Positions 1-64,000 of a DNA stretch of 64,000 nt are shown here, in pieces. Source of the DNA: Sulfurimonas sp. HSL3-1 (lineage in GTDB: Bacteria > Campylobacterota > Campylobacteria > Campylobacterales > Sulfurimonadaceae); assembly GCF_039645995.1 (NCBI RefSeq), contig NZ_CP147920.1, forward strand, positions 1,736,001 through 1,800,000, written 5' to 3'. The position numbers were made by a program, and so were the translations under genes. Numbering within the stretch: position 1 is the stretch's first letter; every line of letters starts with the position of its first letter. The notes under the pieces are model-generated. The model searched no databases, had not been told where the DNA came from, and saw only the letters and a program-made list of their open reading frames with translations.

Positions 1-1
1 G

Positions 2-400
2 CAAACGGTCATGGAACGCCTCTCGGCGTATGAGAAACGCCCCCTCGTTCTGGCCGTCACGGCGCTGACCTCCTTCAGCGAGGAGGAGTTCGGCGACGTC
101 TACAACAGCGGCATCGCCGCGACGGCGGACAAGTTTGCTCAGGACGCACACGAAGCGGGCCTGGACGGCGTCGTCTGCAGCGTCTTTGAAAGCGCATCCA
201 TCAAACGTATGACCAGTAGCGACTTCGTGACTCTGACCCCGGGCATCCGTCCCTTCGGCGAGGACGCCGGCGACCAGCAGCGCGTCGCCACGATCGAAGC
301 GGCCGAGGCGGAAAAAGTCGACTTCATCGTCGTCGGCCGTCCCATCTACCAGGCCGAAGATCCCGCCGCCGTCGTCGCAAAGATCCTCGAACGCCTTTAA
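2..400 (+). CDS. pyrF: Orotidine 5'-phosphate decarboxylase, C-terminal part (5' end outside window)
   Basis: Catalyses the last step of UMP synthesis, decarboxylation of OMP to UMP, in the cytosol. The window opens inside the gene and about 132 residues remain. The C-terminal half of the beta/alpha barrel is recognisable: LAVTALTS strand, GLDGVVCS, the phosphate-binding segment LTPGIRP followed by DQQRV, and the closing VVGRPIYQAEDP, which holds the conserved Gly-Arg. The reading frame is open from base 2, so the methionine at position 11 is internal. The tRNA promoter follows shortly after the stop. Confidence 0.93.
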   Translation, partial: QTVMERLSAYEKRPLVLAVTALTSFSEEEFGDVYNSGIAATADKFAQDAHEAGLDGVVCSVFESASIKRMTSSDFVTLTPGIRPFGEDAGDQQRVATIEAAEAEKVDFIVVGRPIYQAEDPAAVVAKILERL

Positions 401-446
401 AGAGTCGGCGGCACACTTTTTAAGCGAAATATTATGTCTGTCTGAT

Positions 447-452
447 TATAAT
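447..452 (+). promoter_or_regulatory. -10 element of the tRNA-Ser/tRNA-Asn promoter
   Basis: A perfect TATAAT preceded by TCTGAT lies 22 bases before the mature tRNA-Ser. No good -35 hexamer is seen 17 bases upstream, which fits the weak -35 usage of Campylobacterota sigma-70 promoters. The call is by motif only. Confidence 0.6.
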
Positions 453-474
453 CTCACTCTCATTTTTGAGACTT

Positions 475-563
475 GGACAGGTGGGTGAGAGGCTGAAACC
501 ACACCCCTGCTAAGGGTGCGTACGTCCTGCGTACCGAGGGTTCGAATCCCTCCCTGTCCGCCA
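475..563 (+). tRNA. tRNA-Ser (anticodon GCT)
   Basis: A class II tRNA with a long variable arm. The acceptor stem pairs GGACAGG with CCTGTCC, followed by discriminator G and an encoded CCA. The anticodon loop CTGCTAA is closed by CACCC/GGGTG, giving anticodon GCT, which reads AGC and AGT serine codons. The T loop TTCGAAT is intact. Only 11 bases separate it from the next tRNA, so the two are probably one transcript. Confidence 0.95.
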
Positions 564-574
564 CTCACATCGAT

Positions 575-649
575 TCCGGATTAGCTCAGCGGTAGAGTAG
601 GTGACTGTTAATCACTTGGTCACTGGTTCGAATCCAGTATCCGGAGCCA
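575..649 (+). tRNA. tRNA-Asn (anticodon GTT)
   Basis: The acceptor stem TCCGGAT pairs with ATCCGGA, followed by discriminator G and an encoded CCA. The D arm contains TTAGCTCAGCGGTAGAG, the anticodon loop CTGTTAA gives GTT for asparagine, and the T loop is TTCGAAT. It lies just behind tRNA-Ser, probably on the same transcript. The open frame that runs through it is not a gene. Confidence 0.95.
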
Positions 650-678
650 TTTTCTTCGACGCTTTTTCCTTTACTCTT

Positions 679-881
679 CGTTGTCAACAAGCTCATGTAC
701 ATGAGTACACTTCACTTGTCTCCGCCTCGATTAAAGAAAAAATCGTCTTCGAAAATTTGCTTATCCAAAAAAACATGCATTTAGCATCTTTTTTATCGGA
801 ATATCGTTGTCAACAAGCTCATGTACAATAGTAAGCTTCGCACTGTTCCGCCTTGATTTTAGAAAAAATCGTCTTCGAAAA
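679..881. repeat. Two-copy direct repeat, 126-bp period, downstream of the tRNAs
   Basis: The block CGTTGTCAACAAGCTCATGT at about 679 returns at about 805. The block AGAAAAAATCGTCTTCGAAA at about 735 returns at about 861. Both are offset by exactly 126 bp, so two units of about 77 bp (679-755 and 805-881) lie in the same order, with diverged sequence between the blocks. Small palindromes (CATGTACATG, TTCGAA) occur inside. No protein-coding sense is evident. The rest of 650-930 holds nothing else that I recognise. Confidence 0.75.
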
Positions 882-930
882 ATTCTTTCATAATCTAAAT
901 TCAAATTGATTGAGAGTGTATACTCGGCGC

Positions 931-2175
931 CTAACGCTCTTCGGCCTCTTTGCGGGCCTGTTCGCGCAGACGGTCTTTCTTGCTTTTTTTCTTTCCCTTT
1001 ACCGGGGCCGGACCTTTTGTCTTTACCGGTGCTTCGCCGGTCAGTTCGAAACCTTCGACCCGCTCGCGGGGCAGCCGGATCTTCGCGCGTTTTTCGATGA
1101 CTTTGAAATGCGCCTGCGTCTCATGGTCGATGAACGAAATGGCCGTGCCCGACTTTCCGGCGCGCCCTGTCCGTCCGATGCGGTGAATGTAATCCGCCGG
1201 AGAACGCGGGAGGTCGAAATTGACGACGCAGTCGATATCGTCTACATGCAGTCCCCGCCCGACGAGATCGGTGGCAAAGAGGATACGGAACCGCTTTTGT
1301 TTGAAATCGTCCAGCGTCGCACTGCGCTCCTCCTGCGTGAGGTCGCCGTGGAACGACTCCGCCGAAAAGCCGTACTTGCGAAACTTCGCGGCGATATTGT
1401 CCGCCGCGCGCTTGTTGGCCATGAAGACCAGGACCTGTTCCCACGGTTCGTTCTCCAGCAGGTGCCGCAGCAGCGGCCCGCGCTTCTCGCGGTCCACCTC
1501 GATAACGTGCTGGTCGATGCTCTGAACCGTCGGTGCTTCCGACGCAAAGGCGACTTCCACGGCCTCCTGTGTAATGCGCGATGCGATGGTCTGCATCTTT
1601 GGCGGGTAGGTTGCGGAAAAAAGAAGGTTCTGCCGTTTTTCTGGAAGCTGCGGCAGAATAAGATCCAGCTCTTCGGCAAAACCGAGATCGAGCATCTTGT
1701 CCGCCTCGTCAAGGACCAGGAACTCCAGGTGCGAGAGATTCATCTGCTTCTTGCTCAGTACATCGATGAGCCGCCCGGAGGTCGCCACGACGATATCGCA
1801 CCCCTGCTGTACGGCGTAGAGCTGGTCGCCGATACGCTCGCCGCCAATGATGCTGACGACCTTGGGCAGCTTCGGCAGGAAAACGCCAAAGGTCTCGAAC
1901 GCCTGCGCCACCTGCAGCGTCAGCTCCCGCGTCGGGGTCAGCACCAGGGCCTTGATCTTCGCCTTGCCCTCCCCTTTGCGCTGCGACCAGAGCTGCAGCA
2001 GCGGCAGCACGAAGCCCGCGCTTTTGCCGCTGCCCGTCTGCGCCCGTGCCATGACGTCCCTTCCTTCGAGCACCAGCGGGATCACCCGCTGCTGTACGGG
2101 CGTCGGTTCCACGTAGCCGTTCTCCCGCAATGCGCGTTCAATCGCGCCGATAAGTCCGAGTCCGTTAAACGGCAT
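931..2175 (-). CDS. DEAD-box RNA helicase, RhlE-like
   Basis: An ATP-dependent RNA helicase, likely acting in ribosome assembly or RNA decay. From the N-terminus: Q-motif (GYVEPTPVQ), Walker A AQTGSGKS, motif Ia PTREL, motif Ib SGR, Walker B DEAD, motif III SAT, then RecA-2 motifs ending in [10 protein letters not shown]. The tail after about residue 370 is Lys/Arg-rich (KGKKKSKKDR), typical of RhlE proteins. At 414 residues the length is normal. It stands alone, 125 bp before the end of the ribonucleotide reductase gene on the same strand. A second RhlE-like gene lies near 59-60 kb. Confidence 0.93.
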   Translation of the reverse strand: MPFNGLGLIGAIERALRENGYVEPTPVQQRVIPLVLEGRDVMARAQTGSGKSAGFVLPLLQLWSQRKGEGKAKIKALVLTPTRELTLQVAQAFETFGVFLPKLPKVVSIIGGERIGDQLYAVQQGCDIVVATSGRLIDVLSKKQMNLSHLEFLVLDEADKMLDLGFAEELDLILPQLPEKRQNLLFSATYPPKMQTIASRITQEAVEVAFASEAPTVQSIDQHVIEVDREKRGPLLRHLLENEPWEQVLVFMANKRAADNIAAKFRKYGFSAESFHGDLTQEERSATLDDFKQKRFRILFATDLVGRGLHVDDIDCVVNFDLPRSPADYIHRIGRTGRAGKSGTAISFIDHETQAHFKVIEKRAKIRLPRERVEGFELTGEAPVKTKGPAPVKGKKKSKKDRLREQARKEAEER

Positions 2176-2300
2176 AAAGCTTTCCTCGTAGTTTGTTAGA
2201 CGTATTTTAGGGGGTTTGAGCTTTAACGCGTATCGTCACGACTGCAAAAAGCCGGTCAGTCACCCTCCCTTACACCATGCTGTTAGAAAAATTCACCCGC

Positions 2301-4274
2301 TCACAGTTCGCAGGTATCGTTTGAACAAAAACGGCTCTCGATGCCGTCGCTGTCTGCGAACTTGTTCCAATCTATATGCGGCATGGCGGCAAGCTTCTCT
2401 TCGTAGGTTTCCCGGGTGATCCCTTCGTAGGGCATCTGCTTGTAGGCGCCGGTCTCGGAGTGCGGCAGCATGGAAACCGATTTGATCACCGGGGCGAACT
2501 GAGCAAGCATATGCTCGACCTGGTGGCCCTCCGTTTCGGGGTCGAAATAGACGGTGCAGCTGACCATGTTGTCGCTCCACTCGCGCTGTATCATGGCGAG
2601 GAAAGCGAACTGCTCCCAGGCGGACACCTCGGTCGCCTTTCGTGTTTTTCCCTGGTCGATCGGGAACGCGAAAACGGTCGTATTCTCGCTGTAGACGTCG
2701 GGTTCATGCACAACGCCTGCCGCCTTTAGCAGACGGCAGACCGCGGTGTCATTCCCGACGCGCATCCGTCGCAACGCGTATTGGAACGTCGGGAAGTGCA
2801 TCCCGGAACTGACGCCCGCCAGTTGTGAGATCGTCCCCGAGGGCTTGATCGTCGTCACCCGGATGGAGGGTGGCACGCCGGCTTCCGACGCCAGTTTCCG
2901 GTTCGCCGCGCGCACCACCTTGTACCCCCTGCGCAGCCGCCTTGTCAATTCGGTCGCCCCCAGCTGGTCGAGCATGTCCGCCATGCCCGAAAGGCTGACC
3001 CCGATGCGCCGGTTACGGACCACGATTGCGTTCGTTTCGGGGCGGTGCGTCGGCAGCAGCGCGACCGTTGAAGCGTAAAACGTGGCGTACTCCAGAACCT
3101 TATAGAAGTCGTCTTCCCCCGCGCATCGCGACGGAAAGACCTCGGCCAGGTTGCACAGCTCGTAACTCTCGAGCGGGATCTCGCTGCAGGGGTTTGCCAG
3201 CCACGCCAGGTCCTCGGACTCTCTGCCGTATCGCCCGTACTTCTGTACATTGATCAGGTTCATGATGCCCGGTTCGCCGTTGGCGATAATGTGCTTTGCG
3301 ATAATAGGGAGTTTCGCAAAATCTTCCGTCTTTTTCAGCACAACGGTGTTGTTCGACATCCAGCCGATCTCGGCACGTTCGGGGAAACGTTCATAATCTT
3401 TCAGGGAGAGAAAGCTCTCATCCTCCGCCGATCCCAGGGCGATCTCGGCACTGCGGCGCACATTGCCGGCCACAACGCAGGCCCCGATGGCATTGAAGAT
3501 ATCGGCGGTACAGCGCGTCGCATCCGTTTCTTCGACGCAAAAAGCATCCAGGTAGCTCTCGATCCTCCGGTGAAGCGTCTTGAGCGGCTCCGGTCCCGAA
3601 GCGGTTCCGCCAAAACCCCTGATAGGCGACCCCGCGGGCCGGATCATATCGTAGTCGAATGTGAACCACGCCCCGCCCCTGGTGTAGCTTTCGATCAACA
3701 GCCTTACCGATGCGACCCACCCCTCCCTGCTGTCGGGAATGACAAAAGGCACCGGGCGCGATTTATCCGGCATGGCCGTACCCGGCCCCTTCCATGCAGT
3801 GTTGAAACCGACGCCGACGCCGCACATCAGCATGTCCATCGTCCAGTCCGCGGCGGTGGCGAGGTCGGCAGTGTCTACCGCCCCGCAGTTGTTAAGCGCC
3901 GCGGCGCCCCGGGTGTAAACGTACTCCGTGCCCATCGCCCAGAGCCCCCGTCCCGGCGGCAGCCACTTCATCTCGAACATCGCCTCGGCCATTTCGGCCG
4001 CATAAGACTGCCAATACCCTTCATCCCAATGCAGCCTACTCAGCGCATAATGGTGTTTTCGGACGGACATCACCCCGTTCGTCACCCGGATAACGGTATC
4101 GGCCCAATGCTCCTGCGACCCATCTTCCATTTTCCGACTATAAGTCCGGTAATACGTCGTTTCTCCAAAACCGCCAAAGCCGAAATCCGGTCTGCGCTGC
4201 CGCAGCGCGCCGCAAATCTGCTCTTTTAGTTCAAACCGCTCCGTAATCATCATCTTTGTGTCACTGTCGCTCAT
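2301..4274 (-). CDS. nrdJ: Adenosylcobalamin-dependent (class II) ribonucleotide reductase, monomeric RTPR type
   Basis: Makes deoxyribonucleotides using an adenosylcobalamin radical, without oxygen and without a separate radical subunit. Key residues in the 657-aa protein are C130 (LNNCGAVD) and, in NPCSEIPLESYELCNL, C363, E365 and C374. Their spacing is identical to C408/E410/C419 of the Lactobacillus leichmannii enzyme. The C-terminal pair C650 and C655 has the spacing of the shuttle cysteines C731/C736. Start ATG 4274 is chosen for its AAGGAG seven bases upstream; an 18-residue longer frame lacks one. No cobalamin riboswitch was recognised upstream. Most Campylobacterota rely on class I NrdAB, so this gene is noteworthy. 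Confidence 0.92.
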   Translation of the reverse strand: MSDSDTKMMITERFELKEQICGALRQRRPDFGFGGFGETTYYRTYSRKMEDGSQEHWADTVIRVTNGVMSVRKHHYALSRLHWDEGYWQSYAAEMAEAMFEMKWLPPGRGLWAMGTEYVYTRGAAALNNCGAVDTADLATAADWTMDMLMCGVGVGFNTAWKGPGTAMPDKSRPVPFVIPDSREGWVASVRLLIESYTRGGAWFTFDYDMIRPAGSPIRGFGGTASGPEPLKTLHRRIESYLDAFCVEETDATRCTADIFNAIGACVVAGNVRRSAEIALGSAEDESFLSLKDYERFPERAEIGWMSNNTVVLKKTEDFAKLPIIAKHIIANGEPGIMNLINVQKYGRYGRESEDLAWLANPCSEIPLESYELCNLAEVFPSRCAGEDDFYKVLEYATFYASTVALLPTHRPETNAIVVRNRRIGVSLSGMADMLDQLGATELTRRLRRGYKVVRAANRKLASEAGVPPSIRVTTIKPSGTISQLAGVSSGMHFPTFQYALRRMRVGNDTAVCRLLKAAGVVHEPDVYSENTTVFAFPIDQGKTRKATEVSAWEQFAFLAMIQREWSDNMVSCTVYFDPETEGHQVEHMLAQFAPVIKSVSMLPHSETGAYKQMPYEGITRETYEEKLAAMPHIDWNKFADSDGIESRFCSNDTCEL

Positions 4275-4494
4275 CCCTCGTCTCCTTGCTGTCCTATGCA
4301 ACAAGTATAGTACGATTCCTACAAGCACTCCTTGATTTCTGTCAAACGTCTTGGAGAGCAGTCAGTAGATGTGTCAAAAGTATAGGAGTTGTCGAGAAAA
4401 GAGATCGGGCGGCCAGTGTAGTGCTAACCGTGAAAATCAGCCCGTTGCAGTTTACGCTACTTTAAACGTCATGATCCGGCAGTTGCACCGCTTT

Positions 4495-4698
4495 TTACTC
4501 AAAGTCATTAAATTTATTGCGCCTATCATCAAGCTCTTTATATCTCAGCTTCCTGCGTCCGACTGCATAGATCACAAACCCAACAATGAATGTTCCCAGT
4601 CCCACTCGTTGATACTGAAGTTCCTCAAGATTTATAAGATAAAGCCCTGCGGCCATGATACATGCACTTATGAATAAGTGTAAATCCTGCTTCCACAC
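4495..4698 (-). CDS. Small membrane protein (67 aa), unknown
   Basis: Not recognised. Two hydrophobic segments (about residues 8-24 and 34-47), then a charged tail with many Arg, Lys, Asp and Glu. It is the last of a same-strand array of tiny membrane-protein genes and starts one base after the stop of the preceding gene. Composition is AT-richer than the flanks. Bases 4275-4494 upstream of the reductase hold no gene that I can see. Confidence 0.5.
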   Translation of the reverse strand: MWKQDLHLFISACIMAAGLYLINLEELQYQRVGLGTFIVGFVIYAVGRRKLRYKELDDRRNKFNDFE

Positions 4699-4699
4699 C

Positions 4700-4885
4700 T
4701 CAATACCCCCTAATCACTATCGACCAAAAACGCATGCCGCCCAATGCAGCCATAATAATTCCAAGTATCATCCACATATCCGGTATGACACCTTTCAACG
4801 CGATAAAAAGGAGAAAAACAATCCAGCAAATCAAGCCGAGCCAAAAAGAGCGTTTCTTTACATCATTTGTTTTCAAGTAATGCAC
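4700..4885 (-). CDS. Small membrane protein (61 aa), unknown
   Basis: Not recognised. A basic N-terminus (NDVKKRSFW) is followed by two hydrophobic helices (about residues 14-32 and 38-56), suggesting an inner-membrane hairpin. It overlaps the end of the upstream gene by 23 bases and is followed at once by the next one, so the set is probably cotranscribed. Confidence 0.5.
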   Translation of the reverse strand: MHYLKTNDVKKRSFWLGLICWIVFLLFIALKGVIPDMWMILGIIMAALGGMRFWSIVIRGY

Positions 4886-5054
4886 CTACGATACACATCA
4901 TGCCGAACAACAGTTGTACTCCCCCCATAAGCAGCATTAGGTTTTCGCCCTTTATTGATGTTCCGTAAATACCTATAAAAAGACGATGATTAAAAAAGGT
5001 GTCATAAGCGCCAAATAGGAAACAAACCCCAAGAAACAGTAGCCCTTTATTCAC
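4863..5054 (-). CDS. Small membrane protein (63 aa), unknown, GTG start
   Basis: Not recognised. It has an N-terminal hydrophobic helix (GLLFLGVCFLFGAY) and a second one (LMLLMGGVQLLFGMMCIVGA). The GTG start overlaps the TGA of the upstream frame as GTGA, a typical coupling, and is preceded by GAAGAGGA. This coupling is also the best evidence that the upstream frame ending at 5051 is, or was, translated. Confidence 0.5.
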   Translation of the reverse strand: MNKGLLFLGVCFLFGAYDTFFNHRLFIGIYGTSIKGENLMLLMGGVQLLFGMMCIVGALLENK

Positions 5055-5241
5055 TCCTCTTCACCGGCTTTCTTTACAAAATATTTGTTCACGTAAATTT
5101 CCAAAGGAATAAAAAACATCATCAGTAACAACAAGAATAATGCTGCTGTTGCAGCCCCAGGCAGATTGTCGTTTTGATGTTGTCGACAATCGTTGAAATG
5201 AAACGGATTGTCAGCAAAATCATGGCGGTGTATCGAAACAT
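5051..5241 (-). pseudogene. Small membrane protein, apparently frameshifted
   Basis: ATG 5241 has a good RBS (GGAGAGG seven bases upstream) and begins MFRYTAMILLTIRF, a hydrophobic segment, but this frame soon meets a stop. A second frame carries a plausible C-terminal half (ALFLLLLMMFFIPLEIYVNK, then a charged KKAGEEE end) and terminates in the GTGA overlap with the next gene. That frame has no start codon of its own. The two halves join through a shift near the GGGG run (CTGGGGCT). It may be a true lesion, programmed shifting or a sequencing error. Confidence 0.4.
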
Positions 5242-5254
5242 TATCTATCCTCTC

Positions 5255-5368
5255 CTAGGCCGCATCACAAACAATTTTACTTGCCTCACGCGGGAAACCT
5301 TCAGCCTCTATCTGATGTAACTGTTTTTCTTTTACTGGATTAGATAAACAGCACACCTCCCATTTCAA
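5255..5368 (-). CDS. Possible 37-aa ORF or gene remnant
   Basis: An open frame from TTG 5368 to TAG 5255 encodes a Cys-containing peptide ending GFPREASKIVCDAA. It looks protein-like rather than random, but only a GGAGGG about ten bases upstream supports the start. It sits between the lipoprotein gene and the small membrane genes on the same strand. It could be the tail of a decayed gene. Confidence 0.2.
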   Translation of the reverse strand: MKWEVCCLSNPVKEKQLHQIEAEGFPREASKIVCDAA

Positions 5369-5404
5369 AGTGCCAAAACCCTCCGAGAGCGTTTTGACTT
5401 CGGA

Positions 5405-5938
5405 TTATTTTGAGACTGAAGTAGGAGCTACTACCGTACAATCGAAGTTAGCAATGCTGTTGATATGCACGGTACCTGTCGTCGCGAGTACTGCCTCTAA
5501 AAAGAGATCGATATCGTATGTAGCACCTACTTCCAGGATATCTGTCGATGAATTAACGTCATATGAAAGTGCTCCAGTTGCATTGGATGTAAACTCCAGA
5601 GTGCCGCTCTGCGCCATATATGCCAAGTAGCCGTAATCGAAATCAGGTTCATCCACAAGCAACTCGGAACCGTAAGCACGATCTTGCGTATACGCATAAT
5701 AGTCATAGCTTCCAACAGCATCCGTACAGAAATAGTAATCGATATTGGAGGCGTCATATGTGTTATTCGCGAAATCCAGATCCACATTAATGTGGTATCC
5801 CATGACACCCGTGGCATTCAGCTCTGCAAAGGTGACGTTGATGTCGCCTACGCCAAAATTGCCCGAAGAGCCAGAACCACAACCGGCAAGGCCCAGGACC
5901 AACGCACCTGCGAGCATAGATGAAACGTACTTTTTCAT
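5405..5938 (-). CDS. Hypothetical lipoprotein (177 aa)
   Basis: The signal peptide ends in lipobox LAGC with the lipidated cysteine at residue 20, followed by a Gly/Ser linker, so the mature protein should be membrane-anchored in the periplasm or on the surface. The remainder is acidic, Asp/Asn/Tyr-rich and beta-strand-like (for example NVDLDFANNTYD), with two further cysteines (FCTDA, FDCTV) that may pair. No family recognised. An RBS (TTAGGAGAG) precedes the ATG. The upstream region to about 6060 is very AT-rich. Confidence 0.75.
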   Translation of the reverse strand: MKKYVSSMLAGALVLGLAGCGSGSSGNFGVGDINVTFAELNATGVMGYHINVDLDFANNTYDASNIDYYFCTDAVGSYDYYAYTQDRAYGSELLVDEPDFDYGYLAYMAQSGTLEFTSNATGALSYDVNSSTDILEVGATYDIDLFLEAVLATTGTVHINSIANFDCTVVAPTSVSK

Positions 5939-6167
5939 TGTTCTCTCCTAATATTTAATATAATCTATCCTACATTTATAGAGATTACATATCACTTAAT
6001 CTATAGAATATATATCAATAATATTAAACTGTAAAAAATTTTTTGTTAATTCAATATTGTGGACTGAAATCTTTGACGGCAGCTTTGCCAAGCGGGAAGC
6101 GCTCAAAACGAAGCTGCCCAATAGAGAAAAAACATATTTTTCAATGCCCACTCTTTTCAAAATTTGT

Positions 6168-6173
6168 TATAAT
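6168..6173 (+). promoter_or_regulatory. -10 element upstream of the DUF4395 gene
   Basis: TATAAT in the context TTGTTATAATTCG, without a clear -35. The predicted transcript would start near 6180. The rest of 5940-6286 holds only AT-rich divergent promoter sequence. Confidence 0.45.
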
Positions 6174-6286
6174 TCGTCCCGCATCAAAACTTTATCACAA
6201 TGCAAAAGCGTGGACCCCTTGTTCATACGATGTTTATAGAAACAGGGAATGCTTGCACATACACTCACGCATCCAAAGGAAGTTTT

Positions 6287-7024
6287 TTGAACCTTCAGAG
6301 TTTTTTATGGGATTACGGAGAAAAAGTACCCGGGTACGACGTCAGAGTCGTTAATGAAAGAGAAGCCAGAGCCGCAGCGGGGATCCTTGGAATCCTCGGA
6401 ACTATCATCATCTTCGTCGGGATAGGTTTCAACCACATCATGGCAGCGAGAATCTATTTGGCCTTTTTATTTATAGATTTTACGCTGAGAATGATCAGTC
6501 CGAAATACGTCCCTTCCCTGCTGCTGGGCAAGTTTGTCGTGCAGAACCAGAAACCGGAATACGTCGGCGGACTGCAGAAGCGCTTCGCGTGGACGCTGGG
6601 CTGGCTGATCTCCCTGCCGATGGTCTGGTGGTTCGTCATCAACTGGGACATCACCTTCTATAAAGTGCTCATCTGTGTGCTTTGCGCGTCGCTGATGTTC
6701 CTGGAAAGCGCCTTCTCCATCTGCGTCGGCTGTATGATCTACAAACTGCTCACGCGCATAGACCCGGTCCACTGTCCGGGCGGCACCTGCGAGCTCCGTA
6801 TCAAAGAGCCCATCCAGAAGTTCAACCCCGCCCAAAAGGTGATCGCGGCCCTGACCGTCGTCGGTTTCCTGGTGGGCACCTACGCGTTTTTGGCCTACGA
6901 GGAGCCCAAGACCTTCTTCGGCGAGTTTCTTCATGAAGCCGTTTTGACGGAATCGCAATTGATCAAAGAGAAAGAAGAAGCGTACCAGAGGGAGCTGGAA
7001 AAAGAGTTCGGTGATGACTTTTAA
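6287..7024 (+). CDS. DUF4395 integral membrane protein
   Basis: The family's opening is clear (GYDVRVVNEREARAAAGI), followed by four hydrophobic segments and the Cys motif SICVGCMIY; function is unknown. A further CPGGTC motif lies after it. The C-terminus is a charged helix (KEKEEAYQRELEKEF). TTG 6287 is preferred because AAGGAAG lies just upstream and the family starts close to this motif. In-frame ATGs at 6200 and 6230 lack an RBS, but 6200 gives the longest product (274 aa). Confidence 0.75.
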   Translation: MNLQSFLWDYGEKVPGYDVRVVNEREARAAAGILGILGTIIIFVGIGFNHIMAARIYLAFLFIDFTLRMISPKYVPSLLLGKFVVQNQKPEYVGGLQKRFAWTLGWLISLPMVWWFVINWDITFYKVLICVLCASLMFLESAFSICVGCMIYKLLTRIDPVHCPGGTCELRIKEPIQKFNPAQKVIAALTVVGFLVGTYAFLAYEEPKTFFGEFLHEAVLTESQLIKEKEEAYQRELEKEFGDDF

Positions 7025-7265
7025 ACGTTCTTCTGACGCTTAACGACACCCTCGGCTCCACCTTCCTTCTACCGGCCTGGGTGCCGGCCTCCCGCTTTGT
7101 GATTCACCCATGCTTCATCTGTCTGTAGTTGATCCGGATCTCCCGAATGAAACAAAGTGGATACAAAAACATATCCAAACAGAAAATAGATATTTTTTTA
7201 GCAGAACCAAGGTCTCTTTTGTCTAAGATGCCTCCTCCAGAACACTAAAACCGATACGCCTCTGT

Positions 7266-7847
7266 GTGAACCCTGTTTCGATTGGAACGTCGCAGCGGTT
7301 TTGGTGCAGCAGAGGAAGATATCACGAACGGTTGCATGAACAGCATATGAAATTACAAACACTTTGGGAAAAGATACGGCGCCGAAAATCCGGCCAGCAA
7401 TCCTTTTGGATCAATGAAGAGATGATCGTCCTTGACAACACCACGGTCCCCCATCCACATGCAGACATGCCGAGATCGTGTATCAAGCTGTACAATGAGG
7501 CCCGTACCATCGTCAGGCACTCTCCAAAATCCTCTGCAGCAATACTGCGCCTGGTTTTCTACGCATTGATGAAAGAACTCGGCGAAACAGGGGTTCATAT
7601 CGACAGGGATATCCACGCCCTCGTGAAACGCGGGATGCCAAAGCGGATACAAACAACGCTGGAGTACTGCCGGGTCACGGGGAAGAATGGCGTCCCTCCC
7701 GGAGAAGTCGATCTCCATGTCACGCCCGATATGCCGCTGATCATGTTCACCCTGATCAACTTTATCGTCGAAGAACAGATCACCCGGGCGAAACGGATCG
7801 AAAAAGCCTACGACAACCTGCCGGTCTGGGAACCGGATGAGACCTGA
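7266..7847 (+). CDS. DUF4145 domain protein
   Basis: The core (IKLYNEARTIVRHSPKSSAA, ILRLVFYALMKELG, then an Asp/His-containing loop and GVPPGEVDL) matches the helical DUF4145 family. That family is found alone and in restriction or defence proteins; its function is unresolved. The first 27 residues are unconvincing and ATG 7347 (MKLQTLWEK) may be the true start, but neither has a good RBS. Bases 7025-7265 contain a small CCGGC/GCCGG hairpin and no gene. Confidence 0.7.
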   Translation: MNPVSIGTSQRFWCSRGRYHERLHEQHMKLQTLWEKIRRRKSGQQSFWINEEMIVLDNTTVPHPHADMPRSCIKLYNEARTIVRHSPKSSAAILRLVFYALMKELGETGVHIDRDIHALVKRGMPKRIQTTLEYCRVTGKNGVPPGEVDLHVTPDMPLIMFTLINFIVEEQITRAKRIEKAYDNLPVWEPDET

Positions 7848-7907
7848 AACACGCCCTGCACGCAGCCCCCGCTCCTTTTCCTTAAGCCCTTCGGGGTAAG
7901 ATAGCAC

Positions 7908-8930
7908 ATGGAGATTACATCTTTAACACTTCTGAACTGGCTCGGCATCGTCTTCTGCATCACGCAGTCGGCGATGTTCTCCGGGCTCAACCTCGCTTTT
8001 TTCAGCATCAGCAAAATGCGGCTGCACATCGATATGTCCAAAGGCGATGCTGCCGCGGCGAAGGTCTACGCCATGCGCGAAGACCCGAACTTTCTGCTGA
8101 CGACGATCCTCTGGGGCAATGTCGGCATCAACGTTCTGTTGACCCTGCTCTCCAACTCCGTCATGGCCGGCGTCATCGCCTTCGTCTTCTCGACCTTCGT
8201 CATCACCCTCTTCGGCGAGATCATCCCCCAGGCCTATTTCTCCCGCAACGCCCTTAAAATGGCCTCCACGCTGGCCCCGCTGCTGCGTTTTTACCAACTG
8301 CTGCTCTGGCCGTTGGCCAAACCCTCGGCCAAGATGCTCGACCTTTGGTTGGGAAAGGAGGCCGTACAGTTCCTGCGCGAAAACGAGATCGAGGAGATGC
8401 TCAAACTTCATATCCAGGAACGCGATTCGGATATCACGCGGACCGAAGGGGTCGGCGCGCTGAATTTCCTCGCCATGGACGACCTCAAAGTCGGCGAAGA
8501 GGGCGAACCCATCGAACCGCTGAGCATCATTCCCCTCAAGTTCGAGGGCAGCGTGCCGCAGTTCCCCGAGATTGCCTCCTCTTCCAAGGACCCCTTCTTG
8601 CGCCGGGTGCAGAGGCCCCACAAGTCCTGGATCATCCTGACCGACATGCGCGACAACCCCCGCCTGGTCATGGACGCCGACGGCTTTATCAACGCCGCCC
8701 TCTTTGAATTCGACACCTTCGACCCCATGGAGCACTGCCACCGCCCGACGATCATCACCAATATGGAAACGACGCTCGGTTACATTCTACCGGGCCTGCA
8801 GGTCGATCCGGAGCATATGGAAGACGACGTTATCGACCAGGACATTATCCTTGTCTGGGGAGCCGAACGGCGCATTATCACCGGGGCGGACATTCTCGGG
8901 CGGCTGCTGCGGGGCATCGTGGCAAAATAA
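7908..8930 (+). CDS. CNNM/DUF21-domain membrane protein (CorC/HlyC-like)
   Basis: The first 150 residues form the DUF21 (CNNM) transmembrane domain: four hydrophobic stretches with SAMFSGLNLAFFSISKMRL, GNVGINVLLTLLSN and the conserved FGEIIPQAYFSRNA. Members take part in Mg2+/Co2+ homeostasis. The following region is acidic and has no clear CBS pair or CorC_HlyC tail, so this is a shortened or divergent member. It is convergent with the LpxR-like gene, 13 bp apart. Confidence 0.85.
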   Translation: MEITSLTLLNWLGIVFCITQSAMFSGLNLAFFSISKMRLHIDMSKGDAAAAKVYAMREDPNFLLTTILWGNVGINVLLTLLSNSVMAGVIAFVFSTFVITLFGEIIPQAYFSRNALKMASTLAPLLRFYQLLLWPLAKPSAKMLDLWLGKEAVQFLRENEIEEMLKLHIQERDSDITRTEGVGALNFLAMDDLKVGEEGEPIEPLSIIPLKFEGSVPQFPEIASSSKDPFLRRVQRPHKSWIILTDMRDNPRLVMDADGFINAALFEFDTFDPMEHCHRPTIITNMETTLGYILPGLQVDPEHMEDDVIDQDIILVWGAERRIITGADILGRLLRGIVAK

Positions 8931-8943
8931 CTTCTATGCCATC

Positions 8944-9954
8944 TTACGGCACCTGCAGCACCAGGTTCAAACGCCCGAAATAGTTGGAACGGACATACTG
9001 CCCGATCGGACGGCTGGGGTAGAGTTCCAGCGAAGCCCGCAGCCTCTCGTAATAGAGATCGAACCCCAGCAGCCCTGTGATGAGCGTCGTCGGCATCTCG
9101 AAATCGTACCCGTGCTGCTTGGCGTACTCATGCAGGTAAAAATAGCCGACTACATCGGCAAAAAGAGCGAGCTTGACGCTCCATCCCCACCTTCCCCTCC
9201 GTGTATCCAGATTGAGCTGATGCGCCAGCGAACGGTTGATGATCCCGCTGATCGTGACAAAGTTTTTGGGAGCGTTCTCCCCAATGCGCACGGCCGTGCC
9301 CCCGCCCGCTCCAACATAGCTGCTTCCCGCGTTGAGGGAGAGGCTGTTGAACCACTCGAAGGTATATCGCCCTGCGACACGGCCCGAGTATTGGCGTGTT
9401 CCCACGACATAGCCGGTCTGGAACAGCAGCCGATCCGGCACCTGATTGTCCCACCCCTGGGGTTCATCGATCCGGAACCACCGGTGCAGACCCTTTTGCA
9501 CGGTTTCCGCCCCCGAGGATGGTCCCATGACGCCCAGCGTCATCAACACCTCGTGGAAGATATGCTCATTCCAGATAAACAGCGACGCGGTCAGTGCCGT
9601 CGACCCCATATAGGGGACGTCATCATAGACGGGTTCGGTCTCATTCGTATCTTCAGGCGTAATGGCGATCCCCTGGAGGCTGATGGCCCCGTTTTGTTTC
9701 ATCTCGGAGAGATCGAATGGGTAAACGGCCCGCAGCAGATCACTCATCCCCTTGACGTAGCCGTATTGAAAACTCCCCTCTTCACTTACACCCAGTTCAT
9801 CGCTCATCCAGCCGACCTGGAAACCGCCCGTGTATTTGTCGTCCGACCCGAAGATCATGTCGTTGTCGATCGAAAACGACCAGCTCTGTGCGTGCAGCGG
9901 CAGGAACAGCCCCACCGACAGCAGCCAGAAGATGAGACGCACCGTATCTCTCAT
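8944..9954 (-). CDS. LpxR-like outer-membrane lipid A deacylase (DUF2219)
   Basis: Signal peptide (LLSVGLFLPLHAQS), then IDNDMIFGSDDKYTGGFQVG, the family signature Asn-Asp plus Tyr-Thr-Gly. A later HEVLMTLGVMGPSSG carries the His region of the LpxR active site. The rest is amphipathic strands of a 12-strand barrel. LpxR removes the 3'-acyloxyacyl chain of lipid A in the outer membrane. The ATG overlaps the stop of the ABC permease gene (ATGA), so it is the last gene of the exporter operon. Catalysis is inferred from the family only. Confidence 0.8.
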   Translation of the reverse strand: MRDTVRLIFWLLSVGLFLPLHAQSWSFSIDNDMIFGSDDKYTGGFQVGWMSDELGVSEEGSFQYGYVKGMSDLLRAVYPFDLSEMKQNGAISLQGIAITPEDTNETEPVYDDVPYMGSTALTASLFIWNEHIFHEVLMTLGVMGPSSGAETVQKGLHRWFRIDEPQGWDNQVPDRLLFQTGYVVGTRQYSGRVAGRYTFEWFNSLSLNAGSSYVGAGGGTAVRIGENAPKNFVTISGIINRSLAHQLNLDTRRGRWGWSVKLALFADVVGYFYLHEYAKQHGYDFEMPTTLITGLLGFDLYYERLRASLELYPSRPIGQYVRSNYFGRLNLVLQVP

Positions 9955-11078
9955 GAAGCGCTGGCCAGGCTGCGGCGGAAGAAAAAGAGCCCCAGCAGAA
10001 AAAAGACGACGCCGATCCCGCTGATGGCAAGAAGCTGCGGCCAGACGATGTCGATACCGGCGCCGCGGTAGAGCACCGCCTGCGCCATGCTGACGAAGTG
10101 GCTCGTCGGCATCAGCAGCATCACGTTCTGCAGTCCCTGCGGCATGCTTTCAAAAGGGGTCACCCCGCCCGAGAGGATCTGCAACGGCAGGATCGTCAGG
10201 ATGATGATCAGCCCCAGCTGCGGCATCGTCCGGGCGACGGTGCCCATAAAGATCCCCATCGACGTCGTCGAAAAGAGCATCAACAGCGATCCGAATAAAA
10301 AGAGCGTCAGCGACCCTTCGACGGGGACGGAAAGGATCCTCTGCACGACGATCTCGATCGAGAACGTGACACCGGCAAGCACGACAAGGCCCATCGACCA
10401 CACCTTCGAAAGCATGATTTCCGCCGCATTCAGCGGCATGACCATCAGGTGCTCCAGCGTACCGTGTTCGCGTTCACGGATCAGCGCCGCGCCCGCCAGC
10501 ATAATGGAAAGCAGCGATATCTGCCCGATCACCTCCATGATGCTGCCGAAGCGGATGCTGTCGAGCGTAGGGTTGTACTTCATGCGCGTGACGACTTCCA
10601 CCGGCAGCGCTGCCGATGTCCTTTGACCGTAGAGAAACTCCTGGACTTCGTCGTTGACCATCTGCTGGATGTAGCCCGCCCCGATACCTGCCTGGGACAT
10701 CCGCGTCGCGTCGATGCTGACCTGTAGCGTCGGGTGCCTCCCCTGGAGCAGCTCCTTCTCGAACGAGGGCGGTACGGTGATAATGAAGGTGTAGAGCCCC
10801 TCTTCCATCCCCGCATCGGCGGCGCTCGCGCTGATCAGGTCCGGCGAAAGGAACCGGGGCAGGTAGAAGGCGTCCATGATCCGCATGGAGAGGGCCGAAC
10901 GGTCCCCGTCGACGAAAGCTACGGGCACGTTAACCAGCTCCGTCGAGGTAGAGGTCGCCTTGACGTAGATGGCGAAGGTAAAAGAGTAAATGATCAAGAA
11001 GAGCATCATCTTGTCCCGCAGCAGGCTGCGAAGCTCTTTGATGCCCAGAAGGTAGATGTTTAACAAGTGTTTTTTCAT
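9951..11078 (-). CDS. ABC-2 type transporter permease (YhhJ-like)
   Basis: A single N-terminal TM (residues 20-40), a large periplasmic domain (VNVPVAFVDGDRSALSMRI), then five TM segments from about residue 190 with the ABC-2 signature REREHGTLEHLMVMPLNA. This is the layout of YhhJ/YbhR permeases. It begins right after the RbbA-type gene and overlaps the LpxR-like gene by four bases. Together with RbbA, HlyD and TolC homologues it would form an envelope-spanning exporter. Confidence 0.9.
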   Translation of the reverse strand: MKKHLLNIYLLGIKELRSLLRDKMMLFLIIYSFTFAIYVKATSTSTELVNVPVAFVDGDRSALSMRIMDAFYLPRFLSPDLISASAADAGMEEGLYTFIITVPPSFEKELLQGRHPTLQVSIDATRMSQAGIGAGYIQQMVNDEVQEFLYGQRTSAALPVEVVTRMKYNPTLDSIRFGSIMEVIGQISLLSIMLAGAALIREREHGTLEHLMVMPLNAAEIMLSKVWSMGLVVLAGVTFSIEIVVQRILSVPVEGSLTLFLFGSLLMLFSTTSMGIFMGTVARTMPQLGLIIILTILPLQILSGGVTPFESMPQGLQNVMLLMPTSHFVSMAQAVLYRGAGIDIVWPQLLAISGIGVVFFLLGLFFFRRSLASAS

Positions 11079-13799
11079 CTATTGCTCCTGCTGCTTCAAC
11101 GCCGCGATGCTCAGCAGCGTGATAATGACGACTGCCGCCGCCAGGGCCGCAAAGTCGCGGGAGAGATCACTGAGGGTGAGCGCCTTGCTGAAGACGCCGC
11201 GGCTGATGTTGATGAAGTAGGTTGCCGGGTAAATCTCCCCGATGATACGCCCCGCTCCTTCAAGGGAGCTGACGGGTTCGCTGAGCCCCGAGAAGCTGAT
11301 GGTCGGCAGCAGCGTCAAAATGGCCGTCGCTGCCAGGGCGGCGACCTGGGTCCGGGTAAACGCGGACATGAGCAGCCCGAGGCCCGTCGTGATCGTCACA
11401 AAAAGCAGCGCCCCCAGGCTCAGTGTCATCAGGCTCCCTTTGAGCGGGACCCCGAACAGCAGAACTGCAATCATGACCAGGCCGAAAAAACCGACCATGC
11501 TCACAGCGATGTAGGGGAGCTGCTTGCCCAGCAGAAACTCCAGGCGCGTGACCGGGGTGGCGTAGAAGTTGGTGATGGAACCCAGCTCCTTCTCCCGCAC
11601 GACGCTCAGCGCCATCAGGATCGACGGAATGAAGACCAGCAGGATCGGGATGATCGCGGGCACCATCGCGAAAATGCTTTTGAAGTCCTGGTTGTAGCGG
11701 TAGCGCATCTCGATGTCGATGGGCGACAGCGCGGGGACATAGCCCAGCGTCCGTCGTGTCAGCTCCGTCAGGTAGTTGTAGTGCATCCCGCGGATGTAGC
11801 CCAGGATCGTTTCGGCGCGGAACGGCATCGCCCCGTCGATCCAGACCCCGATCTGCGTTTGCTGTCCCCGAGTAATATCCCTGCCGAAGCCCGGCGGGAT
11901 CTCGAGGGCGACGGCAACCTCCCCGCTGCGCATACGACGGTCCAGTTCCGCCTGCGAATGCAGCGGCGGCTGCTCGAGAAAATAGCGCGACCCCGCCAGG
12001 CTCTGAACGTAGTCACGGCTCTGGGGGCTCTGGTCCCGGTCGAGCACGGCGAAATGGAGGTCCTCGACATCCATTGTGATCCCGAACCCCAGCGTGAGCA
12101 TCAGCAGTACGGTCCCGAACACGGCGAAGGTGAGCCGGACCGGGTCGCGCAGCAGTTCAAGCGTTTCACGGTAACTGTACCCGAAAAGACGCAGTGGACT
12201 GAAGAAACGGTTCGGGCTCCTGGCACGGTGCGGCTCCGGCGGCGGCTCATCAGCGCTCTGCCCTTTCTCCTCCTCCCCGATCGCCTCCTCGAGGTAGTCG
12301 ATAAAGGCCTCTTCGAGGCCCGTCTTCCCCCGAGCGCGGATGAGCGATGCCGGCGTGTCGCTGGCCAGGACCCTGCCCTGGTGCATCAGTGAGATACGGT
12401 CGCAGCGTTCGCCCTCGTTCATGAAGTGGGTGGAGATGAAGATCGTCACCCCGTCCTTGCGCGCAAGGTCGATCAGCAGTTCCCAGAAGCTGTCGCGCGA
12501 CACGGGGTCAACGCCTGAGGTCGGTTCGTCGAGAATGAGCATCTGCGGCCGGTGTACGACGGCGACGGCGAGGGAGAGGCGTTGCCTGATGCCCAGTGGC
12601 ATCCCGTCGGGGTAGCTGTGCTCGTAGGCTTCAAGCTTGAAGCGTTCGATCATCTCGCCGACCCTCTCCTCGACCTCCTGCTCGGGGAGGTGAAAAAGCT
12701 CGGCGTGCAGCACAAGGTTCTGCCTGACCGTCAGCTCCGCGTAGAGTGAGAAGGACTGGGTCATGTAGCCGACTTTGTTGCGAGTCTCCAGGTCGTGGCG
12801 CTCGCTGCGGACGCCGAAGAGCCACGCCTCCCCCTCGCTGGGGCGCAGCAGTCCGGTCAGCATCTTCATTGTCGTCGTCTTTCCGCAGCCGTTGGAGCCG
12901 AGAAAACCGAATATCTCGCCGCGTTTGATCCGGAAGCTGACATGGTCCACCGCCGTAAAATCGCCGAAGCGCATCGTCAGCCCCTCCGCGGCGATGGCCT
13001 CCTCTGCTTCCTCAAAGTTGCCCGGAGGCACGACGAGGGTTTCATGCCCCCGACGTTTGCGCTCGGGCAGCAGGCGGATAAAGGCTTCATCCAGCGTCTC
13101 CGTACCGGTCTGATGCCGCAGCGCATCGGGAGTCCCGGTAGCCAGAACGCGCCCTTCGTCCATCGCCACCAGCCAGTCGAAGCGTTCCGCCTCCTCCATA
13201 TAGGCCGTGGCGATGATCACGCTCATCCCCTCCCTGTGGGAGCGGATGCGTTCGATCAACTCCCAGAACTGCCGCCGTGACAGTGGGTCGACTCCGGTCG
13301 TCGGTTCGTCGAGGATCAGCAGGTCCGGGTCGTGGATCAATGCGCAACAGAGCCCAAGCTTCTGCTTCATGCCGCCCGAAAGCTTTCCGGCCGGGCGCTC
13401 TTTGAAGGGGGCGAGCCCGGTGCTCTCGAGCAGCTCCGCGATCCGCGCTTCGCGCTCCGCCCGCCCCTGGGCGAACAGGCGGCCGAAGAACTCGACGTTT
13501 TCGTACACCGACAGAGACATGTAGAGGTTCTTGCCCAGCCCTTGCGGCATGTAGGCGATGCGCGGGCAGACCGATGCGCGGTAACCTGCACTGTCCATAT
13601 CGCCCCCGAAGACCTCCACGCGGCCCGTTTCGATACGACGCACCCCGGAGATCAGCCCGAGCAGCGTCGATTTCCCCACGCCGTCGGGGCCGATGAAGCC
13701 GACCATCTTTCCCGCCGGAATCTCCAGACTGACGCTGTCGAGCGCCTGTGTCTTGCCGTAGTGGTGGGAGATCCCTGCAAGGGTGACCACACTGTTCAT
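11079..13799 (-). CDS. rbbA: Double ABC ATPase fused to ABC-2 permease (RbbA/YhiH type)
   Basis: 906 residues, against about 911 for E. coli RbbA. First ATPase domain: Walker [10 protein letters not shown], signature LSGGMKQK, Walker [14 protein letters not shown]. Second ATPase domain from about residue 265: [17 protein letters not shown] in place of [17 protein letters not shown]. After about residue 540 an ABC-2 membrane half follows with six TM helices. E. coli RbbA was described as ribosome-associated, but here the neighbours (HlyD, TolC fusion, second permease) point to export. The start overlaps the HlyD stop as ATGA. Confidence 0.92.
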
Positions 13800-14797
13800 G
13801 GCGTCTGGTCATCCCCCGGCAGACGGTTCAGGCTTTCTGGCCACGGCGTCTGCGCATCCGTGCGGACATAAGCGGTCCCCGGCAGTCCGATCTTGACCCG
13901 TTCAAGGTAGCGGCGCAGCAGAGCTTCGTCGACTTTCACCTTGATTCGGAACATCAGCTTTTCGCGCTCGCTCTGCGTTTCGATTTCTTTGGGGGTGAAC
14001 TGTGCCTGCGGGGAGACGAAGGTCACGACGGCCGGAATCGCGATGTCGGGACGCGCATCCAGGATGATCCGTGCGTCGCTGCCGATGTCGATGCGCCCCG
14101 CCTGCGCCGTCGGGAGGAAAATCGTCATATAGACATCGGTCAGGTCCAGCAGCGTCAGCACCTTTCCGCCGCCGCCGATGATCTCCCCGGGTTCGCGCAG
14201 CCGGTAAAGGATGCGTCCGTCAATGGGGGCATAGAGCCGGCTCTCTTCGAGGTTCGCCTTGATCGTATCCGCTTGCGCCCGCGCCGCGTCGATGGCCGCA
14301 TCGGCGCTGACGACCTGCGCCCGTGCCGCCTCCAGGGCGGCTTCGGTGACGTTCAGGGCCGACTCGTGCTGCTGAAGCTGCACCAGCGGGATGTTCTTGT
14401 TCACGTAGAGGTTCTTGGAACGTTCGAGGTTTTTACGCGCAAGGGTCCGTTCGCTCTCGCGCTGCTTGACCACGGAGAGGGCGAGTTTGCGCTGCTGCTC
14501 CGCCTGGCGCACCTGCGCCAGGGCCTGGGCGTAACGTGCATCAAGCTCGTCGGTGTCCATGGCCGCCAGCAGCTCTCCCTTTTTGACCATGTCTCCCTCT
14601 TTGACCGTGATCTCGGAGAGCCTTCCGGGCAGTTTCGTTTCAATGTCGACCATCGTCGCCTCGATACGGCCGTTGCCCATCGCGATCGTCTCCGGTAAAG
14701 AGGGTCCCTCCAGCCGAAGCATCGTGAAATAGAGGACGCCGGCCGCGGCAGCCAGCAGCAAAGCGATGCCTGCACGTTTGAAAAATAGTTTATTCAT
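13796..14797 (-). CDS. HlyD-family periplasmic adaptor (YhiI-like)
   Basis: One N-terminal TM helix (about residues 8-26), a lipoyl-like half ([32 protein letters not shown]), a long coiled coil (about residues 90-190, rich in Ala/Gln/Glu), a second lipoyl half ([17 protein letters not shown]) and a beta-barrel. It would link the ABC permeases to the TolC-like protein. ATG 14797 (AAGGAAA upstream) is chosen over a longer Arg-rich frame. It overlaps the TolC-fusion stop by eight bases. Confidence 0.93.
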
Positions 14798-17147
14798 GGG
14801 TTTCCTTTTTGACCGGGTACGCTTCCGGGGTTGCGAGCGCATGCCGCAGCCTCGCGATAAAATCTCTGCGCTCCTCCGCATTCATGAAAAAATCGAAACG
14901 CCCGCCGTCATACTGCAGCTGCATCAGATCGACGAGGAAACGGTACCGGGTATTCACCGCGCCGAAATCGGCCGAGAGCGCCGCGTTCTGCGCGACAAGC
15001 AGATCGGCCAGCGTCCGGTTCCCGAGGGCATAATTCTCCCGCACAAGCCTGTAACTTTTGCGCGCGCTCCCGGCCGCCGACTGCGCCAGTGCAATCGCCG
15101 GGTACGCGGCACGCAGCGTATGCAGGTCCCCCCGGACCCGCTGCTCCAGCGCCGACAGCCGCTCGAGGCGGTCCGCCTCCAGCCGTCTGACCCCCAGGCT
15201 TGAACGCGCGGCACGGGCGCTGCGCCCCCCGCCCTCGAACAGCGGCAGGGAGAGCGATACCCCCGCCATCCAGTTGGTCTCGTCCTCCAGGCTGAACGCC
15301 GCGCCGGGCGTACGGGTCTCGTCGAAGACATGGGTCACTTCCCCGTACAGCGCGATATCCGGGGACCAGTAGGCCTGCCGGTCGGAACGGTACTGCCGGC
15401 GCTGCGCCGAGAGCTGCGCGTCGACCGCATCCAGGTCCGGCGAAACCTTCTGTGCCTCAGCGACATAAAACGCGTTAAGCCGTTCGAACGACACCGCGTT
15501 GCTGATGCGTCCGAGCAGACCGCTATCACTGATCACGAGGGCGGGATCTTCCAGGGTTACCTCCGTCAATGCGTACCGGTCGGTGATGGGCCGGTGCAGG
15601 ATACGGTTGAGCTGTTCATACGCCCTGGCGACATCGGCCTCGGCCCGCAGCCGCGCCTGTGTCGCTACCGCGATCTCGCTCTCCCACTGGTAGACGTCGG
15701 AGAGGTCCGTCATCCCCGCATCGACGCGCTGTCTTGCCATCGCAAGATTCGCCTGCATCAGCCGCTCGTTCTCCCGGCGGATGTCAAGCAGTGTTGTGGC
15801 CACGTGTGTCTGTAAAAAGGCCGTGGTCGCCTGACGGACCACCTCGAGCTCCAGCCCGCGCTGCTGCGCCACGCGCCCTTTTTGCAGCGATTGTTGCACC
15901 GCCAGCCTGGCCAGCGCTTTCTCCGAGAAGAGGATCTGCTGCAGCTTCAGCGCCCCGTCCGTACTCTTCTCGGCATAGAAGCCTCCTTCGACGTAGACGT
16001 TGTCGCCGTTGCGCTGGGTGTAGAGCAGCTCGGCACTCAGTTGGGGCAGCAGGACCGAGCGCACTTCGTCGATGCTCTCTTCGCCTTCCCGGACCCCCAG
16101 TTTGCCGGCGATCACGTTAAGGTTCTGCTTGAGCGCCGTTTCCGCCGCGGTGACCAGGTCCATCGCTTTGCCCTCAACGGCCGACTCGTGCAGCAGACGC
16201 GCCTGTGCCAGGATACGGAACGGCGGCGAGATCTGCAGGGCGCGGGCGACCGCCATATCGATGCGCAGCACGCTCTGCGCTTCGAAAGCGACGGGCTGGC
16301 GTTCCGCCGCCCCTCCCCCGGCGATCGCCACAATGTTCAGGGCACTTCGCCGCAGACGCCGTAGCCGCTCGTCGGGAACAAAGAGATCTGCCAGCACGCC
16401 TGAGCCCACCCCGGGTTCGGCTCCCAGGGAGAAAACGGGAAGCTTCTCCCGGCGGAGGCCATCCATCAGCTCCGTACGCGCCGCCGCGGCGAGCCCCGAC
16501 ATTTCTCCGAGCAGCACCGCCCCGCTTCCTTCGGCGACGCGGTAGCTCCCATCGGCGGCCACCGGCAGCACCTTGAGCCTGACCCCTTGCACTTTCGCCT
16601 GCTCCGCGGCACGCGCCGCCAGCTCAGGGAAGAGCGCGAGCACTCGCGCATCGACCAGCTGCGATGCTTGTTCAAACGGCACGATTTCGCGGTACCGCTT
16701 CAGGGCCGCACCGAACGTGCTATGGCCCAGGACATAGTTGACGTTGCGGATACCGCTCCCGTCCCCTGCCGGTATGATCCCCCGCAGGCCGGTACCCTCT
16801 GCAAAAGGGATCACCGTCGGCTTTTGCAGAGCACCCCGTGAGAGGGCGACTTCCCCCGCCAGTGTGCCGAGCAGAACGATCATGTCGACCTTCGCATCCT
16901 TTTGCAGGCGTTCGATCGCGGCAGCGGTCCGGGCAATATCGCTCCCGCCCTCCGCCTGCAGTGTCTCTGGGAAAAGGATCTTTGAAGGGATGGGGGCGAG
17001 CTGTTTCACTTCCGTCACCAGTGCCGCCCGGTCTTGGGCGAATGCTTCATCGTAACGGTCCGCGACAATGCCCACATTGAGGGCGGAAGCCAAAACGGGG
17101 AACAGGAGCAACGCCGCAGCGCCCCAACGCCTACATCCGGTTCTCAT
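14790..17147 (-). CDS. TolC-family outer-membrane factor with N-terminal periplasmic-binding-like domain
   Basis: 785 residues, nearly twice a normal TolC. A signal peptide (AAALLLFPVLASA) is followed by about 300 residues resembling a type I periplasmic binding fold: LNVGIVADRYDEAF, then VDMIVLLGTLAGEVALSRGA and repeated beta/alpha units with GAVLLGEMSGLAAA. The C-terminal 450 residues are an outer-membrane efflux protein with two coiled-coil repeats (SYRLVRENYALGNRTLADLL). ATG 17147 has AGAGGA and the signal peptide; the longer frame adds 83 unlikely residues. It lies in the operon of HlyD and two ABC-2 components, so it is the exit duct with an added sensing or capture domain of unknown ligand. 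Confidence 0.88.
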   Translation of the reverse strand: MRTGCRRWGAAALLLFPVLASALNVGIVADRYDEAFAQDRAALVTEVKQLAPIPSKILFPETLQAEGGSDIARTAAAIERLQKDAKVDMIVLLGTLAGEVALSRGALQKPTVIPFAEGTGLRGIIPAGDGSGIRNVNYVLGHSTFGAALKRYREIVPFEQASQLVDARVLALFPELAARAAEQAKVQGVRLKVLPVAADGSYRVAEGSGAVLLGEMSGLAAAARTELMDGLRREKLPVFSLGAEPGVGSGVLADLFVPDERLRRLRRSALNIVAIAGGGAAERQPVAFEAQSVLRIDMAVARALQISPPFRILAQARLLHESAVEGKAMDLVTAAETALKQNLNVIAGKLGVREGEESIDEVRSVLLPQLSAELLYTQRNGDNVYVEGGFYAEKSTDGALKLQQILFSEKALARLAVQQSLQKGRVAQQRGLELEVVRQATTAFLQTHVATTLLDIRRENERLMQANLAMARQRVDAGMTDLSDVYQWESEIAVATQARLRAEADVARAYEQLNRILHRPITDRYALTEVTLEDPALVISDSGLLGRISNAVSFERLNAFYVAEAQKVSPDLDAVDAQLSAQRRQYRSDRQAYWSPDIALYGEVTHVFDETRTPGAAFSLEDETNWMAGVSLSLPLFEGGGRSARAARSSLGVRRLEADRLERLSALEQRVRGDLHTLRAAYPAIALAQSAAGSARKSYRLVRENYALGNRTLADLLVAQNAALSADFGAVNTRYRFLVDLMQLQYDGGRFDFFMNAEERRDFIARLRHALATPEAYPVKKETHE

Positions 17148-17760
17148 CTGATCCTCTTTTTTGCTGCCGCGCAGCGTTCCTCGTGTCCGGGTAACAACCT
17201 CTCGTCTGGCAGATGAAGGTATCACACAACTGCCCGGCGAGCACCTGCGGATCTCCGCCCGCCACCACCCAGTACTGCATGTAACCGTGCAGCTGTCCGC
17301 TGAAGACATACCCGAGCAGATCGGTCTGCTCCCTGTCCAGATCGGGATTGATCTTTGAAAAACATGTCGCCAGGAAACTGTGGATTTTTTTGGCACTCTG
17401 CGGAAACTCGTTGCTGACGGCGTTGAAAAAGAGCGGATTGCTGCTTACTCCCTCTTCGAAAACAAGCCGGCCCTGCTCCAGCATGCCGAAAATGAAGCCG
17501 GCATACTGTTTGAGCTGTATGACGGGATCTTCATCGGCGATACGGTCTATGGCTTCAAGGAGTGTTGCAATCTTCGATTCGATGTAGGCAAGGTATATCC
17601 CCTCTTTTGAACCGAACATCGCATAAACGGTACTGATGGAGACGGAACCCGCTTTGGCCAGCTCCGCAACTTTTAACTGCTGAAACCCCTCATGTTCCAA
17701 CATCGTGGACGCTATTTTCAAGAGCCTGGCTTTTTTCGTATCCGTTGCACTTATTTTCAT
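17131..17760 (-). CDS. TetR-family transcriptional regulator
   Basis: N-terminal HTH: LLKIASTMLEHEGFQQLKVA, then AGSVSISTVYAMFGSKEGIY, a textbook TetR recognition helix. The C-terminal helices form the ligand and dimer domain. It is the first gene of the exporter operon and overlaps the TolC-fusion start by 17 bases, so it probably autoregulates and represses the exporter. ATG 17760 is preferred to the GTG three codons upstream, because AAAGGTG then serves as the RBS. Confidence 0.9.
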   Translation of the reverse strand: MKISATDTKKARLLKIASTMLEHEGFQQLKVAELAKAGSVSISTVYAMFGSKEGIYLAYIESKIATLLEAIDRIADEDPVIQLKQYAGFIFGMLEQGRLVFEEGVSSNPLFFNAVSNEFPQSAKKIHSFLATCFSKINPDLDREQTDLLGYVFSGQLHGYMQYWVVAGGDPQVLAGQLCDTFICQTRGCYPDTRNAARQQKRGSDENRM

Positions 17761-17919
17761 GCCGCACACCTTTACTGTGTTGACTGCTTAAAGTATAGGA
17801 GCGGTTTTATTAAGAGTAATTTAATTACTGAAAAAATTTGTACAGGTTTTTTTGAAGCAAAAGCGACCGCCTCATCACGCCCCGTTCTCTACACGCGTCA
17901 GAAGGTGCAGTGTAACCGG

Positions 17920-18297
17920 TCAGTACTTCCGTTTTTGGGGAATGACGCCGCGCACCCCGCCCTTGGGGTCATTCATATCTCCCCGGCGACGCGGGATCAG
18001 GTGCATATGCACGTGGAAAACCGTCTGGCCGGCGTCGGCGCCGACGTTGATGCCAACGTTAAACCCGGTGATCGTGCCGTCCAACCGGAGTAGGCGCGCT
18101 TTTTGGCACAAAAGAAGATCGTGCATGGCGGCGATCTCCTCCTGCGTCAGTTCAAAATAGTCCGCGACGTGGCGCTTCGGGATGATGAGCATATGCAATT
18201 GCGTGACCGGGTATTTATCGTAAAAAGCACACACGAGCTCGTTTCCGTCGACGATCGTATTTTCAGGCAGGTGGCAAAAGATACACTTCATAGACAT
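17920..18297 (-). CDS. HIT-family nucleotide hydrolase/transferase
   Basis: Carries the histidine triad FHVHMHLIP and the N-terminal CIFCHLP zinc-type motif of HinT/Fhit-like proteins, with HMLIIPKRHV between. These enzymes hydrolyse AMP-lysine or dinucleoside polyphosphates. At 125 residues the length is standard. Upstream, 18298-18559 holds divergent promoter sequence (ATATAATT near 18367) and no gene. Confidence 0.93.
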   Translation of the reverse strand: MSMKCIFCHLPENTIVDGNELVCAFYDKYPVTQLHMLIIPKRHVADYFELTQEEIAAMHDLLLCQKARLLRLDGTITGFNVGINVGADAGQTVFHVHMHLIPRRRGDMNDPKGGVRGVIPQKRKY

Positions 18298-18559
18298 AGG
18301 ATGACAGAATATCCATTAAAATGCCTTTCGCCCGCATACATCGTCTTTTATGTATCAATAAAATTGATATAATTATTGTCATCCCATTGAAAGGGGATGC
18401 GGCGGCTTCGGTATCGTCTCCTTTGCTATGCCTCTCTTTCAAATTGGTGTTTTATTTCCAAATCCGCACAGGATTTACATAAACATAAGAAAACACCTGT
18501 AACAATGGGAAATACCGATTTTCATCAGGCGGTACGTTTCGCGCCAAAGGAGTGCTTGC

Positions 18560-19015
18560 ATGAAATACGTCCTAATCCTCTCACTGATCGCCGCTTCCCT
18601 GTTGGCCGAGATCGATGTCAGACAAAATATCAAGGCCCTTTATATAGGGGTTCCCCTGACAAAAAGCCAGATGAATTACATTCTGGACAACCAGCCCCAA
18701 ATCCTCAGCCTCATGAAGGCCCAGGCGATCCAGACGGTCGGTGCACAGCAGATCCATGACAGCAACGTCGTGGAGTTCATGCTGCGCAGTGACGGGACGG
18801 CCGACAGCTACAGAGTCCTTGACCATGCCAGCCGACGCAATATCGACCGGCTCAGCGAACTCGTTGTGATGGAGGGCTACAAGCAGATGCCCGTTCCCCC
18901 CATGGACACCCCTATCCGCTTCATTATCCGGTATCGTACCGGTAATATGGAGAGCGCCGTCGACCTCACGCCCGAGCCCGAACCGCAGCCGAAGCGGAAA
19001 AAACGCGTACGCTGA
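18560..19015 (+). CDS. Exported protein with TonB-C-like domain
   Basis: The signal peptide (LILSLIAASLLA) is followed by a helical stretch. A C-terminal segment resembles the TonB C-terminal fold: VVEFMLRSDGTADSYRVLDH, then LSELVVMEGYKQMPVPP and FIIRYR. It ends in a basic tail (KRKKRVR). No TM anchor or proline-rich spacer is present, so it is not a classical TonB. RBS AAAGGAG precedes ATG 18560. Confidence 0.6.
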   Translation: MKYVLILSLIAASLLAEIDVRQNIKALYIGVPLTKSQMNYILDNQPQILSLMKAQAIQTVGAQQIHDSNVVEFMLRSDGTADSYRVLDHASRRNIDRLSELVVMEGYKQMPVPPMDTPIRFIIRYRTGNMESAVDLTPEPEPQPKRKKRVR

Positions 19016-19045
19016 CCCCCTTTCCCGGGGCAGCGCCCCTCTCCC

Positions 19046-19735
19046 ATGCAGATGCTACACTACTGCATCATCGGCGACGTCCACGGCTACTACGACAAAC
19101 TGATGCGCCTCATCGCCCAACTGCCGAAGGAAGCGCGGCTCGTCTTCGTCGGCGACCTCATCGACCGCGGGCCGGATTCGGCAAAGGTCATCACCTTTGT
19201 GCGCGAAGGCGGACACCTCTGCGTGCTGGGGAACCACGAAACGTTCATGCTGTCGCAGCGCCCCGAAAACGGGCGGCGATGGGAAGCGGACGATGCCTAT
19301 CATCTTTGGATGCAAAACGGCGGCGATGCGACCCTCGTCTCGTACGGGCTGCAAGACTACCCCTCATTGCGGCAGGAAGGAAGCTCCCCCCTGCTCGCCC
19401 CTTTTTTCCGCGATATCGCGTGGCTGGAGACGCTGCCTTACTACCTTGAGCTCGAGGGGTGCAGCGTGAACGGCCGCCGGGTCGTCGTCTCCCATGCCTC
19501 CGTGTCGCGCATCTGGCCGAAACGCCTGAGCGACCGTGAGGCCTTCAACCGCGACGTCCTCATTAACCGCGATCCCCCCGCGCCGCTCCCCGGCATCTAC
19601 AACGTCTTCGGACACACCCCTTTTCGCACGCCGAAGCTCTACGATTACGCGGCGCGCATCGACACAGGCCCCTACCTCTACGGTACCCTCAGCGCCCTCG
19701 AAGTGCCGTCGCTGAAGCTGTTCGGCAGCACCTGA
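19046..19735 (+). CDS. Metallophosphoesterase (PPP-type, ApaH/PrpE-like)
   Basis: All dinuclear-metal motifs are present: GDVHGYYD, GDLIDRGPDS, GNHE, a VSHAS histidine and GHTP. This matches bacterial PrpA/ApaH-like phosphatases that hydrolyse phosphoproteins or diadenosine tetraphosphate; the substrate cannot be told. At 229 residues it is of typical size. It lies 30 bp after the TonB-C-like gene. Confidence 0.9.
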   Translation: MQMLHYCIIGDVHGYYDKLMRLIAQLPKEARLVFVGDLIDRGPDSAKVITFVREGGHLCVLGNHETFMLSQRPENGRRWEADDAYHLWMQNGGDATLVSYGLQDYPSLRQEGSSPLLAPFFRDIAWLETLPYYLELEGCSVNGRRVVVSHASVSRIWPKRLSDREAFNRDVLINRDPPAPLPGIYNVFGHTPFRTPKLYDYAARIDTGPYLYGTLSALEVPSLKLFGST

Positions 19736-19807
19736 CGCAGACGTTTCAAACCAAAGGTTAACCGCGGAAGCGTTACCATAGCTACATCCCATCCCAAGGC
19801 GGCAACA

Positions 19808-21100
19808 GTGCAAACGTCCCGGAAAAGTATCGGTCTTGTCAGCGCCGTCGCTATCGGCATCGGCGGGATGGTCGGCGGGGGGATCTTCGCGGTGCTGGGC
19901 GAAGCGGTTTCCCTCTCCCGCGGCGCCACCCCGCTGGCCTTCCTCTTCGGCGGCATCGTCGCGCTGCTGACCGCCCTCTCCTACGCGCGCCTCTCCGTCG
20001 CCTATCCCGGGCGCGGGGGAACCGTCACCTACATCGACAACGCCTTCGGCAATACCCTCGCCTCGGGCAGCGTCAACCTCATGCTCTGGCTCAGCTACCT
20101 TGTCACCATCGCCCTCTATGCCGTCGCCTTTGCCGCCTACGCCCACACCTTTTTTCCCGACGGCCCGCCACTGCTGCGCCATATTCTGATCTCGGCGGCC
20201 ATCGTGCTGCCGACGGCCATCAACCTTGTCAGTACCACCTTCGTCAGCCGTTCGGAAAGCTTCATCGTCGGCGTAAAGATGCTGCTGCTCGCCGTCATTA
20301 TCGTTTCCAGTCTCCCCTATCTCCAGGCGGCCCCTTTCGAACCGCGCCACTGGGGGCCCCTCTTCTCAATCGTCTCCGCCGGGATGATCATCTTCGTCGC
20401 CTATGAAGGGTTTGAGCTTATCGCCAACGCCTCCGAGGATATTGCCGACCCCAAGCGCAATCTTCCCCGCGCCTTCGTCCTCAGCGTCCTGATCGTCATC
20501 GTCCTCTACGTGCTCATCGCCGCGGTGACGGTGAGCACCGTTCCCGAAGCGGTGCTGGAAAAGGCCAAAGATTACGCCCTGGCCGTCGCGGCGCAGCCGG
20601 CGCTGGGACACGGAGGGTTCATCCTCGTCGCCGTCGCCGCCCTGCTGGCGACCTTCTCAGCGATCAATGCCACCATCTACGGCAATGCCCGCCTGGGCTA
20701 TACCCTCGCCAAAGACGGCCGCCTGCCCGAAGCCTTCGATGCGGAACGGCGGAACGAACCCTTTATCGGCATCCTCGCCACCATGGCCGCAGCACTGCTG
20801 ATTGCCAATACCTTCGACCTGACCGAAATCGCCATCATCGGCAGCGCCGGTTTTCTGCTGATCTTCGCCCTCGTCAACGCCGCGGCACTGAAACTGGCCG
20901 CGGCGACCGGCGGCAACCGTTTTCTGCACCTGCTGGCCCTGCTGCTGAGTGCATGCGCGCTGGTAATACTGCTTTATCATACCTGGGAGGAGAACGGCCG
21001 TGCCGTCATGATCTTCGGGGGATTCATCGCCCTGTCGGTACTCTTCGAGAGCGTCTACGGGCGACGGGTTCGGGGACACTTCCTGAATCGCCCCTATTAA
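19808..21100 (+). CDS. APC-family amino acid permease
   Basis: About 12 TM helices with the APC opening IGIGGMVGGGIFAVLG, the unwound helix 1 that binds substrate. Then PGRGGTVTYI, and in helix 6 VAYEGFELIANASEDIADPK. It imports an unidentified amino acid or amine. The start is GTG 19808. It converges on the DUF2202 gene. Confidence 0.9.
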   Translation: MQTSRKSIGLVSAVAIGIGGMVGGGIFAVLGEAVSLSRGATPLAFLFGGIVALLTALSYARLSVAYPGRGGTVTYIDNAFGNTLASGSVNLMLWLSYLVTIALYAVAFAAYAHTFFPDGPPLLRHILISAAIVLPTAINLVSTTFVSRSESFIVGVKMLLLAVIIVSSLPYLQAAPFEPRHWGPLFSIVSAGMIIFVAYEGFELIANASEDIADPKRNLPRAFVLSVLIVIVLYVLIAAVTVSTVPEAVLEKAKDYALAVAAQPALGHGGFILVAVAALLATFSAINATIYGNARLGYTLAKDGRLPEAFDAERRNEPFIGILATMAAALLIANTFDLTEIAIIGSAGFLLIFALVNAAALKLAAATGGNRFLHLLALLLSACALVILLYHTWEENGRAVMIFGGFIALSVLFESVYGRRVRGHFLNRPY

Positions 21101-21147
21101 CACTGCAAAACGCAGCGACGGGGCAAAGAGGCTGTTAGAAGTTTGCG

Positions 21148-21720
21148 CTAAGCCTCGAGACGGGCGATGGCACGGCGGAAGGCATCGAGGTGGCTTTCAC
21201 TCCCCTCTTTGAGGTTTTCAAAGACCGACACCACATCCTCGGGCATCCCGGCGGCCGCCGATTCCAGATCGTCCAGATCCGTCAGCTCGATCAGTTCGCC
21301 GACTTTCAGCCCTTCGAGGCGTGAGATATTCCCCTGCGCGACACAGGCATCGTAGAGATCCTGCAGTGCCGGCAGCTCGAACACACCGACGGCGTCCAGG
21401 TCGACATAGGAGATGTCGATCCCGTAGCTTACACACAGCGCACCGACGGCTTCGATATGGCTCTGCTCGGAGAGCTGGATCAATGCGAACGTGCTCTCTT
21501 CCGGGTAACGTTCCCCCAGCGTGATATAGACGTCGCGCGCTACTTTCTCTTCTTGGTAGATGTAAAACAGCGTATCGCGCTGATCGTCGCTCAGAACCGG
21601 ATCCGTATCGCTGCTGCTTTTCACACTCCCGTTCGCCTGCAGCGCCGTCGCGCTTCCTGCCAAGAGCAATGCCCCCGCTTTTGCTACGTTTCCGAGAAAC
21701 TCACGCCTCGTATTATTCAT
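21148..21720 (-). CDS. DUF2202 ferritin-like exported protein
   Basis: The N-terminus has a Tat-type signal (RREFLGNVAKAGALLLAG). The mature part is a four-helix bundle with paired carboxylate/His motifs EEKVARDVY, SEQSHIEAV and SESHLDAF, as in ferritin-like DUF2202 proteins. A periplasmic di-metal site is likely; the function is unknown. The gene is monocistronic. Bases 21721-21932 hold a short AT-rich spacer and no gene. Confidence 0.88.
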   Translation of the reverse strand: MNNTRREFLGNVAKAGALLLAGSATALQANGSVKSSSDTDPVLSDDQRDTLFYIYQEEKVARDVYITLGERYPEESTFALIQLSEQSHIEAVGALCVSYGIDISYVDLDAVGVFELPALQDLYDACVAQGNISRLEGLKVGELIELTDLDDLESAAAGMPEDVVSVFENLKEGSESHLDAFRRAIARLEA

Positions 21721-21932
21721 AAAAACTCCTTATATGTGATGGCGCATTGTAATGGGGAAGTGTGAGCGGAGTGTGAGGGCGATTCTTCCCTGAAACGGGG
21801 GAGTGGCGCCATAAATCATACGCAAGAAGCAGTGCCTATAAGAGGATCAAAAATTTTGGGAAAGAGATGAAAATTGAAGCAAAAAAACGGCGCTCTGCCC
21901 GGGGCGCGTTTACGGAACGATCCGACCCGCCT

Positions 21933-22808
21933 TCAGAGACGCTCGCTTCCCCGTCTGGCATGCTGTATCGTCGGCGCGAAGGCCTTGGTGCTCACCTGCA
22001 CGGTCTGCCCGACTTCGAACTGTGCCGCCTCCTCTTTGTCGCAGACGACTTCGACGATCTGCTGCCCGATGGCCACGACGGCGATGTAGATGACGTCGGC
22101 GCGAATAATGTCAAGCAGCTCCCCTTCCAGGGTGAACTTCTGGCTGCCGCTGGTGCGCAGCAGCACCTCGCCGGGGGTCCCGTCGTGCACGATCCGCCCG
22201 TGTTCGAGGACGACGACCCGCTCGGCCAGGCGGTAGATCTCGCTGGGATCGTGGCTGACCATCACCGTCGTCGTGCCGAACGCCTTGTGCAGGGTAAGGA
22301 TGTCATGCTGCAGCTTCAGCCTCATGGCCGGATCGAGCGCGGAGAGCGGCTCGTCCATCAGCAGCAGTTTCGGACGGTTCATCAGGGCGCGGCAGAGCGC
22401 AACACGCTGCTTCTGTCCGCCGCTGAGCGTCCCCGGGAGACGCTCTTTGAGCTCAAGCAGACCCGTCATCTCCAACAGTATGGCGGCATGGGCGCGGTCG
22501 TTGTTGACGTAGAGCAGGTTCTGTTCCACGCTCATATTGGGGAAAAGCGCATAGTCCTGGAAGACGAAGCCGATCCCGCGTTTCTGCGGCGGGAGCATGG
22601 TCTTTTTGCCCAACCACGTCTCGCCGGCGACGCTGATCTCCCCCTCCGCGCGTTCCAGACCGGCCAGCAGCCGCAGCAGCGTCGTCTTCCCGCTGCCGCT
22701 CTGCCCCGCCAGCGCCACGAAACTCTTTTCCCGGATGGAGAGTGCGATATCCAGCGGCATGTCGCCGCTGCTGCCCTGCAGCATTTTGTGGATGTCCAGT
22801 TCGATCAT
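21933..22808 (-). CDS. modC: Molybdate ABC transporter ATP-binding protein
   Basis: Powers molybdate (or tungstate) import. Walker A GQSGSGKTT, Q-loop FQDYALFP, signature LSGGQKQR, Walker B LLLMDEPLSALDP, H-loop SHD. After about residue 225 one C-terminal TOBE/Mop segment follows (EGELLDIIRADVI), making it shorter (291 aa) than the E. coli protein (352 aa). It overlaps modB by one base and is the last gene of the operon. Confidence 0.95.
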   Translation of the reverse strand: MIELDIHKMLQGSSGDMPLDIALSIREKSFVALAGQSGSGKTTLLRLLAGLERAEGEISVAGETWLGKKTMLPPQKRGIGFVFQDYALFPNMSVEQNLLYVNNDRAHAAILLEMTGLLELKERLPGTLSGGQKQRVALCRALMNRPKLLLMDEPLSALDPAMRLKLQHDILTLHKAFGTTTVMVSHDPSEIYRLAERVVVLEHGRIVHDGTPGEVLLRTSGSQKFTLEGELLDIIRADVIYIAVVAIGQQIVEVVCDKEEAAQFEVGQTVQVSTKAFAPTIQHARRGSERL

Positions 22809-23491
22809 CAGGCGACTCCGATCCGACGGTTCTGGCGCTGGTTGAAGAGGTAGACCCCAAGCAGCACCACGAAACTGAGCGCCACCATGATCGCGCTGTA
22901 GATATGCGCCGTGGTGTAATCCATCACCTCGACCATTTCGTAGATGGCGACCGAAGCGACCTTGGTTTCGCCGGGGATGGACCCCCCGACCATCAGGACA
23001 ACCCCGAACTCGCCGACGGTGTGCGCGAAGGTGACGATAAGCGCCGTGATCAGGGCCGGTTTGATGTTGGGCAGCGCCACGCGCAGCAGGGTCTCCGCCT
23101 TTCCTTTCCCGCTGATGTAGGAGGCTTCAAGCATGTTCTTGTTCAGCCCCTCGAAGCCGCTTTGCAGCGGCTGCACCATAAACGGAAACGAGTAGAAGAC
23201 GCTGGCGATGACAAGCCCCGTAAAATTGAACACGAGTTTGATGCCGAAGGTCTGCTCGAAAAAGGCGCCCAGCGGCGAGTTGTACGAGAGCGCGTAGAGG
23301 ATGTAAAACCCGAGCACCGACGGCGGCAGGACGATCGGCAGGGAGGTAACCGCCTCGACGAAAGGCTTACAGCGGCACGCCGTCTGCGACAGCCACCATG
23401 CGACCGGCAGAGCAACGACAAAGAGAATGAACGTCGTCAATCCCGCCAGTTTGAACGATAGGATAAAGGGGCCGAAATCAATCGCTTCCAT
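22808..23491 (-). CDS. modB: Molybdate ABC transporter permease
   Basis: Five or six TM helices and the binding-protein-dependent permease loop (EASYISGKGKAETLLRVALP) that docks to ModC. It has the ModB-type segments PLGAFFEQTFGIKLVF and HTVGEFGVVLMVGGSIPG. At 227 residues it is of standard size. It overlaps modD by 14 bases and touches modC. Confidence 0.95.
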   Translation of the reverse strand: MEAIDFGPFILSFKLAGLTTFILFVVALPVAWWLSQTACRCKPFVEAVTSLPIVLPPSVLGFYILYALSYNSPLGAFFEQTFGIKLVFNFTGLVIASVFYSFPFMVQPLQSGFEGLNKNMLEASYISGKGKAETLLRVALPNIKPALITALIVTFAHTVGEFGVVLMVGGSIPGETKVASVAIYEMVEVMDYTTAHIYSAIMVALSFVVLLGVYLFNQRQNRRIGVA

Positions 23492-24332
23492 CTGTCTCCC
23501 ACCGCGCCGTCAGGTCGGCCATGCCCGCCTGATAAGGGCTGCTTGTGACGACCCCCTCCACGCCCGATGCTGCGTAATCGGCCACGTTGGCCGGGTTGAT
23601 CCCCCCTGCGGCCAGGATGGTCGCGCCGGGATGGTGTTCGCGCTTGTAGGCGACAAGTTCCTGCAGCGTGTCGGGACCGCATTTGTCCATCTGGATCACG
23701 TCCGCGCCCAGGGCCAGCATCCGCTTGGCATCCTCAAGCGATTCGGACTCCACCGTCAGTTTCTTCTCGACGCAGCGCTGCTTGAGCTCCCGCAGCGCCG
23801 CCTCGAACGCGGCGGTGTCCTTGTAGAGTGCGCGGTGCTGTTCGAAAACGAGTACCGTCTCCGAGAGGCCGAGCCGGTGCGGCATCGCCCCGCCGCACAT
23901 CAGGGCACGGGTGGAAAAGCGTTTGGCGAAGGGGAAACTTTTGCGGGTAACGAGCAGTTCGCAGTGCGGGTTGACCGCATGCGCCTTTGCGAGCATCGTC
24001 CGGGCGCGCGTGGCCATGCCGCAGGCGTATTCGAGCAGTATCTGGCAGAGCCGCCATGCGCTGTGCAGCGTTTCGTGATCCCCGTGCAGCTCCAGCAGCA
24101 CGCTGCCGGGCGCCGCAACGCTCCCCGACGCGAAGCTGCTTTGCGCCTCGCACCCCAGGAGTTCCCCGATGCGCACCGCCTCTTCGGTGCAGGCCGCGAC
24201 GACCTCGTCGCGCGTCAACACCTTCAATGTCGCCCGCTGCGGCGGCAGTGCGAGCAGCTGCGTCGTCAGATCGAAATAGGGAAGATCCCCCCTGATATAC
24301 TCCCAGAGCTCCGGGTCCGATAGCCGGTTCAT
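23478..24332 (-). CDS. modD: ModD, quinolinate phosphoribosyltransferase-like protein of molybdate operons
   Basis: Homologous to nicotinate-nucleotide pyrophosphorylase (NadC fold): EYACGMATRARTM, TRKSFPFAKRFSTRA, a histidine segment HRLGLSETVLVF and ILAAGGINPANV. In Mo and Fe-only nitrogenase organisms this paralogue sits in mod operons and is called ModD; its reaction is not established. It overlaps the di-Mop gene upstream and modB downstream. Confidence 0.88.
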   Translation of the reverse strand: MNRLSDPELWEYIRGDLPYFDLTTQLLALPPQRATLKVLTRDEVVAACTEEAVRIGELLGCEAQSSFASGSVAAPGSVLLELHGDHETLHSAWRLCQILLEYACGMATRARTMLAKAHAVNPHCELLVTRKSFPFAKRFSTRALMCGGAMPHRLGLSETVLVFEQHRALYKDTAAFEAALRELKQRCVEKKLTVESESLEDAKRMLALGADVIQMDKCGPDTLQELVAYKREHHPGATILAAGGINPANVADYAASGVEGVVTSSPYQAGMADLTARWETDGSD

Positions 24333-24739
24333 GCCTCTCCTTTTTCAACGATCTCCAGGATGGAGAGATCGCTTGCCTTGATCAGCGCCGTGACGCTGTC
24401 GCCCCGATGCAGCGCCATTGTCTCGGCGGAATCGCGGGTAATAATGCTCTCCATCCGGGCCGGGCCGACACGGAGCGTCACGCTGCACAGCAGCGCCCCC
24501 GTCTCAACCGTTTCGATCACCGCCTCGAGGCGGTTGGAGATGGAGAGATGCCCCTCCAGTTTCTTGGCCAGCGCCACATGGGACGCTTTGGCCCCGAGGA
24601 TCACCCGCGTTCCGACGGCGATCGGGATTGCAAGCCCCAGGGCCATCATCCGCATCGGTGCCCCCGCGGCATCAAAGGAGACAATCGTGATGTTGTCCCG
24701 GCGTTCGATACTGGTGATATAGGCCTCGATGCGATTCAC
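24329..24739 (-). CDS. Di-Mop (TOBE) molybdate-binding protein, copy 3 of the operon
   Basis: Two tandem Mop/TOBE repeats of about 67 residues. The second ends in SVTALIKASDLSILEI, the oxyanion-binding Mop end; the first is divergent (GTRVILGAKASHVAL). Mop proteins (molbindins) store or buffer molybdate in the cytosol. It overlaps modA by four bases and modD by four bases. Confidence 0.88.
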   Translation of the reverse strand: MNRIEAYITSIERRDNITIVSFDAAGAPMRMMALGLAIPIAVGTRVILGAKASHVALAKKLEGHLSISNRLEAVIETVETGALLCSVTLRVGPARMESIITRDSAETMALHRGDSVTALIKASDLSILEIVEKGEA

Positions 24740-25482
24740 TGTACGATGTATCCGTAACGACGCAGGATCGCCTTCGCTTCGTCGCTGAGCATAAAGTCGT
24801 AGAATGCTTTGTACTCCGCACTTTTTCCGGCATTTTTCAGCAAGACGACCCCCTGTTTGATCGGCGTATAGAGTGCCGGATCGACACTCGCCCAGTTAAC
24901 GTTTTCCTTGTATTGTGCCATTTTCGGGCTGTAAAGGGAAGATTTCGCGATGAAACCGACGTCCGCTGCCGTCAAGGCATACGTCACGGTCTGCGAGATC
25001 GACTCGGCATAGACGAACTTCGGCTTGGCGGCATCATAAACGCCCCCTTTTTGCATCGCCTCGACCGCGGCGGTACCGTAGGGGGCCGTTTTCGGGTTGG
25101 CAATAGCGATCTTGCTGACGGATTTGTCCGCCACCAGGGCGATCCCCTTGGAGAAATCCATCGGTTTCGCGCTGAGGTACGCCAGGGCGCCCTGTGCGTA
25201 TACGACCGGCTTGGTCACGGCAATGCCGTCGGCATAGAGCGATGCGGGGTACTTCATGTTCGCCGCCATGAAAAGCCCGTAGGGGGCGCCGTTCTTGATC
25301 TGTGCCGTCAGCTTCCCGCTGCTGCCCAGCGTGACCTGGACTTTCGTATCCGGGTAGTGTTTCGCAAACACCGCTTTGAGTTCATCGATTGCGTAGCTGA
25401 CGTTCGCCGCCACGGCGATATTGATCTCGCCGGCAATCGCGGAGAGGGACAAGAGCAGTAACAAAAATGTCTTTTTCATCAT
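24736..25482 (-). CDS. modA: Molybdate ABC transporter substrate-binding protein
   Basis: Signal peptide (LLLLLSLSAIAG), then the ModA fold: INIAVAANVSYAIDELKAVF, TLGSSGKLTAQIKNGAPYGL with the Ser residues that bind the oxyanion, and DVGFIAKSSL. At 248 residues it is of normal length. It lies between di-Mop genes, which is unusual gene order but makes the function secure. Confidence 0.95.
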   Translation of the reverse strand: MMKKTFLLLLLSLSAIAGEINIAVAANVSYAIDELKAVFAKHYPDTKVQVTLGSSGKLTAQIKNGAPYGLFMAANMKYPASLYADGIAVTKPVVYAQGALAYLSAKPMDFSKGIALVADKSVSKIAIANPKTAPYGTAAVEAMQKGGVYDAAKPKFVYAESISQTVTYALTAADVGFIAKSSLYSPKMAQYKENVNWASVDPALYTPIKQGVVLLKNAGKSAEYKAFYDFMLSDEAKAILRRYGYIVQ

Positions 25483-25493
25483 AATAGGTTCCT

Positions 25494-25913
25494 TTATTTC
25501 GCGATCATAACGTCGCTGGCTTTGACAATGGCGATGACGTTGCTGCCCTGCTCAATACCCAGTTCCGCCATGGATTCGTTGGTAATGATAGAGGTCAGCA
25601 GATCCCCGCTCTCCAGCTGAATGATCAGCTCCGTATTGACCGCCCCCTGGATCACTTTCTCTACATGACCCGCCAGTTTGTTGCGGGCGCTGATCTTCGG
25701 CATGCCCCCCGTCGCGATCAGAACGTGCGACGCTTTGAAAAAGGCACGGACCACGTCCCCCACGGCCAAGCCGAGGCTCTCGACACTTTCAATCGTAATG
25801 ATGGCGCTGAGCGTCGTCCCTTTCGGCGCGCGCAGCGCTATCTTGGCGTTTACCGCCCCTTTGTTGACGGAGAGCACCCCCGCCTCGATCTGGTTTCTGG
25901 CACTGATTTTCAT
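25494..25913 (-). CDS. Di-Mop (TOBE) molybdate-binding protein, copy 2 of the operon
   Basis: 139 residues forming two clear Mop repeats, each opening ISARNQIEAG or ISARNKLAGH and closing with a KASHVLIA or KASDVMIAK motif. A cytosolic molybdate/tungstate buffer is the likely role. It has no DNA-binding domain, so it is not a ModE regulator. It lies 11 bp upstream of modA. Confidence 0.9.
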   Translation of the reverse strand: MKISARNQIEAGVLSVNKGAVNAKIALRAPKGTTLSAIITIESVESLGLAVGDVVRAFFKASHVLIATGGMPKISARNKLAGHVEKVIQGAVNTELIIQLESGDLLTSIITNESMAELGIEQGSNVIAIVKASDVMIAK

Positions 25914-25930
25914 TTTTTGTTCCTTCTTTC

Positions 25931-26359
25931 TTATTTGGCAGGTTTAGCGATCATCATGTCCGAGGCTTTGATGATCGCAACGACGGGCATACCCGACTGC
26001 AACTCCAGGTTTGAAACGGCGTCGTCGGTCACGGTCGCGCTGATACGGTCCCCGCCGCCTAGCCGGATCCGCACTTCCGCATTGACAACGCCGCGGTGAA
26101 CGGTTTCGATCGTCCCTTCGAGCCGGTTCCGCGCACTGATGGGGATGGCCCATCCCGTGGCGACCAGCACATGCGAATCTTTGAAAAATGCGATAACCCG
26201 GTCCCCCTCCTTGACGCAGAGCGTATCAGAGGCGTTCCCTGTGATCGAAGCGAACATCAGGGTCCCCTGCGCCGTTTTAAGTTCCAGCAGCGCACTGACC
26301 CCGTCCCGGCGCACCGCGACGATATCGGCATCGATCTGGTTACGTGCACTGATCATCAT
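25931..26359 (-). CDS. Di-Mop (TOBE) molybdate-binding protein, copy 1 of the operon
   Basis: Two Mop repeats (ISARNQIDADIV and ISARNRLEGTIE), ending in IIKASDMMIAK; the protein is a close paralogue of the neighbour downstream. ATG 26359 is chosen because AAAGGAG lies six bases upstream, and the longer frame adds 33 residues with no support. The pair probably arose by duplication and then diverged. Confidence 0.9.
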   Translation of the reverse strand: MMISARNQIDADIVAVRRDGVSALLELKTAQGTLMFASITGNASDTLCVKEGDRVIAFFKDSHVLVATGWAIPISARNRLEGTIETVHRGVVNAEVRIRLGGGDRISATVTDDAVSNLELQSGMPVVAIIKASDMMIAKPAK

Positions 26360-26370
26360 GCTCTGCTCCT

Positions 26371-27846
26371 TTAGAAGAGGTAGTTGAGCTCGAAGCGGGC
26401 ATCCAGGCTGTCGGCATCCGGTTTTTCGGTGTCGTTGTACCCCAGGCGCAGCCGCCACTGCAGGTCGGCCAGCATGGGCAGGTTCTGGACGAATCCGAGG
26501 TAGTAGTAGTTCTCATCATAGTACCCCTTCGACTCGTCCGCATCGGTATGAAGAAAGGAAGCCTGTACGAACAGGTCCGTAAAGACCCCGGTTTTGTTGG
26601 CGGCGCGCTGCAGCTCGACGCGGTAGCTCTTCGTATTGGCCATCCAGTTGTAGCGGGCCATCGAGCGGGTATAGCCCGCCGTCGGGAAGCCCCGCCACGG
26701 GGTGATCAGGTCCGCTTCGTCGAAGACCTGGGTATAGCCGAAGTTGAGCTTGTACTTGCCCAGCTGCGCCACGATCCGTGCGGCCACCATCTGGGCGTCG
26801 AGAGAGTCGGCTTCTTTATAGCCGCCGGCCGCGCCGCTCTGGCCTGCCAGTTTGCCGCTGTATGCCGCGCCGCCGACCTTACCGGCGCCGTTATCGAACT
26901 GCTTGATGTAACGCACACCGGGTGTCAGCGATACGCTGCCGAGGCTGACCTTGTAGTTCGCCTCCGCCATCACCTCGCTGACGAGCTCCGGGACGATGTA
27001 GAATGCGCCGTCGAGTTTCAGGTTGGCGATCGCCGTATTGTGCAGGTCCCCGGTGATCAGCGGTGCGTCCGTCGGCTTGCCTGCCGCTTTGAGACGCGTA
27101 TAGGTAAGCCCCTTGTGCATCGCGGAGTCGTCGTTCTCGCTCCACTCCGGGCGCTCGGAACTGCTGCTGTTCGCGTCGCCGTACATTAGGACCGAGTGCG
27201 CCTGCGTATGGTCGCGCAGCTTCTGTTCGGCGAGGTAGGCCACTCTCACGGCTGTCGCCGGAACCGCCTTCGTATCGATGACGATCCCGTCAAAGGTGTT
27301 GGGGATCATTTTCGTGTCGTTGGACTTGGTATAGAAGGTCTCCACCAGCTGCCGGCCAACGGCAATGCGGGTTTTGGGGATGCCGCTGTAGGCGATGTAC
27401 GCCTGGCCGAGTGCTCCCATCCCCTTGTTGCCCGTATTGACGTAATCGTAACGGCTCAGGACATCTTTGCCCGGTTTAAGCGTATTGACCGGATCATTGC
27501 TGTCATCGAAAAAGGCCTGGGAGTAGTAAAGGCCCATGCCGAAATCGAATCCACCGTAGCCTGCGCTGCGGTAGACCAGCGAGCCGCCGAGGGCACTGAT
27601 AAGATGGCTGTCCTGCTTGGCCGTCTCCGTCTGCCATTTATAGTAGAAGGTATTCGAACGCAGGCGGGCGTAAAACTCCCCCTCGCTGAACATCTCCGTG
27701 AAGCTCTCCGCCTCTCCCGGTACAGCGTTATATACCAATGTATAGTTCGAATTCAACGCCTGTTTCGGGGCATTTGCATCCGCCGCGTAAAGCGAACCTC
27801 CAAGAACCCCCGCTAATACGGCACTTATCCAGCCTGTCGTTTTCAA
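26371..27846 (-). CDS. OprD-family outer-membrane porin heading the molybdate operon
   Basis: Signal peptide (VLAGVLGGSLYAADA), then a long amphipathic-strand protein with OprD-type traits: GEFYARLRSNTFYYKW, RIAVGRQLVETFYTKSNDTK, DGIVIDTKA, and a C-terminal aromatic end (FELNYLF). TTG 27846 is chosen because AAAGGAG lies just upstream; GTG 27864 gives the longest frame. It is 11 bp from the first di-Mop gene and behind the ModE-like sites, so it may serve molybdate passage across the outer membrane. Confidence 0.85.
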   Translation of the reverse strand: MKTTGWISAVLAGVLGGSLYAADANAPKQALNSNYTLVYNAVPGEAESFTEMFSEGEFYARLRSNTFYYKWQTETAKQDSHLISALGGSLVYRSAGYGGFDFGMGLYYSQAFFDDSNDPVNTLKPGKDVLSRYDYVNTGNKGMGALGQAYIAYSGIPKTRIAVGRQLVETFYTKSNDTKMIPNTFDGIVIDTKAVPATAVRVAYLAEQKLRDHTQAHSVLMYGDANSSSSERPEWSENDDSAMHKGLTYTRLKAAGKPTDAPLITGDLHNTAIANLKLDGAFYIVPELVSEVMAEANYKVSLGSVSLTPGVRYIKQFDNGAGKVGGAAYSGKLAGQSGAAGGYKEADSLDAQMVAARIVAQLGKYKLNFGYTQVFDEADLITPWRGFPTAGYTRSMARYNWMANTKSYRVELQRAANKTGVFTDLFVQASFLHTDADESKGYYDENYYYLGFVQNLPMLADLQWRLRLGYNDTEKPDADSLDARFELNYLF

Positions 27847-27877
27847 TGACTCTCCTTTTATCACGCTGCTTATAGAG

Positions 27878-27901
27878 CGTTATTTTTTATAAAACATAAC
27901 G
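27878..27901 (-). promoter_or_regulatory. ModE-like operator overlapping the -10 box of the molybdate operon
   Basis: A 24-bp inverted repeat, CGTTAT-N12-ATAACG, resembles the palindromic ModE operators known from E. coli. A minus-strand TATAAA at 27891-27886 lies inside it. Binding would therefore cover the -10 region, giving repression when molybdate is plentiful. The leader would be about 33 bases. Confidence 0.6.
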
Positions 27902-27980
27902 ATGTCTGCAAGGTCTATTCTCTAAAAAGTGCCCTAGAAGCACGAATAAAGCAGAAAAATGCGACAAAACATGACAAAAG

Positions 27981-28004
27981 TGTTATATTCTGAAAAATAT
28001 AACG
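27981..28004. promoter_or_regulatory. Second ModE-like palindrome
   Basis: TGTTATATT-N6-AATATAACG, 24 bp, with arms matching in eight of nine positions, the same length and outer bases as the site about 100 bp away. It lies 140 bp before the MATE gene. It may assist the porin-operon site by looping, or control another transcript. No ModE gene is in the window. Confidence 0.55.
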
Positions 28005-28122
28005 GTATCGTAGATGAAGTTGCCTTGCCCCCTCCTTAAGGAAGGACGCATCCCCGTTCACATCGTCTTAGGACGAAGGGAGAGCGTTTATACTATACCT
28101 AAAACCATCCGGACGGTAGCGT

Positions 28123-29463
28123 ATGCAGCTTGATCTCACCCAAGGCAGTATCCGAAGCCATATCAGGACCCTGGCGGTGCCTGCGTGCATCGGCTTTTTT
28201 TTCCACACCCTCTTCAACATCACCGATACCTACTTTGCAGGGATGATCTCGACCCAGGCGCTGGCTGCCCTCTCACTCTCCTTTCCGATCTTCTTCATTA
28301 TCATCTCCCTCGCCGAAGGGATGAGCGAAGCGGTGACGGCCCTCGTCGGCAATGCCCTGGGGGCCGGGGAAACGGAGCAGGCACGCCATCTCGCACACAA
28401 TGCCCTCCTCTTCGGGGGCCTGCTGGCCATCGCACTGACCGCCGCGGGCTTTGTCACCGCCCCGGCACTGATGTCCTCGCTCGGTGCCCGGGACGCCTAC
28501 CTCGCGGAAGCACTGGCCTACATCAATGTCATCATCGCCGGTACGGGCCTCTTCGTCTTCACCTTTTTTCTCAACGCCCTGCTCAATGCCGTCGGGGATA
28601 CCGTCTCCTTCCGCAACGTGCTCATTGCCGCCGCCGTGATCAACGTCGCGCTCGACGCCTGGTTCGTGCGCGGCGGGTTCGGCGTCGCACCGATGGGCGT
28701 CACGGGCATCGCCCTGGCCACGGTCATCATCGAATCCATGAGTGCCGCCTATCTCTTTTACCGCCTCAAGACCAAACCCGTCTACCGCGGCAGCGCGCCC
28801 TTTCGTTTCGATCCCTCCGCCCTCGTCGAGCTGATCCGGCAGGGGATCCCCCCCAGCGCCAACCTGGCGCTGATGGCCGCGGGCATCTACATCATCACCT
28901 ATTTCGCCGCGCCCTACGGGCAGGAGGTCGTCGCGGCCTACGGCGTGGGCATGCGGATTGAACAGATCATTCTGATGCCCGCCGTCGGCCTCAACGTCGC
29001 GGTCTTGGCCATCGTTGCGCAAAACAGCGGCGCCCACCGGTTCGAACGCATCGGCGAGACTGTCGGCCGCTCCCTCTTCTACGGTGCCATCGTCGCCCTT
29101 ATCGGCGGTATCGTGCTCTTCGCGGGCGCCGGGACGGTGATGGGCATCTTCAGCAGTATCCCGAGCGTGATTGACGAAGGCGTGCTTTACCTGCGCGTCG
29201 AGGCCTTCCTGATCTACCCCTTCGTCGTCATCTTCACCTACGTCGCGATGCTCCAGGGGGTCAAGCGGCCCGCGTTTATCTTCTATATCAGCCTCGCCCG
29301 GCAGGTCGTCGCTCCGCTGATCGTCCTCTGGATCCTTGCCCGTATCGCGCCGTCGGCTCTCTCCGTATGGCTCGGCGTCGGGGGCGTCGTCATCACTGCC
29401 GCCGTCGTGACATACTGGTATGCGCGCCGCATCCTCACCGACCTCTCACGCGCCCCGATCTGA
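28123..29463 (+). CDS. MATE-family multidrug/sodium antiporter
   Basis: About 12 TM helices in two homologous halves. Motifs are PACIGFFFHTLFNITDTYFA in helix 1, the ALVGNALGAGE loop, and the mirror segment QGIPPSANLALMAAG in the second half. It exports cationic drugs or metabolites; the substrate is unknown. A TTATACTATA box at about 28089 may be its -10. It is monocistronic. Confidence 0.92.
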   Translation: MQLDLTQGSIRSHIRTLAVPACIGFFFHTLFNITDTYFAGMISTQALAALSLSFPIFFIIISLAEGMSEAVTALVGNALGAGETEQARHLAHNALLFGGLLAIALTAAGFVTAPALMSSLGARDAYLAEALAYINVIIAGTGLFVFTFFLNALLNAVGDTVSFRNVLIAAAVINVALDAWFVRGGFGVAPMGVTGIALATVIIESMSAAYLFYRLKTKPVYRGSAPFRFDPSALVELIRQGIPPSANLALMAAGIYIITYFAAPYGQEVVAAYGVGMRIEQIILMPAVGLNVAVLAIVAQNSGAHRFERIGETVGRSLFYGAIVALIGGIVLFAGAGTVMGIFSSIPSVIDEGVLYLRVEAFLIYPFVVIFTYVAMLQGVKRPAFIFYISLARQVVAPLIVLWILARIAPSALSVWLGVGGVVITAAVVTYWYARRILTDLSRAPI

Positions 29464-29484
29464 TACCCTTTTATCCACCTGGAG

Positions 29485-29501
29485 TGATGAATTTTTCATC
29501 A
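29485..29501. terminator. Inverted repeat after the MATE gene
   Basis: TGATGAA-TTT-TTCATCA, perfect 7-bp arms, 22 bases after the MATE stop. It is AT-rich and has no strong T-run, so it is a weak terminator or an operator. Bases 29502-29647 hold no gene. Confidence 0.3.
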
Positions 29502-29647
29502 TTCTCGAATAGACTTTGCACTAAAACTCATCTACAATGCCCGGCGTGAATACGATTTGACCACAGACATTATATTTTCTCCTTTTCCCTCTCCACGGTG
29601 CGGTTGCGCCGGAGCAGAGAACATGGCAATTTTACGAAGGAGTTTCC

Positions 29648-30520
29648 ATGCAGAACCTTGTAACCATTTACGAAGAGAATGCCGACCTGATCCAGAAGTT
29701 CATCCTTGCGTCCATCCAACGGATCGGACTCATCCATCTGACGGAAAAGAACGTCAAGCACATTTTTTCCGTCTTCCCGAGCCTGGAGCTGGCCTATGAG
29801 ACCGACGAAGGGTTCGCCCAGACCTCCGCCAACCACAGCCGCCACAAGAAGGATTCGGCAGCCGTCGGCGCGGACCGGAGCTACCTCATCGACGAGAGTA
29901 AACTCTCGGGCGACTACTATTTCCATGAACCCTACCTCTCCACGACGACGGGGCACCTGTGTATCACCGTCGTCTACAAGACGGCCAAAGGGGGCTATAT
30001 CCTGCTGGACTTCCAGCTGCGCAACCTCCTTGAACGTTTCATGCTGATCGAGAATAACGGCGCCCTCAAGCTGACCCACCGTACCCTCTACGGCATTATC
30101 GGCGGGGGGCTGCTGCTGCTGGGGATCTTTGTCGTCCTCTACGGACTTTTCAGTTTCGGCCACTACCTCATCGTCGAAGATGTGCTTTCGCTGGAGATGT
30201 TTTTCAAACCCGTCATCGCCCTCACTCTGGGACTGGCCGTTTATGACCTGGGAAAAACGATCGTCGACCAGGAGGTAATGCCCAAAACGCAGAAAGTCCA
30301 TGAGGGGATCAAAGTGAAGACCCTGCTCAACTTCTCCGTCTCAATCATCATCGCCCTGATGATCGAGGCGCTGCTGGTCGTTTTCAAGATCTCCATCTCC
30401 AACTACCACGACCTTCCCTACGCTGCCTCGCTGATCGGCGCGCTCGCCCTGCTCTTCTTTGTGTTCTCCTACTTCATCTACATCGTCAGAAAGAGCGGGA
30501 CTGCCCCTGAGATCGAATAG
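29648..30520 (+). CDS. Membrane protein with PDC/Cache-like N-terminal domain
   Basis: Residues 1-135 look like a PDC-type sensor fold (EPYLSTTTGHLCITVVYKTA, GGYILLDFQLRNLLERF). They are followed by four hydrophobic segments (about 145-170, 185-205, 228-250, 262-285) and a short charged tail. No kinase, cyclase or methyl-accepting domain follows, so the output is unclear. RBS AAGGAG precedes ATG 29648. The gene runs toward the oxidoreductase pair. Confidence 0.6.
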   Translation: MQNLVTIYEENADLIQKFILASIQRIGLIHLTEKNVKHIFSVFPSLELAYETDEGFAQTSANHSRHKKDSAAVGADRSYLIDESKLSGDYYFHEPYLSTTTGHLCITVVYKTAKGGYILLDFQLRNLLERFMLIENNGALKLTHRTLYGIIGGGLLLLGIFVVLYGLFSFGHYLIVEDVLSLEMFFKPVIALTLGLAVYDLGKTIVDQEVMPKTQKVHEGIKVKTLLNFSVSIIIALMIEALLVVFKISISNYHDLPYAASLIGALALLFFVFSYFIYIVRKSGTAPEIE

Positions 30521-30523
30521 ACC

Positions 30524-31366
30524 TCAATAGGCATCGAAGAGCGTCTGAATGAGCGCGGCATCGTGGGTCGCGAGCGAGAGCGGACGCCGCTGGCCGTGGC
30601 GGACCCGTTCGTCGAACGTATCGCTCTCAAGGCGGTAGAAGACGCCAAGCGGGAACGGCCCGCTCTCCATCGCCCGCGCCATCGCCGCACCGAGATCGGC
30701 CGTGTCGTGGGAGGCGTCCAGTTCGTAGGTATGCTCCCCGAACCAGCCGAAGGTGTTGATTTTATTGAAGGTCACACAGGGCTGGAAAATGTCGACCAGG
30801 GCATAGCCGCGGTGCAGAAAAGCGGCTTTGAGCACCTGCTTGGCGTGTACGGGGTTGCCGATATTGACCCGGGAGACGAACCCCGCCCGCAGCGCCAGCG
30901 CCACGGCGAGAGGGTTGAAGGGCTCGTTGCCGACCCCGTCGACCTGCACCTTCGTTTCCATCCCCTTTTGGCTCGTCGGCGACGCCTGCCCCTTGGTCAG
31001 CCCGTAGATCATATTGTTGTGGACGATATGAACGATGTCGACGTTGCGGCGGACGGCATGCAGGAAGTGGTTGCCCCCCTCCCCGTACATATCGCCGTCT
31101 CCCCCCTCGGCCACGACGGTCAGTTCGGGGTTGGCCGCCTTGACCGCCGTCGCGACGGGAACGGCGCGCCCGTGCAGTACCCCGAACATATTGACGTCAA
31201 CGTAATAGGGCGTCTTCGCCGCCTGGCCGATGCCCGAAACGATGACCACGCTGCGGCCGTCGGCTTTCAACTCGTCGAGCACCTCGCGGATCAGGGTCAG
31301 GATGCCAAAATTCCCGCATCCCGGACACCAGCCGATATCTGTATTTTCACGTTCAAACGGTTTCAT
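30524..31366 (-). CDS. 2-oxoacid:acceptor oxidoreductase beta subunit (KorB-like, TPP-binding)
   Basis: Binds thiamine pyrophosphate and Mg2+ and joins the alpha/gamma chain to oxidise (or form) a 2-oxoacid via CoA. Visible: WCPGCGNFGIL (C14, C17), TPP motif GGDGDMYGEGGNHF, NNMIYGLTKGQASPTS, and DIFQPCVTFN with the distal cysteine. The usual third cluster cysteine, in SGIGC, is replaced: here it reads SGIGQAAK (Gln48). I recall KorB-like relatives with the same GIGQA, so this may mark a subfamily. ATG 31366 overlaps the alpha stop as ATGA; longer frames upstream are shadows of alpha. Confidence 0.92.
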   Translation of the reverse strand: MKPFERENTDIGWCPGCGNFGILTLIREVLDELKADGRSVVIVSGIGQAAKTPYYVDVNMFGVLHGRAVPVATAVKAANPELTVVAEGGDGDMYGEGGNHFLHAVRRNVDIVHIVHNNMIYGLTKGQASPTSQKGMETKVQVDGVGNEPFNPLAVALALRAGFVSRVNIGNPVHAKQVLKAAFLHRGYALVDIFQPCVTFNKINTFGWFGEHTYELDASHDTADLGAAMARAMESGPFPLGVFYRLESDTFDERVRHGQRRPLSLATHDAALIQTLFDAY

Positions 31367-33930
31367 GCGCGCTCCTTTATGACGGCGGCGAGTTCCTGCG
31401 CCAGCTGGTCGGCAAAATAGGCGAAACCGTTGCTCTGCAAGATACGCCGGTCGACCCTGACACCGTGCAGCGCCAGCTGCTCCGCAAAGGCGCCGTCGGC
31501 GTTGTTCTCGACGACGATGCGGTAGTCGTAGGTCTGCAGGAAGGCGAGCTGTTCGGGATTGAGCGGATGCACCCAGGCAAAATGAACCTGGCAGGTCCGG
31601 TCGTCTCCCAGACGTGCCAGGGCCTCGGCAATCGCACCGCGGCTCGAGCCCCAACCGATCACCGCGATGCTCCCTGTGCCGCGCACCTCCGGCGGCCACA
31701 CCTCGGCCACGATCCCTTCGGCCTTTCGGGCCCGCTTGGCGACCATCGCCTCTCGGACGCGGAAATCCTCGGTGATCTGCCCCCTTGCGTCGTGTTCGTG
31801 CCCGTCACTGCAGACCAGCCCCTCGCCGCCGCCCGGCACGGCCCGGGGGCTGATGCCCGAGGGGGTGTCGGCGTAGCGGTTGTACGTTTCGGATGCGGGT
31901 GCAATGTAACGGCGCTGTTCGAAGGCAGCGAAATCGACGTCGCCGGTCATCGCCATCGTATCGGCCAGGTACTGGTCGCTGAGCACGATGACGGGCAGCT
32001 GCCACCGGTCGGCCAGTTCAAAGGCGAGATGGCCCAGTTCGACGCATTCGTGCAGCGAACCCGGGGCGAGAATAATCCGCGGGAAGGGGCCGTGCCCCGA
32101 GTGCAGCGCGAGGTTCAGATCGCCCTGTTCACTGCGGGTCGGCAATCCCGTCGCCGGGCCGGGCCGCTGCGCCAGGTAGACGACGGCGGGGGTCTCCGTG
32201 ATGCCCGAGAGGCTTATGCCCTCTCCCATCAGCGCGAACCCGCCGCCCGATGTCGTCGTCAGTGCCCGTGCACCGGCGTACCACGCCCCCATCACAAGGT
32301 GGATCGAGGCGATCTCGTCCTCGCTCTGCTCCACGGCGATCTCGAAACGCTTGGACATCCCCGCCATAAAGTTCAGGACTCCCGTGGAGGGGGACATCGG
32401 ATAGGAGGCGACGAAGTTGCACCCCCCGGCAAGGAAACCGAAACCGCAGGCGGTCGTGCCGTCCATCAGGTGCAAGACGGCGGCCCCTTCGGGATGGGAG
32501 TAAGGCAACGGCGGCAGCGGGGGGTGCTGAAGAGTACGGCCCGCATCGGCCCCGGCCTCCGCCGCAAGAACATTCCCCTCGTCCCGCGCGAAACGCGCCT
32601 GCACGCTGGCTTTCAATGCATCCGTTTCAAGGCCCAGCATCCCGTAGACCAGCCCGGCGGCATAGGTGTTGGCGTAGCGCGGATCGCCCAGCCGCTGCGC
32701 CTCGCGCTGCATCGCAACGGCAATCGCGCCGGGCGCCTCCGCCGAAAAACGCTCGTCGGTCAGTACGACCGTCTGCGCGCTAAGGCGCGGCGCCGCGTGG
32801 GTCAGGGCCAAGGCGTCAAGCGCAATGAAGAGGTCCACTTCCCAGCAGGGTGCCTCCAGCGGGGTATCGGCAATGCGGATAAGCGTCGTATTGCTCCCCC
32901 CGCGTACCCGGGACATGAACTCCTTACTCGAATAGACGTAGTAGCCGCTGCGGACAAAGGCGTCGCTGAGCACCTTTTCCAGGGTGTCGATCCCCATGCC
33001 CGCTGCCCCGCCGATCAAAATGGAGAGGCTCTGCCCCGTTGCGGGCGGGGTTGAAGACGCCGGCATATGCCGCTGCAAGGGCGGCATAAAAGGGTCGGCG
33101 GCGAAAGGGACCTCATACCGACCGGCCGAAGGCAGCTTCGCCCCCGTCTGCGGCGAAGGCACGGATGCCGCCGCGGCAGTGGACACGGGCGCCTCTTTCG
33201 CCTGGGGATAGGGCATGCTCTCGCCCCAGGTGATCTTGCCGCCGTAATAGCCCAGCACGATCACCCCCAGGCCCGTCAAAAGAACGATGGCATGGTAGGT
33301 AATGCCTTCGGCCGACATCGTGTAGACGATGCCCGGGGCTTCGAGATAGAGCATGATCGCGACGATCCCCGCCAGCAGCATCGCCACGGAGAGCACGATC
33401 TTGACGGCAAAGGGACGGCGCCACGTGCCCCCGTAATTGATCCGCCAGCTGATCAGCCCCGGTACCATCGCGACCGCCCCCATGACCGTCGCTGCCAGGA
33501 AAGTATAAAAGACGGCGGCGGCATAGAGTGCCGTCGGCACGGCGAAAAAGAGCAGGTCCATCAACGCTGAAAAGAGGTGCAGCGCGATGGGAAAGTGGAC
33601 GGTCATCGGGTGGGGGTGGTAACGGCGATAGAGCGCCTGCCAACGGCGGCGGCGCTCCTTGTTCGCATCCGGAGGCGGTGCATCGGCCCGGGCCTTCAGC
33701 TCCGGCTCCGCATCCAGCGTGCCAATGACGCTGTAGCGTTCAAACACCTCATCGCCGTGCGGCGCACCCTCAAGCATGGGCGTGAGATCGCGCCCCGCCT
33801 GATGCATCCCCTGGTGGTTCCCCTCCGCCCACATCGGGCTCTCCGACACGTCGTAGATCTTCCCTTTGTAGGCAACATAGGCGGGTCTTCCGTCGCGGCC
33901 GTCGTAGGCCGCAAGTTCACGCGGTGTCAT
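31363..33930 (-). CDS. Cytochrome b5-like + DUF2231-like membrane domain fused to 2-oxoacid oxidoreductase gamma/alpha chain
   Basis: 855 residues in one uninterrupted frame. Residues 1-75: cytochrome b5-like heme domain (YVAYKGKIYDVSES, H39 and H43 in GNHQGMHQAGRDLT, H58 in APHG). Residues 105-235: HPHPMTVHFPIALHLF and about four TM helices, as in DUF2231. Residues 238-300: Pro/Ala-rich linker. Residues 302-470: gamma domain (GGAAGMGIDTLEKVLSDAF, SRVRGGSNTT). Residues 485-855: alpha domain with YPMSPSTG and EQSEDEIAS. No ferredoxin subunit gene lies nearby. The design suggests a membrane-tethered enzyme passing electrons to heme and perhaps quinone; this is inference. Confidence 0.9.
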   Translation of the reverse strand: MTPRELAAYDGRDGRPAYVAYKGKIYDVSESPMWAEGNHQGMHQAGRDLTPMLEGAPHGDEVFERYSVIGTLDAEPELKARADAPPPDANKERRRRWQALYRRYHPHPMTVHFPIALHLFSALMDLLFFAVPTALYAAAVFYTFLAATVMGAVAMVPGLISWRINYGGTWRRPFAVKIVLSVAMLLAGIVAIMLYLEAPGIVYTMSAEGITYHAIVLLTGLGVIVLGYYGGKITWGESMPYPQAKEAPVSTAAAASVPSPQTGAKLPSAGRYEVPFAADPFMPPLQRHMPASSTPPATGQSLSILIGGAAGMGIDTLEKVLSDAFVRSGYYVYSSKEFMSRVRGGSNTTLIRIADTPLEAPCWEVDLFIALDALALTHAAPRLSAQTVVLTDERFSAEAPGAIAVAMQREAQRLGDPRYANTYAAGLVYGMLGLETDALKASVQARFARDEGNVLAAEAGADAGRTLQHPPLPPLPYSHPEGAAVLHLMDGTTACGFGFLAGGCNFVASYPMSPSTGVLNFMAGMSKRFEIAVEQSEDEIASIHLVMGAWYAGARALTTTSGGGFALMGEGISLSGITETPAVVYLAQRPGPATGLPTRSEQGDLNLALHSGHGPFPRIILAPGSLHECVELGHLAFELADRWQLPVIVLSDQYLADTMAMTGDVDFAAFEQRRYIAPASETYNRYADTPSGISPRAVPGGGEGLVCSDGHEHDARGQITEDFRVREAMVAKRARKAEGIVAEVWPPEVRGTGSIAVIGWGSSRGAIAEALARLGDDRTCQVHFAWVHPLNPEQLAFLQTYDYRIVVENNADGAFAEQLALHGVRVDRRILQSNGFAYFADQLAQELAAVIKERA

Positions 33931-33976
33931 GGCCTCCTCCTTTCGCTTCGCTTTTCGCGGAGGCCGTCACGCCTGC

Positions 33977-34657
33977 TTACGTGGCGGTCGTTTCGTTTGC
34001 CTGCATCGTATCGACATAGTCGCAGACTTCGCTGTCGTCATTGCACGGCTGGCTGTAGCCTGCGATAGGGTCGTTCTCCTCCGCGGCAAGGTTGTCGGAA
34101 ACGAAGCGCCAGTTGATCAGTTTCCACCAGTTTTCCAGGTACTCCGGCCGGGCGTTGCGGCGGTCGATGTAGTAGGCGTGTTCCCAGACATCGCAGACCA
34201 GCAGCGGCCGGCGACCGTAGCGTACGGGCGTGTCCGCGTTGGAGGTCGTTTCAATCACGAGGGTATTATCATTCCTGAGAATAAGCCAGGTCCACCCCGA
34301 CCCGAACAGCCCGGCCGCCGCGGCGAGGAAGGCCTCTTTGAACCCTTCCATGGAGCCGAAGTCGCGCTCGATCATCTCGGAGAGCTCCGCCGACGGCTCC
34401 GTGCTCCCGGAGGAGAGGCCCAGCCAGTAGAAGTCGTGGTTGAAGACCTGCGCAGCGTTATTGAAGGTTGCACCTTCAGCCTCGCGGATGATCTTGAGCA
34501 GCGGGACATGTGCGAAGACCGTCGCGTTGATCAGCGTGTTGAGTTTTGCGACATAGCCGGCATGGTGTTTCCCGTAATGGAACGACACCGTTTCGGCAGA
34601 GATATAGGGTTCCAGCGCCGTCTCTTCGTACGGCAGCTTCATCAGTTCAAATGCCAT
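33977..34657 (-). CDS. sodB: Iron superoxide dismutase
   Basis: Metal ligands are visible in FHYGKHHAGYV, VFNHDFYW and DVWEHAYYID. Gln in NNAAQVFNHDF is typical of the Fe form. Core 200 residues are normal; the C-terminus is extended by about 20 residues with two cysteines (QPCNDDSEVCDY). It lies behind the oxidoreductase pair on the same strand, and protection of an oxygen-sensitive enzyme is a reasonable but unproved link. Confidence 0.95.
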   Translation of the reverse strand: MAFELMKLPYEETALEPYISAETVSFHYGKHHAGYVAKLNTLINATVFAHVPLLKIIREAEGATFNNAAQVFNHDFYWLGLSSGSTEPSAELSEMIERDFGSMEGFKEAFLAAAAGLFGSGWTWLILRNDNTLVIETTSNADTPVRYGRRPLLVCDVWEHAYYIDRRNARPEYLENWWKLINWRFVSDNLAAEENDPIAGYSQPCNDDSEVCDYVDTMQANETTAT

Positions 34658-34825
34658 ATTATGCTCCTTTGATTGGGCTCGCTTGTATTATCATAACTTA
34701 TCGAGGTAAAGGGATGGGAAGGAAATTGTTTTAGCGTCCGGATAAAGCCTGCCTTCAGAATAAGCAGACCGCCCGGGCGCGCGGGAACCAAAGAGTGTAT
34801 ACTTCCGTCAAAAAAGACCCGTCCA

Positions 34826-35719
34826 GTGAAGCAGTTCCTCTCCCAGACCGACCGCGGCGTGCTTTTCATGCTGCTCAGCGCCCTCATCTCCGCCCTCAAC
34901 GGGGCCGTCGCCAAGCTGCTCGGCGACGACCTGAGCGCCCTGGAGATCGTCTTTTTCCGTAACCTCATCGGGGTGCTTATTATCCTCGTGATGCTGCGCC
35001 ATACTCCCCCGACCCTTCCCGGCGGCAAACTCCACCTGCTCCTGCTGCGCGGCTTTTTCGGCTTCAGCGCGATGATCCTTTTCTTCTATACGATTACCGT
35101 CATCCCGCTGGGCGAAGCGATTACGCTCAACAAGACCTCGCCGCTCTTCGTCTCCGTACTGGCCTTTTTCCTGATGAAGGAGCATCTGAACCGTTACGCT
35201 CTCGCGGCGCTCCTCATCGGTTTTGCCGGTGTCCTCTTCATCTCCAAGCCGACGGGGATGCTGATGGGGTACGAGCACTTTCTCGGGCTGCTCGGCGGTT
35301 TCTTCGCCGCCTCGGCCTACGCCACCATCAAAACGATCCGCCACGTCTACGACACCCGCGTCATCGTCCTTTCGTTCATGGGGGTGGGTACTCTTGCGCC
35401 CCTGCTGCTCTTTGCCCTTTCCCCCTTCGTGAGCGCGCCGGATGCCTTGGCGTTCCTCTTTCCCGCGTTCTTCTGGCCGACATCGCCGAAGGTGTGGGGG
35501 CTGATCGCCTTCATGGCCCTCATCTCCACCCTCTCGCAGTGGCTGCTTACCAAAGCGTACAGTTTCAGCAAAGCGGGGATCATCGGGGCGGTGAGCTACA
35601 CGAACATCCCCTTCGCCGTCGGTTTCGGCATCATGCTCGGCGACGGTTTCCCCGACGCCGCCGTCTGGCTCGGCATCGCCATGATCATCGCCGCCGGACT
35701 TCTGGTCAAAAAAGGATAA
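34826..35719 (+). CDS. EamA/DMT-family transporter
   Basis: Ten TM helices in two EamA repeats: the first has ALNGAVAKLLGDDLSALEI and LNKTSPLFVSVLAFFLMKE, the second SKAGIIGAVSYTNIPFAV. Exports an unidentified metabolite. The GTG start 34826 lacks a clear RBS. It ends three bases before the flavoprotein gene. Confidence 0.9.
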   Translation: MKQFLSQTDRGVLFMLLSALISALNGAVAKLLGDDLSALEIVFFRNLIGVLIILVMLRHTPPTLPGGKLHLLLLRGFFGFSAMILFFYTITVIPLGEAITLNKTSPLFVSVLAFFLMKEHLNRYALAALLIGFAGVLFISKPTGMLMGYEHFLGLLGGFFAASAYATIKTIRHVYDTRVIVLSFMGVGTLAPLLLFALSPFVSAPDALAFLFPAFFWPTSPKVWGLIAFMALISTLSQWLLTKAYSFSKAGIIGAVSYTNIPFAVGFGIMLGDGFPDAAVWLGIAMIIAAGLLVKKG

Positions 35720-35722
35720 GAA

Positions 35723-36928
35723 ATGCAGCAAGAGCACATTGTCATTCTCGGCGGCGGTTACGGCGGCTTGCGGGCCGTCGAACATCTCGCCGGCGACCCG
35801 CGCTTTCGCATCACGCTGATCGACCGCCACCCCTACCACTACCTGCAGACCGAAGCCTACGGCTACATCGCCGGGCGCTTCGACATCCACGACATCACGA
35901 TAGACCTTGCGAACTGGTGCCGGGGCTTCGGCCGGCATGTCGCTTTCAAGCAGGCGGAAATCACCGGCGTCGACCCGGAGGCGAAGGAAGTCGTTTTGGA
36001 ACATGAACGCATCCCCTATGACAGCCTTATCGTCGCCACCGGGGCACGCACGAACTTCTTCGCGTTTATCAAGGGCCTGCGCGAAAACAGCTACGGGGTC
36101 AAGAACCTCCAGCGCGCCTTCGCCTTCCGCCAGACCTTCGAACAGCTCGTCTACACCAAGGTCGAAGAGACCCGCGACCCAGAGCCGGCCGAGCTGCAGA
36201 TCGCCATCGGCGGGGCGGGGCTCAGCGGCGTCGAGATCGCCGCGGAAATGGCCGACGTCATCGAAAAACACCACAAGACCCTCGGTACCAATGCGAAGAA
36301 GATCAGGATCACCCTCATCGACGCGGCCGACACGATCCTGCCGGGGATGAGCAGCTATATTGTCAACCGTACGGCAAAGCGCCTGGAATCGCTGGGAATC
36401 CGGATCCTGACCAACGCCTTTATCGACCGGGTCGAGGATGGCGCCATCCACCTCAAAGACGGCACGGCCCTCTCCTACCGTTTTATGATCTTCACCGGGG
36501 GGATCATCGCCAATACGCTGCAGAGCGACGTGCCCCTTGAGACAAACCGGCTGGGCCAGATCGTTCCCGATGCCTATTTGCGCCTCTCCCCCCACATGAA
36601 TGTCTACGCGGTCGGCGACTGCGTCGAACTCAAAGACGCGAAAGGCAACCTTCTCCCGCCGACGGCCCAGACGGCAGAAAAGAGCGCTGAGTACGTCGCC
36701 GCCTCCATCCGCAAACGCCTGAACGGCGACCCTGTTTCCCCATTCCACGCCAAGGTCGACGGCGTCTTTGTCGCCCTGGGCGGCCGCTACGCGGTCGGCG
36801 AGCTCTTCGGCATCATCCGCGTCAGCGGCTACACGGCCTACCTGCTGAAAAAACTGATCACCAAGGGGTACTACCTCGGGCTCAAACTGCGCATCAACAC
36901 CGGCTTCAAAAAACGCACAGAGGCCTGA
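35723..36928 (+). CDS. NAD(P)H:quinone-type FAD oxidoreductase (NDH-2-like)
   Basis: Two dinucleotide folds: FAD-binding ILGGGYGGLRAVEHL at the N-terminus and NAD-binding GGAGLSGVEIAAEM near residue 160. The FAD-closing motif VYAVGDCVEL follows, then PPTAQTAEKSAEY. The C-terminal 60 residues (GYTAYLLKKLITKGYYL) may be a membrane-binding helix, as in NDH-2. It would pass electrons from NAD(P)H to quinone. RBS AAAGGA and tight spacing couple it to the EamA gene. Confidence 0.88.
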   Translation: MQQEHIVILGGGYGGLRAVEHLAGDPRFRITLIDRHPYHYLQTEAYGYIAGRFDIHDITIDLANWCRGFGRHVAFKQAEITGVDPEAKEVVLEHERIPYDSLIVATGARTNFFAFIKGLRENSYGVKNLQRAFAFRQTFEQLVYTKVEETRDPEPAELQIAIGGAGLSGVEIAAEMADVIEKHHKTLGTNAKKIRITLIDAADTILPGMSSYIVNRTAKRLESLGIRILTNAFIDRVEDGAIHLKDGTALSYRFMIFTGGIIANTLQSDVPLETNRLGQIVPDAYLRLSPHMNVYAVGDCVELKDAKGNLLPPTAQTAEKSAEYVAASIRKRLNGDPVSPFHAKVDGVFVALGGRYAVGELFGIIRVSGYTAYLLKKLITKGYYLGLKLRINTGFKKRTEA

Positions 36929-36933
36929 AGCCG

Positions 36934-37809
36934 TCAGATGACGCTGACGGGCAGGTAGAAATCGAGGTCGAAACGTTCGTCGGCTTCGAGAAAATGGTTC
37001 CGGCGGTAGACGACGTAGGGCGGCAGGGTCTTCGCTTCGAAGCCGCTCTCGGGCAGCCACGTATGGTAGATGTAGCGGATCAGGTTCGGGACCTCGCCGT
37101 AGCGCCCCTGCATCGTGAAGCGCGCGCAGAGCGACGAGGGGATGACGAAGCTGGAGACGGAACCCGACACCTCAAAGTCGTCGGGGATCTCGATAGCAGC
37201 GACGTAGGCGCACTCCTCAAGCGGCACGATCGAGGGGTTGTCGTGGTGCAGCCCGATCTGCCGGGCCTGTTCCAGGCCGTGTTCGACCGCGTAGGCATAG
37301 AGCCGCTGCCAGACGTCGGCAATGGAACGGTTGTAGCCGCGGTGGCGGATGTAGGCGACGCGGATGGCGGGCATTTTGACGATGGCCGGTTTGAGCCCCG
37401 TAAAATTCGACGCGATCCGCGGCACATTGTCGGAGTAGCGGATATTCTCCCGCGAAAAAGCGAGGTAGCCCCCTTCGCGCCACTGCGTCGGCGTCAGGGC
37501 ATAGCGCTGCCTGAAGGCCCGGATAAAGGCCGAATGCGTGCTGTAGCCGCACTGCTGCGCGATCATTGAGACTTTCTCTTTCTTGTTGACGATGAGCAGG
37601 TTCGCCGCCTTCTGCAGCCGGATGGACTGCAGGGTATCGTAGAAGTTGCGCCCCGTCACCTCCTTGAAGATCCGGTGGAAATGGTAGACGCTCGTGCGGT
37701 TGCGCTCTGCGAGCACCTCCAGGGTGATCGGCGAATCGATATGGCGGTAGATGTAATACAACGCATCGTTGACGATGTGGGCGTGGTGGCGCAGCGTCTC
37801 TTTCTTCAT
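36934..37809 (-). CDS. AraC-family regulator with GyrI-like effector domain
   Basis: Residues 1-115: two HTH units (ITLEVLAERNRTSVYHFHRI; VSMIAQQCGYSTHSAFIRAF). Residues 135-291: GyrI-like/SOUL-type ligand domain (IRVAYIRHRGYNRSIADVW, the ending DFYLPV). This is the Rob/BmrR-type architecture that senses small amphipathic ligands. It is divergent from the aminotransferase gene with two palindromes between them. Confidence 0.92.
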   Translation of the reverse strand: MKKETLRHHAHIVNDALYYIYRHIDSPITLEVLAERNRTSVYHFHRIFKEVTGRNFYDTLQSIRLQKAANLLIVNKKEKVSMIAQQCGYSTHSAFIRAFRQRYALTPTQWREGGYLAFSRENIRYSDNVPRIASNFTGLKPAIVKMPAIRVAYIRHRGYNRSIADVWQRLYAYAVEHGLEQARQIGLHHDNPSIVPLEECAYVAAIEIPDDFEVSGSVSSFVIPSSLCARFTMQGRYGEVPNLIRYIYHTWLPESGFEAKTLPPYVVYRRNHFLEADERFDLDFYLPVSVI

Positions 37810-37829
37810 ACGATAATTTTAGCAAGATC

Positions 37830-37868
37830 TGCATAGTTTTATGCAAGAAATATTGAAGATTAATCTTC
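37830..37868. promoter_or_regulatory. Two palindromes between divergent araC-type and aminotransferase genes
   Basis: TGCATA-GTTT-TATGCA (37830-37845) and the perfect 14-bp palindrome GAAGATTAATCTTC (37855-37868) lie in the 100-bp gap between the two start codons. They are candidate operators for the AraC/GyrI protein or for another regulator. Confidence 0.45.
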
Positions 37869-37909
37869 GGAATCGGCGTATCATCGCGTTCATATAAAAG
37901 GATAAGAAC

Positions 37910-39058
37910 ATGAAACGCCAATTTATCCGGGAGATCCTGGATGTTATCACCGCGGACACCATCTCCTTCGCCGGAGGGCTTCCCGACGCCGACCTCTTCC
38001 CCCTCGACGCCTTCAAAACGGCGGCCGACCGCGTCCTCTCCGAGCCGGCCAGCCTGCAGTACTCGCGTTCGCAGGGGTACGCCCCCCTGCGCGAAAAGAT
38101 CGCCGAGCGCTACTGCGCCGCGGGCTTTGAAACCCGCGCGGAGGAGATTCTCATCACCACAGGCTCACAGCAGGCCATCAACCTCATAGCCTTGAGCATG
38201 CTTCCCTACGGGGTCACCGTCGAACTGCCCGCCTACCTCGGGGCGCTCAGCGCGTTCCGGCTGGCAAAAGTCAAGACCGAGGGGGTCGCGCTGGAACACG
38301 ACGGCATCGCAATGACACCGTTGAGACGCAGCATCGCCAGGACGGGAGCGGCCTACCTGATCCCAGACTTCCAGAACCCGACGGGGCTGCGCTACAGTGC
38401 CGCCAAACGCCAGGCCGTCGCCAAGGCGGTGCTGGACGCAGACGCGCTGCTGATCGAAGACGCACCCTACAGCGAGCTCTATTTCGACCATGCCTCCCTG
38501 CCCATCAGCGCAACCATGCCCGAACGCAGCTTCCACCTGGGCTCCTTTTCGAAGATCCTGGCCCCCGGCCTGCGGGTCGGGTGGGTCCGGGCCAGCGAGG
38601 CGAACCTGCGGCGGCTGCTCGTCGTCAAAGAGGCGATCGACCTGCATACGTCGACACTGGACCAGCGCCTGATCGACGCGTTTTGGGAGACCGAGGGGCT
38701 TGACCGCCACCTCTCATCGCTGCGCATCCATTACCGGGCTAAAAAAAACGCGCTCTCCAACGCACTGCGCACCCAGCTGCCCGACTTCGTTTTTGACGAG
38801 CCCCGCGGCGGCATGTTCCTCTACGGGAGGCTGCCCGGCTTTGACACGAAAACATTGGTCAACCGCTGCTTGGAGCGCGGGGTCGCCTTCGTCCCCGGCA
38901 GCGAGTTCTACCCCGGCACGCCTGCGCTCGACGAGCTCCGGCTCAATTTCACCCACACCGACCCGGCGCAGATGCACCGCGGCGTCGGACTGATGGCCGA
39001 TGCCTACCGCGAACAGATCGTTTCGAAAATAACGGGGGTGGCCAGGGCCACTGCATGA
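37910..39058 (+). CDS. PLP-dependent aminotransferase (class I, 2-aminoadipate/MocR-like group)
   Basis: The fold type I core is clear: YAPLREKIAERY, ITTGSQQAIN, IPDFQNPTGLRYS, EDAPYSELYF, the lysine segment GSFSKILAPGLRVGW, and ARATA at the end. The pattern matches the 2-aminoadipate/valine-pyruvate group rather than AspAT. Substrate unknown. It overlaps the PsiE-like gene by four bases and is divergent from the AraC/GyrI gene, which may control it. Confidence 0.9.
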   Translation: MKRQFIREILDVITADTISFAGGLPDADLFPLDAFKTAADRVLSEPASLQYSRSQGYAPLREKIAERYCAAGFETRAEEILITTGSQQAINLIALSMLPYGVTVELPAYLGALSAFRLAKVKTEGVALEHDGIAMTPLRRSIARTGAAYLIPDFQNPTGLRYSAAKRQAVAKAVLDADALLIEDAPYSELYFDHASLPISATMPERSFHLGSFSKILAPGLRVGWVRASEANLRRLLVVKEAIDLHTSTLDQRLIDAFWETEGLDRHLSSLRIHYRAKKNALSNALRTQLPDFVFDEPRGGMFLYGRLPGFDTKTLVNRCLERGVAFVPGSEFYPGTPALDELRLNFTHTDPAQMHRGVGLMADAYREQIVSKITGVARATA

Positions 39059-39552
39059 AAACCGCTTCGCACGCCTTTACGGAGAGGATGGCCGCACGCT
39101 TCGAGACCTTCGACCGGACCATCGAAGCCCGTCTCGACCTTGTCTTTTCCAAACTGATCACCGGGCTCAAATACGCCTTTATCGCCGTGATGGTGCTCTA
39201 CCTGGCCGTCTGCATCCTGAGCCTGTCGCACAAGATCGTCTCCTTTACCCTGGACCAGGGGGCGCTCGATTTCCGCTCCATCAAGATGATCCTGACCGAC
39301 GGCCTCTTCGTGCTCATCGTCATTGCCATTACGCGGACCTTCCTGATCCGCAGCGCGTTCAACTATGCCCTGACCCTGCTCGAGATCGGTTTCGTCGTTA
39401 TCATCCGCAAACTCATCCTGCTCGACACTGTCCCGGAGGAGACGGGGCTGATGCTCGTGCTGAGCCTCACGTCGACACTCTTTTTCCTGCTCATCGTCTA
39501 CATCCACAATCTCCGGCGCCGCTGGAACAGGGAGGACGGCGCGGGGGATTAA
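39055..39552 (+). CDS. PsiE-like membrane protein
   Basis: Four TM helices (about residues 37-57, 80-100, 105-125, 135-155), with an amphipathic start. The phosphate-starvation-inducible E (PF06146) pattern is visible in TFLIRSAFNYALTLLEIGFV. Function unknown; some members respond to phosphate starvation. The start overlaps the aminotransferase stop (ATGA). Confidence 0.75.
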   Translation: MKTASHAFTERMAARFETFDRTIEARLDLVFSKLITGLKYAFIAVMVLYLAVCILSLSHKIVSFTLDQGALDFRSIKMILTDGLFVLIVIAITRTFLIRSAFNYALTLLEIGFVVIIRKLILLDTVPEETGLMLVLSLTSTLFFLLIVYIHNLRRRWNREDGAGD

Positions 39553-39614
39553 CGGTAAATTAATGCCTTTGCTCTACAATGATTGACATTCAACCACCTA
39601 CAGGAGTTCTCCCA

Positions 39615-40184
39615 ATGAAACCCTTCACAAAAATGGCCGTTATCGCGGCCGCCAGCCTCGCTTTTGCCACGACGGCAGCCGCTGCCTGCGGCGGCCAAAG
39701 CACTCCGCAGGGCATGCACGGCACCGCCGACAACAAAATGCATATCGCCCGCAAAGTCGTCAATGCCGTCAGCCAGACGGGGCTCAGTGCCGCTCAGACA
39801 CAGGCCGTCACCGACGCCATCAACACCTTCAAAGCCAAACAGATGACACGCAAAGCCGCCAAAACATTCCCCATCGACGCCTTCGGGGAAAAAGCCTTTG
39901 ATGCCAAGCAGTTCAAAGCGGCGCAACAGAAGCAGTTCGATGCCAAGATCGACGCCATGACCGAACTCTTCACCACCATCTACGCCGTGTTGACTCCGGA
40001 ACAGCGCCCCGTCTTCAAGCGCGCCTTCACCGCACCGATGGTCAAGATGATGATCAAACGCAACATGATCAAAGGTGGTATGAAAAGCGGCGGCGGCATG
40101 CAAAAGAGCGGCATGAAAGGCGCGGGCATGAAAAACAGCAATATGAAATGCGGGGGGATGAAGTGCGGCGGCATGTCCCACTGA
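39615..40184 (+). CDS. Spy/CpxP-like periplasmic protein with Met/Cys/Gly-rich tail
   Basis: A signal peptide is followed by a helical body with an LTPEQRPVFKR motif of the LTXXQ (CpxP/Spy) group. The last 35 residues are a low-complexity tail of GGM, KSGM and KCGGMKCGGM units, holding about ten Met and two Cys plus a terminal His, likely to bind Cu(I) or another soft metal. ATG 39615 has an AGGAG; the longer frame adds 12 residues. It is first of the cytochrome and two-component locus. Confidence 0.75.
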   Translation: MKPFTKMAVIAAASLAFATTAAAACGGQSTPQGMHGTADNKMHIARKVVNAVSQTGLSAAQTQAVTDAINTFKAKQMTRKAAKTFPIDAFGEKAFDAKQFKAAQQKQFDAKIDAMTELFTTIYAVLTPEQRPVFKRAFTAPMVKMMIKRNMIKGGMKSGGGMQKSGMKGAGMKNSNMKCGGMKCGGMSH

Positions 40185-40322
40185 GAAGCGAACCCGCCAC
40201 CATCTATTGAACCGTACCGTACTCCCTCCCCGCGCGGCCGGGAAGCGGTCGGACGCACACTTCAGCACTCCTCCATTCCGAGACGTATTTCTCCCTCAAT
40301 ACCCCGTTACTTTGTAAAGAGA

Positions 40323-40354
40323 GTGTCAAGAAACGCCCCTTGTCGTCTTGACAC
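40323..40354. promoter_or_regulatory. Inverted repeat upstream of the SHP cytochrome gene
   Basis: GTGTCAAGA-N14-TCTTGACAC has perfect 9-bp arms; the second arm contains TTGACA, a -35-like hexamer. It is a candidate operator for the downstream OmpR-type regulator, or a hairpin. The rest of 40185-40395 holds no gene. Confidence 0.4.
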
Positions 40355-40395
40355 CTTGGTACTACCATGTGAACATCTGAATACAAGGAGTACCT

Positions 40396-40788
40396 ATGAA
40401 ATCCATTCTGATCGCCGTCGTCTGCGCTTCGTCCCTTATGGCGGCGAGCCCGGAAGTCGGCAACTACATGCAACAGCTTCAGACAGAAGCGTCCGAACCG
40501 TTTGACGCCGCGCGCGGCGAAGCGCTCTTTACCGCCGAACAGATCGGCAAAAAAGGGACGAAGATCGCCTGCACCAGTTGCCACGGCAGCGACCTGACCC
40601 AAAAAGGGAAAAACGTCAATACCGGCAAGATCATCGACGCGCTCTCCCCGGGAGCCAACCCCGCGCGCCTCACTTCGCTCAAAGAGGTCAAAAAATGGCT
40701 GCGCCGTAACTTCAAGGATGTCTATAACCGCGAGGGAACGGCCCAGGAAAAAGGTGATGTCCTCACCTACATCATGCAATACCGCTAA
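40396..40788 (+). CDS. Sphaeroides-heme-protein-type cytochrome c (DUF1924)
   Basis: Signal peptide, then a single CTSCH heme motif (C59, C62, H63) in the DUF1924/SHP fold. In Rhodobacter sphaeroides SHP the sixth ligand is an asparagine that moves away to bind O2 or NO; Asn105 in WLRRNFKD is the likely counterpart. The two cysteines usual nearby are absent here. It is followed 10 bp later by DHC and then cytochrome b561, the known SHP gene set. RBS AAGGAG. Confidence 0.85.
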   Translation: MKSILIAVVCASSLMAASPEVGNYMQQLQTEASEPFDAARGEALFTAEQIGKKGTKIACTSCHGSDLTQKGKNVNTGKIIDALSPGANPARLTSLKEVKKWLRRNFKDVYNREGTAQEKGDVLTYIMQYR

Positions 40789-40798
40789 GGAGTTTACA

Positions 40799-41395
40799 AT
40801 GAAAAAGCATCTCTTTGTTATCACGTGCGCACTGCTGGCAGTCGGTTCGGTCTACCTCGCGGCGGATGACCATTACGAAAAACACAATGCGCAGAGGTAT
40901 GAAAAAACCGCTGCCGAGGATGCCGTCACGTCCGGCGGCCAAAAACGCAGCACAGCACCGGTCGAAACGACCTCCGCGCGTCTTTACAAAAACGAGTGCG
41001 GCGCCTGCCATATGGCCTACCAGCCGGGCCTGCTCCCCCGTGCCTCCTGGACACGTATGATGGTGTCGCTTGGGGACCATTTCGGGACCGATGCAACCCT
41101 TGAGCCGGCCGATGCGGCAGAGCTTGCCGCCTATCTCGACGCGAATGCCTACGTAAGCGCGCCTTCATCGAAACATATGGCGAGGATCGCCAAATCCGTC
41201 TCCGCGGACGCGCCGATGCAGATTAGCCAAGCCGGCTACTTCGTCAAGGAACACCGAAGAATTCCGCAACGCGCTATCGTTCAGCCCGATGTCAAGAGTC
41301 TTGCGAACTGCAACGCCTGCCATACGAAGGCCGAAAACGGTAGCTACCGTGAACGGGAGATCTTTATCCCGAACTACGGGCGCTGGGACGACTGA
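40799..41395 (+). CDS. Diheme cytochrome c (DHC)
   Basis: Exported protein with two heme motifs, CGACH (in YKNECGACHMAYQPGLLP) and CNACH near the C-terminus, and DHC-specific text (GLLPRASWTRMM, GDHFGTDATL). DHC is the reductant of SHP in purple bacteria, likely in the periplasm. ATG 40799 follows GGAG; the longer frame overlaps SHP and is rejected. The protein is homologous to the C-terminal half of the next gene. Confidence 0.9.
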   Translation: MKKHLFVITCALLAVGSVYLAADDHYEKHNAQRYEKTAAEDAVTSGGQKRSTAPVETTSARLYKNECGACHMAYQPGLLPRASWTRMMVSLGDHFGTDATLEPADAAELAAYLDANAYVSAPSSKHMARIAKSVSADAPMQISQAGYFVKEHRRIPQRAIVQPDVKSLANCNACHTKAENGSYREREIFIPNYGRWDD

Positions 41396-41425
41396 CGCAT
41401 CTGCGCGTCAACCCGGAGGTGAACC

Positions 41426-42541
41426 ATGAAAAATAGCTATATCTGGAGTCTGCCAACACGCCTCTTCCACGGGCTGCTCGTGCTCTTTATCCTCGGTGCC
41501 TACCTGAGCGCCGAAGAGGAGAGCTGGCTGCTCTGGCACGCGGCGTTCGGTTTCGCCGTCGGTGCCCTGCTGCTTTTCCGTATCGTCTGGGGCTTTTGGG
41601 GGCCGGAGCATTCCCGTTTCGCCGATTTCGACCTGAAACTCTCCTCGTTGAAGACCTACATGCTGACGCTGCTAAACTCGCACAAAACGTACGCAGGCCA
41701 TAACCCCGCCGCCAGTTTCGCCGTGATCGGTATTATCGCCGTGACACTGCTGCTCGTGCTGACGGGCCTGCTCACCTACGGTGTCCAGGAGAACCGCGGG
41801 CTCTTCGCTTTCCTGCACGGCACGTTTTTCAAGAAGATGGAACTGTTCGAGGAACTCCATGAACTCCTCGGGGCCCTGCTTTATCTCCTCATAGGGGCCC
41901 ATATCGCAGGCGTTTTCCTCGACCGTCTCCTGCACCCTTCCCACGGCACGCTGCGCTCCATTGTCAGCGGATACAAACCCATTGAAGGCCGCAGTGTCAA
42001 ACTGACATTCTTTCAAAAAGCCATCGCGCTACTGGGCATTGGGCTCGCCCTCGCGACCCCCGTTTACCTGCTGACGGTGCGCGACAACCCCCTTACCGCC
42101 ACACACACGGCCGCCGTCGATTACCGAACGGAGCATCCGCTCTTCGCCAACGAATGCGCGGCGTGCCATACCCTTTATCCCCCCTCGCTGCTACCCGGCC
42201 GTTCCTGGCGGCGCCTGATGGCGGATCTGGAGAACCATTTCGGCGACGATGCCTCGCTGGAGGCGGCCGAGACCCAAAACATCCTGGCCTACCTTGTCGC
42301 CAACGCGGCGGAACACGCCACCTCCGAGGCCGCCTTCAAGCTATCGGCCTCTATGTCAAATATGGATATCATAGCAGTGACGCAGACACCGTTCTGGAAA
42401 AAGACCCACCGCAGGATCGCCGCGGACATTTTCGCACGCGACGCGGTCAAAGGCAGGGCCAACTGCAAAGCCTGCCACAGCGACGTTGAACGCGGCCTGC
42501 TCGAGGATACGAATATCACGATACCGGGAGAAAGGAGTTGA
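41426..42541 (+). CDS. Cytochrome b561-type membrane protein fused to a diheme cytochrome c domain
   Basis: Residues 1-200: four TM helices with paired histidines (LPTRLFHGL, WHAAFGF, HELLGALLY, GAHIAGVF), the Ni/Fe-hydrogenase b-type cytochrome fold that takes electrons from quinol. Residues 205-371: DHC-like domain with CAACH (NECAACHTLYPPSLLPG) and CKACH. This fuses the two partners that are separate in the classical SHP set. It gives a route from quinol to diheme c to SHP. Confidence 0.9.
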   Translation: MKNSYIWSLPTRLFHGLLVLFILGAYLSAEEESWLLWHAAFGFAVGALLLFRIVWGFWGPEHSRFADFDLKLSSLKTYMLTLLNSHKTYAGHNPAASFAVIGIIAVTLLLVLTGLLTYGVQENRGLFAFLHGTFFKKMELFEELHELLGALLYLLIGAHIAGVFLDRLLHPSHGTLRSIVSGYKPIEGRSVKLTFFQKAIALLGIGLALATPVYLLTVRDNPLTATHTAAVDYRTEHPLFANECAACHTLYPPSLLPGRSWRRLMADLENHFGDDASLEAAETQNILAYLVANAAEHATSEAAFKLSASMSNMDIIAVTQTPFWKKTHRRIAADIFARDAVKGRANCKACHSDVERGLLEDTNITIPGERS

Positions 42542-42542
42542 G

Positions 42543-42923
42543 ATGCGTTTCATCGTTCTGATTGCCCTGCTTTTCACCCTGCTGGCGGCGGACCACGACG
42601 ACCACCGCGAACACCACATGCCGATGGACATCAGCTACCTCGACCTCACTCCGCAGCAGCATGAACGCGTCGAGAAGATCGCCCGCGACTACCGCAAAGC
42701 CCATCACCGCCTCAACCGCCTCGAAGCACAGACCCGCGACTCCGTCAGGGCCCTCTTCGAAGCCGAACGTTTCGACCGGACAAAATTTCTCGAACTGACT
42801 ACGGCGCTGCAGAACGAAAACGACAAAGTCCAGGCGGATTTTTTCGAAGCGCTCCACGCCGTTTTGACCCCGATGCAGCGCAAACGCTTCACCCCCTACC
42901 TGGAGGAGTGGGAACGTGACTAA
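42543..42923 (+). CDS. Small Spy/CpxP-like periplasmic protein
   Basis: Signal peptide (LIALLFTLLAA), a His/Asp-rich stretch (DHDDHREHHM) likely to bind metal, then a helical LTPQQHERV and a second LTPMQRKRF motif, matching the LTXXQ pattern. ATG 42543 is one base after the cytochrome b561 stop (AAGGAG upstream). It overlaps the response regulator start by eight bases and may be a stress reporter for the kinase. Confidence 0.75.
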   Translation: MRFIVLIALLFTLLAADHDDHREHHMPMDISYLDLTPQQHERVEKIARDYRKAHHRLNRLEAQTRDSVRALFEAERFDRTKFLELTTALQNENDKVQADFFEALHAVLTPMQRKRFTPYLEEWERD

Positions 42924-43587
42924 GCGGGTAATGCTGATCGAAGATGACCGGGCCATGCAGGCGCTTATCAGCGGCTACCTCACCGATTACGGTTACGGCG
43001 TCAGCAGTTTCGGCGACCCCCGCAGCGCCCTCGAAGCACTGAAACAGCACAAAGAGGCGTTCGATATCGTCATCCTCGACCTGATGCTGCCCGGCATGGA
43101 CGGTTTTGACGCCGCCAGGACGATCAAATCCGTCAGCGACATCCCCATCATCATCTCCTCCGCCCGCGGCGACATCGGCAACAAGATCCACGGTTTTGAG
43201 CTCGGCGTCGACGACTATCTTGCCAAACCCTACGAACCGCGGGAGCTCATCCTGCGCATCGAGGCGGTCCTGCGCCGCTACGGCAACGCCCCGCAGCTGC
43301 AAGTCTCGGACTTCACCGTCGACGAACAGAGCAGAACGGTCAGTATGGAGGGGTACCCCGTCGACCTCACCCCCGTGGAGTTCGAGATCTTCCTTTTCCT
43401 GCTGAAAAACCGCGGCAACAACGTCTCGCGGGAGCAGATCGTCCACGCCACTTCGCTGGAACCCGAGACCAAGGGACGCACCGTCGACATGCACATCAGC
43501 AACATCCGCCTCAAAATAGGCGACAGCGCCAAATCCCCCAGCTACATCAAGTCAGTCTGGGGGATCGGCTACCGCTTCATAGGTTGA
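42916..43587 (+). CDS. OmpR-family response regulator
   Basis: Receiver with D10/D11, phosphoacceptor D55 in ILDLMLPG, and the K in AKPYEPREL. The winged-helix C-terminal half has SREQIVHATSL and VWGIGYRF. GTG start 42916. It is followed five bases later by its kinase. Likely controls the SHP/DHC and Spy-like genes; the resemblance to CpxR/CpxP is suggestive only. Confidence 0.93.
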   Translation: MTKRVMLIEDDRAMQALISGYLTDYGYGVSSFGDPRSALEALKQHKEAFDIVILDLMLPGMDGFDAARTIKSVSDIPIIISSARGDIGNKIHGFELGVDDYLAKPYEPRELILRIEAVLRRYGNAPQLQVSDFTVDEQSRTVSMEGYPVDLTPVEFEIFLFLLKNRGNNVSREQIVHATSLEPETKGRTVDMHISNIRLKIGDSAKSPSYIKSVWGIGYRFIG

Positions 43588-43591
43588 TCCG

Positions 43592-44833
43592 ATGTCCATT
43601 TTCCGAAAAATCATCCTGCTTTTTTCCGCCAGCCTGCTGCTGATGCTTGCCATCGGCTACCAGGTAGACGCCATGTATACCCAGCGGACCGAAGCCCTCG
43701 TCACACAGCAGTACCTTGACGATGCCCGAAAACTCTACGGGTTGCTGGCGACGACCGAACCCGAGGCGCTTGCAGCGGCCCTCCCCTCGATGGGCTTTGA
43801 AGCGGTCGAATCAACGCAGGCGACCGGGGCCGAGCCCCTGCTTGAACGCCCCCACTCCTTCGGGGATATGCGGATCCTGAAGACGCGCGACGGCACCTAT
43901 CTGCTGGCCATCCGCTACATGGAGACCGCATTGCTGCTGCGGGACACCGCTCTCGACGGCACCCTTCAGGGGCGGTGGCTTCCCCATCTGCTTGTCGGGC
44001 TCGATATCGTCCTGCTGGTCATGATCTTCCTTGTCATCATCGCCATGCTGGCCCCCCTGGGACACCTTGCCGCCAAGATGCGGGCCTTTGCCGAAGGAGA
44101 TTACGACAGCCGCTCCGATGTTCCTGGGCGTGACGAGATCGGGGCCGTCGCCGAAACCTACAACCACCTCGCCCAGCGCCTGCAGGACACGATCGTTGCG
44201 CGCGAAGCGCTCCTGCGCGATATCGGCCATGAACTCCGGACACCCATTGCCCGCGGCATGTTCGCCGCAGAGAAGCTCCCCGATTCCGACGAAAAAAAGC
44301 TGCTTCGGCGCTGCTTTTCGGAACTGGAGTCCATGACAAGCGAGCTCCTTGAAGTGGAGAAGCTCTCCGTCACCGGGGAGCTGGATCTCCAGACGATCCG
44401 CGCGGAAACGCTCATACTGCAGGCGCTCTCGAAAATGATGATCGACGACGAGGAGAAAGTTTCCATTGCACTTGACGAGGATTTCGATCTTGAGGGCGAT
44501 CCCCTCTACCTCTCCATCGCACTCAAAAACCTCATAGACAATGCGCTGAAATACGCCACTGCGTACCCGGTGACGGTTACGGCCGGGGCCGGCAGGATCT
44601 GTGTCCGCAATCGGGGCAAGCCGTTAAGAGAACCGGTTGCAAAGGCCCTGGCTCCTTTCCGGCGCGGGGTGCACTCACGGCGCCAGAAAGGGTTCGGTCT
44701 GGGCCTCTCCATCTTGGCCAAGGTCCTGGAACGGCATGCCCTTCCGCTCTCGCACCGTTACGAAGAGGGGTGGCACTGCTTCTGCATCGATTTTAGCCCC
44801 GCACAGCGCCAAAAGGGCAGTGAGACCGGATAA
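43592..44833 (+). CDS. Sensor histidine kinase (CpxA-like layout)
   Basis: TM 7-27, a periplasmic domain of about 100 residues, TM 131-152, HAMP, then H-box with H213 in GHELRTPIARG, N-box NLIDNALKYA and G-box KGFGLGLSILAKVL. Its ATPase part is short but complete. It partners the response regulator upstream. The periplasmic domain has no recognised ligand. Confidence 0.92.
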   Translation: MSIFRKIILLFSASLLLMLAIGYQVDAMYTQRTEALVTQQYLDDARKLYGLLATTEPEALAAALPSMGFEAVESTQATGAEPLLERPHSFGDMRILKTRDGTYLLAIRYMETALLLRDTALDGTLQGRWLPHLLVGLDIVLLVMIFLVIIAMLAPLGHLAAKMRAFAEGDYDSRSDVPGRDEIGAVAETYNHLAQRLQDTIVAREALLRDIGHELRTPIARGMFAAEKLPDSDEKKLLRRCFSELESMTSELLEVEKLSVTGELDLQTIRAETLILQALSKMMIDDEEKVSIALDEDFDLEGDPLYLSIALKNLIDNALKYATAYPVTVTAGAGRICVRNRGKPLREPVAKALAPFRRGVHSRRQKGFGLGLSILAKVLERHALPLSHRYEEGWHCFCIDFSPAQRQKGSETG

Positions 44834-44835
44834 TC

Positions 44836-45603
44836 CTATGCCCCAAGCCGCTGCATATAGTGCAGGTAGAACTGCTGCGCCGTGCGGCCGCTGCGCGAAG
44901 CCCGCGCGGCCGAGAAGCGCAGCGCTTCGCGCATGAGCAGCTCCCGGTCGGCATCGACCCCTTTGAAATAGTGCTCGACCATGACCAGATAATCGTCCTG
45001 CGTCCCCTGGTAAAAAGAGAGCCAGAGACCGAAACGGTCCGCCAGGGAGATCTTCTCCTCGACACTGTCGCCGTAATGCAGTTCGCCGTCCTTGACCGTC
45101 GTGCCTTCATTGTCGCTCATGTATTCGGGGACGAGGTGGCGGCGGTTGGAGGTGGCGTAGACCCGGACGTTTTCCGGCGCGCTCTCGATGGAGCCCTCCA
45201 TCGCGCTTTTGAGATAGGTATAGGAGAGGTCCGTCTCGCCGAACGTCAGATCATCAAGGAAGAGGATAAAGCGGTACGGCTCGTCGCGCAGCTCGTCTAT
45301 CACCTCGGGTAGGTAGCGCAGGTCCTCTTTGAAGAACTCGACGATCCGCAGCCCCTCCTCGGCGTAGGCCTGCAGCAGCGCCTTCACCAGCGACGACTTA
45401 CCGGTGCCCCGGCTGCCCCAGAGCAGCACATTGTTTGCAAAACGTCCCGCAAGGAAGTTCTCCGTATTCTCGACAAGCGCCGCCTTCTGGCGGTCGATGT
45501 TGATCAGCGCCTCCAGCGGCATCGCATCGATCCGGGCGATGGGTTTGAGCGTCTCCGTCCGCCGTCTGAAAACGGCAGCCAGGGTTGTGTTCCATGCGAT
45601 CAT
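44836..45603 (-). CDS. DUF815-family AAA+ ATPase
   Basis: Walker A GSRGTGKSS near residue 65, Walker B FILFLDDLTF, sensor region YATSNRRHLVP, and ADRFGLWLSFY, the DUF815 signature. Function unknown; members are soluble ATPases. RBS AGGAG precedes ATG 45603. It converges on the histidine kinase gene, two bases apart. Confidence 0.92.
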   Translation of the reverse strand: MIAWNTTLAAVFRRRTETLKPIARIDAMPLEALINIDRQKAALVENTENFLAGRFANNVLLWGSRGTGKSSLVKALLQAYAEEGLRIVEFFKEDLRYLPEVIDELRDEPYRFILFLDDLTFGETDLSYTYLKSAMEGSIESAPENVRVYATSNRRHLVPEYMSDNEGTTVKDGELHYGDSVEEKISLADRFGLWLSFYQGTQDDYLVMVEHYFKGVDADRELLMREALRFSAARASRSGRTAQQFYLHYMQRLGA

Positions 45604-45681
45604 GGCATCTCCTCTCCGGCAAGGTATTTCCCTGCCATTATACCCCTGTGCAAATTTCGGGCACCTTCGCTACAATGATAA

Positions 45682-45687
45682 TATAAT
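45682..45687 (+). promoter_or_regulatory. -10 element upstream of the epimerase gene
   Basis: TATAAT in GATAATATAATTTC, 18 bases before the ATG, without a clear -35. The leader would be short, with GGAGGG as the RBS. Confidence 0.45.
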
Positions 45688-45705
45688 TTCACAACGGAGG
45701 GCGGA

Positions 45706-46572
45706 ATGAGAATTGCCATGGGCGGTGCTACGGGGTTCGTCGGGAGACACCTGCGAAAACGATTTGAAGCGGAAGGATGGGCGGTCATTCCGCTCAGCCG
45801 CAGCGACCTCGCGCTTCCGGCCGAAGCACTGGCCGAGAAGCTCATCGGCGCCGATGTCATCATCAATATCGCCGGCGCGCCCGTCGACCGCCGCTGGAGC
45901 CGCCGCTACAAGGCGCTGCTCGTCTCGAGCCGCGTCGGCACGACGGAGCGCCTCGCCGAGGCGATCGCCCTGCTGGAGGTCAAACCTTCCCTCTATATCG
46001 GCGGCTCCGCCGTCGGCATCTACCCCTCGAAAAAATGGCACGACGAACTGAGCGAAGAGTACGCCTACACCTTCCTCGGCGAACTCTGCCAGCAGTGGGA
46101 AGCGGCGGCGACGGAGGTCAAAGCGTACGGCGTGCGGACGGTCATCTTCCGCCTGGGCATCGTCCTGGGCAACGGAGGAATGCTCGCACGGATGCTGCCC
46201 GCCTTCCGGCTCGGCCTCGGCGGCGTCGTCGGCGACGGGAAGCAGTACCTCTCCTGGATCCACATCGGCGATCTTTGCGAGGCCTTCGCCCGCGCCGTCA
46301 CCGATGCCAAGATGCGGGGAATCTACAACCTCGCGGCGCCCCGGGTCTCGACCAACAAGGAGCTCACCGAAGCGCTGGGAACGAAACTGCATCGCCCCAC
46401 TTTCATGCGCCTGCCCTACTGGTTTCTGCGCCTCGTTTTCGGCGAGGGGGCGGAGGTGATCGCCGGCGGCCAGTGGGCCGTACCGCGGCGCCTGCTTGAT
46501 GCCGGTTTCACCTTCCGATTTGACCATCTCGGCGACGCCCTGGACAATCTGCTTACAAAACGGAAAGATTAA
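45706..46572 (+). CDS. TIGR01777-family NAD-dependent epimerase/dehydratase-like protein
   Basis: Rossmann start GGATGFVGRHLRK, then INIAGAPVDRRWSRRYK with SSRVGTTERL, typical of the YfcH/SDR39U1 group, and SWIHIGDL in the middle. The C-terminal 50 residues are the DUF1731 tail (FMRLPYWFLRLVFGE). The substrate is unknown for the family. RBS GGAGGG. Confidence 0.92.
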   Translation: MRIAMGGATGFVGRHLRKRFEAEGWAVIPLSRSDLALPAEALAEKLIGADVIINIAGAPVDRRWSRRYKALLVSSRVGTTERLAEAIALLEVKPSLYIGGSAVGIYPSKKWHDELSEEYAYTFLGELCQQWEAAATEVKAYGVRTVIFRLGIVLGNGGMLARMLPAFRLGLGGVVGDGKQYLSWIHIGDLCEAFARAVTDAKMRGIYNLAAPRVSTNKELTEALGTKLHRPTFMRLPYWFLRLVFGEGAEVIAGGQWAVPRRLLDAGFTFRFDHLGDALDNLLTKRKD

Positions 46573-46606
46573 AACGCTTCCCTGCCCCGCCCGAGCGAAA
46601 TAACGC

Positions 46607-46612
46607 TATAAT
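46607..46612 (+). promoter_or_regulatory. -10 element upstream of the helicase-relict gene
   Basis: TATAAT in ACGCTATAATTCAA, 70 bases before the ATG, no clear -35. Confidence 0.4.
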
Positions 46613-46682
46613 TCAACCATCATTCGCAGCGGCGGAGCGTACCGAAAATCCGTCTCTTTCCCTGCACTACCAAGGACACACC

Positions 46683-47510
46683 ATGGCCATCCCATCCGTA
46701 GCGTTCAAACGCCAGAATCACCGCCTTCTGCTCTGTGAAGAGAGCCGTAAAAACGAGCTCCTTGCCCAACTGCTTGAGGAGAACGCCGACAGAAAGATCA
46801 GCGTCGTGACCGCCGGCGATACCGGAGCCATCAGCGTCCCCGAGACCGTCACCGTGCTAAGCGACGATGCTGTAGAGGGCGCTGAAGCATGCGACCTGCT
46901 CATCAGCTACGACCTGCCGGAAGTGCCGCAGCGCTATCTCGATCGTATGGCGCTCGCCCGCGAAGGGGCCCTCGTCCTGCTGGGCGAGGAGGACCGCCCG
47001 CGGCTCATGGGCATCGAGATGCTTCTGGGCCGGGCCATCTCCCAGGAGCGTCCGGAGGGCTTCGCCCCCGAAGAGGCCCCCAAGCCGGTGCAGCGCCCGA
47101 AACGCTACAAGAAACCATCCGCCCGTCTCTACGCAGAGGACGCACCGAAAAAAGCCCCCGCTAAACCGAAAGGCAAAGGCGCCCCGCGCAAGCCGAAAGA
47201 GAGCGGCGTTTCACGCTACATCGGCACGGACGAGAACGGCAAACCGATGTTCTCGGGCAAAACGGGCGAACGCAACCACCGCCATGACGGCAAGCCCCAT
47301 GACGAAGAGAGCCTTGCCGCGAAAAAAGAGTGGGAAGCGAAACGTAAGAAGTACGGCAAGAAGCCCTATGATGCGAAGAAAAAACCGCCCTACAAGGGTG
47401 AGAAGAAACCCTATGAGGCCAAGAAGACCGAGACCCCTAAGGACAAACCGAAACGCCCGATGATCCGTATCAAGGCGGAAAAACTCAAAAAGAGCGAACC
47501 CAAAAAGTAA
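46683..47510 (+). CDS. Lysine-rich protein with degenerate helicase RecA-2-like N-terminus
   Basis: Residues 1-120 read like the second RecA domain of a DEAD-box helicase that has lost its motifs. LLISYDLPEVPQRYLDRM aligns with the [18 protein letters not shown] of the RhlE protein at 59-60 kb, and the following LLGEEDRPRLMGIEMLLG matches its [16 protein letters not shown]. The HRIGRTGR arginine finger motif and all ATPase motifs are absent. Residues 125-275 are a Lys/Pro-rich tail (KKPYDAKKKPPYKGEKK) likely to bind RNA. Function not known. Confidence 0.65.
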   Translation: MAIPSVAFKRQNHRLLLCEESRKNELLAQLLEENADRKISVVTAGDTGAISVPETVTVLSDDAVEGAEACDLLISYDLPEVPQRYLDRMALAREGALVLLGEEDRPRLMGIEMLLGRAISQERPEGFAPEEAPKPVQRPKRYKKPSARLYAEDAPKKAPAKPKGKGAPRKPKESGVSRYIGTDENGKPMFSGKTGERNHRHDGKPHDEESLAAKKEWEAKRKKYGKKPYDAKKKPPYKGEKKPYEAKKTETPKDKPKRPMIRIKAEKLKKSEPKK

Positions 47511-47516
47511 GCGCCG

Positions 47517-48242
47517 CTATTTCCCCAGCGTGTAGAGGTTGTTGCTGCCGTGGCACGCCGCCTTGAAACGCTCTTTGAGCTCCCGGTCGTAGGTCATGAT
47601 GAAGACGTCGGCCTGCCGGAGCTGTAAACGCTCAAACTCCCCCAGCAGAAAATCATCCGCCACGTTCTTGCCGTGATCGACGACGGTGAAGTTGAACGAC
47701 TCCAGCCGCTTGCCGTAGTCATACAGCTCCGCCTCCCACTCCCGCCGCTTGAGGTAGAGCGAGTCGGGGTTCGCCGCCAGGTAGATGCGGTCGTCGGGGA
47801 CGTTGAACTTCTCGATGACGTGGGTGAACATGGGACCTATGGGGCCGAAGTTCTCGATATCCCAGAAGAGGTAGGTGCTGCGCGTACGCGTGCGCCGCTG
47901 TTTGTTGAGCAGCTTGAGACGCTTGGAGATATTGAGGTGGACATGGGCGTTGTCGTTGGTGAGCTCGATCTGCAGCTTCAGCGCCTCCGCCTCCGCCGTC
48001 TTGAACCCCAGCACCTTCCCCATGTCGATCAAGAGCTGCAGCTCGGCCAGTTCGGCCTGCGCCCCGCCCTTCTGGTAACGCCCCAGCGCCTTGATCTTCT
48101 CCGGCGGGAAAAGCAGCGCAAGCGTCACCGGCCGCTTTTCGGCCACAGCTTTGCGCACGGCATGGAAAATGGTGTAGGCCCCAGGCGTTTCCGGCATCTC
48201 GACCGCCCCTATGACCTCATCGCCTATCATAATCTTCTTCAT
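47517..48242 (-). CDS. NYN-domain (PIN-like) protein
   Basis: The C-terminal half has LFWDIENFGPIG, the NYN acidic first motif, and VVDHGKNVADDFLLGEF with further acidic residues, so a metal-dependent RNase is likely. The N-terminal 110 residues are helical, of unknown kind. ATG 48242 is chosen; the longer frame adds 21 poor residues. A minus-strand TATAAT at 48255-48250 lies only seven bases before the ATG, so the mRNA may be almost leaderless. Confidence 0.75.
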   Translation of the reverse strand: MKKIMIGDEVIGAVEMPETPGAYTIFHAVRKAVAEKRPVTLALLFPPEKIKALGRYQKGGAQAELAELQLLIDMGKVLGFKTAEAEALKLQIELTNDNAHVHLNISKRLKLLNKQRRTRTRSTYLFWDIENFGPIGPMFTHVIEKFNVPDDRIYLAANPDSLYLKRREWEAELYDYGKRLESFNFTVVDHGKNVADDFLLGEFERLQLRQADVFIMTYDRELKERFKAACHGSNNLYTLGK

Positions 48243-48357
48243 GCTGCGGATTATAAGGAGAAAGCATAAAGGGGGCCTGAGATTTTCAGCCCGGAAGAAA
48301 ATCATGGGAATGGCGCTTCGGCATTTTCAAGGCGTGTATTAATACTCTAGTGTTAGA

Positions 48358-49839
48358 ATGCATCACACCATCGAAAGTCGCCCCTTGAAATCGAACAATA
48401 CAAACGTCAGAAAACACCTCACCGAACAGACCATTATGTTCGCCAGCGTTGCGAAATGGATTGTCATCTCCTCCCTGATCGGCGCCGTGATCGGCAGCAT
48501 CGTCGCCTATTTTTTGAAACTGCTTGCCTACGGTGAAATGAACCGTGGACAACTGCCGTTTGATTACTACCTGCTCCTCCCTTTCGCGTTGATGCTCGCC
48601 GTCACGCTCGTGCGAAAGTTCGCGCCCGCCGCGGAGGGTCACGGTACGGAGAAGGTGATCGAAGCGGTGCATAAACATTCGGGTAAGATGAATTTTGTCG
48701 TCGTCCCCGTCAAGCTTCTCAGTACGGCGCTGACGATCTTCTCCGGGGGTTCCGTCGGGAAAGAGGGACCGAGCGCCCAGATCGGGGCCGCCACGGCCTC
48801 CCTCCTCGCCTCCGTGATGAAATTCAGACCCAAAGACCGGGAGAAAGTCGTCATCTGTGGTATCAGTGCGGGCTTCGCCTCCGTTTTCGGCACCCCTATC
48901 GCCGGGGCGATCTTCGGGGTCGAGATCCTGATCGTCGGCGCCCTGATGTACGATGTTCTTCTCCCCTCCATCGTCTCGGGATTCGCCGCCTTTTATGCCG
49001 CAAAATTCTTCGGGATCGAGTACACCTACTTCGATATCGCCTTCTACACCAATCTTGATTTCGACTTTTTCCTGCTGCTCAAGGTCGTCGCCGGCGGAAT
49101 TTTCTTCGGGCTTGTCGCCGACTTTTTTATCACGGTGATCCGGAGCAGCCACCGCTACATCGAGACGTTGCCCTTTCACTACCTCACCAAGGCCTTCGGG
49201 GGCGGTGTCATTTTGCTCCTGCTGACGCTCGTCGTGGGAGAGGCGTACCTGGGGCTTGGCTTCTCCACGATCCAGGACGCCCTCTCGCCCGACGGTTCGG
49301 CATCGGACGGCATTCCAGGATACGCCTTTATCCTCAAAAGCATCTTTACCGCCGTCACGCTGGGCAGCGGGGGGAGCGGCGGGGTCATCACCCCTATCTT
49401 CTTCGTGGGCGCCACCAGCGGCAACGTCTTCGGCCACATGGTCGGCGGCGACATCCCCTTCTTCGCGGCGCTGGGCTTCGTCAGCGTCCTCGCCGGAACG
49501 ACCAACGCCCCTATTGCCGCCATGATCCTCTCGGTGGAGCTCTTCGGGATGAACGTCACCCACTATGCCGCCCTGGCGATCATCATCTCCTTCCTGATGA
49601 CCGGCCACCGCAGCGTCTTCCCCTCCCAGCTCCTGGCCATGCGCAAGTCCGAGGCGCTGAACGTCAAACTCGGCGACGAGATCGTCAACGCCGACGCGAC
49701 GCATACCACGCGTTTTTTCAAGAACATGAAAAAAATCTTCGGCATCCTTTTGAACTTCTGCTGCGGCGGCGGAGATGCGGAACGCTCCTTCCCCAGACTG
49801 CCGCGCACGCCCTCGAAGAAGCGGCGTCATGACGCCTGA
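48358..49839 (+). CDS. ClC-family chloride channel or H+/Cl- antiporter
   Basis: About ten TM segments with the ClC selectivity motifs GGSVGKEGPSAQIGA (the gating Glu is in KEGP) and GSGGSGGVITPIFFVGA. The first GSGIP-type motif is not evident, so this is a divergent member. The C-terminus has no CBS domains. Start 48358 gives 493 residues; ATG 48436 (MFASVAKWIV) is an alternative and neither has a good RBS. Confidence 0.88.
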   Translation: MHHTIESRPLKSNNTNVRKHLTEQTIMFASVAKWIVISSLIGAVIGSIVAYFLKLLAYGEMNRGQLPFDYYLLLPFALMLAVTLVRKFAPAAEGHGTEKVIEAVHKHSGKMNFVVVPVKLLSTALTIFSGGSVGKEGPSAQIGAATASLLASVMKFRPKDREKVVICGISAGFASVFGTPIAGAIFGVEILIVGALMYDVLLPSIVSGFAAFYAAKFFGIEYTYFDIAFYTNLDFDFFLLLKVVAGGIFFGLVADFFITVIRSSHRYIETLPFHYLTKAFGGGVILLLLTLVVGEAYLGLGFSTIQDALSPDGSASDGIPGYAFILKSIFTAVTLGSGGSGGVITPIFFVGATSGNVFGHMVGGDIPFFAALGFVSVLAGTTNAPIAAMILSVELFGMNVTHYAALAIIISFLMTGHRSVFPSQLLAMRKSEALNVKLGDEIVNADATHTTRFFKNMKKIFGILLNFCCGGGDAERSFPRLPRTPSKKRRHDA

Positions 49840-50080
49840 AGGGCTTTCACCGGTTTAGGCCGCGTAAAGTGTTCGCATTCCGTCGCCGATGATGCATTTC
49901 TTCATAATCAGGATTATGACAGGAACGGATACGAGCGGGCTGGTGATTTTGGGGAGCAAGCAGATTACAGCAGTATGTTTAGGGACCGAAAGCGCACTAA
50001 ACGGATGAAAAAATCTTTGCGGAAATCCAACCGCAGAAAACCCGGACGGGTTTCCGGCGGATGGCAGGGCTTTGACACAC
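49840..50080. other. Intergenic region between ClC and lipoprotein genes
   Basis: About 240 bases with no convincing gene. Short open frames are present but lack an RBS. It contains the hairpin described separately at 50038-50053. Confidence 0.5.
50038..50053 (-). terminator. Possible terminator of the giant lipoprotein gene
   Basis: AAACCC-N4-GGGTTT followed on the minus strand by TTTTC, about 28 bases after the stop codon at 50081. The stem is short, so the call is tentative. Confidence 0.35.
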
Positions 50081-53000
50081 TTACTGGAAGATTGTCGGTC
50101 CGCCGGGTACGACCCGGACGAAGACCATGCTGCCGTCTACTGTCATGTAGTTGTTGGTCGGATCGAAACTGACCGTCATGTTGACCGGGACCTGCGCCCC
50201 GAGCGTATCGTCGACCGTCAGGCCGAACTCCATGTTCGTATCGCCGGCGATCGTGTCGCATCCGGAGGTGATCGTATCGGTACAGACCGCACTCTCGTCC
50301 GTCGGGGCAGCCGGCGTCATCGTGACCGTGCCGTTCGTTTCGACCACATAGGTGCCGAACTCGGTCATGTTAAAACGCCCGACGGTTCCCGGTTCTGAAC
50401 CGACGGGATCGGAGCCCTGGCTGTCGTCGATGTCGGCAACCATATAGTTGCCGGCGCCGTCCAGGACCATGATGACGAATTTGATGTTGCCGGTCGTCGA
50501 CTGGTTGACGATCCATGCCCCCGCTTCCGGACTGATTGCACTGCTCAGACGGTTTAAGACCACCGTACCGTCAATGCTGGTCAACGTTGCCGTATCATCG
50601 CCGTTATCGCTCACGGTCGCTCCCACGGCAGTATCGCCGGCATTGGTGTTGATCACCGGGGCGGCTGAGGTGAAGCTGCCGGAGGGGTCGAGCGTGTACT
50701 GACCGACTTCCACGCCGCCGATGACGCCGTTCGTGCCCAGGACCTGCTGAACCCCCATGTACTTGTCGTTGTCGGCGATGATCAGTAGGGCGTCCATCGT
50801 CGTGATGCCGCCCAGCGCCCAGGCACCGACCAGCGTCGAATCGTTCGCGGTCGCCGTACCGGAACCGCCCCCGTTCATGAAGTAAGCGATCAGCGCGTCG
50901 CGGGCGATCGCATTGAACTTGATCTCGATATCGCCCGTAAACGCCGGCTGCATTTCGCCCTCGGCGACATAATCGCCGCCCCCGTCGTTCATCACGGTCG
51001 CCGCGAACGGCACCTGCATGCTCGGCAGCTCGACGATGATCACATCGCCGTTGCCGTCGTTCTGGACATACCAGCTGCCGTTTTCAACGACCTGGGGGTT
51101 CATCATGTCGCTGAAGTCGATCAGCACGACCGTCCCGCTGCTGCTTCCGTCCGTATAGGTGTCCCCGGTAGTGAACTGGATGCCGGTACTGCCGTTGACG
51201 TTGAAGACGTAACCGCTCGTGCCGCCCTGGTTGGCCGCGACGAAGTCCGCCAGCGTCGTGAACGTCATGGAGGAGTAGTTTACATCATACGATGTCAGCA
51301 TCCCCCAGAAATCATACTCATCACTCAAACGCAGGTGCGCCGTTTTATACCCGACGGAGCCCGCCGGCATGGTGATGCCGAACATCCCTTCGAGTGCCGC
51401 CTGGTCATAGACATCTCCCAGGTTCGCAAAGAGGTGGCCGTTCGGCGGGATGGAGACGTTGAGCTCCGTCCCGCTGGCGTCGATCGTGAAGGGATGGCTC
51501 TCCGTCACCGTGCCGTTGATATCTTTGAACATGACCGTGCCGTTCGAGTCGGCATAGAGTCCGTCGGAGTTGACCGCATAGACCGCCGTACCGTTGCTGT
51601 CGGGCCAGACGCCCCACAGGTCCATGTCCGCGAGGAGGGAGACCTGTGCCTTGGCAAGGGCATCCCACTCCGCCTGGCTGATGGGGATCTCGGTCAAAGC
51701 GTAGAACCCGTCCACCGTCACCGGCGGTACCGGCGGCGTGTAATTTTCAAGTGCCGTCGTAATTGCACCCATCGCAATATCGTTCCCCATCAGACTGCCG
51801 TCGTTGTCGAGAATATAGCCGGCCGTCGGTGCATTGTGCGCGCCCAGCCAGACATCGCCGTTGTACATTGTGACGAAGATATCGCCGTCTTGCATCAAGG
51901 CATCGTAATTCGGGATACTCGCATTAAGTTCAGTAAAGATCGTCAGCTCTGCCTGATTGGGCAGGTTACCCACCGTCCAGGTACCGACGATCTGTGTATT
52001 ATCGCTGTCACTAACGAGGTAACCGCTCATCCCGAGACTCAGCGTCGTGACGTCAGTACCCGTATCATCCACCGCAGCCGTAAAGGAGGCGTTCATCTGC
52101 GGTCTGACTCCCGTCGAACTGTTTTCGTCCCAGTAGATCATGTTCCCGTAGTTGTTGTTCATGAAATCTTCCATGAAAGCGTATGGCACGCTGACATTCA
52201 TCGGGCGCCAGTCAAGGATGTACGTATCGACAAGATACTTGCTCTGCATCGTATAGTGCAGGGCCCCGGAGGGGAAGGTCACCGGCAGCGTCATACCGCC
52301 GCCGATATCGATATCAACCGTCTGGCCGTCCAGCACTTCCGCCTGGGCGATCTGATAGGCCGCAAAGGGAGAAGAGAGCGTCGTAGCGTCCGCACTGATC
52401 GTATAGGTCGACGACACTGCAGCCTCCGTCGTCCACGTGCCGTCGGCGGTATTGAGCATGAAATTGGTCCCGAACGATGCAGAAACCCACATGCTGTTGT
52501 TCCTGTCAAATACGTAGCCGTACACACTCATCGTACCGCCGTTCAACGTATGGGTTTCGTACGCAAGCGTGCCGTTGTCCTCCACCCAGTAGCTGTAAAG
52601 CGTCATGCCGTCATAGAAGGACGTATCGGTGAGCACCGGGTCGGCAACGACCGTGACGGTAAAGGTCTCCTGTGCACTAAGCACACCGTCGTCGACGGTG
52701 ACCGTCACGGTCGCCGTACCGACACCGGTCGGATCGACCGCCACCGTCGTACCGTTCGCCGAAACCGCGGCGACCGTCGGATCGGACGAAACGGCGCTCA
52801 GCGTCAGCCCGTCACCGTCAATATCGGCAACGGAAACCGTGACATCGAAACTCGGCGCGCTGAGCGCCACCGCTGCCGGATCGCCGATGGGGTCGATTGT
52901 CGGGGCGTCATTGATAGGCGCGACCGTGACGGTGACCGTCCCCGGAAGCGAGGTCGCGCCCTGGTTGTCCTGGATCGTGTAGGTAAAGCTGTCAGAACCG

Positions 53001-55513
53001 TTAAAGTTTGCATTCGGCATGTAGGTCACAACACCCGTGACCGGATCGACGGTGAGGTTACCGTCTGTCGCAGCGGAGACCGCCACCGTCGTCGCATCCA
53101 CCGAACCGTCGCTGTCCCCGGTGTGTGCCACCACGTCGATCAGTACCGCCGTATCTTCATCGGTAGTGGCCGCAAAATCGCCCGCTGTGGGCGAGAGGTT
53201 GGCCACGACATTGATGGTGACCGTTGCCGCAGCGCTGGTGAGGTTGCCATCGGAGACCTGATAATCAAAGGTAAAGTTGCCTTCGGAGGCGCTGGTGAAG
53301 CTGAAGGTACCGTCACTGTTGAGTGTCAGACCGGCAAGCGTCCCGACCTGCGTGAAGGTCAGCGTGTCGCCGACATCGATATCCGACGCATACGTACTCA
53401 GATCGCCGTCGAGCGGGGTATTCGTCTGCACCTGGAACGTTGCGGCCGACGCCGTCGGCGCGTCATTGACGTTGATGACTTCCAGATCGAAGGCTGCCAG
53501 CGTCGCCGTCAGCGCTGAGTCGGAGACGGAGATGACGATGCCCGTGGTCGTGCCGACATCGGCATTGCCCGGGGTGCCCGAAAGCGTACCCGTCGCCGTG
53601 TCGAACGTTGCCCAGGCGGGCTTGTTCACGATGCCGAAGGTCAGCGTGTCGCCGTCGATATCGCCCGAAGACGGCGTAAAGGTGTAGAACGCGTCCTGGT
53701 TCACCGACGTTGCCGGCGTACCGCCGATCGTCGGCGCGTCGTTCACGTTAACGACCGTCACCGAGAAGAGCGGCAGGGAGACCGTCACCGTACCGTCGCT
53801 GACCGAGATATTGATATCGGCGGTCGTTCCGACATCGCCGTTGCCCGGCGTACCCGTCAGCGCCCCCGTTGCCGGGTCGAACGCCGCCCAGGCGGGCTGG
53901 TTGACGATGCCGAAGGTCAGCGTGTCGCCGTCGATATCATTCGAGGACGGCGTGAAGCTGTACGGCGCATCCTGGTTCACCGACGTCGCCGGCGTTCCGC
54001 CGATCGTCGGCGCGTCGTTTACCGGAACGACGGTCACGCTGACATTGCCGTCGGCGCTGCGTCCCGTACCGTCACTGACCGTATAGCTGAAGCTGTCCGG
54101 GCCGTGATAATTGGCGACCGGGGTGTAGGTGACCGTCCCGTCCGGATTGATCGCCGTCGTGCCGTGGCCTGCAGCTGAAACCGACGAGACGAAGAGCATG
54201 TCGCCGTTTTGGTCCGTATCGTTCGCCAGGACGTTGAGTGAGGCATTGGTATCCTCGTCGAGGGTCAGAGTGTCGGCCACCGCTACCGGCGCGAATTCGT
54301 TGCGCTTGACGACAAGGTCGAATGCCCGGTTGTTCGTAACCAGGCTGTTCGCGACCGTCGCTTTGAGCGTCACGGCCACGTCCGCCGTAGCACTGCGTGT
54401 CACGGCGCCGGTCGCGACATCGATGACGCCCACAGGCGTCGCCGACCATGTCAGGTTAAGATCCGGCGTATCATAGGGTGCCGCAGCGGGACTGCTCAGG
54501 ACGAGATCGGCTGTAATGCTGTCATTGGCCGTATTCGTCCCGAGATAGGTGATGTTGTTTGTGAGGGCATCCTCGACCTGCGCCAATGCGGCGATCATCG
54601 GGTCGACATAGGTTCCCGTTTCGATCGCATCGGCGACCTGGGTCGTGTTCATGTCGTTCAACGTCGTCGTCAGCTCCGTGACGGCGGCCGTATCGCCGTT
54701 TTCGATTGCCCCTTCCGCGGCTTCGGCGTAGGTGTTGATCGTCTCGCCGAAACCGTCCAGTTCGTTGACGGTCGTGACGTTCGCCGCGAGCGCATCGATC
54801 GTCCCGGCGAGCGTTTCAACAAAGGTCGCGATCGACGGATCGAGCGTCACCCCCGTATCGGTACTGACCTGGCCTGCCAGCTCGGTCGCGTTAAAGTCGC
54901 CGCTGAACGTCGTGGCTGCCAGAGATGCAAACACTTTCGCATAGGCAGCGTCAAACGATTCGCCGTCGCTTTTTGTCGCAGCGGTCAGTACTTCGGCGAC
55001 TTTCTGTACTTTCTGCGCCGCCATAAAGCTGTCGCTGTCGAGCATCGGGTCGTTTTTGACCTGATCGGCAGTGACCCCGAGGTTGGCCGCAACCGTATCG
55101 GCCGCCGCATCGAACGTGATCGACGGGTCCGATGCCATGATCGCCGTGACATAGGTTGTCAGCGGTGAAAGGACGATATCCGGACGCGTCGCGTCGTAAA
55201 CAGTCGAGAGCCGCCCTTCAAAGGGGTAGCCCGTACTGATATCGGTACCGCCGTAGGCATAAATCCTCGTCCCGTCCGCGATCGTCGCCTCAAAAGCGAA
55301 GTCGCCGTTCGTGTCGGTCACCGTCGACAGCTCCGTAGCGTTATGCTCCCCTTCGCCGGTACTGTCGACAAAGACGGTCGCTCCCGATACATATCCGTCA
55401 ACCACTCCGCCGCCGCTGGCGCTGCTCGTACTATTACTGCTGCCGCCACCGCCGCAACCGCCAATCGCGATTATGGCAGCCACAGACAGCATGATCTGGC
55501 TTATCTTGATCAT
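50081..55513 (-). CDS. Giant lipoprotein with tandem cadherin/Ig-like repeats (1,810 aa)
   Basis: Lipobox IGGC with C20, then GGGGSS linker, so a lipid-anchored surface or periplasmic protein. N-terminal 300 residues: a carboxypeptidase-like small beta domain (GYVSGATVFVDSTGEGEH) and a helical stretch. Middle: VCBS/cadherin-like repeats, with DEDTNASLNVLANDTDQNGD, then two near-identical He_PIG-type units (TIGGTPATSVNQD... DIDGDTLTFGIV). Several NDAPT joins occur. The C-terminal 700 residues are beta-rich repeats unlike any family I know. A role in adhesion or cell contact is inferred. RBS AGGAG precedes ATG 55513. Confidence 0.85.
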   Translation of the reverse strand: MIKISQIMLSVAAIIAIGGCGGGGSSNSTSSASGGGVVDGYVSGATVFVDSTGEGEHNATELSTVTDTNGDFAFEATIADGTRIYAYGGTDISTGYPFEGRLSTVYDATRPDIVLSPLTTYVTAIMASDPSITFDAAADTVAANLGVTADQVKNDPMLDSDSFMAAQKVQKVAEVLTAATKSDGESFDAAYAKVFASLAATTFSGDFNATELAGQVSTDTGVTLDPSIATFVETLAGTIDALAANVTTVNELDGFGETINTYAEAAEGAIENGDTAAVTELTTTLNDMNTTQVADAIETGTYVDPMIAALAQVEDALTNNITYLGTNTANDSITADLVLSSPAAAPYDTPDLNLTWSATPVGVIDVATGAVTRSATADVAVTLKATVANSLVTNNRAFDLVVKRNEFAPVAVADTLTLDEDTNASLNVLANDTDQNGDMLFVSSVSAAGHGTTAINPDGTVTYTPVANYHGPDSFSYTVSDGTGRSADGNVSVTVVPVNDAPTIGGTPATSVNQDAPYSFTPSSNDIDGDTLTFGIVNQPAWAAFDPATGALTGTPGNGDVGTTADINISVSDGTVTVSLPLFSVTVVNVNDAPTIGGTPATSVNQDAFYTFTPSSGDIDGDTLTFGIVNKPAWATFDTATGTLSGTPGNADVGTTTGIVISVSDSALTATLAAFDLEVINVNDAPTASAATFQVQTNTPLDGDLSTYASDIDVGDTLTFTQVGTLAGLTLNSDGTFSFTSASEGNFTFDYQVSDGNLTSAAATVTINVVANLSPTAGDFAATTDEDTAVLIDVVAHTGDSDGSVDATTVAVSAATDGNLTVDPVTGVVTYMPNANFNGSDSFTYTIQDNQGATSLPGTVTVTVAPINDAPTIDPIGDPAAVALSAPSFDVTVSVADIDGDGLTLSAVSSDPTVAAVSANGTTVAVDPTGVGTATVTVTVDDGVLSAQETFTVTVVADPVLTDTSFYDGMTLYSYWVEDNGTLAYETHTLNGGTMSVYGYVFDRNNSMWVSASFGTNFMLNTADGTWTTEAAVSSTYTISADATTLSSPFAAYQIAQAEVLDGQTVDIDIGGGMTLPVTFPSGALHYTMQSKYLVDTYILDWRPMNVSVPYAFMEDFMNNNYGNMIYWDENSSTGVRPQMNASFTAAVDDTGTDVTTLSLGMSGYLVSDSDNTQIVGTWTVGNLPNQAELTIFTELNASIPNYDALMQDGDIFVTMYNGDVWLGAHNAPTAGYILDNDGSLMGNDIAMGAITTALENYTPPVPPVTVDGFYALTEIPISQAEWDALAKAQVSLLADMDLWGVWPDSNGTAVYAVNSDGLYADSNGTVMFKDINGTVTESHPFTIDASGTELNVSIPPNGHLFANLGDVYDQAALEGMFGITMPAGSVGYKTAHLRLSDEYDFWGMLTSYDVNYSSMTFTTLADFVAANQGGTSGYVFNVNGSTGIQFTTGDTYTDGSSSGTVVLIDFSDMMNPQVVENGSWYVQNDGNGDVIIVELPSMQVPFAATVMNDGGGDYVAEGEMQPAFTGDIEIKFNAIARDALIAYFMNGGGSGTATANDSTLVGAWALGGITTMDALLIIADNDKYMGVQQVLGTNGVIGGVEVGQYTLDPSGSFTSAAPVINTNAGDTAVGATVSDNGDDTATLTSIDGTVVLNRLSSAISPEAGAWIVNQSTTGNIKFVIMVLDGAGNYMVADIDDSQGSDPVGSEPGTVGRFNMTEFGTYVVETNGTVTMTPAAPTDESAVCTDTITSGCDTIAGDTNMEFGLTVDDTLGAQVPVNMTVSFDPTNNYMTVDGSMVFVRVVPGGPTIFQ
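53470..54025. repeat. 276-bp tandem repeat inside the lipoprotein gene
   Basis: ATGCCGAAGGTCAGCGTGTC occurs at 53631 and again at 53907, exactly 276 bases (92 codons) apart. CTGGTTCACCGACGT...CGATCGTCGGCGCGTCGTT recurs in step. The units encode the two He_PIG-like domains. Near identity at DNA level suggests recent duplication and possible copy-number change. Confidence 0.8.
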
Positions 55514-55600
55514 TATGAACTCCTGAAACTTTTCCTGCTATAAAGCTACAGGAAAAAAGTCAAAAAAAGTCAAAAAATGTGTTAGGGGGTGAAGCGGGTT

Positions 55601-56287
55601 TTACGAAAGAATGTAACCCTGTTTGCTGAGGCTCTTGATCCGAAGCTCGGGGGCGCGTTTTCGCAGGGAGTAGACGACCGTTTTCAGCGAGGATGACGAC
55701 ACCTCCTCGTCGGCCCAGATGGCGAATTCGAGGTCGTGGTAGCTGACGACCTGGTGGCGGTGCCGTACCAGATGCTCCAGCAGAATATTCTGTTTGACCG
55801 TCAGCGCCACATCTTCCCCGTCGGCATAGAGGCTTGCGGTGACGAGGTCATAGGTATGGATGGGCGAGAGGACGATACGTTCGCTCTTTTCCGCCTCGTC
55901 CTCCTCTAATCGTTCGCTTTGGTGGCGGCGGTAGGCGCTCCGCAGGACGGTTTCAAGCTCCTCGGGGCCGAAAGGTTTCATCACGTAGCCGTATGCCAGG
56001 GGGCGGAAAGCCTTTTGCAGCGTCTCGTTGTCGCAGTACGCCGTGATGTAGACGATGGGGACCGTGTGCTGCTCCCAGATCATATCGCTCAGCGCGAAAC
56101 CGTCGACTTTGCCTCTGATATTCACGTCCATCAGGACCATCCCCGGAATCTCCTCCTCGAACGCGGCGATAACGGCCATGGCGTTATCGAACACACCGAT
56201 AACGCGGATCCCCCACCCGTTGAGAATACTGGTGATGTAGCGGGCCGTCAGCATTTCATCTTCCACCACCATCACGGAGTCGATCAT
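55601..56287 (-). CDS. Response regulator with winged-helix output
   Basis: Receiver with E9/D10/E11 and phosphoacceptor D54 in LMDVNIRGK, Lys in MKPFGPEE. The C-terminal half is an OmpR-type winged helix (VKQNILLEHLVRHRHQVVSY, LKTVVYSLRKR). It is coupled by a four-base overlap with the upstream kinase. It lies 88 bp before the giant lipoprotein on the same strand. Confidence 0.9.
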   Translation of the reverse strand: MIDSVMVVEDEMLTARYITSILNGWGIRVIGVFDNAMAVIAAFEEEIPGMVLMDVNIRGKVDGFALSDMIWEQHTVPIVYITAYCDNETLQKAFRPLAYGYVMKPFGPEELETVLRSAYRRHQSERLEEDEAEKSERIVLSPIHTYDLVTASLYADGEDVALTVKQNILLEHLVRHRHQVVSYHDLEFAIWADEEVSSSSLKTVVYSLRKRAPELRIKSLSKQGYILS

Positions 56288-57471
56288 GCCTGCCCATCCT
56301 TTGCTTCAAATGTTATGGTAATGGTCACACCCCCGTCGGAAGCGATGTCGCAGGTACCGTTATCCAGCCCTTTGACAAGGTCGGTGATCAGCATCATGCC
56401 GATGCCCTCACTCGTCTCCGAGCGCTCAGGAAGCCCCTTGCCGTAATCCCGTACGATCAGATCGTAGCTTCCCCGGCCGCGCTGAACGAGTTTGATCAAA
56501 ACCTCTCCGTGCTCCGTGTCGTCATAGGCATACTTGATGGCGTTGGTAACGCCTTCGTTGACGATCAGTCCGATCGACAATGCATTTCGGATTCCCAGCC
56601 GGATGGATTTCTCGCATTCGCAGTGAATCTGTACCGCCGAGATTTTCTGGAGGTTCAGCGTCAGCATCTGCAGGTAGTGATGCATATCAATGTCTTCAAA
56701 ATCCTCTGCACTGTAAAGGTTTTCATGTACCATCGCCATCGCCCTCAAGCGGCCGATGTTTTCGGTGAAGTATTTGCGGTATTTCGGCTCTTCGATCTTC
56801 TCCGACTGCAGCCACAGCAGGCTCATGATGACCTGCATATTGTTTTTGACGCGGTGGTGAAGCTCCCGGAGCATGACTTCGCGCTCCCGTGCCGTTTTTG
56901 CCAGGCGCACTTCATAATCCACGCGCATATGTTCGAAATAGTAGACGACGAACGAGATAGCGACATAGCCGATAAACATCTGGATCAGGAGCCCCGCGGG
57001 AAAGATCGGGTCGCCGATATGAAACGCGCTCAGCAGCAGCACGACGCCGATACCGGACGCATTGAGGACACTCCACCGGATCCCCCGCTTCAATCCGTGC
57101 TGGGCAAAAACGTAAATCGGCAGGGAGGCGGTCCAGAAGAGCGCGGAATCCCTTTCGAATCCGTCGATGTGCAGCGAGAGAATGGCGAGGCCCGAGATCA
57201 CCCCGACAAGGATGCTCGAGGTCGTTTCCAGCCTGACCCTCCGGGTGCGGAACAGCATGTTGTTGATCAGGATAATGACGATCCCGAAGAGCTCCAGGAC
57301 GGCAAGCGTATCAAAGCCGTGGGCCAGGTTGTTATAGATGTCCAGGGCAAGGACCAGGACCGCGAAGACCGTAATAAGGTTTGCAATGACCGAGCGTTTA
57401 TACTCGATTGAATCTTCGGGATAGTCGATATTGTCACGGACAAAACGTTTACACCAGTGCGAGCAGAACAT
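56284..57471 (-). CDS. Membrane histidine kinase, HisKA_2 (HWE-like) type
   Basis: Six TM helices (about residues 28-180), a short linker, then LRELHHRVKNNMQVIMSLL with H205, the HisKA_2 box typical of LuxR/FixL-like and light-sensing kinases. The HATPase has NEGVTNAIKYAYD and GKGLPERSETSEGIGM. It has no obvious ligand domain beyond the membrane part. Start ATG 57471. Confidence 0.9.
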   Translation of the reverse strand: MFCSHWCKRFVRDNIDYPEDSIEYKRSVIANLITVFAVLVLALDIYNNLAHGFDTLAVLELFGIVIILINNMLFRTRRVRLETTSSILVGVISGLAILSLHIDGFERDSALFWTASLPIYVFAQHGLKRGIRWSVLNASGIGVVLLLSAFHIGDPIFPAGLLIQMFIGYVAISFVVYYFEHMRVDYEVRLAKTAREREVMLRELHHRVKNNMQVIMSLLWLQSEKIEEPKYRKYFTENIGRLRAMAMVHENLYSAEDFEDIDMHHYLQMLTLNLQKISAVQIHCECEKSIRLGIRNALSIGLIVNEGVTNAIKYAYDDTEHGEVLIKLVQRGRGSYDLIVRDYGKGLPERSETSEGIGMMLITDLVKGLDNGTCDIASDGGVTITITFEAKDGQA

Positions 57472-57524
57472 TCAGCCATCATAGCATGTTTTCTCTTGCG
57501 CCTGACGCGACCGCCCTTTCGGGC

Positions 57525-58196
57525 TCACTTCCCGGGCTGATTCGCCTTGTCGTGATCTTTCGCCTCTTCCATGCACGCGATCAGTTCCGTCTGCATATAG
57601 GCGCCCTGCAGTTTTGCGACCTGCTCGTCATGCCGCTCCTGCTGGTGCGCATCCAGTCCCGTGTCGTTATCCGCCACTTTGTCGTAGATGCTCTGCATCG
57701 CCGACCCCGCAAGCGTTTCGGTGGAATCCGTATGGACCATCTTCCAAAGTCCGTCGAGCCCGTCGGCGGGCACGGGGAGATTGCAGTAATAATACTTCGC
57801 CGGCGTCAGGCCCCAGAAACAGAAGCCGAGCGAGAGGTAAAACTCCAGTGCCTGGGGGACGCAGCTCGCCTTGAAACGCCGGACATGGTGCTGCACCGCC
57901 AGTTCGAACACCCAGTGCAGCAGCATCAGCGCGTAGCCGTGGCGCCGGTGGCACTGCGGGGTGAGGATATTGTGGATGGTCAGGTAATCGTGATAGCGGT
58001 CGATTTTGTAGAAAAGGTAGCAAAGGTGCTCCCCCGCATCATCCGTGAGGATAACGCTCCCCTCGGCATTCCAGCTGTAGTGGCGGTCCCACCACCGCAT
58101 CGCCTGGTCGGCGAAGCCCCGACTTTTCGCATCGTCGATCTGCGCGATGGAATCAAAGTACTCTTTTCGGTTAACGTCAATGACACGGTACGGCAT
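57525..58196 (-). CDS. GNAT-family N-acetyltransferase
   Basis: A GNAT core is visible: LTIHNILTPQCHRRHGYALM, with the acetyl-CoA loop (Q/RxxGxA form) and LEFYLSLGFCFWG. C-terminal 70 residues are helical and charged. Substrate unknown. ATG 58196 (MPYRVIDVN) is chosen over 58217 because AAAGGGG lies upstream. Confidence 0.75.
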   Translation of the reverse strand: MPYRVIDVNRKEYFDSIAQIDDAKSRGFADQAMRWWDRHYSWNAEGSVILTDDAGEHLCYLFYKIDRYHDYLTIHNILTPQCHRRHGYALMLLHWVFELAVQHHVRRFKASCVPQALEFYLSLGFCFWGLTPAKYYYCNLPVPADGLDGLWKMVHTDSTETLAGSAMQSIYDKVADNDTGLDAHQQERHDEQVAKLQGAYMQTELIACMEEAKDHDKANQPGK

Positions 58197-58382
58197 AAGT
58201 GCCCCTTTGCAAGCCAATAGTAATGCTTGAAAAGGGAAAACTTCACAGAGGTATTAAAAGTGACAAATAAGTGATGCGTTCAGTATAACGCCCCGGCTGT
58301 ATCTGCGGTCCGCCCGGGTGTATAAGAAGTGACCATTTGGGTAACCTTCACTCTTTTGCCTTCAATATGTCTGCATTTCAAC

Positions 58383-58411
58383 TTGCGATGTAGCTGATTT
58401 TGAGATATGAT
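58383..58411 (+). promoter_or_regulatory. Promoter and long leader of the cold-shock gene
   Basis: TTGCGA (58383-58388) and TATGAT (58406-58411), 17 bases apart. The predicted leader is about 130 bases and begins with an AAGATGA/TCATCTT hairpin (58423-58447), a common pattern for cold-shock mRNAs. The rest of 58197-58382 holds no gene. Confidence 0.5.
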
Positions 58412-58549
58412 ACAGCACAAGAAAGATGATATAGAGAGTTTCATCTTGGTTAGTTAAGTATTGAAGGCATTCTTTCCTCAATTTTTTCGATACCTTGCAG
58501 AGTGCTCCACATTCAATTTCGACGACTACATCAAAGACAAGGACTTGCG

Positions 58550-58768
58550 TTGGCAGATCTTAAAAAGGGAACCGTTAAATGGTTCAACAGTGAAAAAGGC
58601 TATGGGTTTATTTCCCCTGAAGACGGCGGTAAAGACGTATTTGTACACTTTCGCCAGGTCAACAGAACAGGCTACGGCCGCGTTGAGCTCCAGGAAGGTC
58701 AGGAAGTGACTTTCGAGATCGGCGAAGGGCAAAAAGGCCCGCAGGCAGAGAACGTCACTCCGCTCTAA
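58550..58768 (+). CDS. Cold-shock protein (CspA family), TTG start
   Basis: 72 residues with the OB-fold RNA-binding motifs KGYGFI (RNP1) and VFVHF (RNP2), starting [12 protein letters not shown]. Binds single-stranded RNA and helps translation in the cold. The TTG start at 58550 is set by AAGGA six bases upstream and by the family's start; the open frame upstream from 58502 is leader sequence. Confidence 0.93.
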
Positions 58769-58803
58769 GCCCCTGTCGGCGGAACCCTCCGCCACCAGGA
58801 CAC

Positions 58804-58841
58804 CTTTGAAAACCCTGCAGATGCCCTCAGGTTTTTCAAAG
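58804..58841. terminator. Hairpin between convergent genes
   Basis: CTTTGAAAACCCTG and CAGGTTTTTCAAAG form a 14-bp stem with one mismatch and a 10-base loop, 36 bases after the cold-shock stop and 35 before the end of the convergent 59-aa gene. Likely a bidirectional terminator. Confidence 0.6.
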
Positions 58842-58875
58842 ATGCCCTGCTCTCCCCGGGTCCGGAAGGTTCCGG

Positions 58876-59055
58876 CTACGCTTCCGAAACACTCTCCGCT
58901 TCAACTTCCAGTTCCTCTTCCGGAACGTAGATCTCCGGAAGCGGCACGTAATCATCGCTTTTCTTGGCCTCTTTCTTGAGGCGTTTGGCCTCTTTCTTCT
59001 GCTTTTTATCAAGCTCCCGACGACGTTTTTCGAATGTCTGCGTACTGCGGGCCAT
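58876..59055 (-). CDS. Small basic protein (59 aa) coupled to the RhlE gene
   Basis: [20 protein letters not shown] opens a highly basic helical half, followed by an acidic end (PEEELEVEAESVSEA). The ATG overlaps the helicase stop as TGATG, so it is translationally coupled and probably acts with the helicase or the ribosome. No family recognised. The charge pattern resembles small RNA-binding proteins. Confidence 0.75.
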   Translation of the reverse strand: MARSTQTFEKRRRELDKKQKKEAKRLKKEAKKSDDYVPLPEIYVPEEELEVEAESVSEA

Positions 59056-60404
59056 CAGCGCATCCCCGCTTTCATCTGCGACAGATACGCCGCGACATCT
59101 TCCGCTTTCATCGGCTGCTCTTTACGGCGATCGCTCTGCGCATTGCGCTTCTTGTTCTGCTGCGCCGGCCGCTTTTTCGCATCGCCGCGCTCGCTTTTCG
59201 GCTGCTGCGAAGCGCGCTTGCCCGCGCTGTTCGTTTTCGCTCTGGCGGCAGACTTCGTCTTTTCGGGCAGCCGAGTCTCGAACCCTTCAACACTCTTCTG
59301 TGGGATCGACGCCTTGATCAGCTTCTCGATGTTGCGCAGGTAGTCGGCCTCTTCGGCGCAGACCAGTGAAACGGCCTCCCCTTCGTTGCCAGCGCGGCCG
59401 GTCCGGCCGATGCGGTGCACGTAGTCTTCAGGCACATTCGGCAGCTCGAAGTTGACGACATGCGGCAGCTGGTCGATGTCGATCCCGCGCGCCGCGATGT
59501 CCGTCGCCACGAGGACACGGACCCGACGTGCCTTGAAAGCCGCCAGCGCCTTCGTGCGCGCATTCTGGGTCTTGTTGCCGTGGATCGCCTCGGAAGGAAT
59601 GCCGTCGGATGTGAGCTGCTTGCAGAGGCGGTTCGCCCCGTGCTTGGTCCGCGTAAAGACCAGGACCTGCTCCCAGCCGTTGGTGTTGATCAGCGTGGAG
59701 AGCAGTGCGCGCTTACGGTCCTGTTTGACCGGGTAGACGACCTGCGCGACGCGTTCGGACGTCGTGTTGCGGCGGGCGACCTCGATGAGTTCAGGATTGT
59801 GCAGCAGGCCGTCGGCCAGCGTCTTGATCTCGTCGGAGAAGGTCGCGGAGAAGAGCAGCTTCTGCGCCTTTTTCGGTACGAGTTTGAGCACCTTTTTGAT
59901 GTCGTGGATAAACCCCATGTCGAGCATGCGGTCCGCTTCGTCGAGGATCAGGAGCTCGATGCGCGAAAGGTCGATGTTCTTCTGGTTCGCATGATCCAGC
60001 AGGCGCCCCGGCGTCGCGACGACGATGTCCACGCCGCCGCGCAGTTTATTGATCTGCGGGTTGATGTTGACCCCGCCGAAAATCACCGTCGAGTTCAGCT
60101 TCAGGTATTTGCCGTAGGTCTCGACGCTCTGTCCCACTTGTGCGGCCAGTTCACGCGTCGGCGTGAGCACCAGTGCACGGACGGGTCGTTTGCCTTTAGA
60201 AGGCGCCGCGCTGCTGAGCAGCTGCAGCATCGGCAGGGTAAAGCCCGCCGTTTTGCCCGTACCCGTCTGGGCACCGGCAAGGAGATCTTTCCCGCCGAGC
60301 ACGACGGGGATCGCCTGTGCCTGGATGGGTGTGGGTTCGGTGTAGCCCGTTTCGGCGACAGCACGCAAAATGGGCTCTGAAAGGCCCAGTGTAGAAAATG
60401 ACAT
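59055..60404 (-). CDS. rhlE: DEAD-box RNA helicase, RhlE
   Basis: All motifs present: [11 protein letters not shown] (Q), [28 protein letters not shown], then RecA-2 to [10 protein letters not shown]. The tail is Lys/Arg/Gln-rich, which aids RNA binding. ATG 60404 is chosen (AGGA upstream, MSFSTLGLS start is typical); the longer frame adds 14 residues. It is followed by the coupled small basic protein. Confidence 0.95.
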
Positions 60405-60710
60405 ATGTATTCCTGTCAATAGGGGAGTACGTGTAGGATCCTCCAAGGATCCGAACGTTCCCTCAAGCCTGCCAAATATCCGAAAACATTATCGATCCAG
60501 GCTGTGGTGAAAAAAAATTGTTAAGGTAATCAAAGGATGGCTATGCGCAATCGAAGGATGACGAAAACGGAGTCAGTCGCAGACCGTGGTGCGCTGAAAG
60601 TATTGACATTATACCATAACCCCTACTTCATCGGTTCGCAGCCTGCACCTCACCGACAGAGAGCATGCTCTTCTTGCTCCCCGGAGGAGAGCGGCGTGAG
60701 CTTTTCAGGC

Positions 60711-60716
60711 TATAAT
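60711..60716 (+). promoter_or_regulatory. -10 element upstream of the DUF3147 gene
   Basis: TATAAT in CAGGCTATAATAGTT, 47 bases before the ATG. The remaining 60405-60710 interval holds short inverted GGATCC copies near 60440 and no supported gene. Confidence 0.45.
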
Positions 60717-60762
60717 AGTTCCCAGTGGAATACCGCAATCCCCTCAGTCTGAAAGGGAGCAG

Positions 60763-61113
60763 ATGTATTACTACATCGTTAAAATCATCACTACGACGCT
60801 GCTGATCGTCGTGATCTCCGAAATCTCCAAACGGAGCACCCTTATAGGGAGTATTCTCGCTTCGATCCCTCTGGTCTCGGTTCTGGCAATGATCTGGCTC
60901 TATGTCGATACCGGTAACACCCAAAAAGTGACGGAACTCTCCTACAGCATCTTCTGGCTGGTTCTCCCGTCGCTGACACTGTTCCTTTCTCTTATGCTGC
61001 TGCTCAAGCGGGGGGTGGGGTTTTATCCAAGCATGGCGCTTTCGATCATCCTGACCATTCTGGCCTACTATCTGATGATCGCGCTTCTGGAGAAGTTTGG
61101 TATAAAGCTGTAG
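60763..61113 (+). CDS. DUF3147-family membrane protein
   Basis: Four TM helices in 116 residues, with the family signature ISEISKRSTLIGSILASIP near the N-terminus. Function unknown. RBS GGGAG precedes ATG 60763. The gene appears monocistronic, 61 bp before the flavin reductase gene. Confidence 0.88.
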   Translation: MYYYIVKIITTTLLIVVISEISKRSTLIGSILASIPLVSVLAMIWLYVDTGNTQKVTELSYSIFWLVLPSLTLFLSLMLLLKRGVGFYPSMALSIILTILAYYLMIALLEKFGIKL

Positions 61114-61174
61114 CAGCCAAGGAACCCTGAAAATCACACCGAGGTTTATCCCGGGAAGGCGCGAGGAGTGTGTA

Positions 61175-61720
61175 ATGATGGAAATGATGCCGATCGGTAA
61201 AGCCTTTACCCTGATAGAATCCGGCCCCGTCGTCCTTGTAACGACAAAAGACGGAGAAAAAAACAACATCATGACCATCTCATGGACGATGGTGATGGAT
61301 TTCACGCCGCGCTTCGCCATGACGACGGGTCCTTGGAACTACTCTTATGCCGCGCTGCAACAAACACGCGAATGCGTCATTGCGATCCCGACGGTGGACC
61401 TCATCGACACGGTCGTCGGCATCGGTACCTGCAGCGGCTCGGATACGGACAAATTCGGGAAATTCGATCTTACACCGGCTGGCGGTGAATTTGTCGGCGC
61501 ACCGCTTATCAAAGAGTGCCTGGCGAACATAGAATGCACGGTCGTCGATATCATCGAGCAGCACAACATCATCGTGCTCGAAGGCGTGTGCGCATGGTTT
61601 GATCATGCGCGGAAAGAACAGCGGACCCTCCACGCCGTCGGCGACGGTACGTTTATTGTCGACGGCGAACGGCTGGACCGTAAGCGGATGATGCGTTCAA
61701 AACTTCCGGAGGGCGTCTGA
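61175..61720 (+). CDS. Flavin reductase-like (FMN-binding split-barrel) protein
   Basis: The flavin reductase/FMN-binding domain is visible: PVVLVTTKDGEKNNIMTISW, DFTPRFAMTTGPWNYSY and the ending DGERLDRKRMMRSKL. Reduces FMN or binds it in the cytosol; partner unknown. RBS GAGGAG precedes ATG 61175. Confidence 0.85.
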   Translation: MMEMMPIGKAFTLIESGPVVLVTTKDGEKNNIMTISWTMVMDFTPRFAMTTGPWNYSYAALQQTRECVIAIPTVDLIDTVVGIGTCSGSDTDKFGKFDLTPAGGEFVGAPLIKECLANIECTVVDIIEQHNIIVLEGVCAWFDHARKEQRTLHAVGDGTFIVDGERLDRKRMMRSKLPEGV

Positions 61721-61853
61721 CGTGCGGGCGTCGGGAAGTAGAAATATTGTAATTTTCATCCAAATGGACTAAGATTCATTAAATACTGTTTTTATTAAAT
61801 TATGAATAGTGAAACAGAGCGGACGTCCTCCGTCTGTACCAAAGGAGAATCTT

Positions 61854-62207
61854 ATGGCATATTGGAGCAAAAACAATCGCGCCTGCAAAACGACCTGGTC
61901 GACGTTAAAGCTTCTCGACCAGCTCGACACGGTCTTTCTTGAAGCCGGAGAGCTCAAGATCAAAGAGCTAACCTTTTTCAATCAGACCAGCAGCACCGAT
62001 CAGCGCAAAGCCGCGGCCCGGATGCTCGCGATCCAGCTGGACAATGTTTTCCGCGAAGTACGTGGGGCGACGTATGAGGAGGATATCACGGGAGAGCAGG
62101 CGATCGACTCGATGCTCAAAGTTCTGACGACACCCGAGGCAACCGTTTCGGACCTGGCGGAAAAGTGTGATGTCAGTTACAACTTCTACGGCGAGGAAGA
62201 CGAATGA
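61854..62207 (+). CDS. Hypothetical soluble protein (117 aa)
   Basis: Helical and acidic, no signal peptide, no family recognised. Motifs to note are LKLLDQLDTVFLEAGELKIK and KAAARMLAIQLDNVFREV. ATG 61854 has AAAGGAG; the longer frame adds 15 residues with no support. It overlaps the next gene as ATGA. Confidence 0.65.
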   Translation: MAYWSKNNRACKTTWSTLKLLDQLDTVFLEAGELKIKELTFFNQTSSTDQRKAAARMLAIQLDNVFREVRGATYEEDITGEQAIDSMLKVLTTPEATVSDLAEKCDVSYNFYGEEDE

Positions 62208-63358
62208 AAAGAGGCAGTTCCCTGTGCGCACTCGTCGCGGGCATCATGAGCGCATTTTTTCTCGTATTGAACCCGGCCCGGGCCCATGCAGAGATCAATA
62301 CGGCAACCATCGTCAACGCATCCAAATCCGGTGTCAGCCGCCTGCTGGACGAACGGCAGCCCCTCGCCGATGCCGCGCAGCACTCCATTCTGGAAACGAT
62401 GCTCAAAGGCGCGGATATTAAGCTCAAAGTGTTTGAAAGCGACGACAACGCCTCCACATCGCTCGGCTTCGAGTATGAATATTCCAGGGACATCGCCCAA
62501 TACGCTTTCCGTTCGGAGAAGGCAACGCACACCGGACTGGCACTGAACTTCAGCGCTTCGGGCAACGTCGCGTTTGAGCAAAGTGCCAACCCGCGCAATC
62601 TGACGGACACGCGCTTTTCGTTCGGATACTACTTTTCGACCGGAGGCGTTCTACCCGGGACACCGGATTTCGCCCTCCTGAACAGGCTCGAAGACGCCGC
62701 CGCCGAAGCCAACACGACCGATGAACTCCGGCAGTTGTCCGCATGGAAAGAGCTCGCCAAAGCGGTTCGGAATCAGCTCTCGGATCAGTACTACTTCGAC
62801 CTCTCCGTCAAAGGGGGCCTTGAAGCGGATCAGTCCTTTAAAGCGAAGCAGTATTACTACGGGCTTTATGCCAATATGATTGCGAAGGGTTGGAATGCCG
62901 AAACGTCGGTGCTGGCCCAGTTCAATATCCTCGACTACCCGGCGGCGCTGCTGCGTCTGCTCAGCGGCGTCGATGACACCTGGCAACCAAGAGGCTCTTC
63001 TTTTCCGGAGTTTTTGATCGGCATCGACCAGGTGGACCCGGATTCAGACACCCCGCGCCAGATCATCGCCGGGGATGAATCCTCTTTTACGCGGATGCGG
63101 TTCGAAGCCAGTTTTCGGACCCTCGCCGCGACCTACAATGACGCCGACGCTTTTATAGAGGCGAACTACCGCTACTACCAGGAGATCAATCCCTCCAGTG
63201 CGGTCAAAGCCGCGGGGCTGGACACCTACAGCTTTTTTACGGTGGCGCTCGTCATGCCTGAGGCCGAGGGCCTTTATGTCAGTTATTCCGACGGGAAACT
63301 TCCCCTGGACAGACAAAACGACCAGGTATACGAACTGGGCTTCAAGTACAAGTTTTAA
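62204..63358 (+). CDS. Hypothetical outer-membrane beta-barrel-like protein
   Basis: A signal peptide (FFLVLNPARAHA) and many alternating strands (FSFGYYFSTGG, SQFQ-free but Tyr/Phe-rich), ending in ELGFKYKF with a terminal Phe, as outer-membrane barrels do. No family recognised. Translationally coupled to the 117-aa gene by ATGA. Confidence 0.6.
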   Translation: MKRGSSLCALVAGIMSAFFLVLNPARAHAEINTATIVNASKSGVSRLLDERQPLADAAQHSILETMLKGADIKLKVFESDDNASTSLGFEYEYSRDIAQYAFRSEKATHTGLALNFSASGNVAFEQSANPRNLTDTRFSFGYYFSTGGVLPGTPDFALLNRLEDAAAEANTTDELRQLSAWKELAKAVRNQLSDQYYFDLSVKGGLEADQSFKAKQYYYGLYANMIAKGWNAETSVLAQFNILDYPAALLRLLSGVDDTWQPRGSSFPEFLIGIDQVDPDSDTPRQIIAGDESSFTRMRFEASFRTLAATYNDADAFIEANYRYYQEINPSSAVKAAGLDTYSFFTVALVMPEAEGLYVSYSDGKLPLDRQNDQVYELGFKYKF

Positions 63359-63378
63359 CGCGGGCTGCGGCGCAACGG

Positions 63379-64000
63379 CTACTCTGTTGCGGCCGCGGGT
63401 TTCGATAGAAAGAGCGACGTATAGATCCCCGCCCCGATCAACACCGCCCCGACGACGTGATAGGACTGCAGCGTTTCGCCGAGAAAGATATAGGCCAGTA
63501 CGGCGCCGAAAAGCGGCATAAGGTGGGCAAACTGTCCCGTTTTCGCCGCGCCGAGCACGTCGATTCCCCTGTTCCAGAAGATATACGAGAGGATCGAGGC
63601 GAAGAGCGAGACGTAGATGAAGTAGGTCCAGTAATTTTCAAACAGCAGCAGTTCGGTATGAAACGTGTATCCCTGCACCAGGTAGATCGGCAGCAGGTAG
63701 ACGAACCCCAGGTACATATTGGCCATGAAGAGCTCCGCGCTGCTGAAGCCCGCGGGCTTCAGTTTGAACAGGACCGAATAGAGCGCCCATACCAGCGAGC
63801 TGACGAGCATCCAGAAGTCGCCGTGGCTGAGGTTGAGCGCGGCGATGTTGCCTATTTCCCCCTTGAGGATCAAAAAGAGAACCCCCATCGTCGAGAGGGC
63901 GATGCCCATAACCTGCCGCTTCGTCACGTCATGCTTGAGCATGAGCGCCGAGAGGATCAGGATCATGATGGGCACGCTGGAGTTGATGAGCAGCGCATTG
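63379..64000 (-). CDS. EamA/DMT transporter, C-terminal part (5' end outside window)
   Basis: About 207 residues of an EamA transporter: two or three helices of repeat 1, then the complete second repeat with WNRGIDVLGAAKTGQFAHLM and PLFGAVLAYIFLGE. The frame is open to the window edge, so the methionine at 63975 is internal. The substrate cannot be told. Confidence 0.88.
   Translation of the reverse strand, partial: NALLINSSVPIMILILSALMLKHDVTKRQVMGIALSTMGVLFLILKGEIGNIAALNLSHGDFWMLVSSLVWALYSVLFKLKPAGFSSAELFMANMYLGFVYLLPIYLVQGYTFHTELLLFENYWTYFIYVSLFASILSYIFWNRGIDVLGAAKTGQFAHLMPLFGAVLAYIFLGETLQSYHVVGAVLIGAGIYTSLFLSKPAAATE

Follow-up and report, generated by a model that had tools for sequence, protein, structure and literature searches.

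The locus described here raises the question of why a 2-oxoacid oxidoreductase would be joined to a membrane protein with a heme-type domain, and where its electrons would go. OFORs are the textbook ferredoxin enzymes; they are normally soluble and work near -500 mV, and relatives of these bacteria run ferredoxin-linked OFORs in reverse, fixing CO2. In the window, by which we mean the whole stretch of 64,000 nucleotides of Sulfurimonas sp. HSL3-1 that was analysed, a single gene combines a cytochrome b5-like domain, a DUF2231 membrane domain and the gamma and alpha chains of an OFOR. The component families are known, and their combination is new to the literature searched. The initial annotation knew of no described enzyme with this layout, and our search of the open-access literature agreed with it. 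No earlier description of the fusion was found in that literature, a scope outside which most subscription journals fall. DUF2231 and cytochrome b5 were not found together there either, and DUF2231 itself appeared only in one database paper.

Our preferred answer, to which we give a probability of roughly 45%, is that the locus encodes a membrane-bound 2-oxoacid:acceptor oxidoreductase. The cytosolic b5 domain would replace ferredoxin and would hand electrons to menaquinone by way of the membrane domain. The evidence for this reading, and for three other explanations, is given below.

The fusion gene lies at 31363..33930 on the minus strand and forms an 855-codon frame without an internal stop. 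A strong ribosome-binding site, AGGAGGAGG (33933..33941, minus strand), precedes the ATG by a few bases. The product consists of a cytochrome b5-like heme-binding domain (residues 2-74; 33709..33927), a DUF2231 membrane domain (residues 105-236; 33223..33618), a variable linker rich in Pro, Ala and Ser (residues 237-300; 33031..33222), an OFOR gamma domain (residues ~302-466; 32533..33027) and an OFOR alpha domain made of POR_N and a C-terminal domain (residues ~487-846; 31393..32472), all read from the minus strand. A domain search of the 855-aa product returned four Pfam families above their gathering scores: Cyt-b5 (PF00173; residues 2-72, 3.9e-6, 27.2 bits against a cut-off of 23.7), DUF2231 (PF09990; residues 107-235, 6.5e-9, 36.4 bits against 26.4), POR (PF01558; residues 311-461, 2.1e-24) and POR_N (PF01855; residues 500-731, 1.5e-47). 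The NCBIfam model of the gamma-alpha chain, TIGR03710, covered residues 302-846 with model positions 2-560 of 561 (542.9 bits against a cut-off of 482.75). The gamma and alpha chains are therefore complete, as had been claimed, and the frame, the domain order and H39, H43 and H58 were also where the initial annotation had put them.

A frameshift, chimera or assembly artefact was ruled out by the single-contig genome together with many full-length relatives. A chimera is unlikely because a single contig of 2.5 Mb makes up the source genome. In a family scan, 12 other genomes had the full-length fusion, at 59-95% identity; the scan also found further fused copies that align in two pieces and one group with the parts as separate neighbouring genes. 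The survey for the same domain order found the fused form in eight or more genera from two families (g1, g2, g7, g8, g16, g61, g79 and, as a MAG, g14), the second Campylobacterota family being represented by G525, G542 and G545; the fusion is thus far from absent among its relatives. Relatives in public records include a Sulfuricurvum MAG (L004) and a Sulfurimonas MAG (L005). Viral contigs gave no match and plasmids gave b5 domains alone. An apparently larger fusion in G542, an open frame of 1185 aa, was rejected as upstream read-through only, the module (the b5 and DUF2231 domains) starting at an internal Met. In G084 (L043, ~8649-8671), a stop near residue 325 breaks the KorGA part (the gamma-alpha chain) of the fusion, which is either a decaying gene or a sequencing error.

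Of 397 Campylobacterota genomes scanned, 23 carry this KorGA subfamily, and the module is present in 20, all of them among the 23. Both this restriction of the module to genomes with the Kor subfamily, within the set scanned, and the conservation of the fusion across genera and families favour the respiratory reading.

H39, H43 and H58 in the b5 domain and H105, H107, H112, H118 and H213 in the membrane domain are invariant in 20 aligned copies, and all 20 relatives match both Pfam families. In phmmer searches, the b5 part matched PDB 6vz6 (8.8e-24) and 6nzx (1.6e-18); residues 2-74 align with both from end to end and share all three His, the candidate axial heme ligands. 6NZX has been termed a b-type cytochrome (PMC7096707). 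The earlier description of this region as a heme-binding-like domain therefore stands, and homology to two crystallised b5 domains now supports heme binding by the b5 domain, which would be occupied by heme.

Hydropathy and AF2 concur on four TM helices at about residues 108-130, 134-166, 172-197 and 207-234, the approximate number given before. Arginines precede TM1 and lie between TM2 and TM3, and the opposite loops carry no positive charge. Because of this distribution, both ends of the membrane domain are predicted to face the cytoplasm, so that the b5 domain and the Kor part would both be cytoplasmic. The helices and charges support the suggested membrane tethering of a Kor-type enzyme, and the shared side, like the b5 matches to 6nzx and 6vz6, counts in favour of the respiratory reading. 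An AF2 model of the module, built from three sequences, had four helices with pLDDT mostly ~70-90 and a poor b5 part. When it was compared with the PDB, there was no match at E < 0.001 for this model, which gave helices only. VIA-align returned generic four-helix bundles alone, below the level of kinship, which excludes no family for the membrane domain. The full-protein model had a mean pLDDT of 41 and was set aside; both models are too weak to locate heme or reveal b5 docking.

The catalytic partner, KorB, is a TPP-binding beta subunit of 280 aa encoded at 30524..31366 (minus strand), and its start and the stop of the fusion share 4 nt (ATGA). It scored 329.8 bits with TIGR02177 (cut-off 261.9) and also matched TPP_enzyme_C, PRK11869 and the PDB chains 5b46_B, 5b48_B and 6n2n_B. 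By sequence, the fusion and KorB are a member of the two-subunit OFORs (OAFO_sf, TIGR03710 plus TIGR02177) with one departure. A motif survey showed that in every copy read, from about 29 genomes, the cluster motif SGIGC has become SGIGQ. The other three cluster Cys, in CPGC and QPC, are conserved throughout the copies read. KorB thus lacks the full four-Cys ligand set of the proximal [4Fe-4S] cluster that is seen in characterised two-subunit OFORs. The Cys is retained in OorB of the same genome and in the KorB proteins of Cytobacillus and Natrinema. Since a clostridial relative without the module, from Peptoclostridium, has Gln too, the change probably arose before the fusion. The same relative ruled out the Gln as a mark of a heme acceptor. 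Beside KorB in this genus is a 290-aa protein (window 29648-30520, plus strand) that has TM helices at its C terminus and matches no Pfam family; a counterpart of 30% identity adjoins KorB in G407, a member of another family (L076, 4699-5538).

This substitution makes it less likely that the enzyme works exactly like StOFOR1, and it weakens our mechanism, because CoA-dependent oxidation by StOFOR1 requires four Cys according to the title of a cited study (ref. 27 in PMC5020499). One possible explanation is that the loss of the Cys left a non-oxidative 2-oxoacid decarboxylase and that the role of the heme module is unrelated. The uniform Gln, in contrast to the Cys kept in OorB and in other KorB proteins, fits this explanation, and StOFOR1 needs neither the cluster nor CoA for non-oxidative decarboxylation (PMC5020499). 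We nevertheless regard it as very improbable, as the three Cys conserved throughout suggest that a cluster is still bound and the gamma-alpha chain is complete.

Other features of the catalytic part favour the respiratory reading. In the alignment to 5b46, equivalents of Arg344, Thr349, Lys49b and Leu123b of StOFOR1 are kept in the fusion and KorB. R589 corresponds to Arg344 and is retained in an alpha domain where YPMSP replaces YPITP (T to S). The genome has three further OFOR-type enzymes, namely a 1189-aa NifJ-type enzyme, PorAB and an Oor enzyme. The operon showed no ferredoxin gene or subunit. In two-subunit OFORs, the only cluster is flanked by an open pocket, and ferredoxin has been modelled into it (PMC5020499).

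The history of the locus was examined with a KorGA tree built by a quick method. A clade with separate genes is sister to all others, and ORF analysis showed that in the separate form the module, KorGA and KorB overlap in that order. This unfused but identical gene order favours our mechanism. In the mostly fused remainder of the tree, the genes are separate in one copy (G407), and the module has been lost in G070 and G074, both near-complete genomes that keep KorGA-KorB. G074 has an in-frame deletion scar that joins the first 16 b5 residues to the linker and KorGA; its locus (L042, 8212-9975) is a KorGA minus nearly the whole b5/DUF2231 module. In G070, a superoxide dismutase (SOD) gene is directly upstream of KorGA and the module is absent. 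The module occurs without Kor in two genomes, G163 and G174, and in the latter it sits at apparently the same chromosomal site as the whole operon of G098, with c31, c32 and c33 as shared neighbours. In some lineages, therefore, each half can be retained without the other. Both kinds of loss count against the mechanism we favour, the first because the Kor part may work without the module. Despite these losses, the pairing of module and Kor is strongly kept overall. The altered-cluster KorB, the separate-gene form, the operon SOD and the losses of either half were not part of the initial annotation.

Among close relatives, dN/dS was 0.06-0.09 for the b5 domain, 0.06-0.13 for the membrane domain and 0.09-0.11 for Kor, compared to 0.31-0.55 for the linker. 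Both halves are under purifying selection and the linker is relaxed. These data bear on the main rival to the respiratory reading, in which the module is a membrane anchor only, or a sensor of heme, redox state or O2, and catalysis is ordinary, with electrons passing to soluble ferredoxin. The survival of KorGA-KorB without the module in G070 and G074 is the best evidence for it, and it would also agree with the long, variable linker and with the existence of the SGIGQ Kor subfamily as a soluble enzyme in Peptoclostridium. However, neither eight invariant His nor a module dN/dS of 0.06-0.13 would be required of a simple anchor, and the order of module, KorGA and KorB is preserved even as separate genes. 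We therefore find an anchor or sensor rather doubtful; the invariant His and the contrast in dN/dS between module and linker favour an electron-carrying module instead.

The first gene of the apparent operon encodes an Fe/Mn SOD of 226 aa (33977..34657, minus strand; Pfam Sod_Fe_N and Sod_Fe_C) with a two-Cys C-terminal tail. It lies 46 nt upstream of the fusion start on the same strand. An SOD adjoins the operon in 11 of the 23 sampled genomes with this KorGA; it mostly lies immediately upstream in the same orientation, and sometimes on the opposite strand. A link of the operon to O2 or superoxide is plausible. This could mean that the module and the adjacent SOD form primarily an O2 or superoxide defence unit, which would protect an O2-sensitive OFOR by draining stray electrons to the quinone pool. 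The recurrence of the SOD in more than one arrangement agrees with this, as does the SOD-module pair left without Kor in G163. The operon SOD is also an additional copy, because the genome has two further SODs (C1:1474529 and C1:1626838). However, an adjacent SOD is missing from about half of the operons, and the tailed type is present in Campylobacterota without the operon as well, so we consider a defence unit unlikely. Its presence in such genomes also led us to reject the tailed SOD as a private part of the system.

Two observations on this neighbourhood are added here. The tail CNDDxEVCDYVD is conserved in the operon SODs (window 33977-34657; L004, L035, L037, L039, L040, L044, L046, L047, L049, L051, L052 and L076); the two-Cys tail is absent from the SOD at C1:1474529, and in the SOD at C1:1626838 it has only a short form. 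Near the operon, window 35723-36928 (plus strand) encodes a pyridine nucleotide-disulphide oxidoreductase of 401 aa that may be a type II NADH:quinone oxidoreductase.

The features of the proposed membrane-bound oxidoreductase that are shown here are its architecture and gene order, its conservation, its heme-type homology and, as judged by charge, its cytosolic side. In the mechanism we propose, KorB and the C-terminal half of the fusion would decarboxylate a 2-oxoacid with TPP and CoA, a chemistry presumed from homology to the family, and electrons would exit via KorB's iron-sulfur site. The b5 heme domain, fused and cytosolic, would dock in the ferredoxin pocket beside the KorB cluster and pass electrons to the four-helix DUF2231 domain, which may reduce menaquinone. 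The reaction is predicted to be oxidative and effectively one-way, apart from the ferredoxin-linked Por, Oor and NifJ-type enzymes of the same genome. The exact route, in which ferredoxin is bypassed and electrons run from a TPP radical through an altered three-Cys iron-sulfur site to the b5 heme, DUF2231 and menaquinone, is possible and is offered tentatively.

The recurring pairing of an OFOR with a heme-domain membrane protein in two families suggests that electrons may feed the respiratory chain directly. If true, 2-oxoacids would be connected to the respiratory chain by a new route, in bacteria whose genomes encode ferredoxin-linked OFORs as well. The enzyme would then be the first known respiratory membrane OFOR, and DUF2231 would gain a function. 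The fused, separate, module-less and Kor-less forms provide a natural series for comparison.

Several known systems resemble parts of this locus. Ordinary DUF2231 proteins of Campylobacterota (L106-L131) commonly have the motifs HP..VHF, EHK..G and GG.LVY.YG and often end in long acidic tails. Like the module, such proteins, one of which is encoded in the same genome (G000:C1:749739, 248 aa), match PF09990, with HP..VHF at the start of TM1 and GG near the end, but they have no b5 or Kor domain and have long acidic or coiled C-terminal tails. The b5 domains of 6nzx (Hadesarchaea) and 6vz6 were solved by themselves as soluble 78-residue domains, in constructs without an OFOR. StOFOR1/2 of Sulfolobus tokodaii (PDB 5b46-5b48) and the 6n2n enzyme, which we take to be the Magnetococcus two-subunit OFOR, likewise consist of a gamma-alpha and a beta chain with no ferredoxin domain. 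These enzymes lack the N-terminal b5 and membrane domains added here, and they have YPITP rather than YPMSP and four cluster Cys where one of the four is Gln here. The plasmid Kor of Peptoclostridium acidaminophilum (L087) shares SGIGQ in KorB, has YPMTPST in KorA and is 37.7% identical in KorGA over 99%, but it has no b5/DUF2231 module. Its KorB is broken and split from KorA by a mobile element carrying TnpB (L087, 5995-10600). PoxB, the quinone-linked pyruvate oxidase, would likewise be a TPP enzyme that passes electrons to quinone; it is a flavoprotein that makes acetate, whereas the enzyme described here lacks a flavin domain and has the fold of a CoA-dependent OFOR.

Follow-up and report, generated by a model that had tools for sequence, protein, structure and literature searches.

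Gene content of the SHP locus

The stretch of DNA analysed here (the window; 64,000 nucleotides of the Sulfurimonas sp. HSL3-1 genome) contains seven predicted genes at positions 39615-44833, all on the plus strand according to Pfam matches and ORF calls. An earlier note on this DNA had described the same gene set, which Pfam matches at all seven places confirm, and its designation as an SHP electron-transfer set is borne out by the PF09086, PF09626, and PF01292 domain matches. The features are as follows.

39615..40184, + strand: LTXXQ1, small LTXXQ-motif neighbour outside the module (PF07813, 24.4 bits; cut-off 24.3)
40313..40334, + strand: predicted operator, direct repeat TGTAAAGAGAG-TGTCAAGAAAC with 11-bp period (matrix 29.2 bits, window's genus excluded from training)
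40346..40353, + strand: TCTTGACA, which may be a third half-site, inverted and lying between the repeat and the start, with a putative role
40363..40368, + strand: possible, weak -10-like box TACCAT, placed by eye from the box position elsewhere
40396..40788, + strand: SHP (DUF1924), c-type heme protein (PF09086, 118.9 bits; cut-off 22.5)
40799..41395, + strand: sDHC, soluble diheme cytochrome c (PF09626, 126.6 bits; 3u99, E 6.8e-27)
41426..42541, + strand: CytB/mDHC, cytochrome b561 fused to membrane diheme cytochrome c (PF01292, 80.9 bits; PF09626, 113 bits)
42543..42923, + strand: LTXXQ2, Spy/CpxP-like periplasmic protein (PF13801, 39.8 bits; PF07813, 29.3 bits)
42916..43587, + strand: OmpR/PhoB-type response regulator (PF00072, PF00486)
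43592..44833, + strand: sensor histidine kinase with HAMP, HisKA, and HATPase_c and a short periplasmic alpha/beta domain (model and fold search)

SHP, DHC, and a membrane cytochrome b are clustered in the window, the fused protein carrying PF01292 at residues 7-182 and PF09626 at residues 241-357. From SHP to the kinase, the genes are separated by 1-30 nt or overlap by 8 nt. The predicted unit is made up of six genes, SHP - sDHC - CytB/mDHC - LTXXQ2 - regulator - kinase, which may be transcribed together. It is supported at the sequence level by gene set, close spacing, conservation, and the co-occurrence of kinase and operator, and it probably represents a self-regulated version, in Campylobacterota, of the known SHP operon.

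The locus had also been seen as framed by two LTXXQ proteins, a picture that does not hold. LTXXQ1 is placed outside the unit because copies with 83% and 82% identity occur in two genomes of the same genus (G004 and G006) that have no SHP match, and a motif scan found no operator near it. Its PF07813 score passes the cut-off only narrowly.

Distribution and predicted operator

Among Campylobacterota, a DHC gene on the same strand lies near SHP in all 62 SHP loci, and LTXXQ2, regulator, and kinase are all present in 39 of them. LTXXQ2 is counted as part of the unit because of these 39 loci. The gene association is far beyond chance. As 19 loci have none of the three genes, the cytochromes work without the switch, and LTXXQ2 must be dispensable, since two loci (L065 and L077) keep regulator and kinase without it; the remaining two are incomplete. 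The kinase in L065 and L077 is of the window's profile, and these loci presumably resemble C. fetus by an S-layer-like neighbour. In L054 the kinase precedes SHP, and a search nearby found no regulator. The 62 loci leave out a sub-cut-off hit in G052 and second hits in G151 (barely above the cut-off), G200, G186, and G265; counts from alignments, motifs, and trees refer to 61 loci, L105 having been added after the profiles were made.

A kinase profile built from the SHP loci, against which the six best candidates per genome were scored, reaches at least 440 bits in 38/58 genomes with SHP vs 2/240 without (Fisher p 7e-31, with rows that are not independent). Below this threshold there was one partial match (397 bits), the remainder scoring at most 360 bits. 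Strict dedication of the kinase to SHP is softened by four genomes: G040 has a regulator-kinase pair at a contig end; G100 lacks SHP and keeps the remaining operon, with the repeat retained where the sDHC frame begins; in G273 the regulator accompanies a truncated kinase, and an operator match of 22.2 bits lies close by; and in G323 a paralogous LTXXQ2-like-regulator-kinase set adjoins DsbD and a redoxin. No operator match above 11 bits was found at the paralogous sets of G323 and G127. The two-component system, which had been called dedicated, is nearly so, judging by the kinase co-occurrence and the predicted operator before SHP.

The direct repeat TGTMAAGAAAnTGTCAAGAAA precedes SHP in 41/41 loci with the kinase vs 1/20 without it, and the sole kinase-less locus with the repeat sits at a contig end. 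The motif was found de novo, in a first run that omitted 11 near-duplicates among the 41 loci, and the matrix was then retrained. All 39 training loci score 11.9-33.1 bits and the held-out loci (window, L045) 29.2 bits; of the 20 loci that lack an adjacent kinase, 19 stay below -3, and the maximum on 1220 single-base shuffles was 10.9. In the window's own genome, the core pattern has one perfect match, at 40313-40334, and five more with two mismatches. The repeat is therefore predicted to be the operator of the linked regulator, and its GTMAA repeats are reminiscent of the CpxR box. On the tree, the kinase changes only about five times; of four independent pairs with support, the operator tracks it in only three (p 0.25), and the fourth either involves the contig-end locus or shows no difference. 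A complete TCTTGACA follows the repeat by 10-12 nt in 8/41 loci, with matches at 6 or 7 of its 8 positions in 21 further loci, and TATAAT/TATACT-like boxes in other loci guided the placement of the TACCAT box. The second-best operator match in the window (60508, 19.8 bits) lies beside a DEAD-box-helicase-like frame.

Proposed function and control of the operon

Knowledge of SHP goes back decades. The window protein carries a CTSCH heme site in its DUF1924 domain and matches the Rb. sphaeroides SHP (1dw0) with an E-value of 2.3e-20. In its distal motif, WLRRNF, the segment WLRRN aligns with WLGRN of 1dw0, which places the Asn of the sixth ligand four residues after a Trp. The C89-C97 disulfide is absent, with Phe and Gly in these positions. 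It was not taken as defining SHP because it is not universal and is missing in published epsilon SHPs; according to PMC2909971, three epsilon species have no Cys pair. The same source describes reduction of SHP by DHC in relatives and, for the Rb. sphaeroides SHP, O2 and NO binding and NO dioxygenase activity, and its 2010 survey offers candidate functions only. O2 or NO binding by the window SHP is plausible.

In the proposed electron path, quinol would reduce the b561 hemes, and electrons would pass via the fused diheme domain and the soluble diheme cytochrome to SHP. Reduced SHP, with its Asn-ligated heme, would then react with O2, NO, or both in the periplasm as a protective oxygenase or NO dioxygenase. 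LTXXQ2 may restrain the kinase in the fashion of CpxP/Spy and lose its hold once stress (misfolding, redox, or metal) draws it off; the phosphorylated regulator would bind the direct repeat at 40313-40334 and raise the whole operon, regulator and kinase genes included. Control by envelope or metal stress is plausible. With a predicted single-target operator and a Spy-like/kinase switch, the inducing signal becomes directly testable, and it should indicate what the heme protein does.

LTXXQ2 has two LTXXQ-type motifs (L33xL35xxxQ39 and L108xxxQ112) and a helical fold. In profile comparisons it matched Spy (E 2.4e-10), CpxP (0.0035), and ZraP (0.24); CpxP, ZraP, and Spy also lead the fold search, with weak E-values and CnrX among the neighbours. 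In 21 rows, the only invariant residues are L33, L35, Q39, L108, Q112, and W123. A conserved set of CnrX/ZraP-like metal ligands was looked for and not found across these rows. The supported assignment is Spy/CpxP-like by sequence, with weaker support from the fold. The description of the kinase and regulator as a CpxAR-like pair stands in part: WalK comes first and CpxA is among the closest in the fold search with the kinase core (such cores are generic), but no Pfam match to the CpxA periplasmic domain was found at E 0.01.

The same operon might instead have a switch that is mainly a metal sensor, in which LTXXQ2 binds metal like CnrX/ZraP and the operon responds to Cu, Zn, or Fe. This is unlikely. 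In its favour, the best Pfam match of LTXXQ2 is PF13801 (Heavy-metal resistance), its N-terminus is His/Asp-rich in the window, ZraP and CnrX are among its fold neighbours, and both Caballeronia and Ruegeria carry metal transporters close to SHP. CzcD links to SHP are also reported in PMC2909971, and in PMC11267869 FieF and RND efflux genes rise along with SHP in A. vinosum. However, of the possible ligands only H105 and D17 are nearly invariant in the 21 rows, Spy scores ahead of ZraP, and no metal transporter is among the Pfam-named immediate neighbours of the window operon. The A. vinosum response, on pyrite vs sulfide, comprises DUF1924 (log2FC 7.10), two DHC, b561, a regulator gene, and FieF (PMC11267869); it was also counted in favour of the proposed operon function, with the reservation that it concerns another species and another regulator than that of the window.

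Returning to the proposed SHP chemistry, the missing disulfide, which in a relative keeps the ligand labile, was counted against it. The protein might have lost gas binding and just carry electrons to a peroxidase or another acceptor: the Cys pair is missing in 61/61 Campylobacterota rows, and in cytochrome c'' release of the ligand is under the control of the disulfide (PMC2909971). Retention of the distal Trp in 61/61 and of the Asn in 60/61 rows makes this improbable. A further reading, in which the kinase monitors the condition of the envelope or of lipid A and SHP belongs to an envelope-modification regulon, is very improbable. Although EptA is encoded upstream of SHP, on the same strand, in 9/11 loci of one family (f9, probably Arcobacteraceae), mostly with PAP2 and/or DgkA between, this neighbourhood was found only there, L058 has EptA and neither kinase nor operator, the repeat follows the EptA-group genes immediately before SHP, and the window's own genome has a single perfect operator pattern.

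The earlier note held the SHP set to be known from purple bacteria, which is too narrow, and the combination to be unusual. Yet the SHP/DHC/fused-b561 set with a linked kinase-regulator pair in epsilonproteobacteria was published in 2010 (PMC2909971). Its SK3-type operon of C. fetus and A. butzleri shares with the window SHP before the CytB/mDHC chimera, sDHC, a linked kinase and regulator, and an SHP without the Cys pair; LTXXQ2 and the operator are absent from the accessible description. SK3 was there called unique to two species, whereas full-length matches to the window's kinase type occur here in 40/298 genomes. What goes beyond the accessible part of that work is limited to the LTXXQ member and the operator, together with the breadth. 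The SHP operon on a Ruegeria plasmid (L108) likewise has a small periplasmic protein, a regulator, and a kinase by SHP/DHC/CytB, but the small protein is PepSY, not LTXXQ, and the gene order differs; its layout suggests the SK1/Orf1 type of PMC2909971. With E. coli CpxP-CpxR-CpxA the window shares a Spy/CpxP-like periplasmic protein, an OmpR-type regulator, and a CpxA-near kinase core. Unlike that system, it lacks the Pfam CpxA periplasmic domain, has a repeat with 11-bp period, and its switch is tied to one cytochrome operon. A dedicated stress switch with a predicted DNA site appears to be new, as does the frame jump in relatives described below: LTXXQ link, operator, and frameshift were unreported among the literature matches listed, a scope mostly outside subscription journals.

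A frame change in the CytB/mDHC gene of relatives

In 28/104 genomes of f9, the fused CytB/mDHC gene is split by a +1 change of frame that is conserved and falls on a proline codon, a feature not found in the window. Both frames are open at the conserved shift site, and median pN/pS is 0.37 in the +1 frame and 2.14 in frame 0 (L136, with a short frame, omitted). We somewhat favour a used +1 ribosomal frameshift at CTN-TAT-CCC-WCC that completes the protein, with tRNA-Pro (UGG) moving from CCC to CCA/CCU and a hairpin helping. UGG was the sole tRNA-Pro type seen in 25/28 split and 7/11 in-frame f9 genomes, G326, G327, and the window's own genome. The hairpin, just upstream of the shift site, is complete in 28/28 split genes; it is only suggestive, because it also occurs in 7/11 in-frame f9 genes (and in 2/19 in-frame matches among earlier loci) and no two-sided base changes were found in the 16/28 split loci folded.

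Sequencing error is unlikely, because the split is common to 28 genomes in 8 genera, includes single-contig genomes (G044, G164, G332), and occurs at a shift site where CCC is the longest run of one base. A shared dead gene is likewise unlikely, given the purifying selection in the +1 frame. The split state looks old in the family, often with a return to in-frame, a direction that is putative.

The candidate frame 0 product is a cytochrome b with a diheme-domain stump, and the shifted frame would give the chimera; one gene could therefore yield both of these forms, for which other bacteria have separate genes. If true, the frameshift adds a chromosomal electron-transfer gene to the bacterial +1 frameshift genes, of which few are known. 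No paper joining programmed frameshift(ing) and Arcobacter was among the literature matches listed. A seventh broken chimera frame (L052) lies at a different position in a different family and is outside the f9 count.

Composition of the SHP operon

The operon is of an ordinary kind, and one of its members, a Spy-like protein, had been overlooked. Exactly the gene content claimed by the earlier note is present in the window (G000:C1:1736001-1800000, part of a 2.50 Mb single-contig genome), as judged by Pfam and reading frames:

39615-40184, upstream of SHP: LTXXQ1, a small LTXXQ protein (24.4 bits against a cut-off of 24.3)
40396-44833, all genes in a common direction: SHP (DUF1924, 118.9 bits); sDHC, a soluble diheme cytochrome c (DHC, 126.6 bits); CytB/mDHC chimera (b561, 80.9 bits, fused to DHC, 113 bits); LTXXQ2 (Metal_resist, 39.8 bits; LTXXQ, 29.3 bits); OmpR-type regulator; HAMP/HisKA/HATPase_c kinase

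Because the genes from SHP to the kinase share one direction and are tightly spaced (1-30 nt apart, or overlapping by 8 nt), they likely form a single transcript. The combination had been considered unusual, but neither the fusion nor a linked kinase pair is new to the literature. In the available parts of Meyer et al. (2010; PMC2909971), SHP is described from >40 proteobacteria. The CytB/mDHC chimera is listed there for Rb. sphaeroides and its relatives, Rhodoferax, C. fetus, A. butzleri, Sulfurospirillum, and W. succinogenes; SK3, a third type of kinase, is reported from just two of these, C. fetus and A. butzleri, and in those epsilon species that are discussed the SHP gene precedes CytB. 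LTXXQ proteins are not mentioned in those parts of that account of SHP operons.

The SHP of the window has named relatives in Sulfuricurvum, Sulfurimonas, and Sulfurovum, which suggests that the window belongs to Campylobacterota. Any job assigned to it in this operon is one that we infer. In an alignment with 1dw0 (E 2.3e-20), which fits Rb. sphaeroides SHP by the numbering in PMC2909971 and whose PDB entry names only "cytochrome c", WLxRN is kept and both cysteines are replaced. Among 61 Campylobacterota rows the Trp is conserved in 61 and the Asn in 60, and Cys occurs at neither disulfide place; the portion of PMC2909971 at hand reports that the C89-C97 disulfide is absent from SHP of three epsilon species. 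A gap in one SHP (L078, genome G220) removes a conserved stretch including the distal Asn ligand, and the remaining operon genes are present. The sDHC can be aligned with the diheme cytochrome c 3u99.

LTXXQ2 matches Spy (2.4e-10), CpxP (0.0035), and ZraP (0.24). A fold search with its model (pLDDT 88.8) ranks CpxP, ZraP, and Spy highest; these matches are weak by E-value (0.13-0.24, none at 0.001) but have probabilities of 0.96-0.99. Six columns are invariant in 21 rows, none of them a classic metal ligand, and H105 is nearly invariant. In the kinase model (pLDDT 81.5) the periplasmic domain is short and of alpha/beta type. CpxA is among the model's best fold matches, as the label "CpxAR-like" would suggest, but WalK ranks first, followed by CpxA, EnvZ, and others, so that "CpxA-like" is a fair but generic description.

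The view that two LTXXQ proteins frame the locus was not borne out. LTXXQ1 is a bystander: copies 83% and 82% identical occur in the same-genus genomes G004 and G006, where SHP (PF09086) is unmatched, and the operator matrix described below has no match near it. In both genomes the order is pyridine-nucleotide oxidoreductase (window counterpart 35723-36928), LTXXQ1, AraC-aminotransferase block, and DUF815 ATPase block, with no cytochromes between. In G014, which has SHP, two LTXXQ1 relatives sit on contigs other than that of SHP. A small membrane protein at 39055-39552, without Pfam match and presumably PsiE-like by eye, has a counterpart in the congener G007; the corresponding genes of G004 and G006 have no DNA match to it between them.

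Linkage of SHP, kinase, and predicted operator

PF09086 scored above cut-off in 11 of 60 relatives and in 58 of 298 genomes of the class, window included; with G007, G014, G021, and G059 this gave 62 loci, labeled by running profiles grown from the window's proteins on the surrounding DNA. The synteny search proposed by the earlier note recovered DHC near SHP on the same strand at all 62, and LTXXQ2, regulator, and kinase together at 39; none of these three was found at 19. L065 and L077 are without LTXXQ2. L054 has the kinase before SHP, LTXXQ2 after it, and no regulator found nearby. L100 is cut by a contig end, and a different contig of the same genome ends in a regulator-kinase pair (kinase score 320).

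Kinase profile A1, built from 16 kinases out of the 42 encoded near SHP, was used to score the six best candidates per genome. It reached at least 440 bits in 40 of 298 genomes, namely 38 of 58 with SHP versus 2 of 240 without; next came a partial match of 397 (G273, no SHP; regulator and truncated kinase) and then values of at most 360. The Fisher value of 7e-31 overstates the association, because SHP loci supplied the training set of the profile, only six candidates were taken per genome, and the genomes are related; the gap in scores is firmer evidence. The two-component system is thus nearly, if not strictly, as dedicated to the SHP operon as had been claimed. In G040 a regulator-kinase pair lies at a contig end. 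G100 (L124:4855-8847) is a natural deletion of SHP that keeps DHC, CytB/mDHC, LTXXQ2, regulator, kinase, and operator. G323 carries, besides its SHP operon, a second LTXXQ2-like/regulator/kinase set (L126:6373-11060) adjoining DsbD and a redoxin, not cytochromes; its LTXXQ2-like protein has no Pfam match.

OmpR/PhoB-type regulators bind 11-bp direct repeats. A de novo search of the 220 nt upstream of SHP in 30 of the 41 loci with a kinase (the window's among them) yielded such a repeat:

40313-40334, before SHP: predicted operator, direct repeat of 11-bp period, motif TGTaAAGAAAtTGTCAAGAAA

Its log-likelihood was 375, versus 60-68 in five shuffled sets (given fewer starts). The GTMAA repeats resemble the CpxR box. 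After retraining with the window and its congener left out, the matrix scored 11.9-33.1 at 39 of 39 kinase-bearing loci (38 at -81 to -103, one at -138) and 29.2, at -83, at the two held-out loci. Without an adjacent kinase, 19 of 20 loci fell below -3, the remaining one being L100 (11.5); the maximum of 1220 single-base shuffles was 10.9. In its own genome the predicted operator likely has a single target: the sole perfect core-pattern match precedes SHP, and five further matches carry two mismatches. About five changes of the kinase are counted over the tree, and among supported independent pairs the operator goes along with the kinase in three of four, with no difference in the fourth; the pairs are too few for a test of co-change. 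The second-best operator-like match in the window (60508-60529, 19.8 bits) adjoins a DEAD-box-helicase-like frame.

A frame change in CytB/mDHC

The chimera is a single ORF at 55 of 62 loci and is split at one common site in six loci of f9, a family-level group that is probably Arcobacteraceae; in L052 (G055) the frame is broken elsewhere. The pattern TGY CAY ACN YTN TAY CCC WCC occurs in 28 of 104 f9 genomes (8 of 20 genera), and its in-frame form in 11; 65 fit neither, of which G326 and G327 have an in-frame gene and the others may lack the gene.

L129-L156 (n=28), f9: split CytB/mDHC loci, conserved +1 change at TAT CCC WCC, past the first heme motif of mDHC

Counted from the last heme Cys, frame 0 of the split genes has 11 codons, or 20 in the case of L138. 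The +1 frame is open for 109-123 codons, and all 28 encode a second CxxCH in it. Downstream of the site this frame is under purifying selection: in 27 split genes (351 pairs) median pN/pS is 0.37 in the +1 frame and 2.14 in frame 0, compared with 0.34 in in-frame genes. In a tree of 39 genes the split/in-frame label changes seven times, at least six on well-supported branches, gain and loss not being distinguished. A tRNA-Pro pattern was matched in 34 of 35 genomes tested (none in G327); the f9 matches have anticodon UGG, with an odd second match in G240, and no clear GGG tRNA-Pro appeared among the f9 genomes tested, a pattern search being unable to prove absence. According to the available parts of two studies, UGG tRNA-Pro is shift-prone in vitro when reading CCC, the sequence there being CCC-CG (PMC4519876), and proline codons are sites of +1 shifts used by Listeria phages (PMC5009743). 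The f9 frame change is a likely candidate for a used ribosomal frameshift. The window's CytB/mDHC is in frame despite CCC at the corresponding place.

Neighborhoods and the possible signal

The clues suggest that the signal is envelope, metal, or redox stress and favor none of the three. On a Ruegeria plasmid (Pseudomonadota) PepSY occupies the slot of LTXXQ2, and on a Caballeronia plasmid, also of Pseudomonadota, the slot has no annotated gene, the gene table being incomplete; metal transporters lie near both SHP loci. For A. vinosum, the available part of PMC11267869 reports a joint rise on pyrite versus sulfide of DUF1924, b561, two DHC, FieF, a regulator gene, and efflux genes. At nine of 11 f9 loci the phosphoethanolamine transferase EptA (Pfam for all nine) lies upstream of SHP:

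L051, L058, L069, L070, L079, L082, L098, L103, L105, f9, same strand as SHP: EptA upstream

Between EptA and SHP most of these loci carry PAP2 (six) and/or DgkA (six), assigned by place and length, with Pfam run on three of each.
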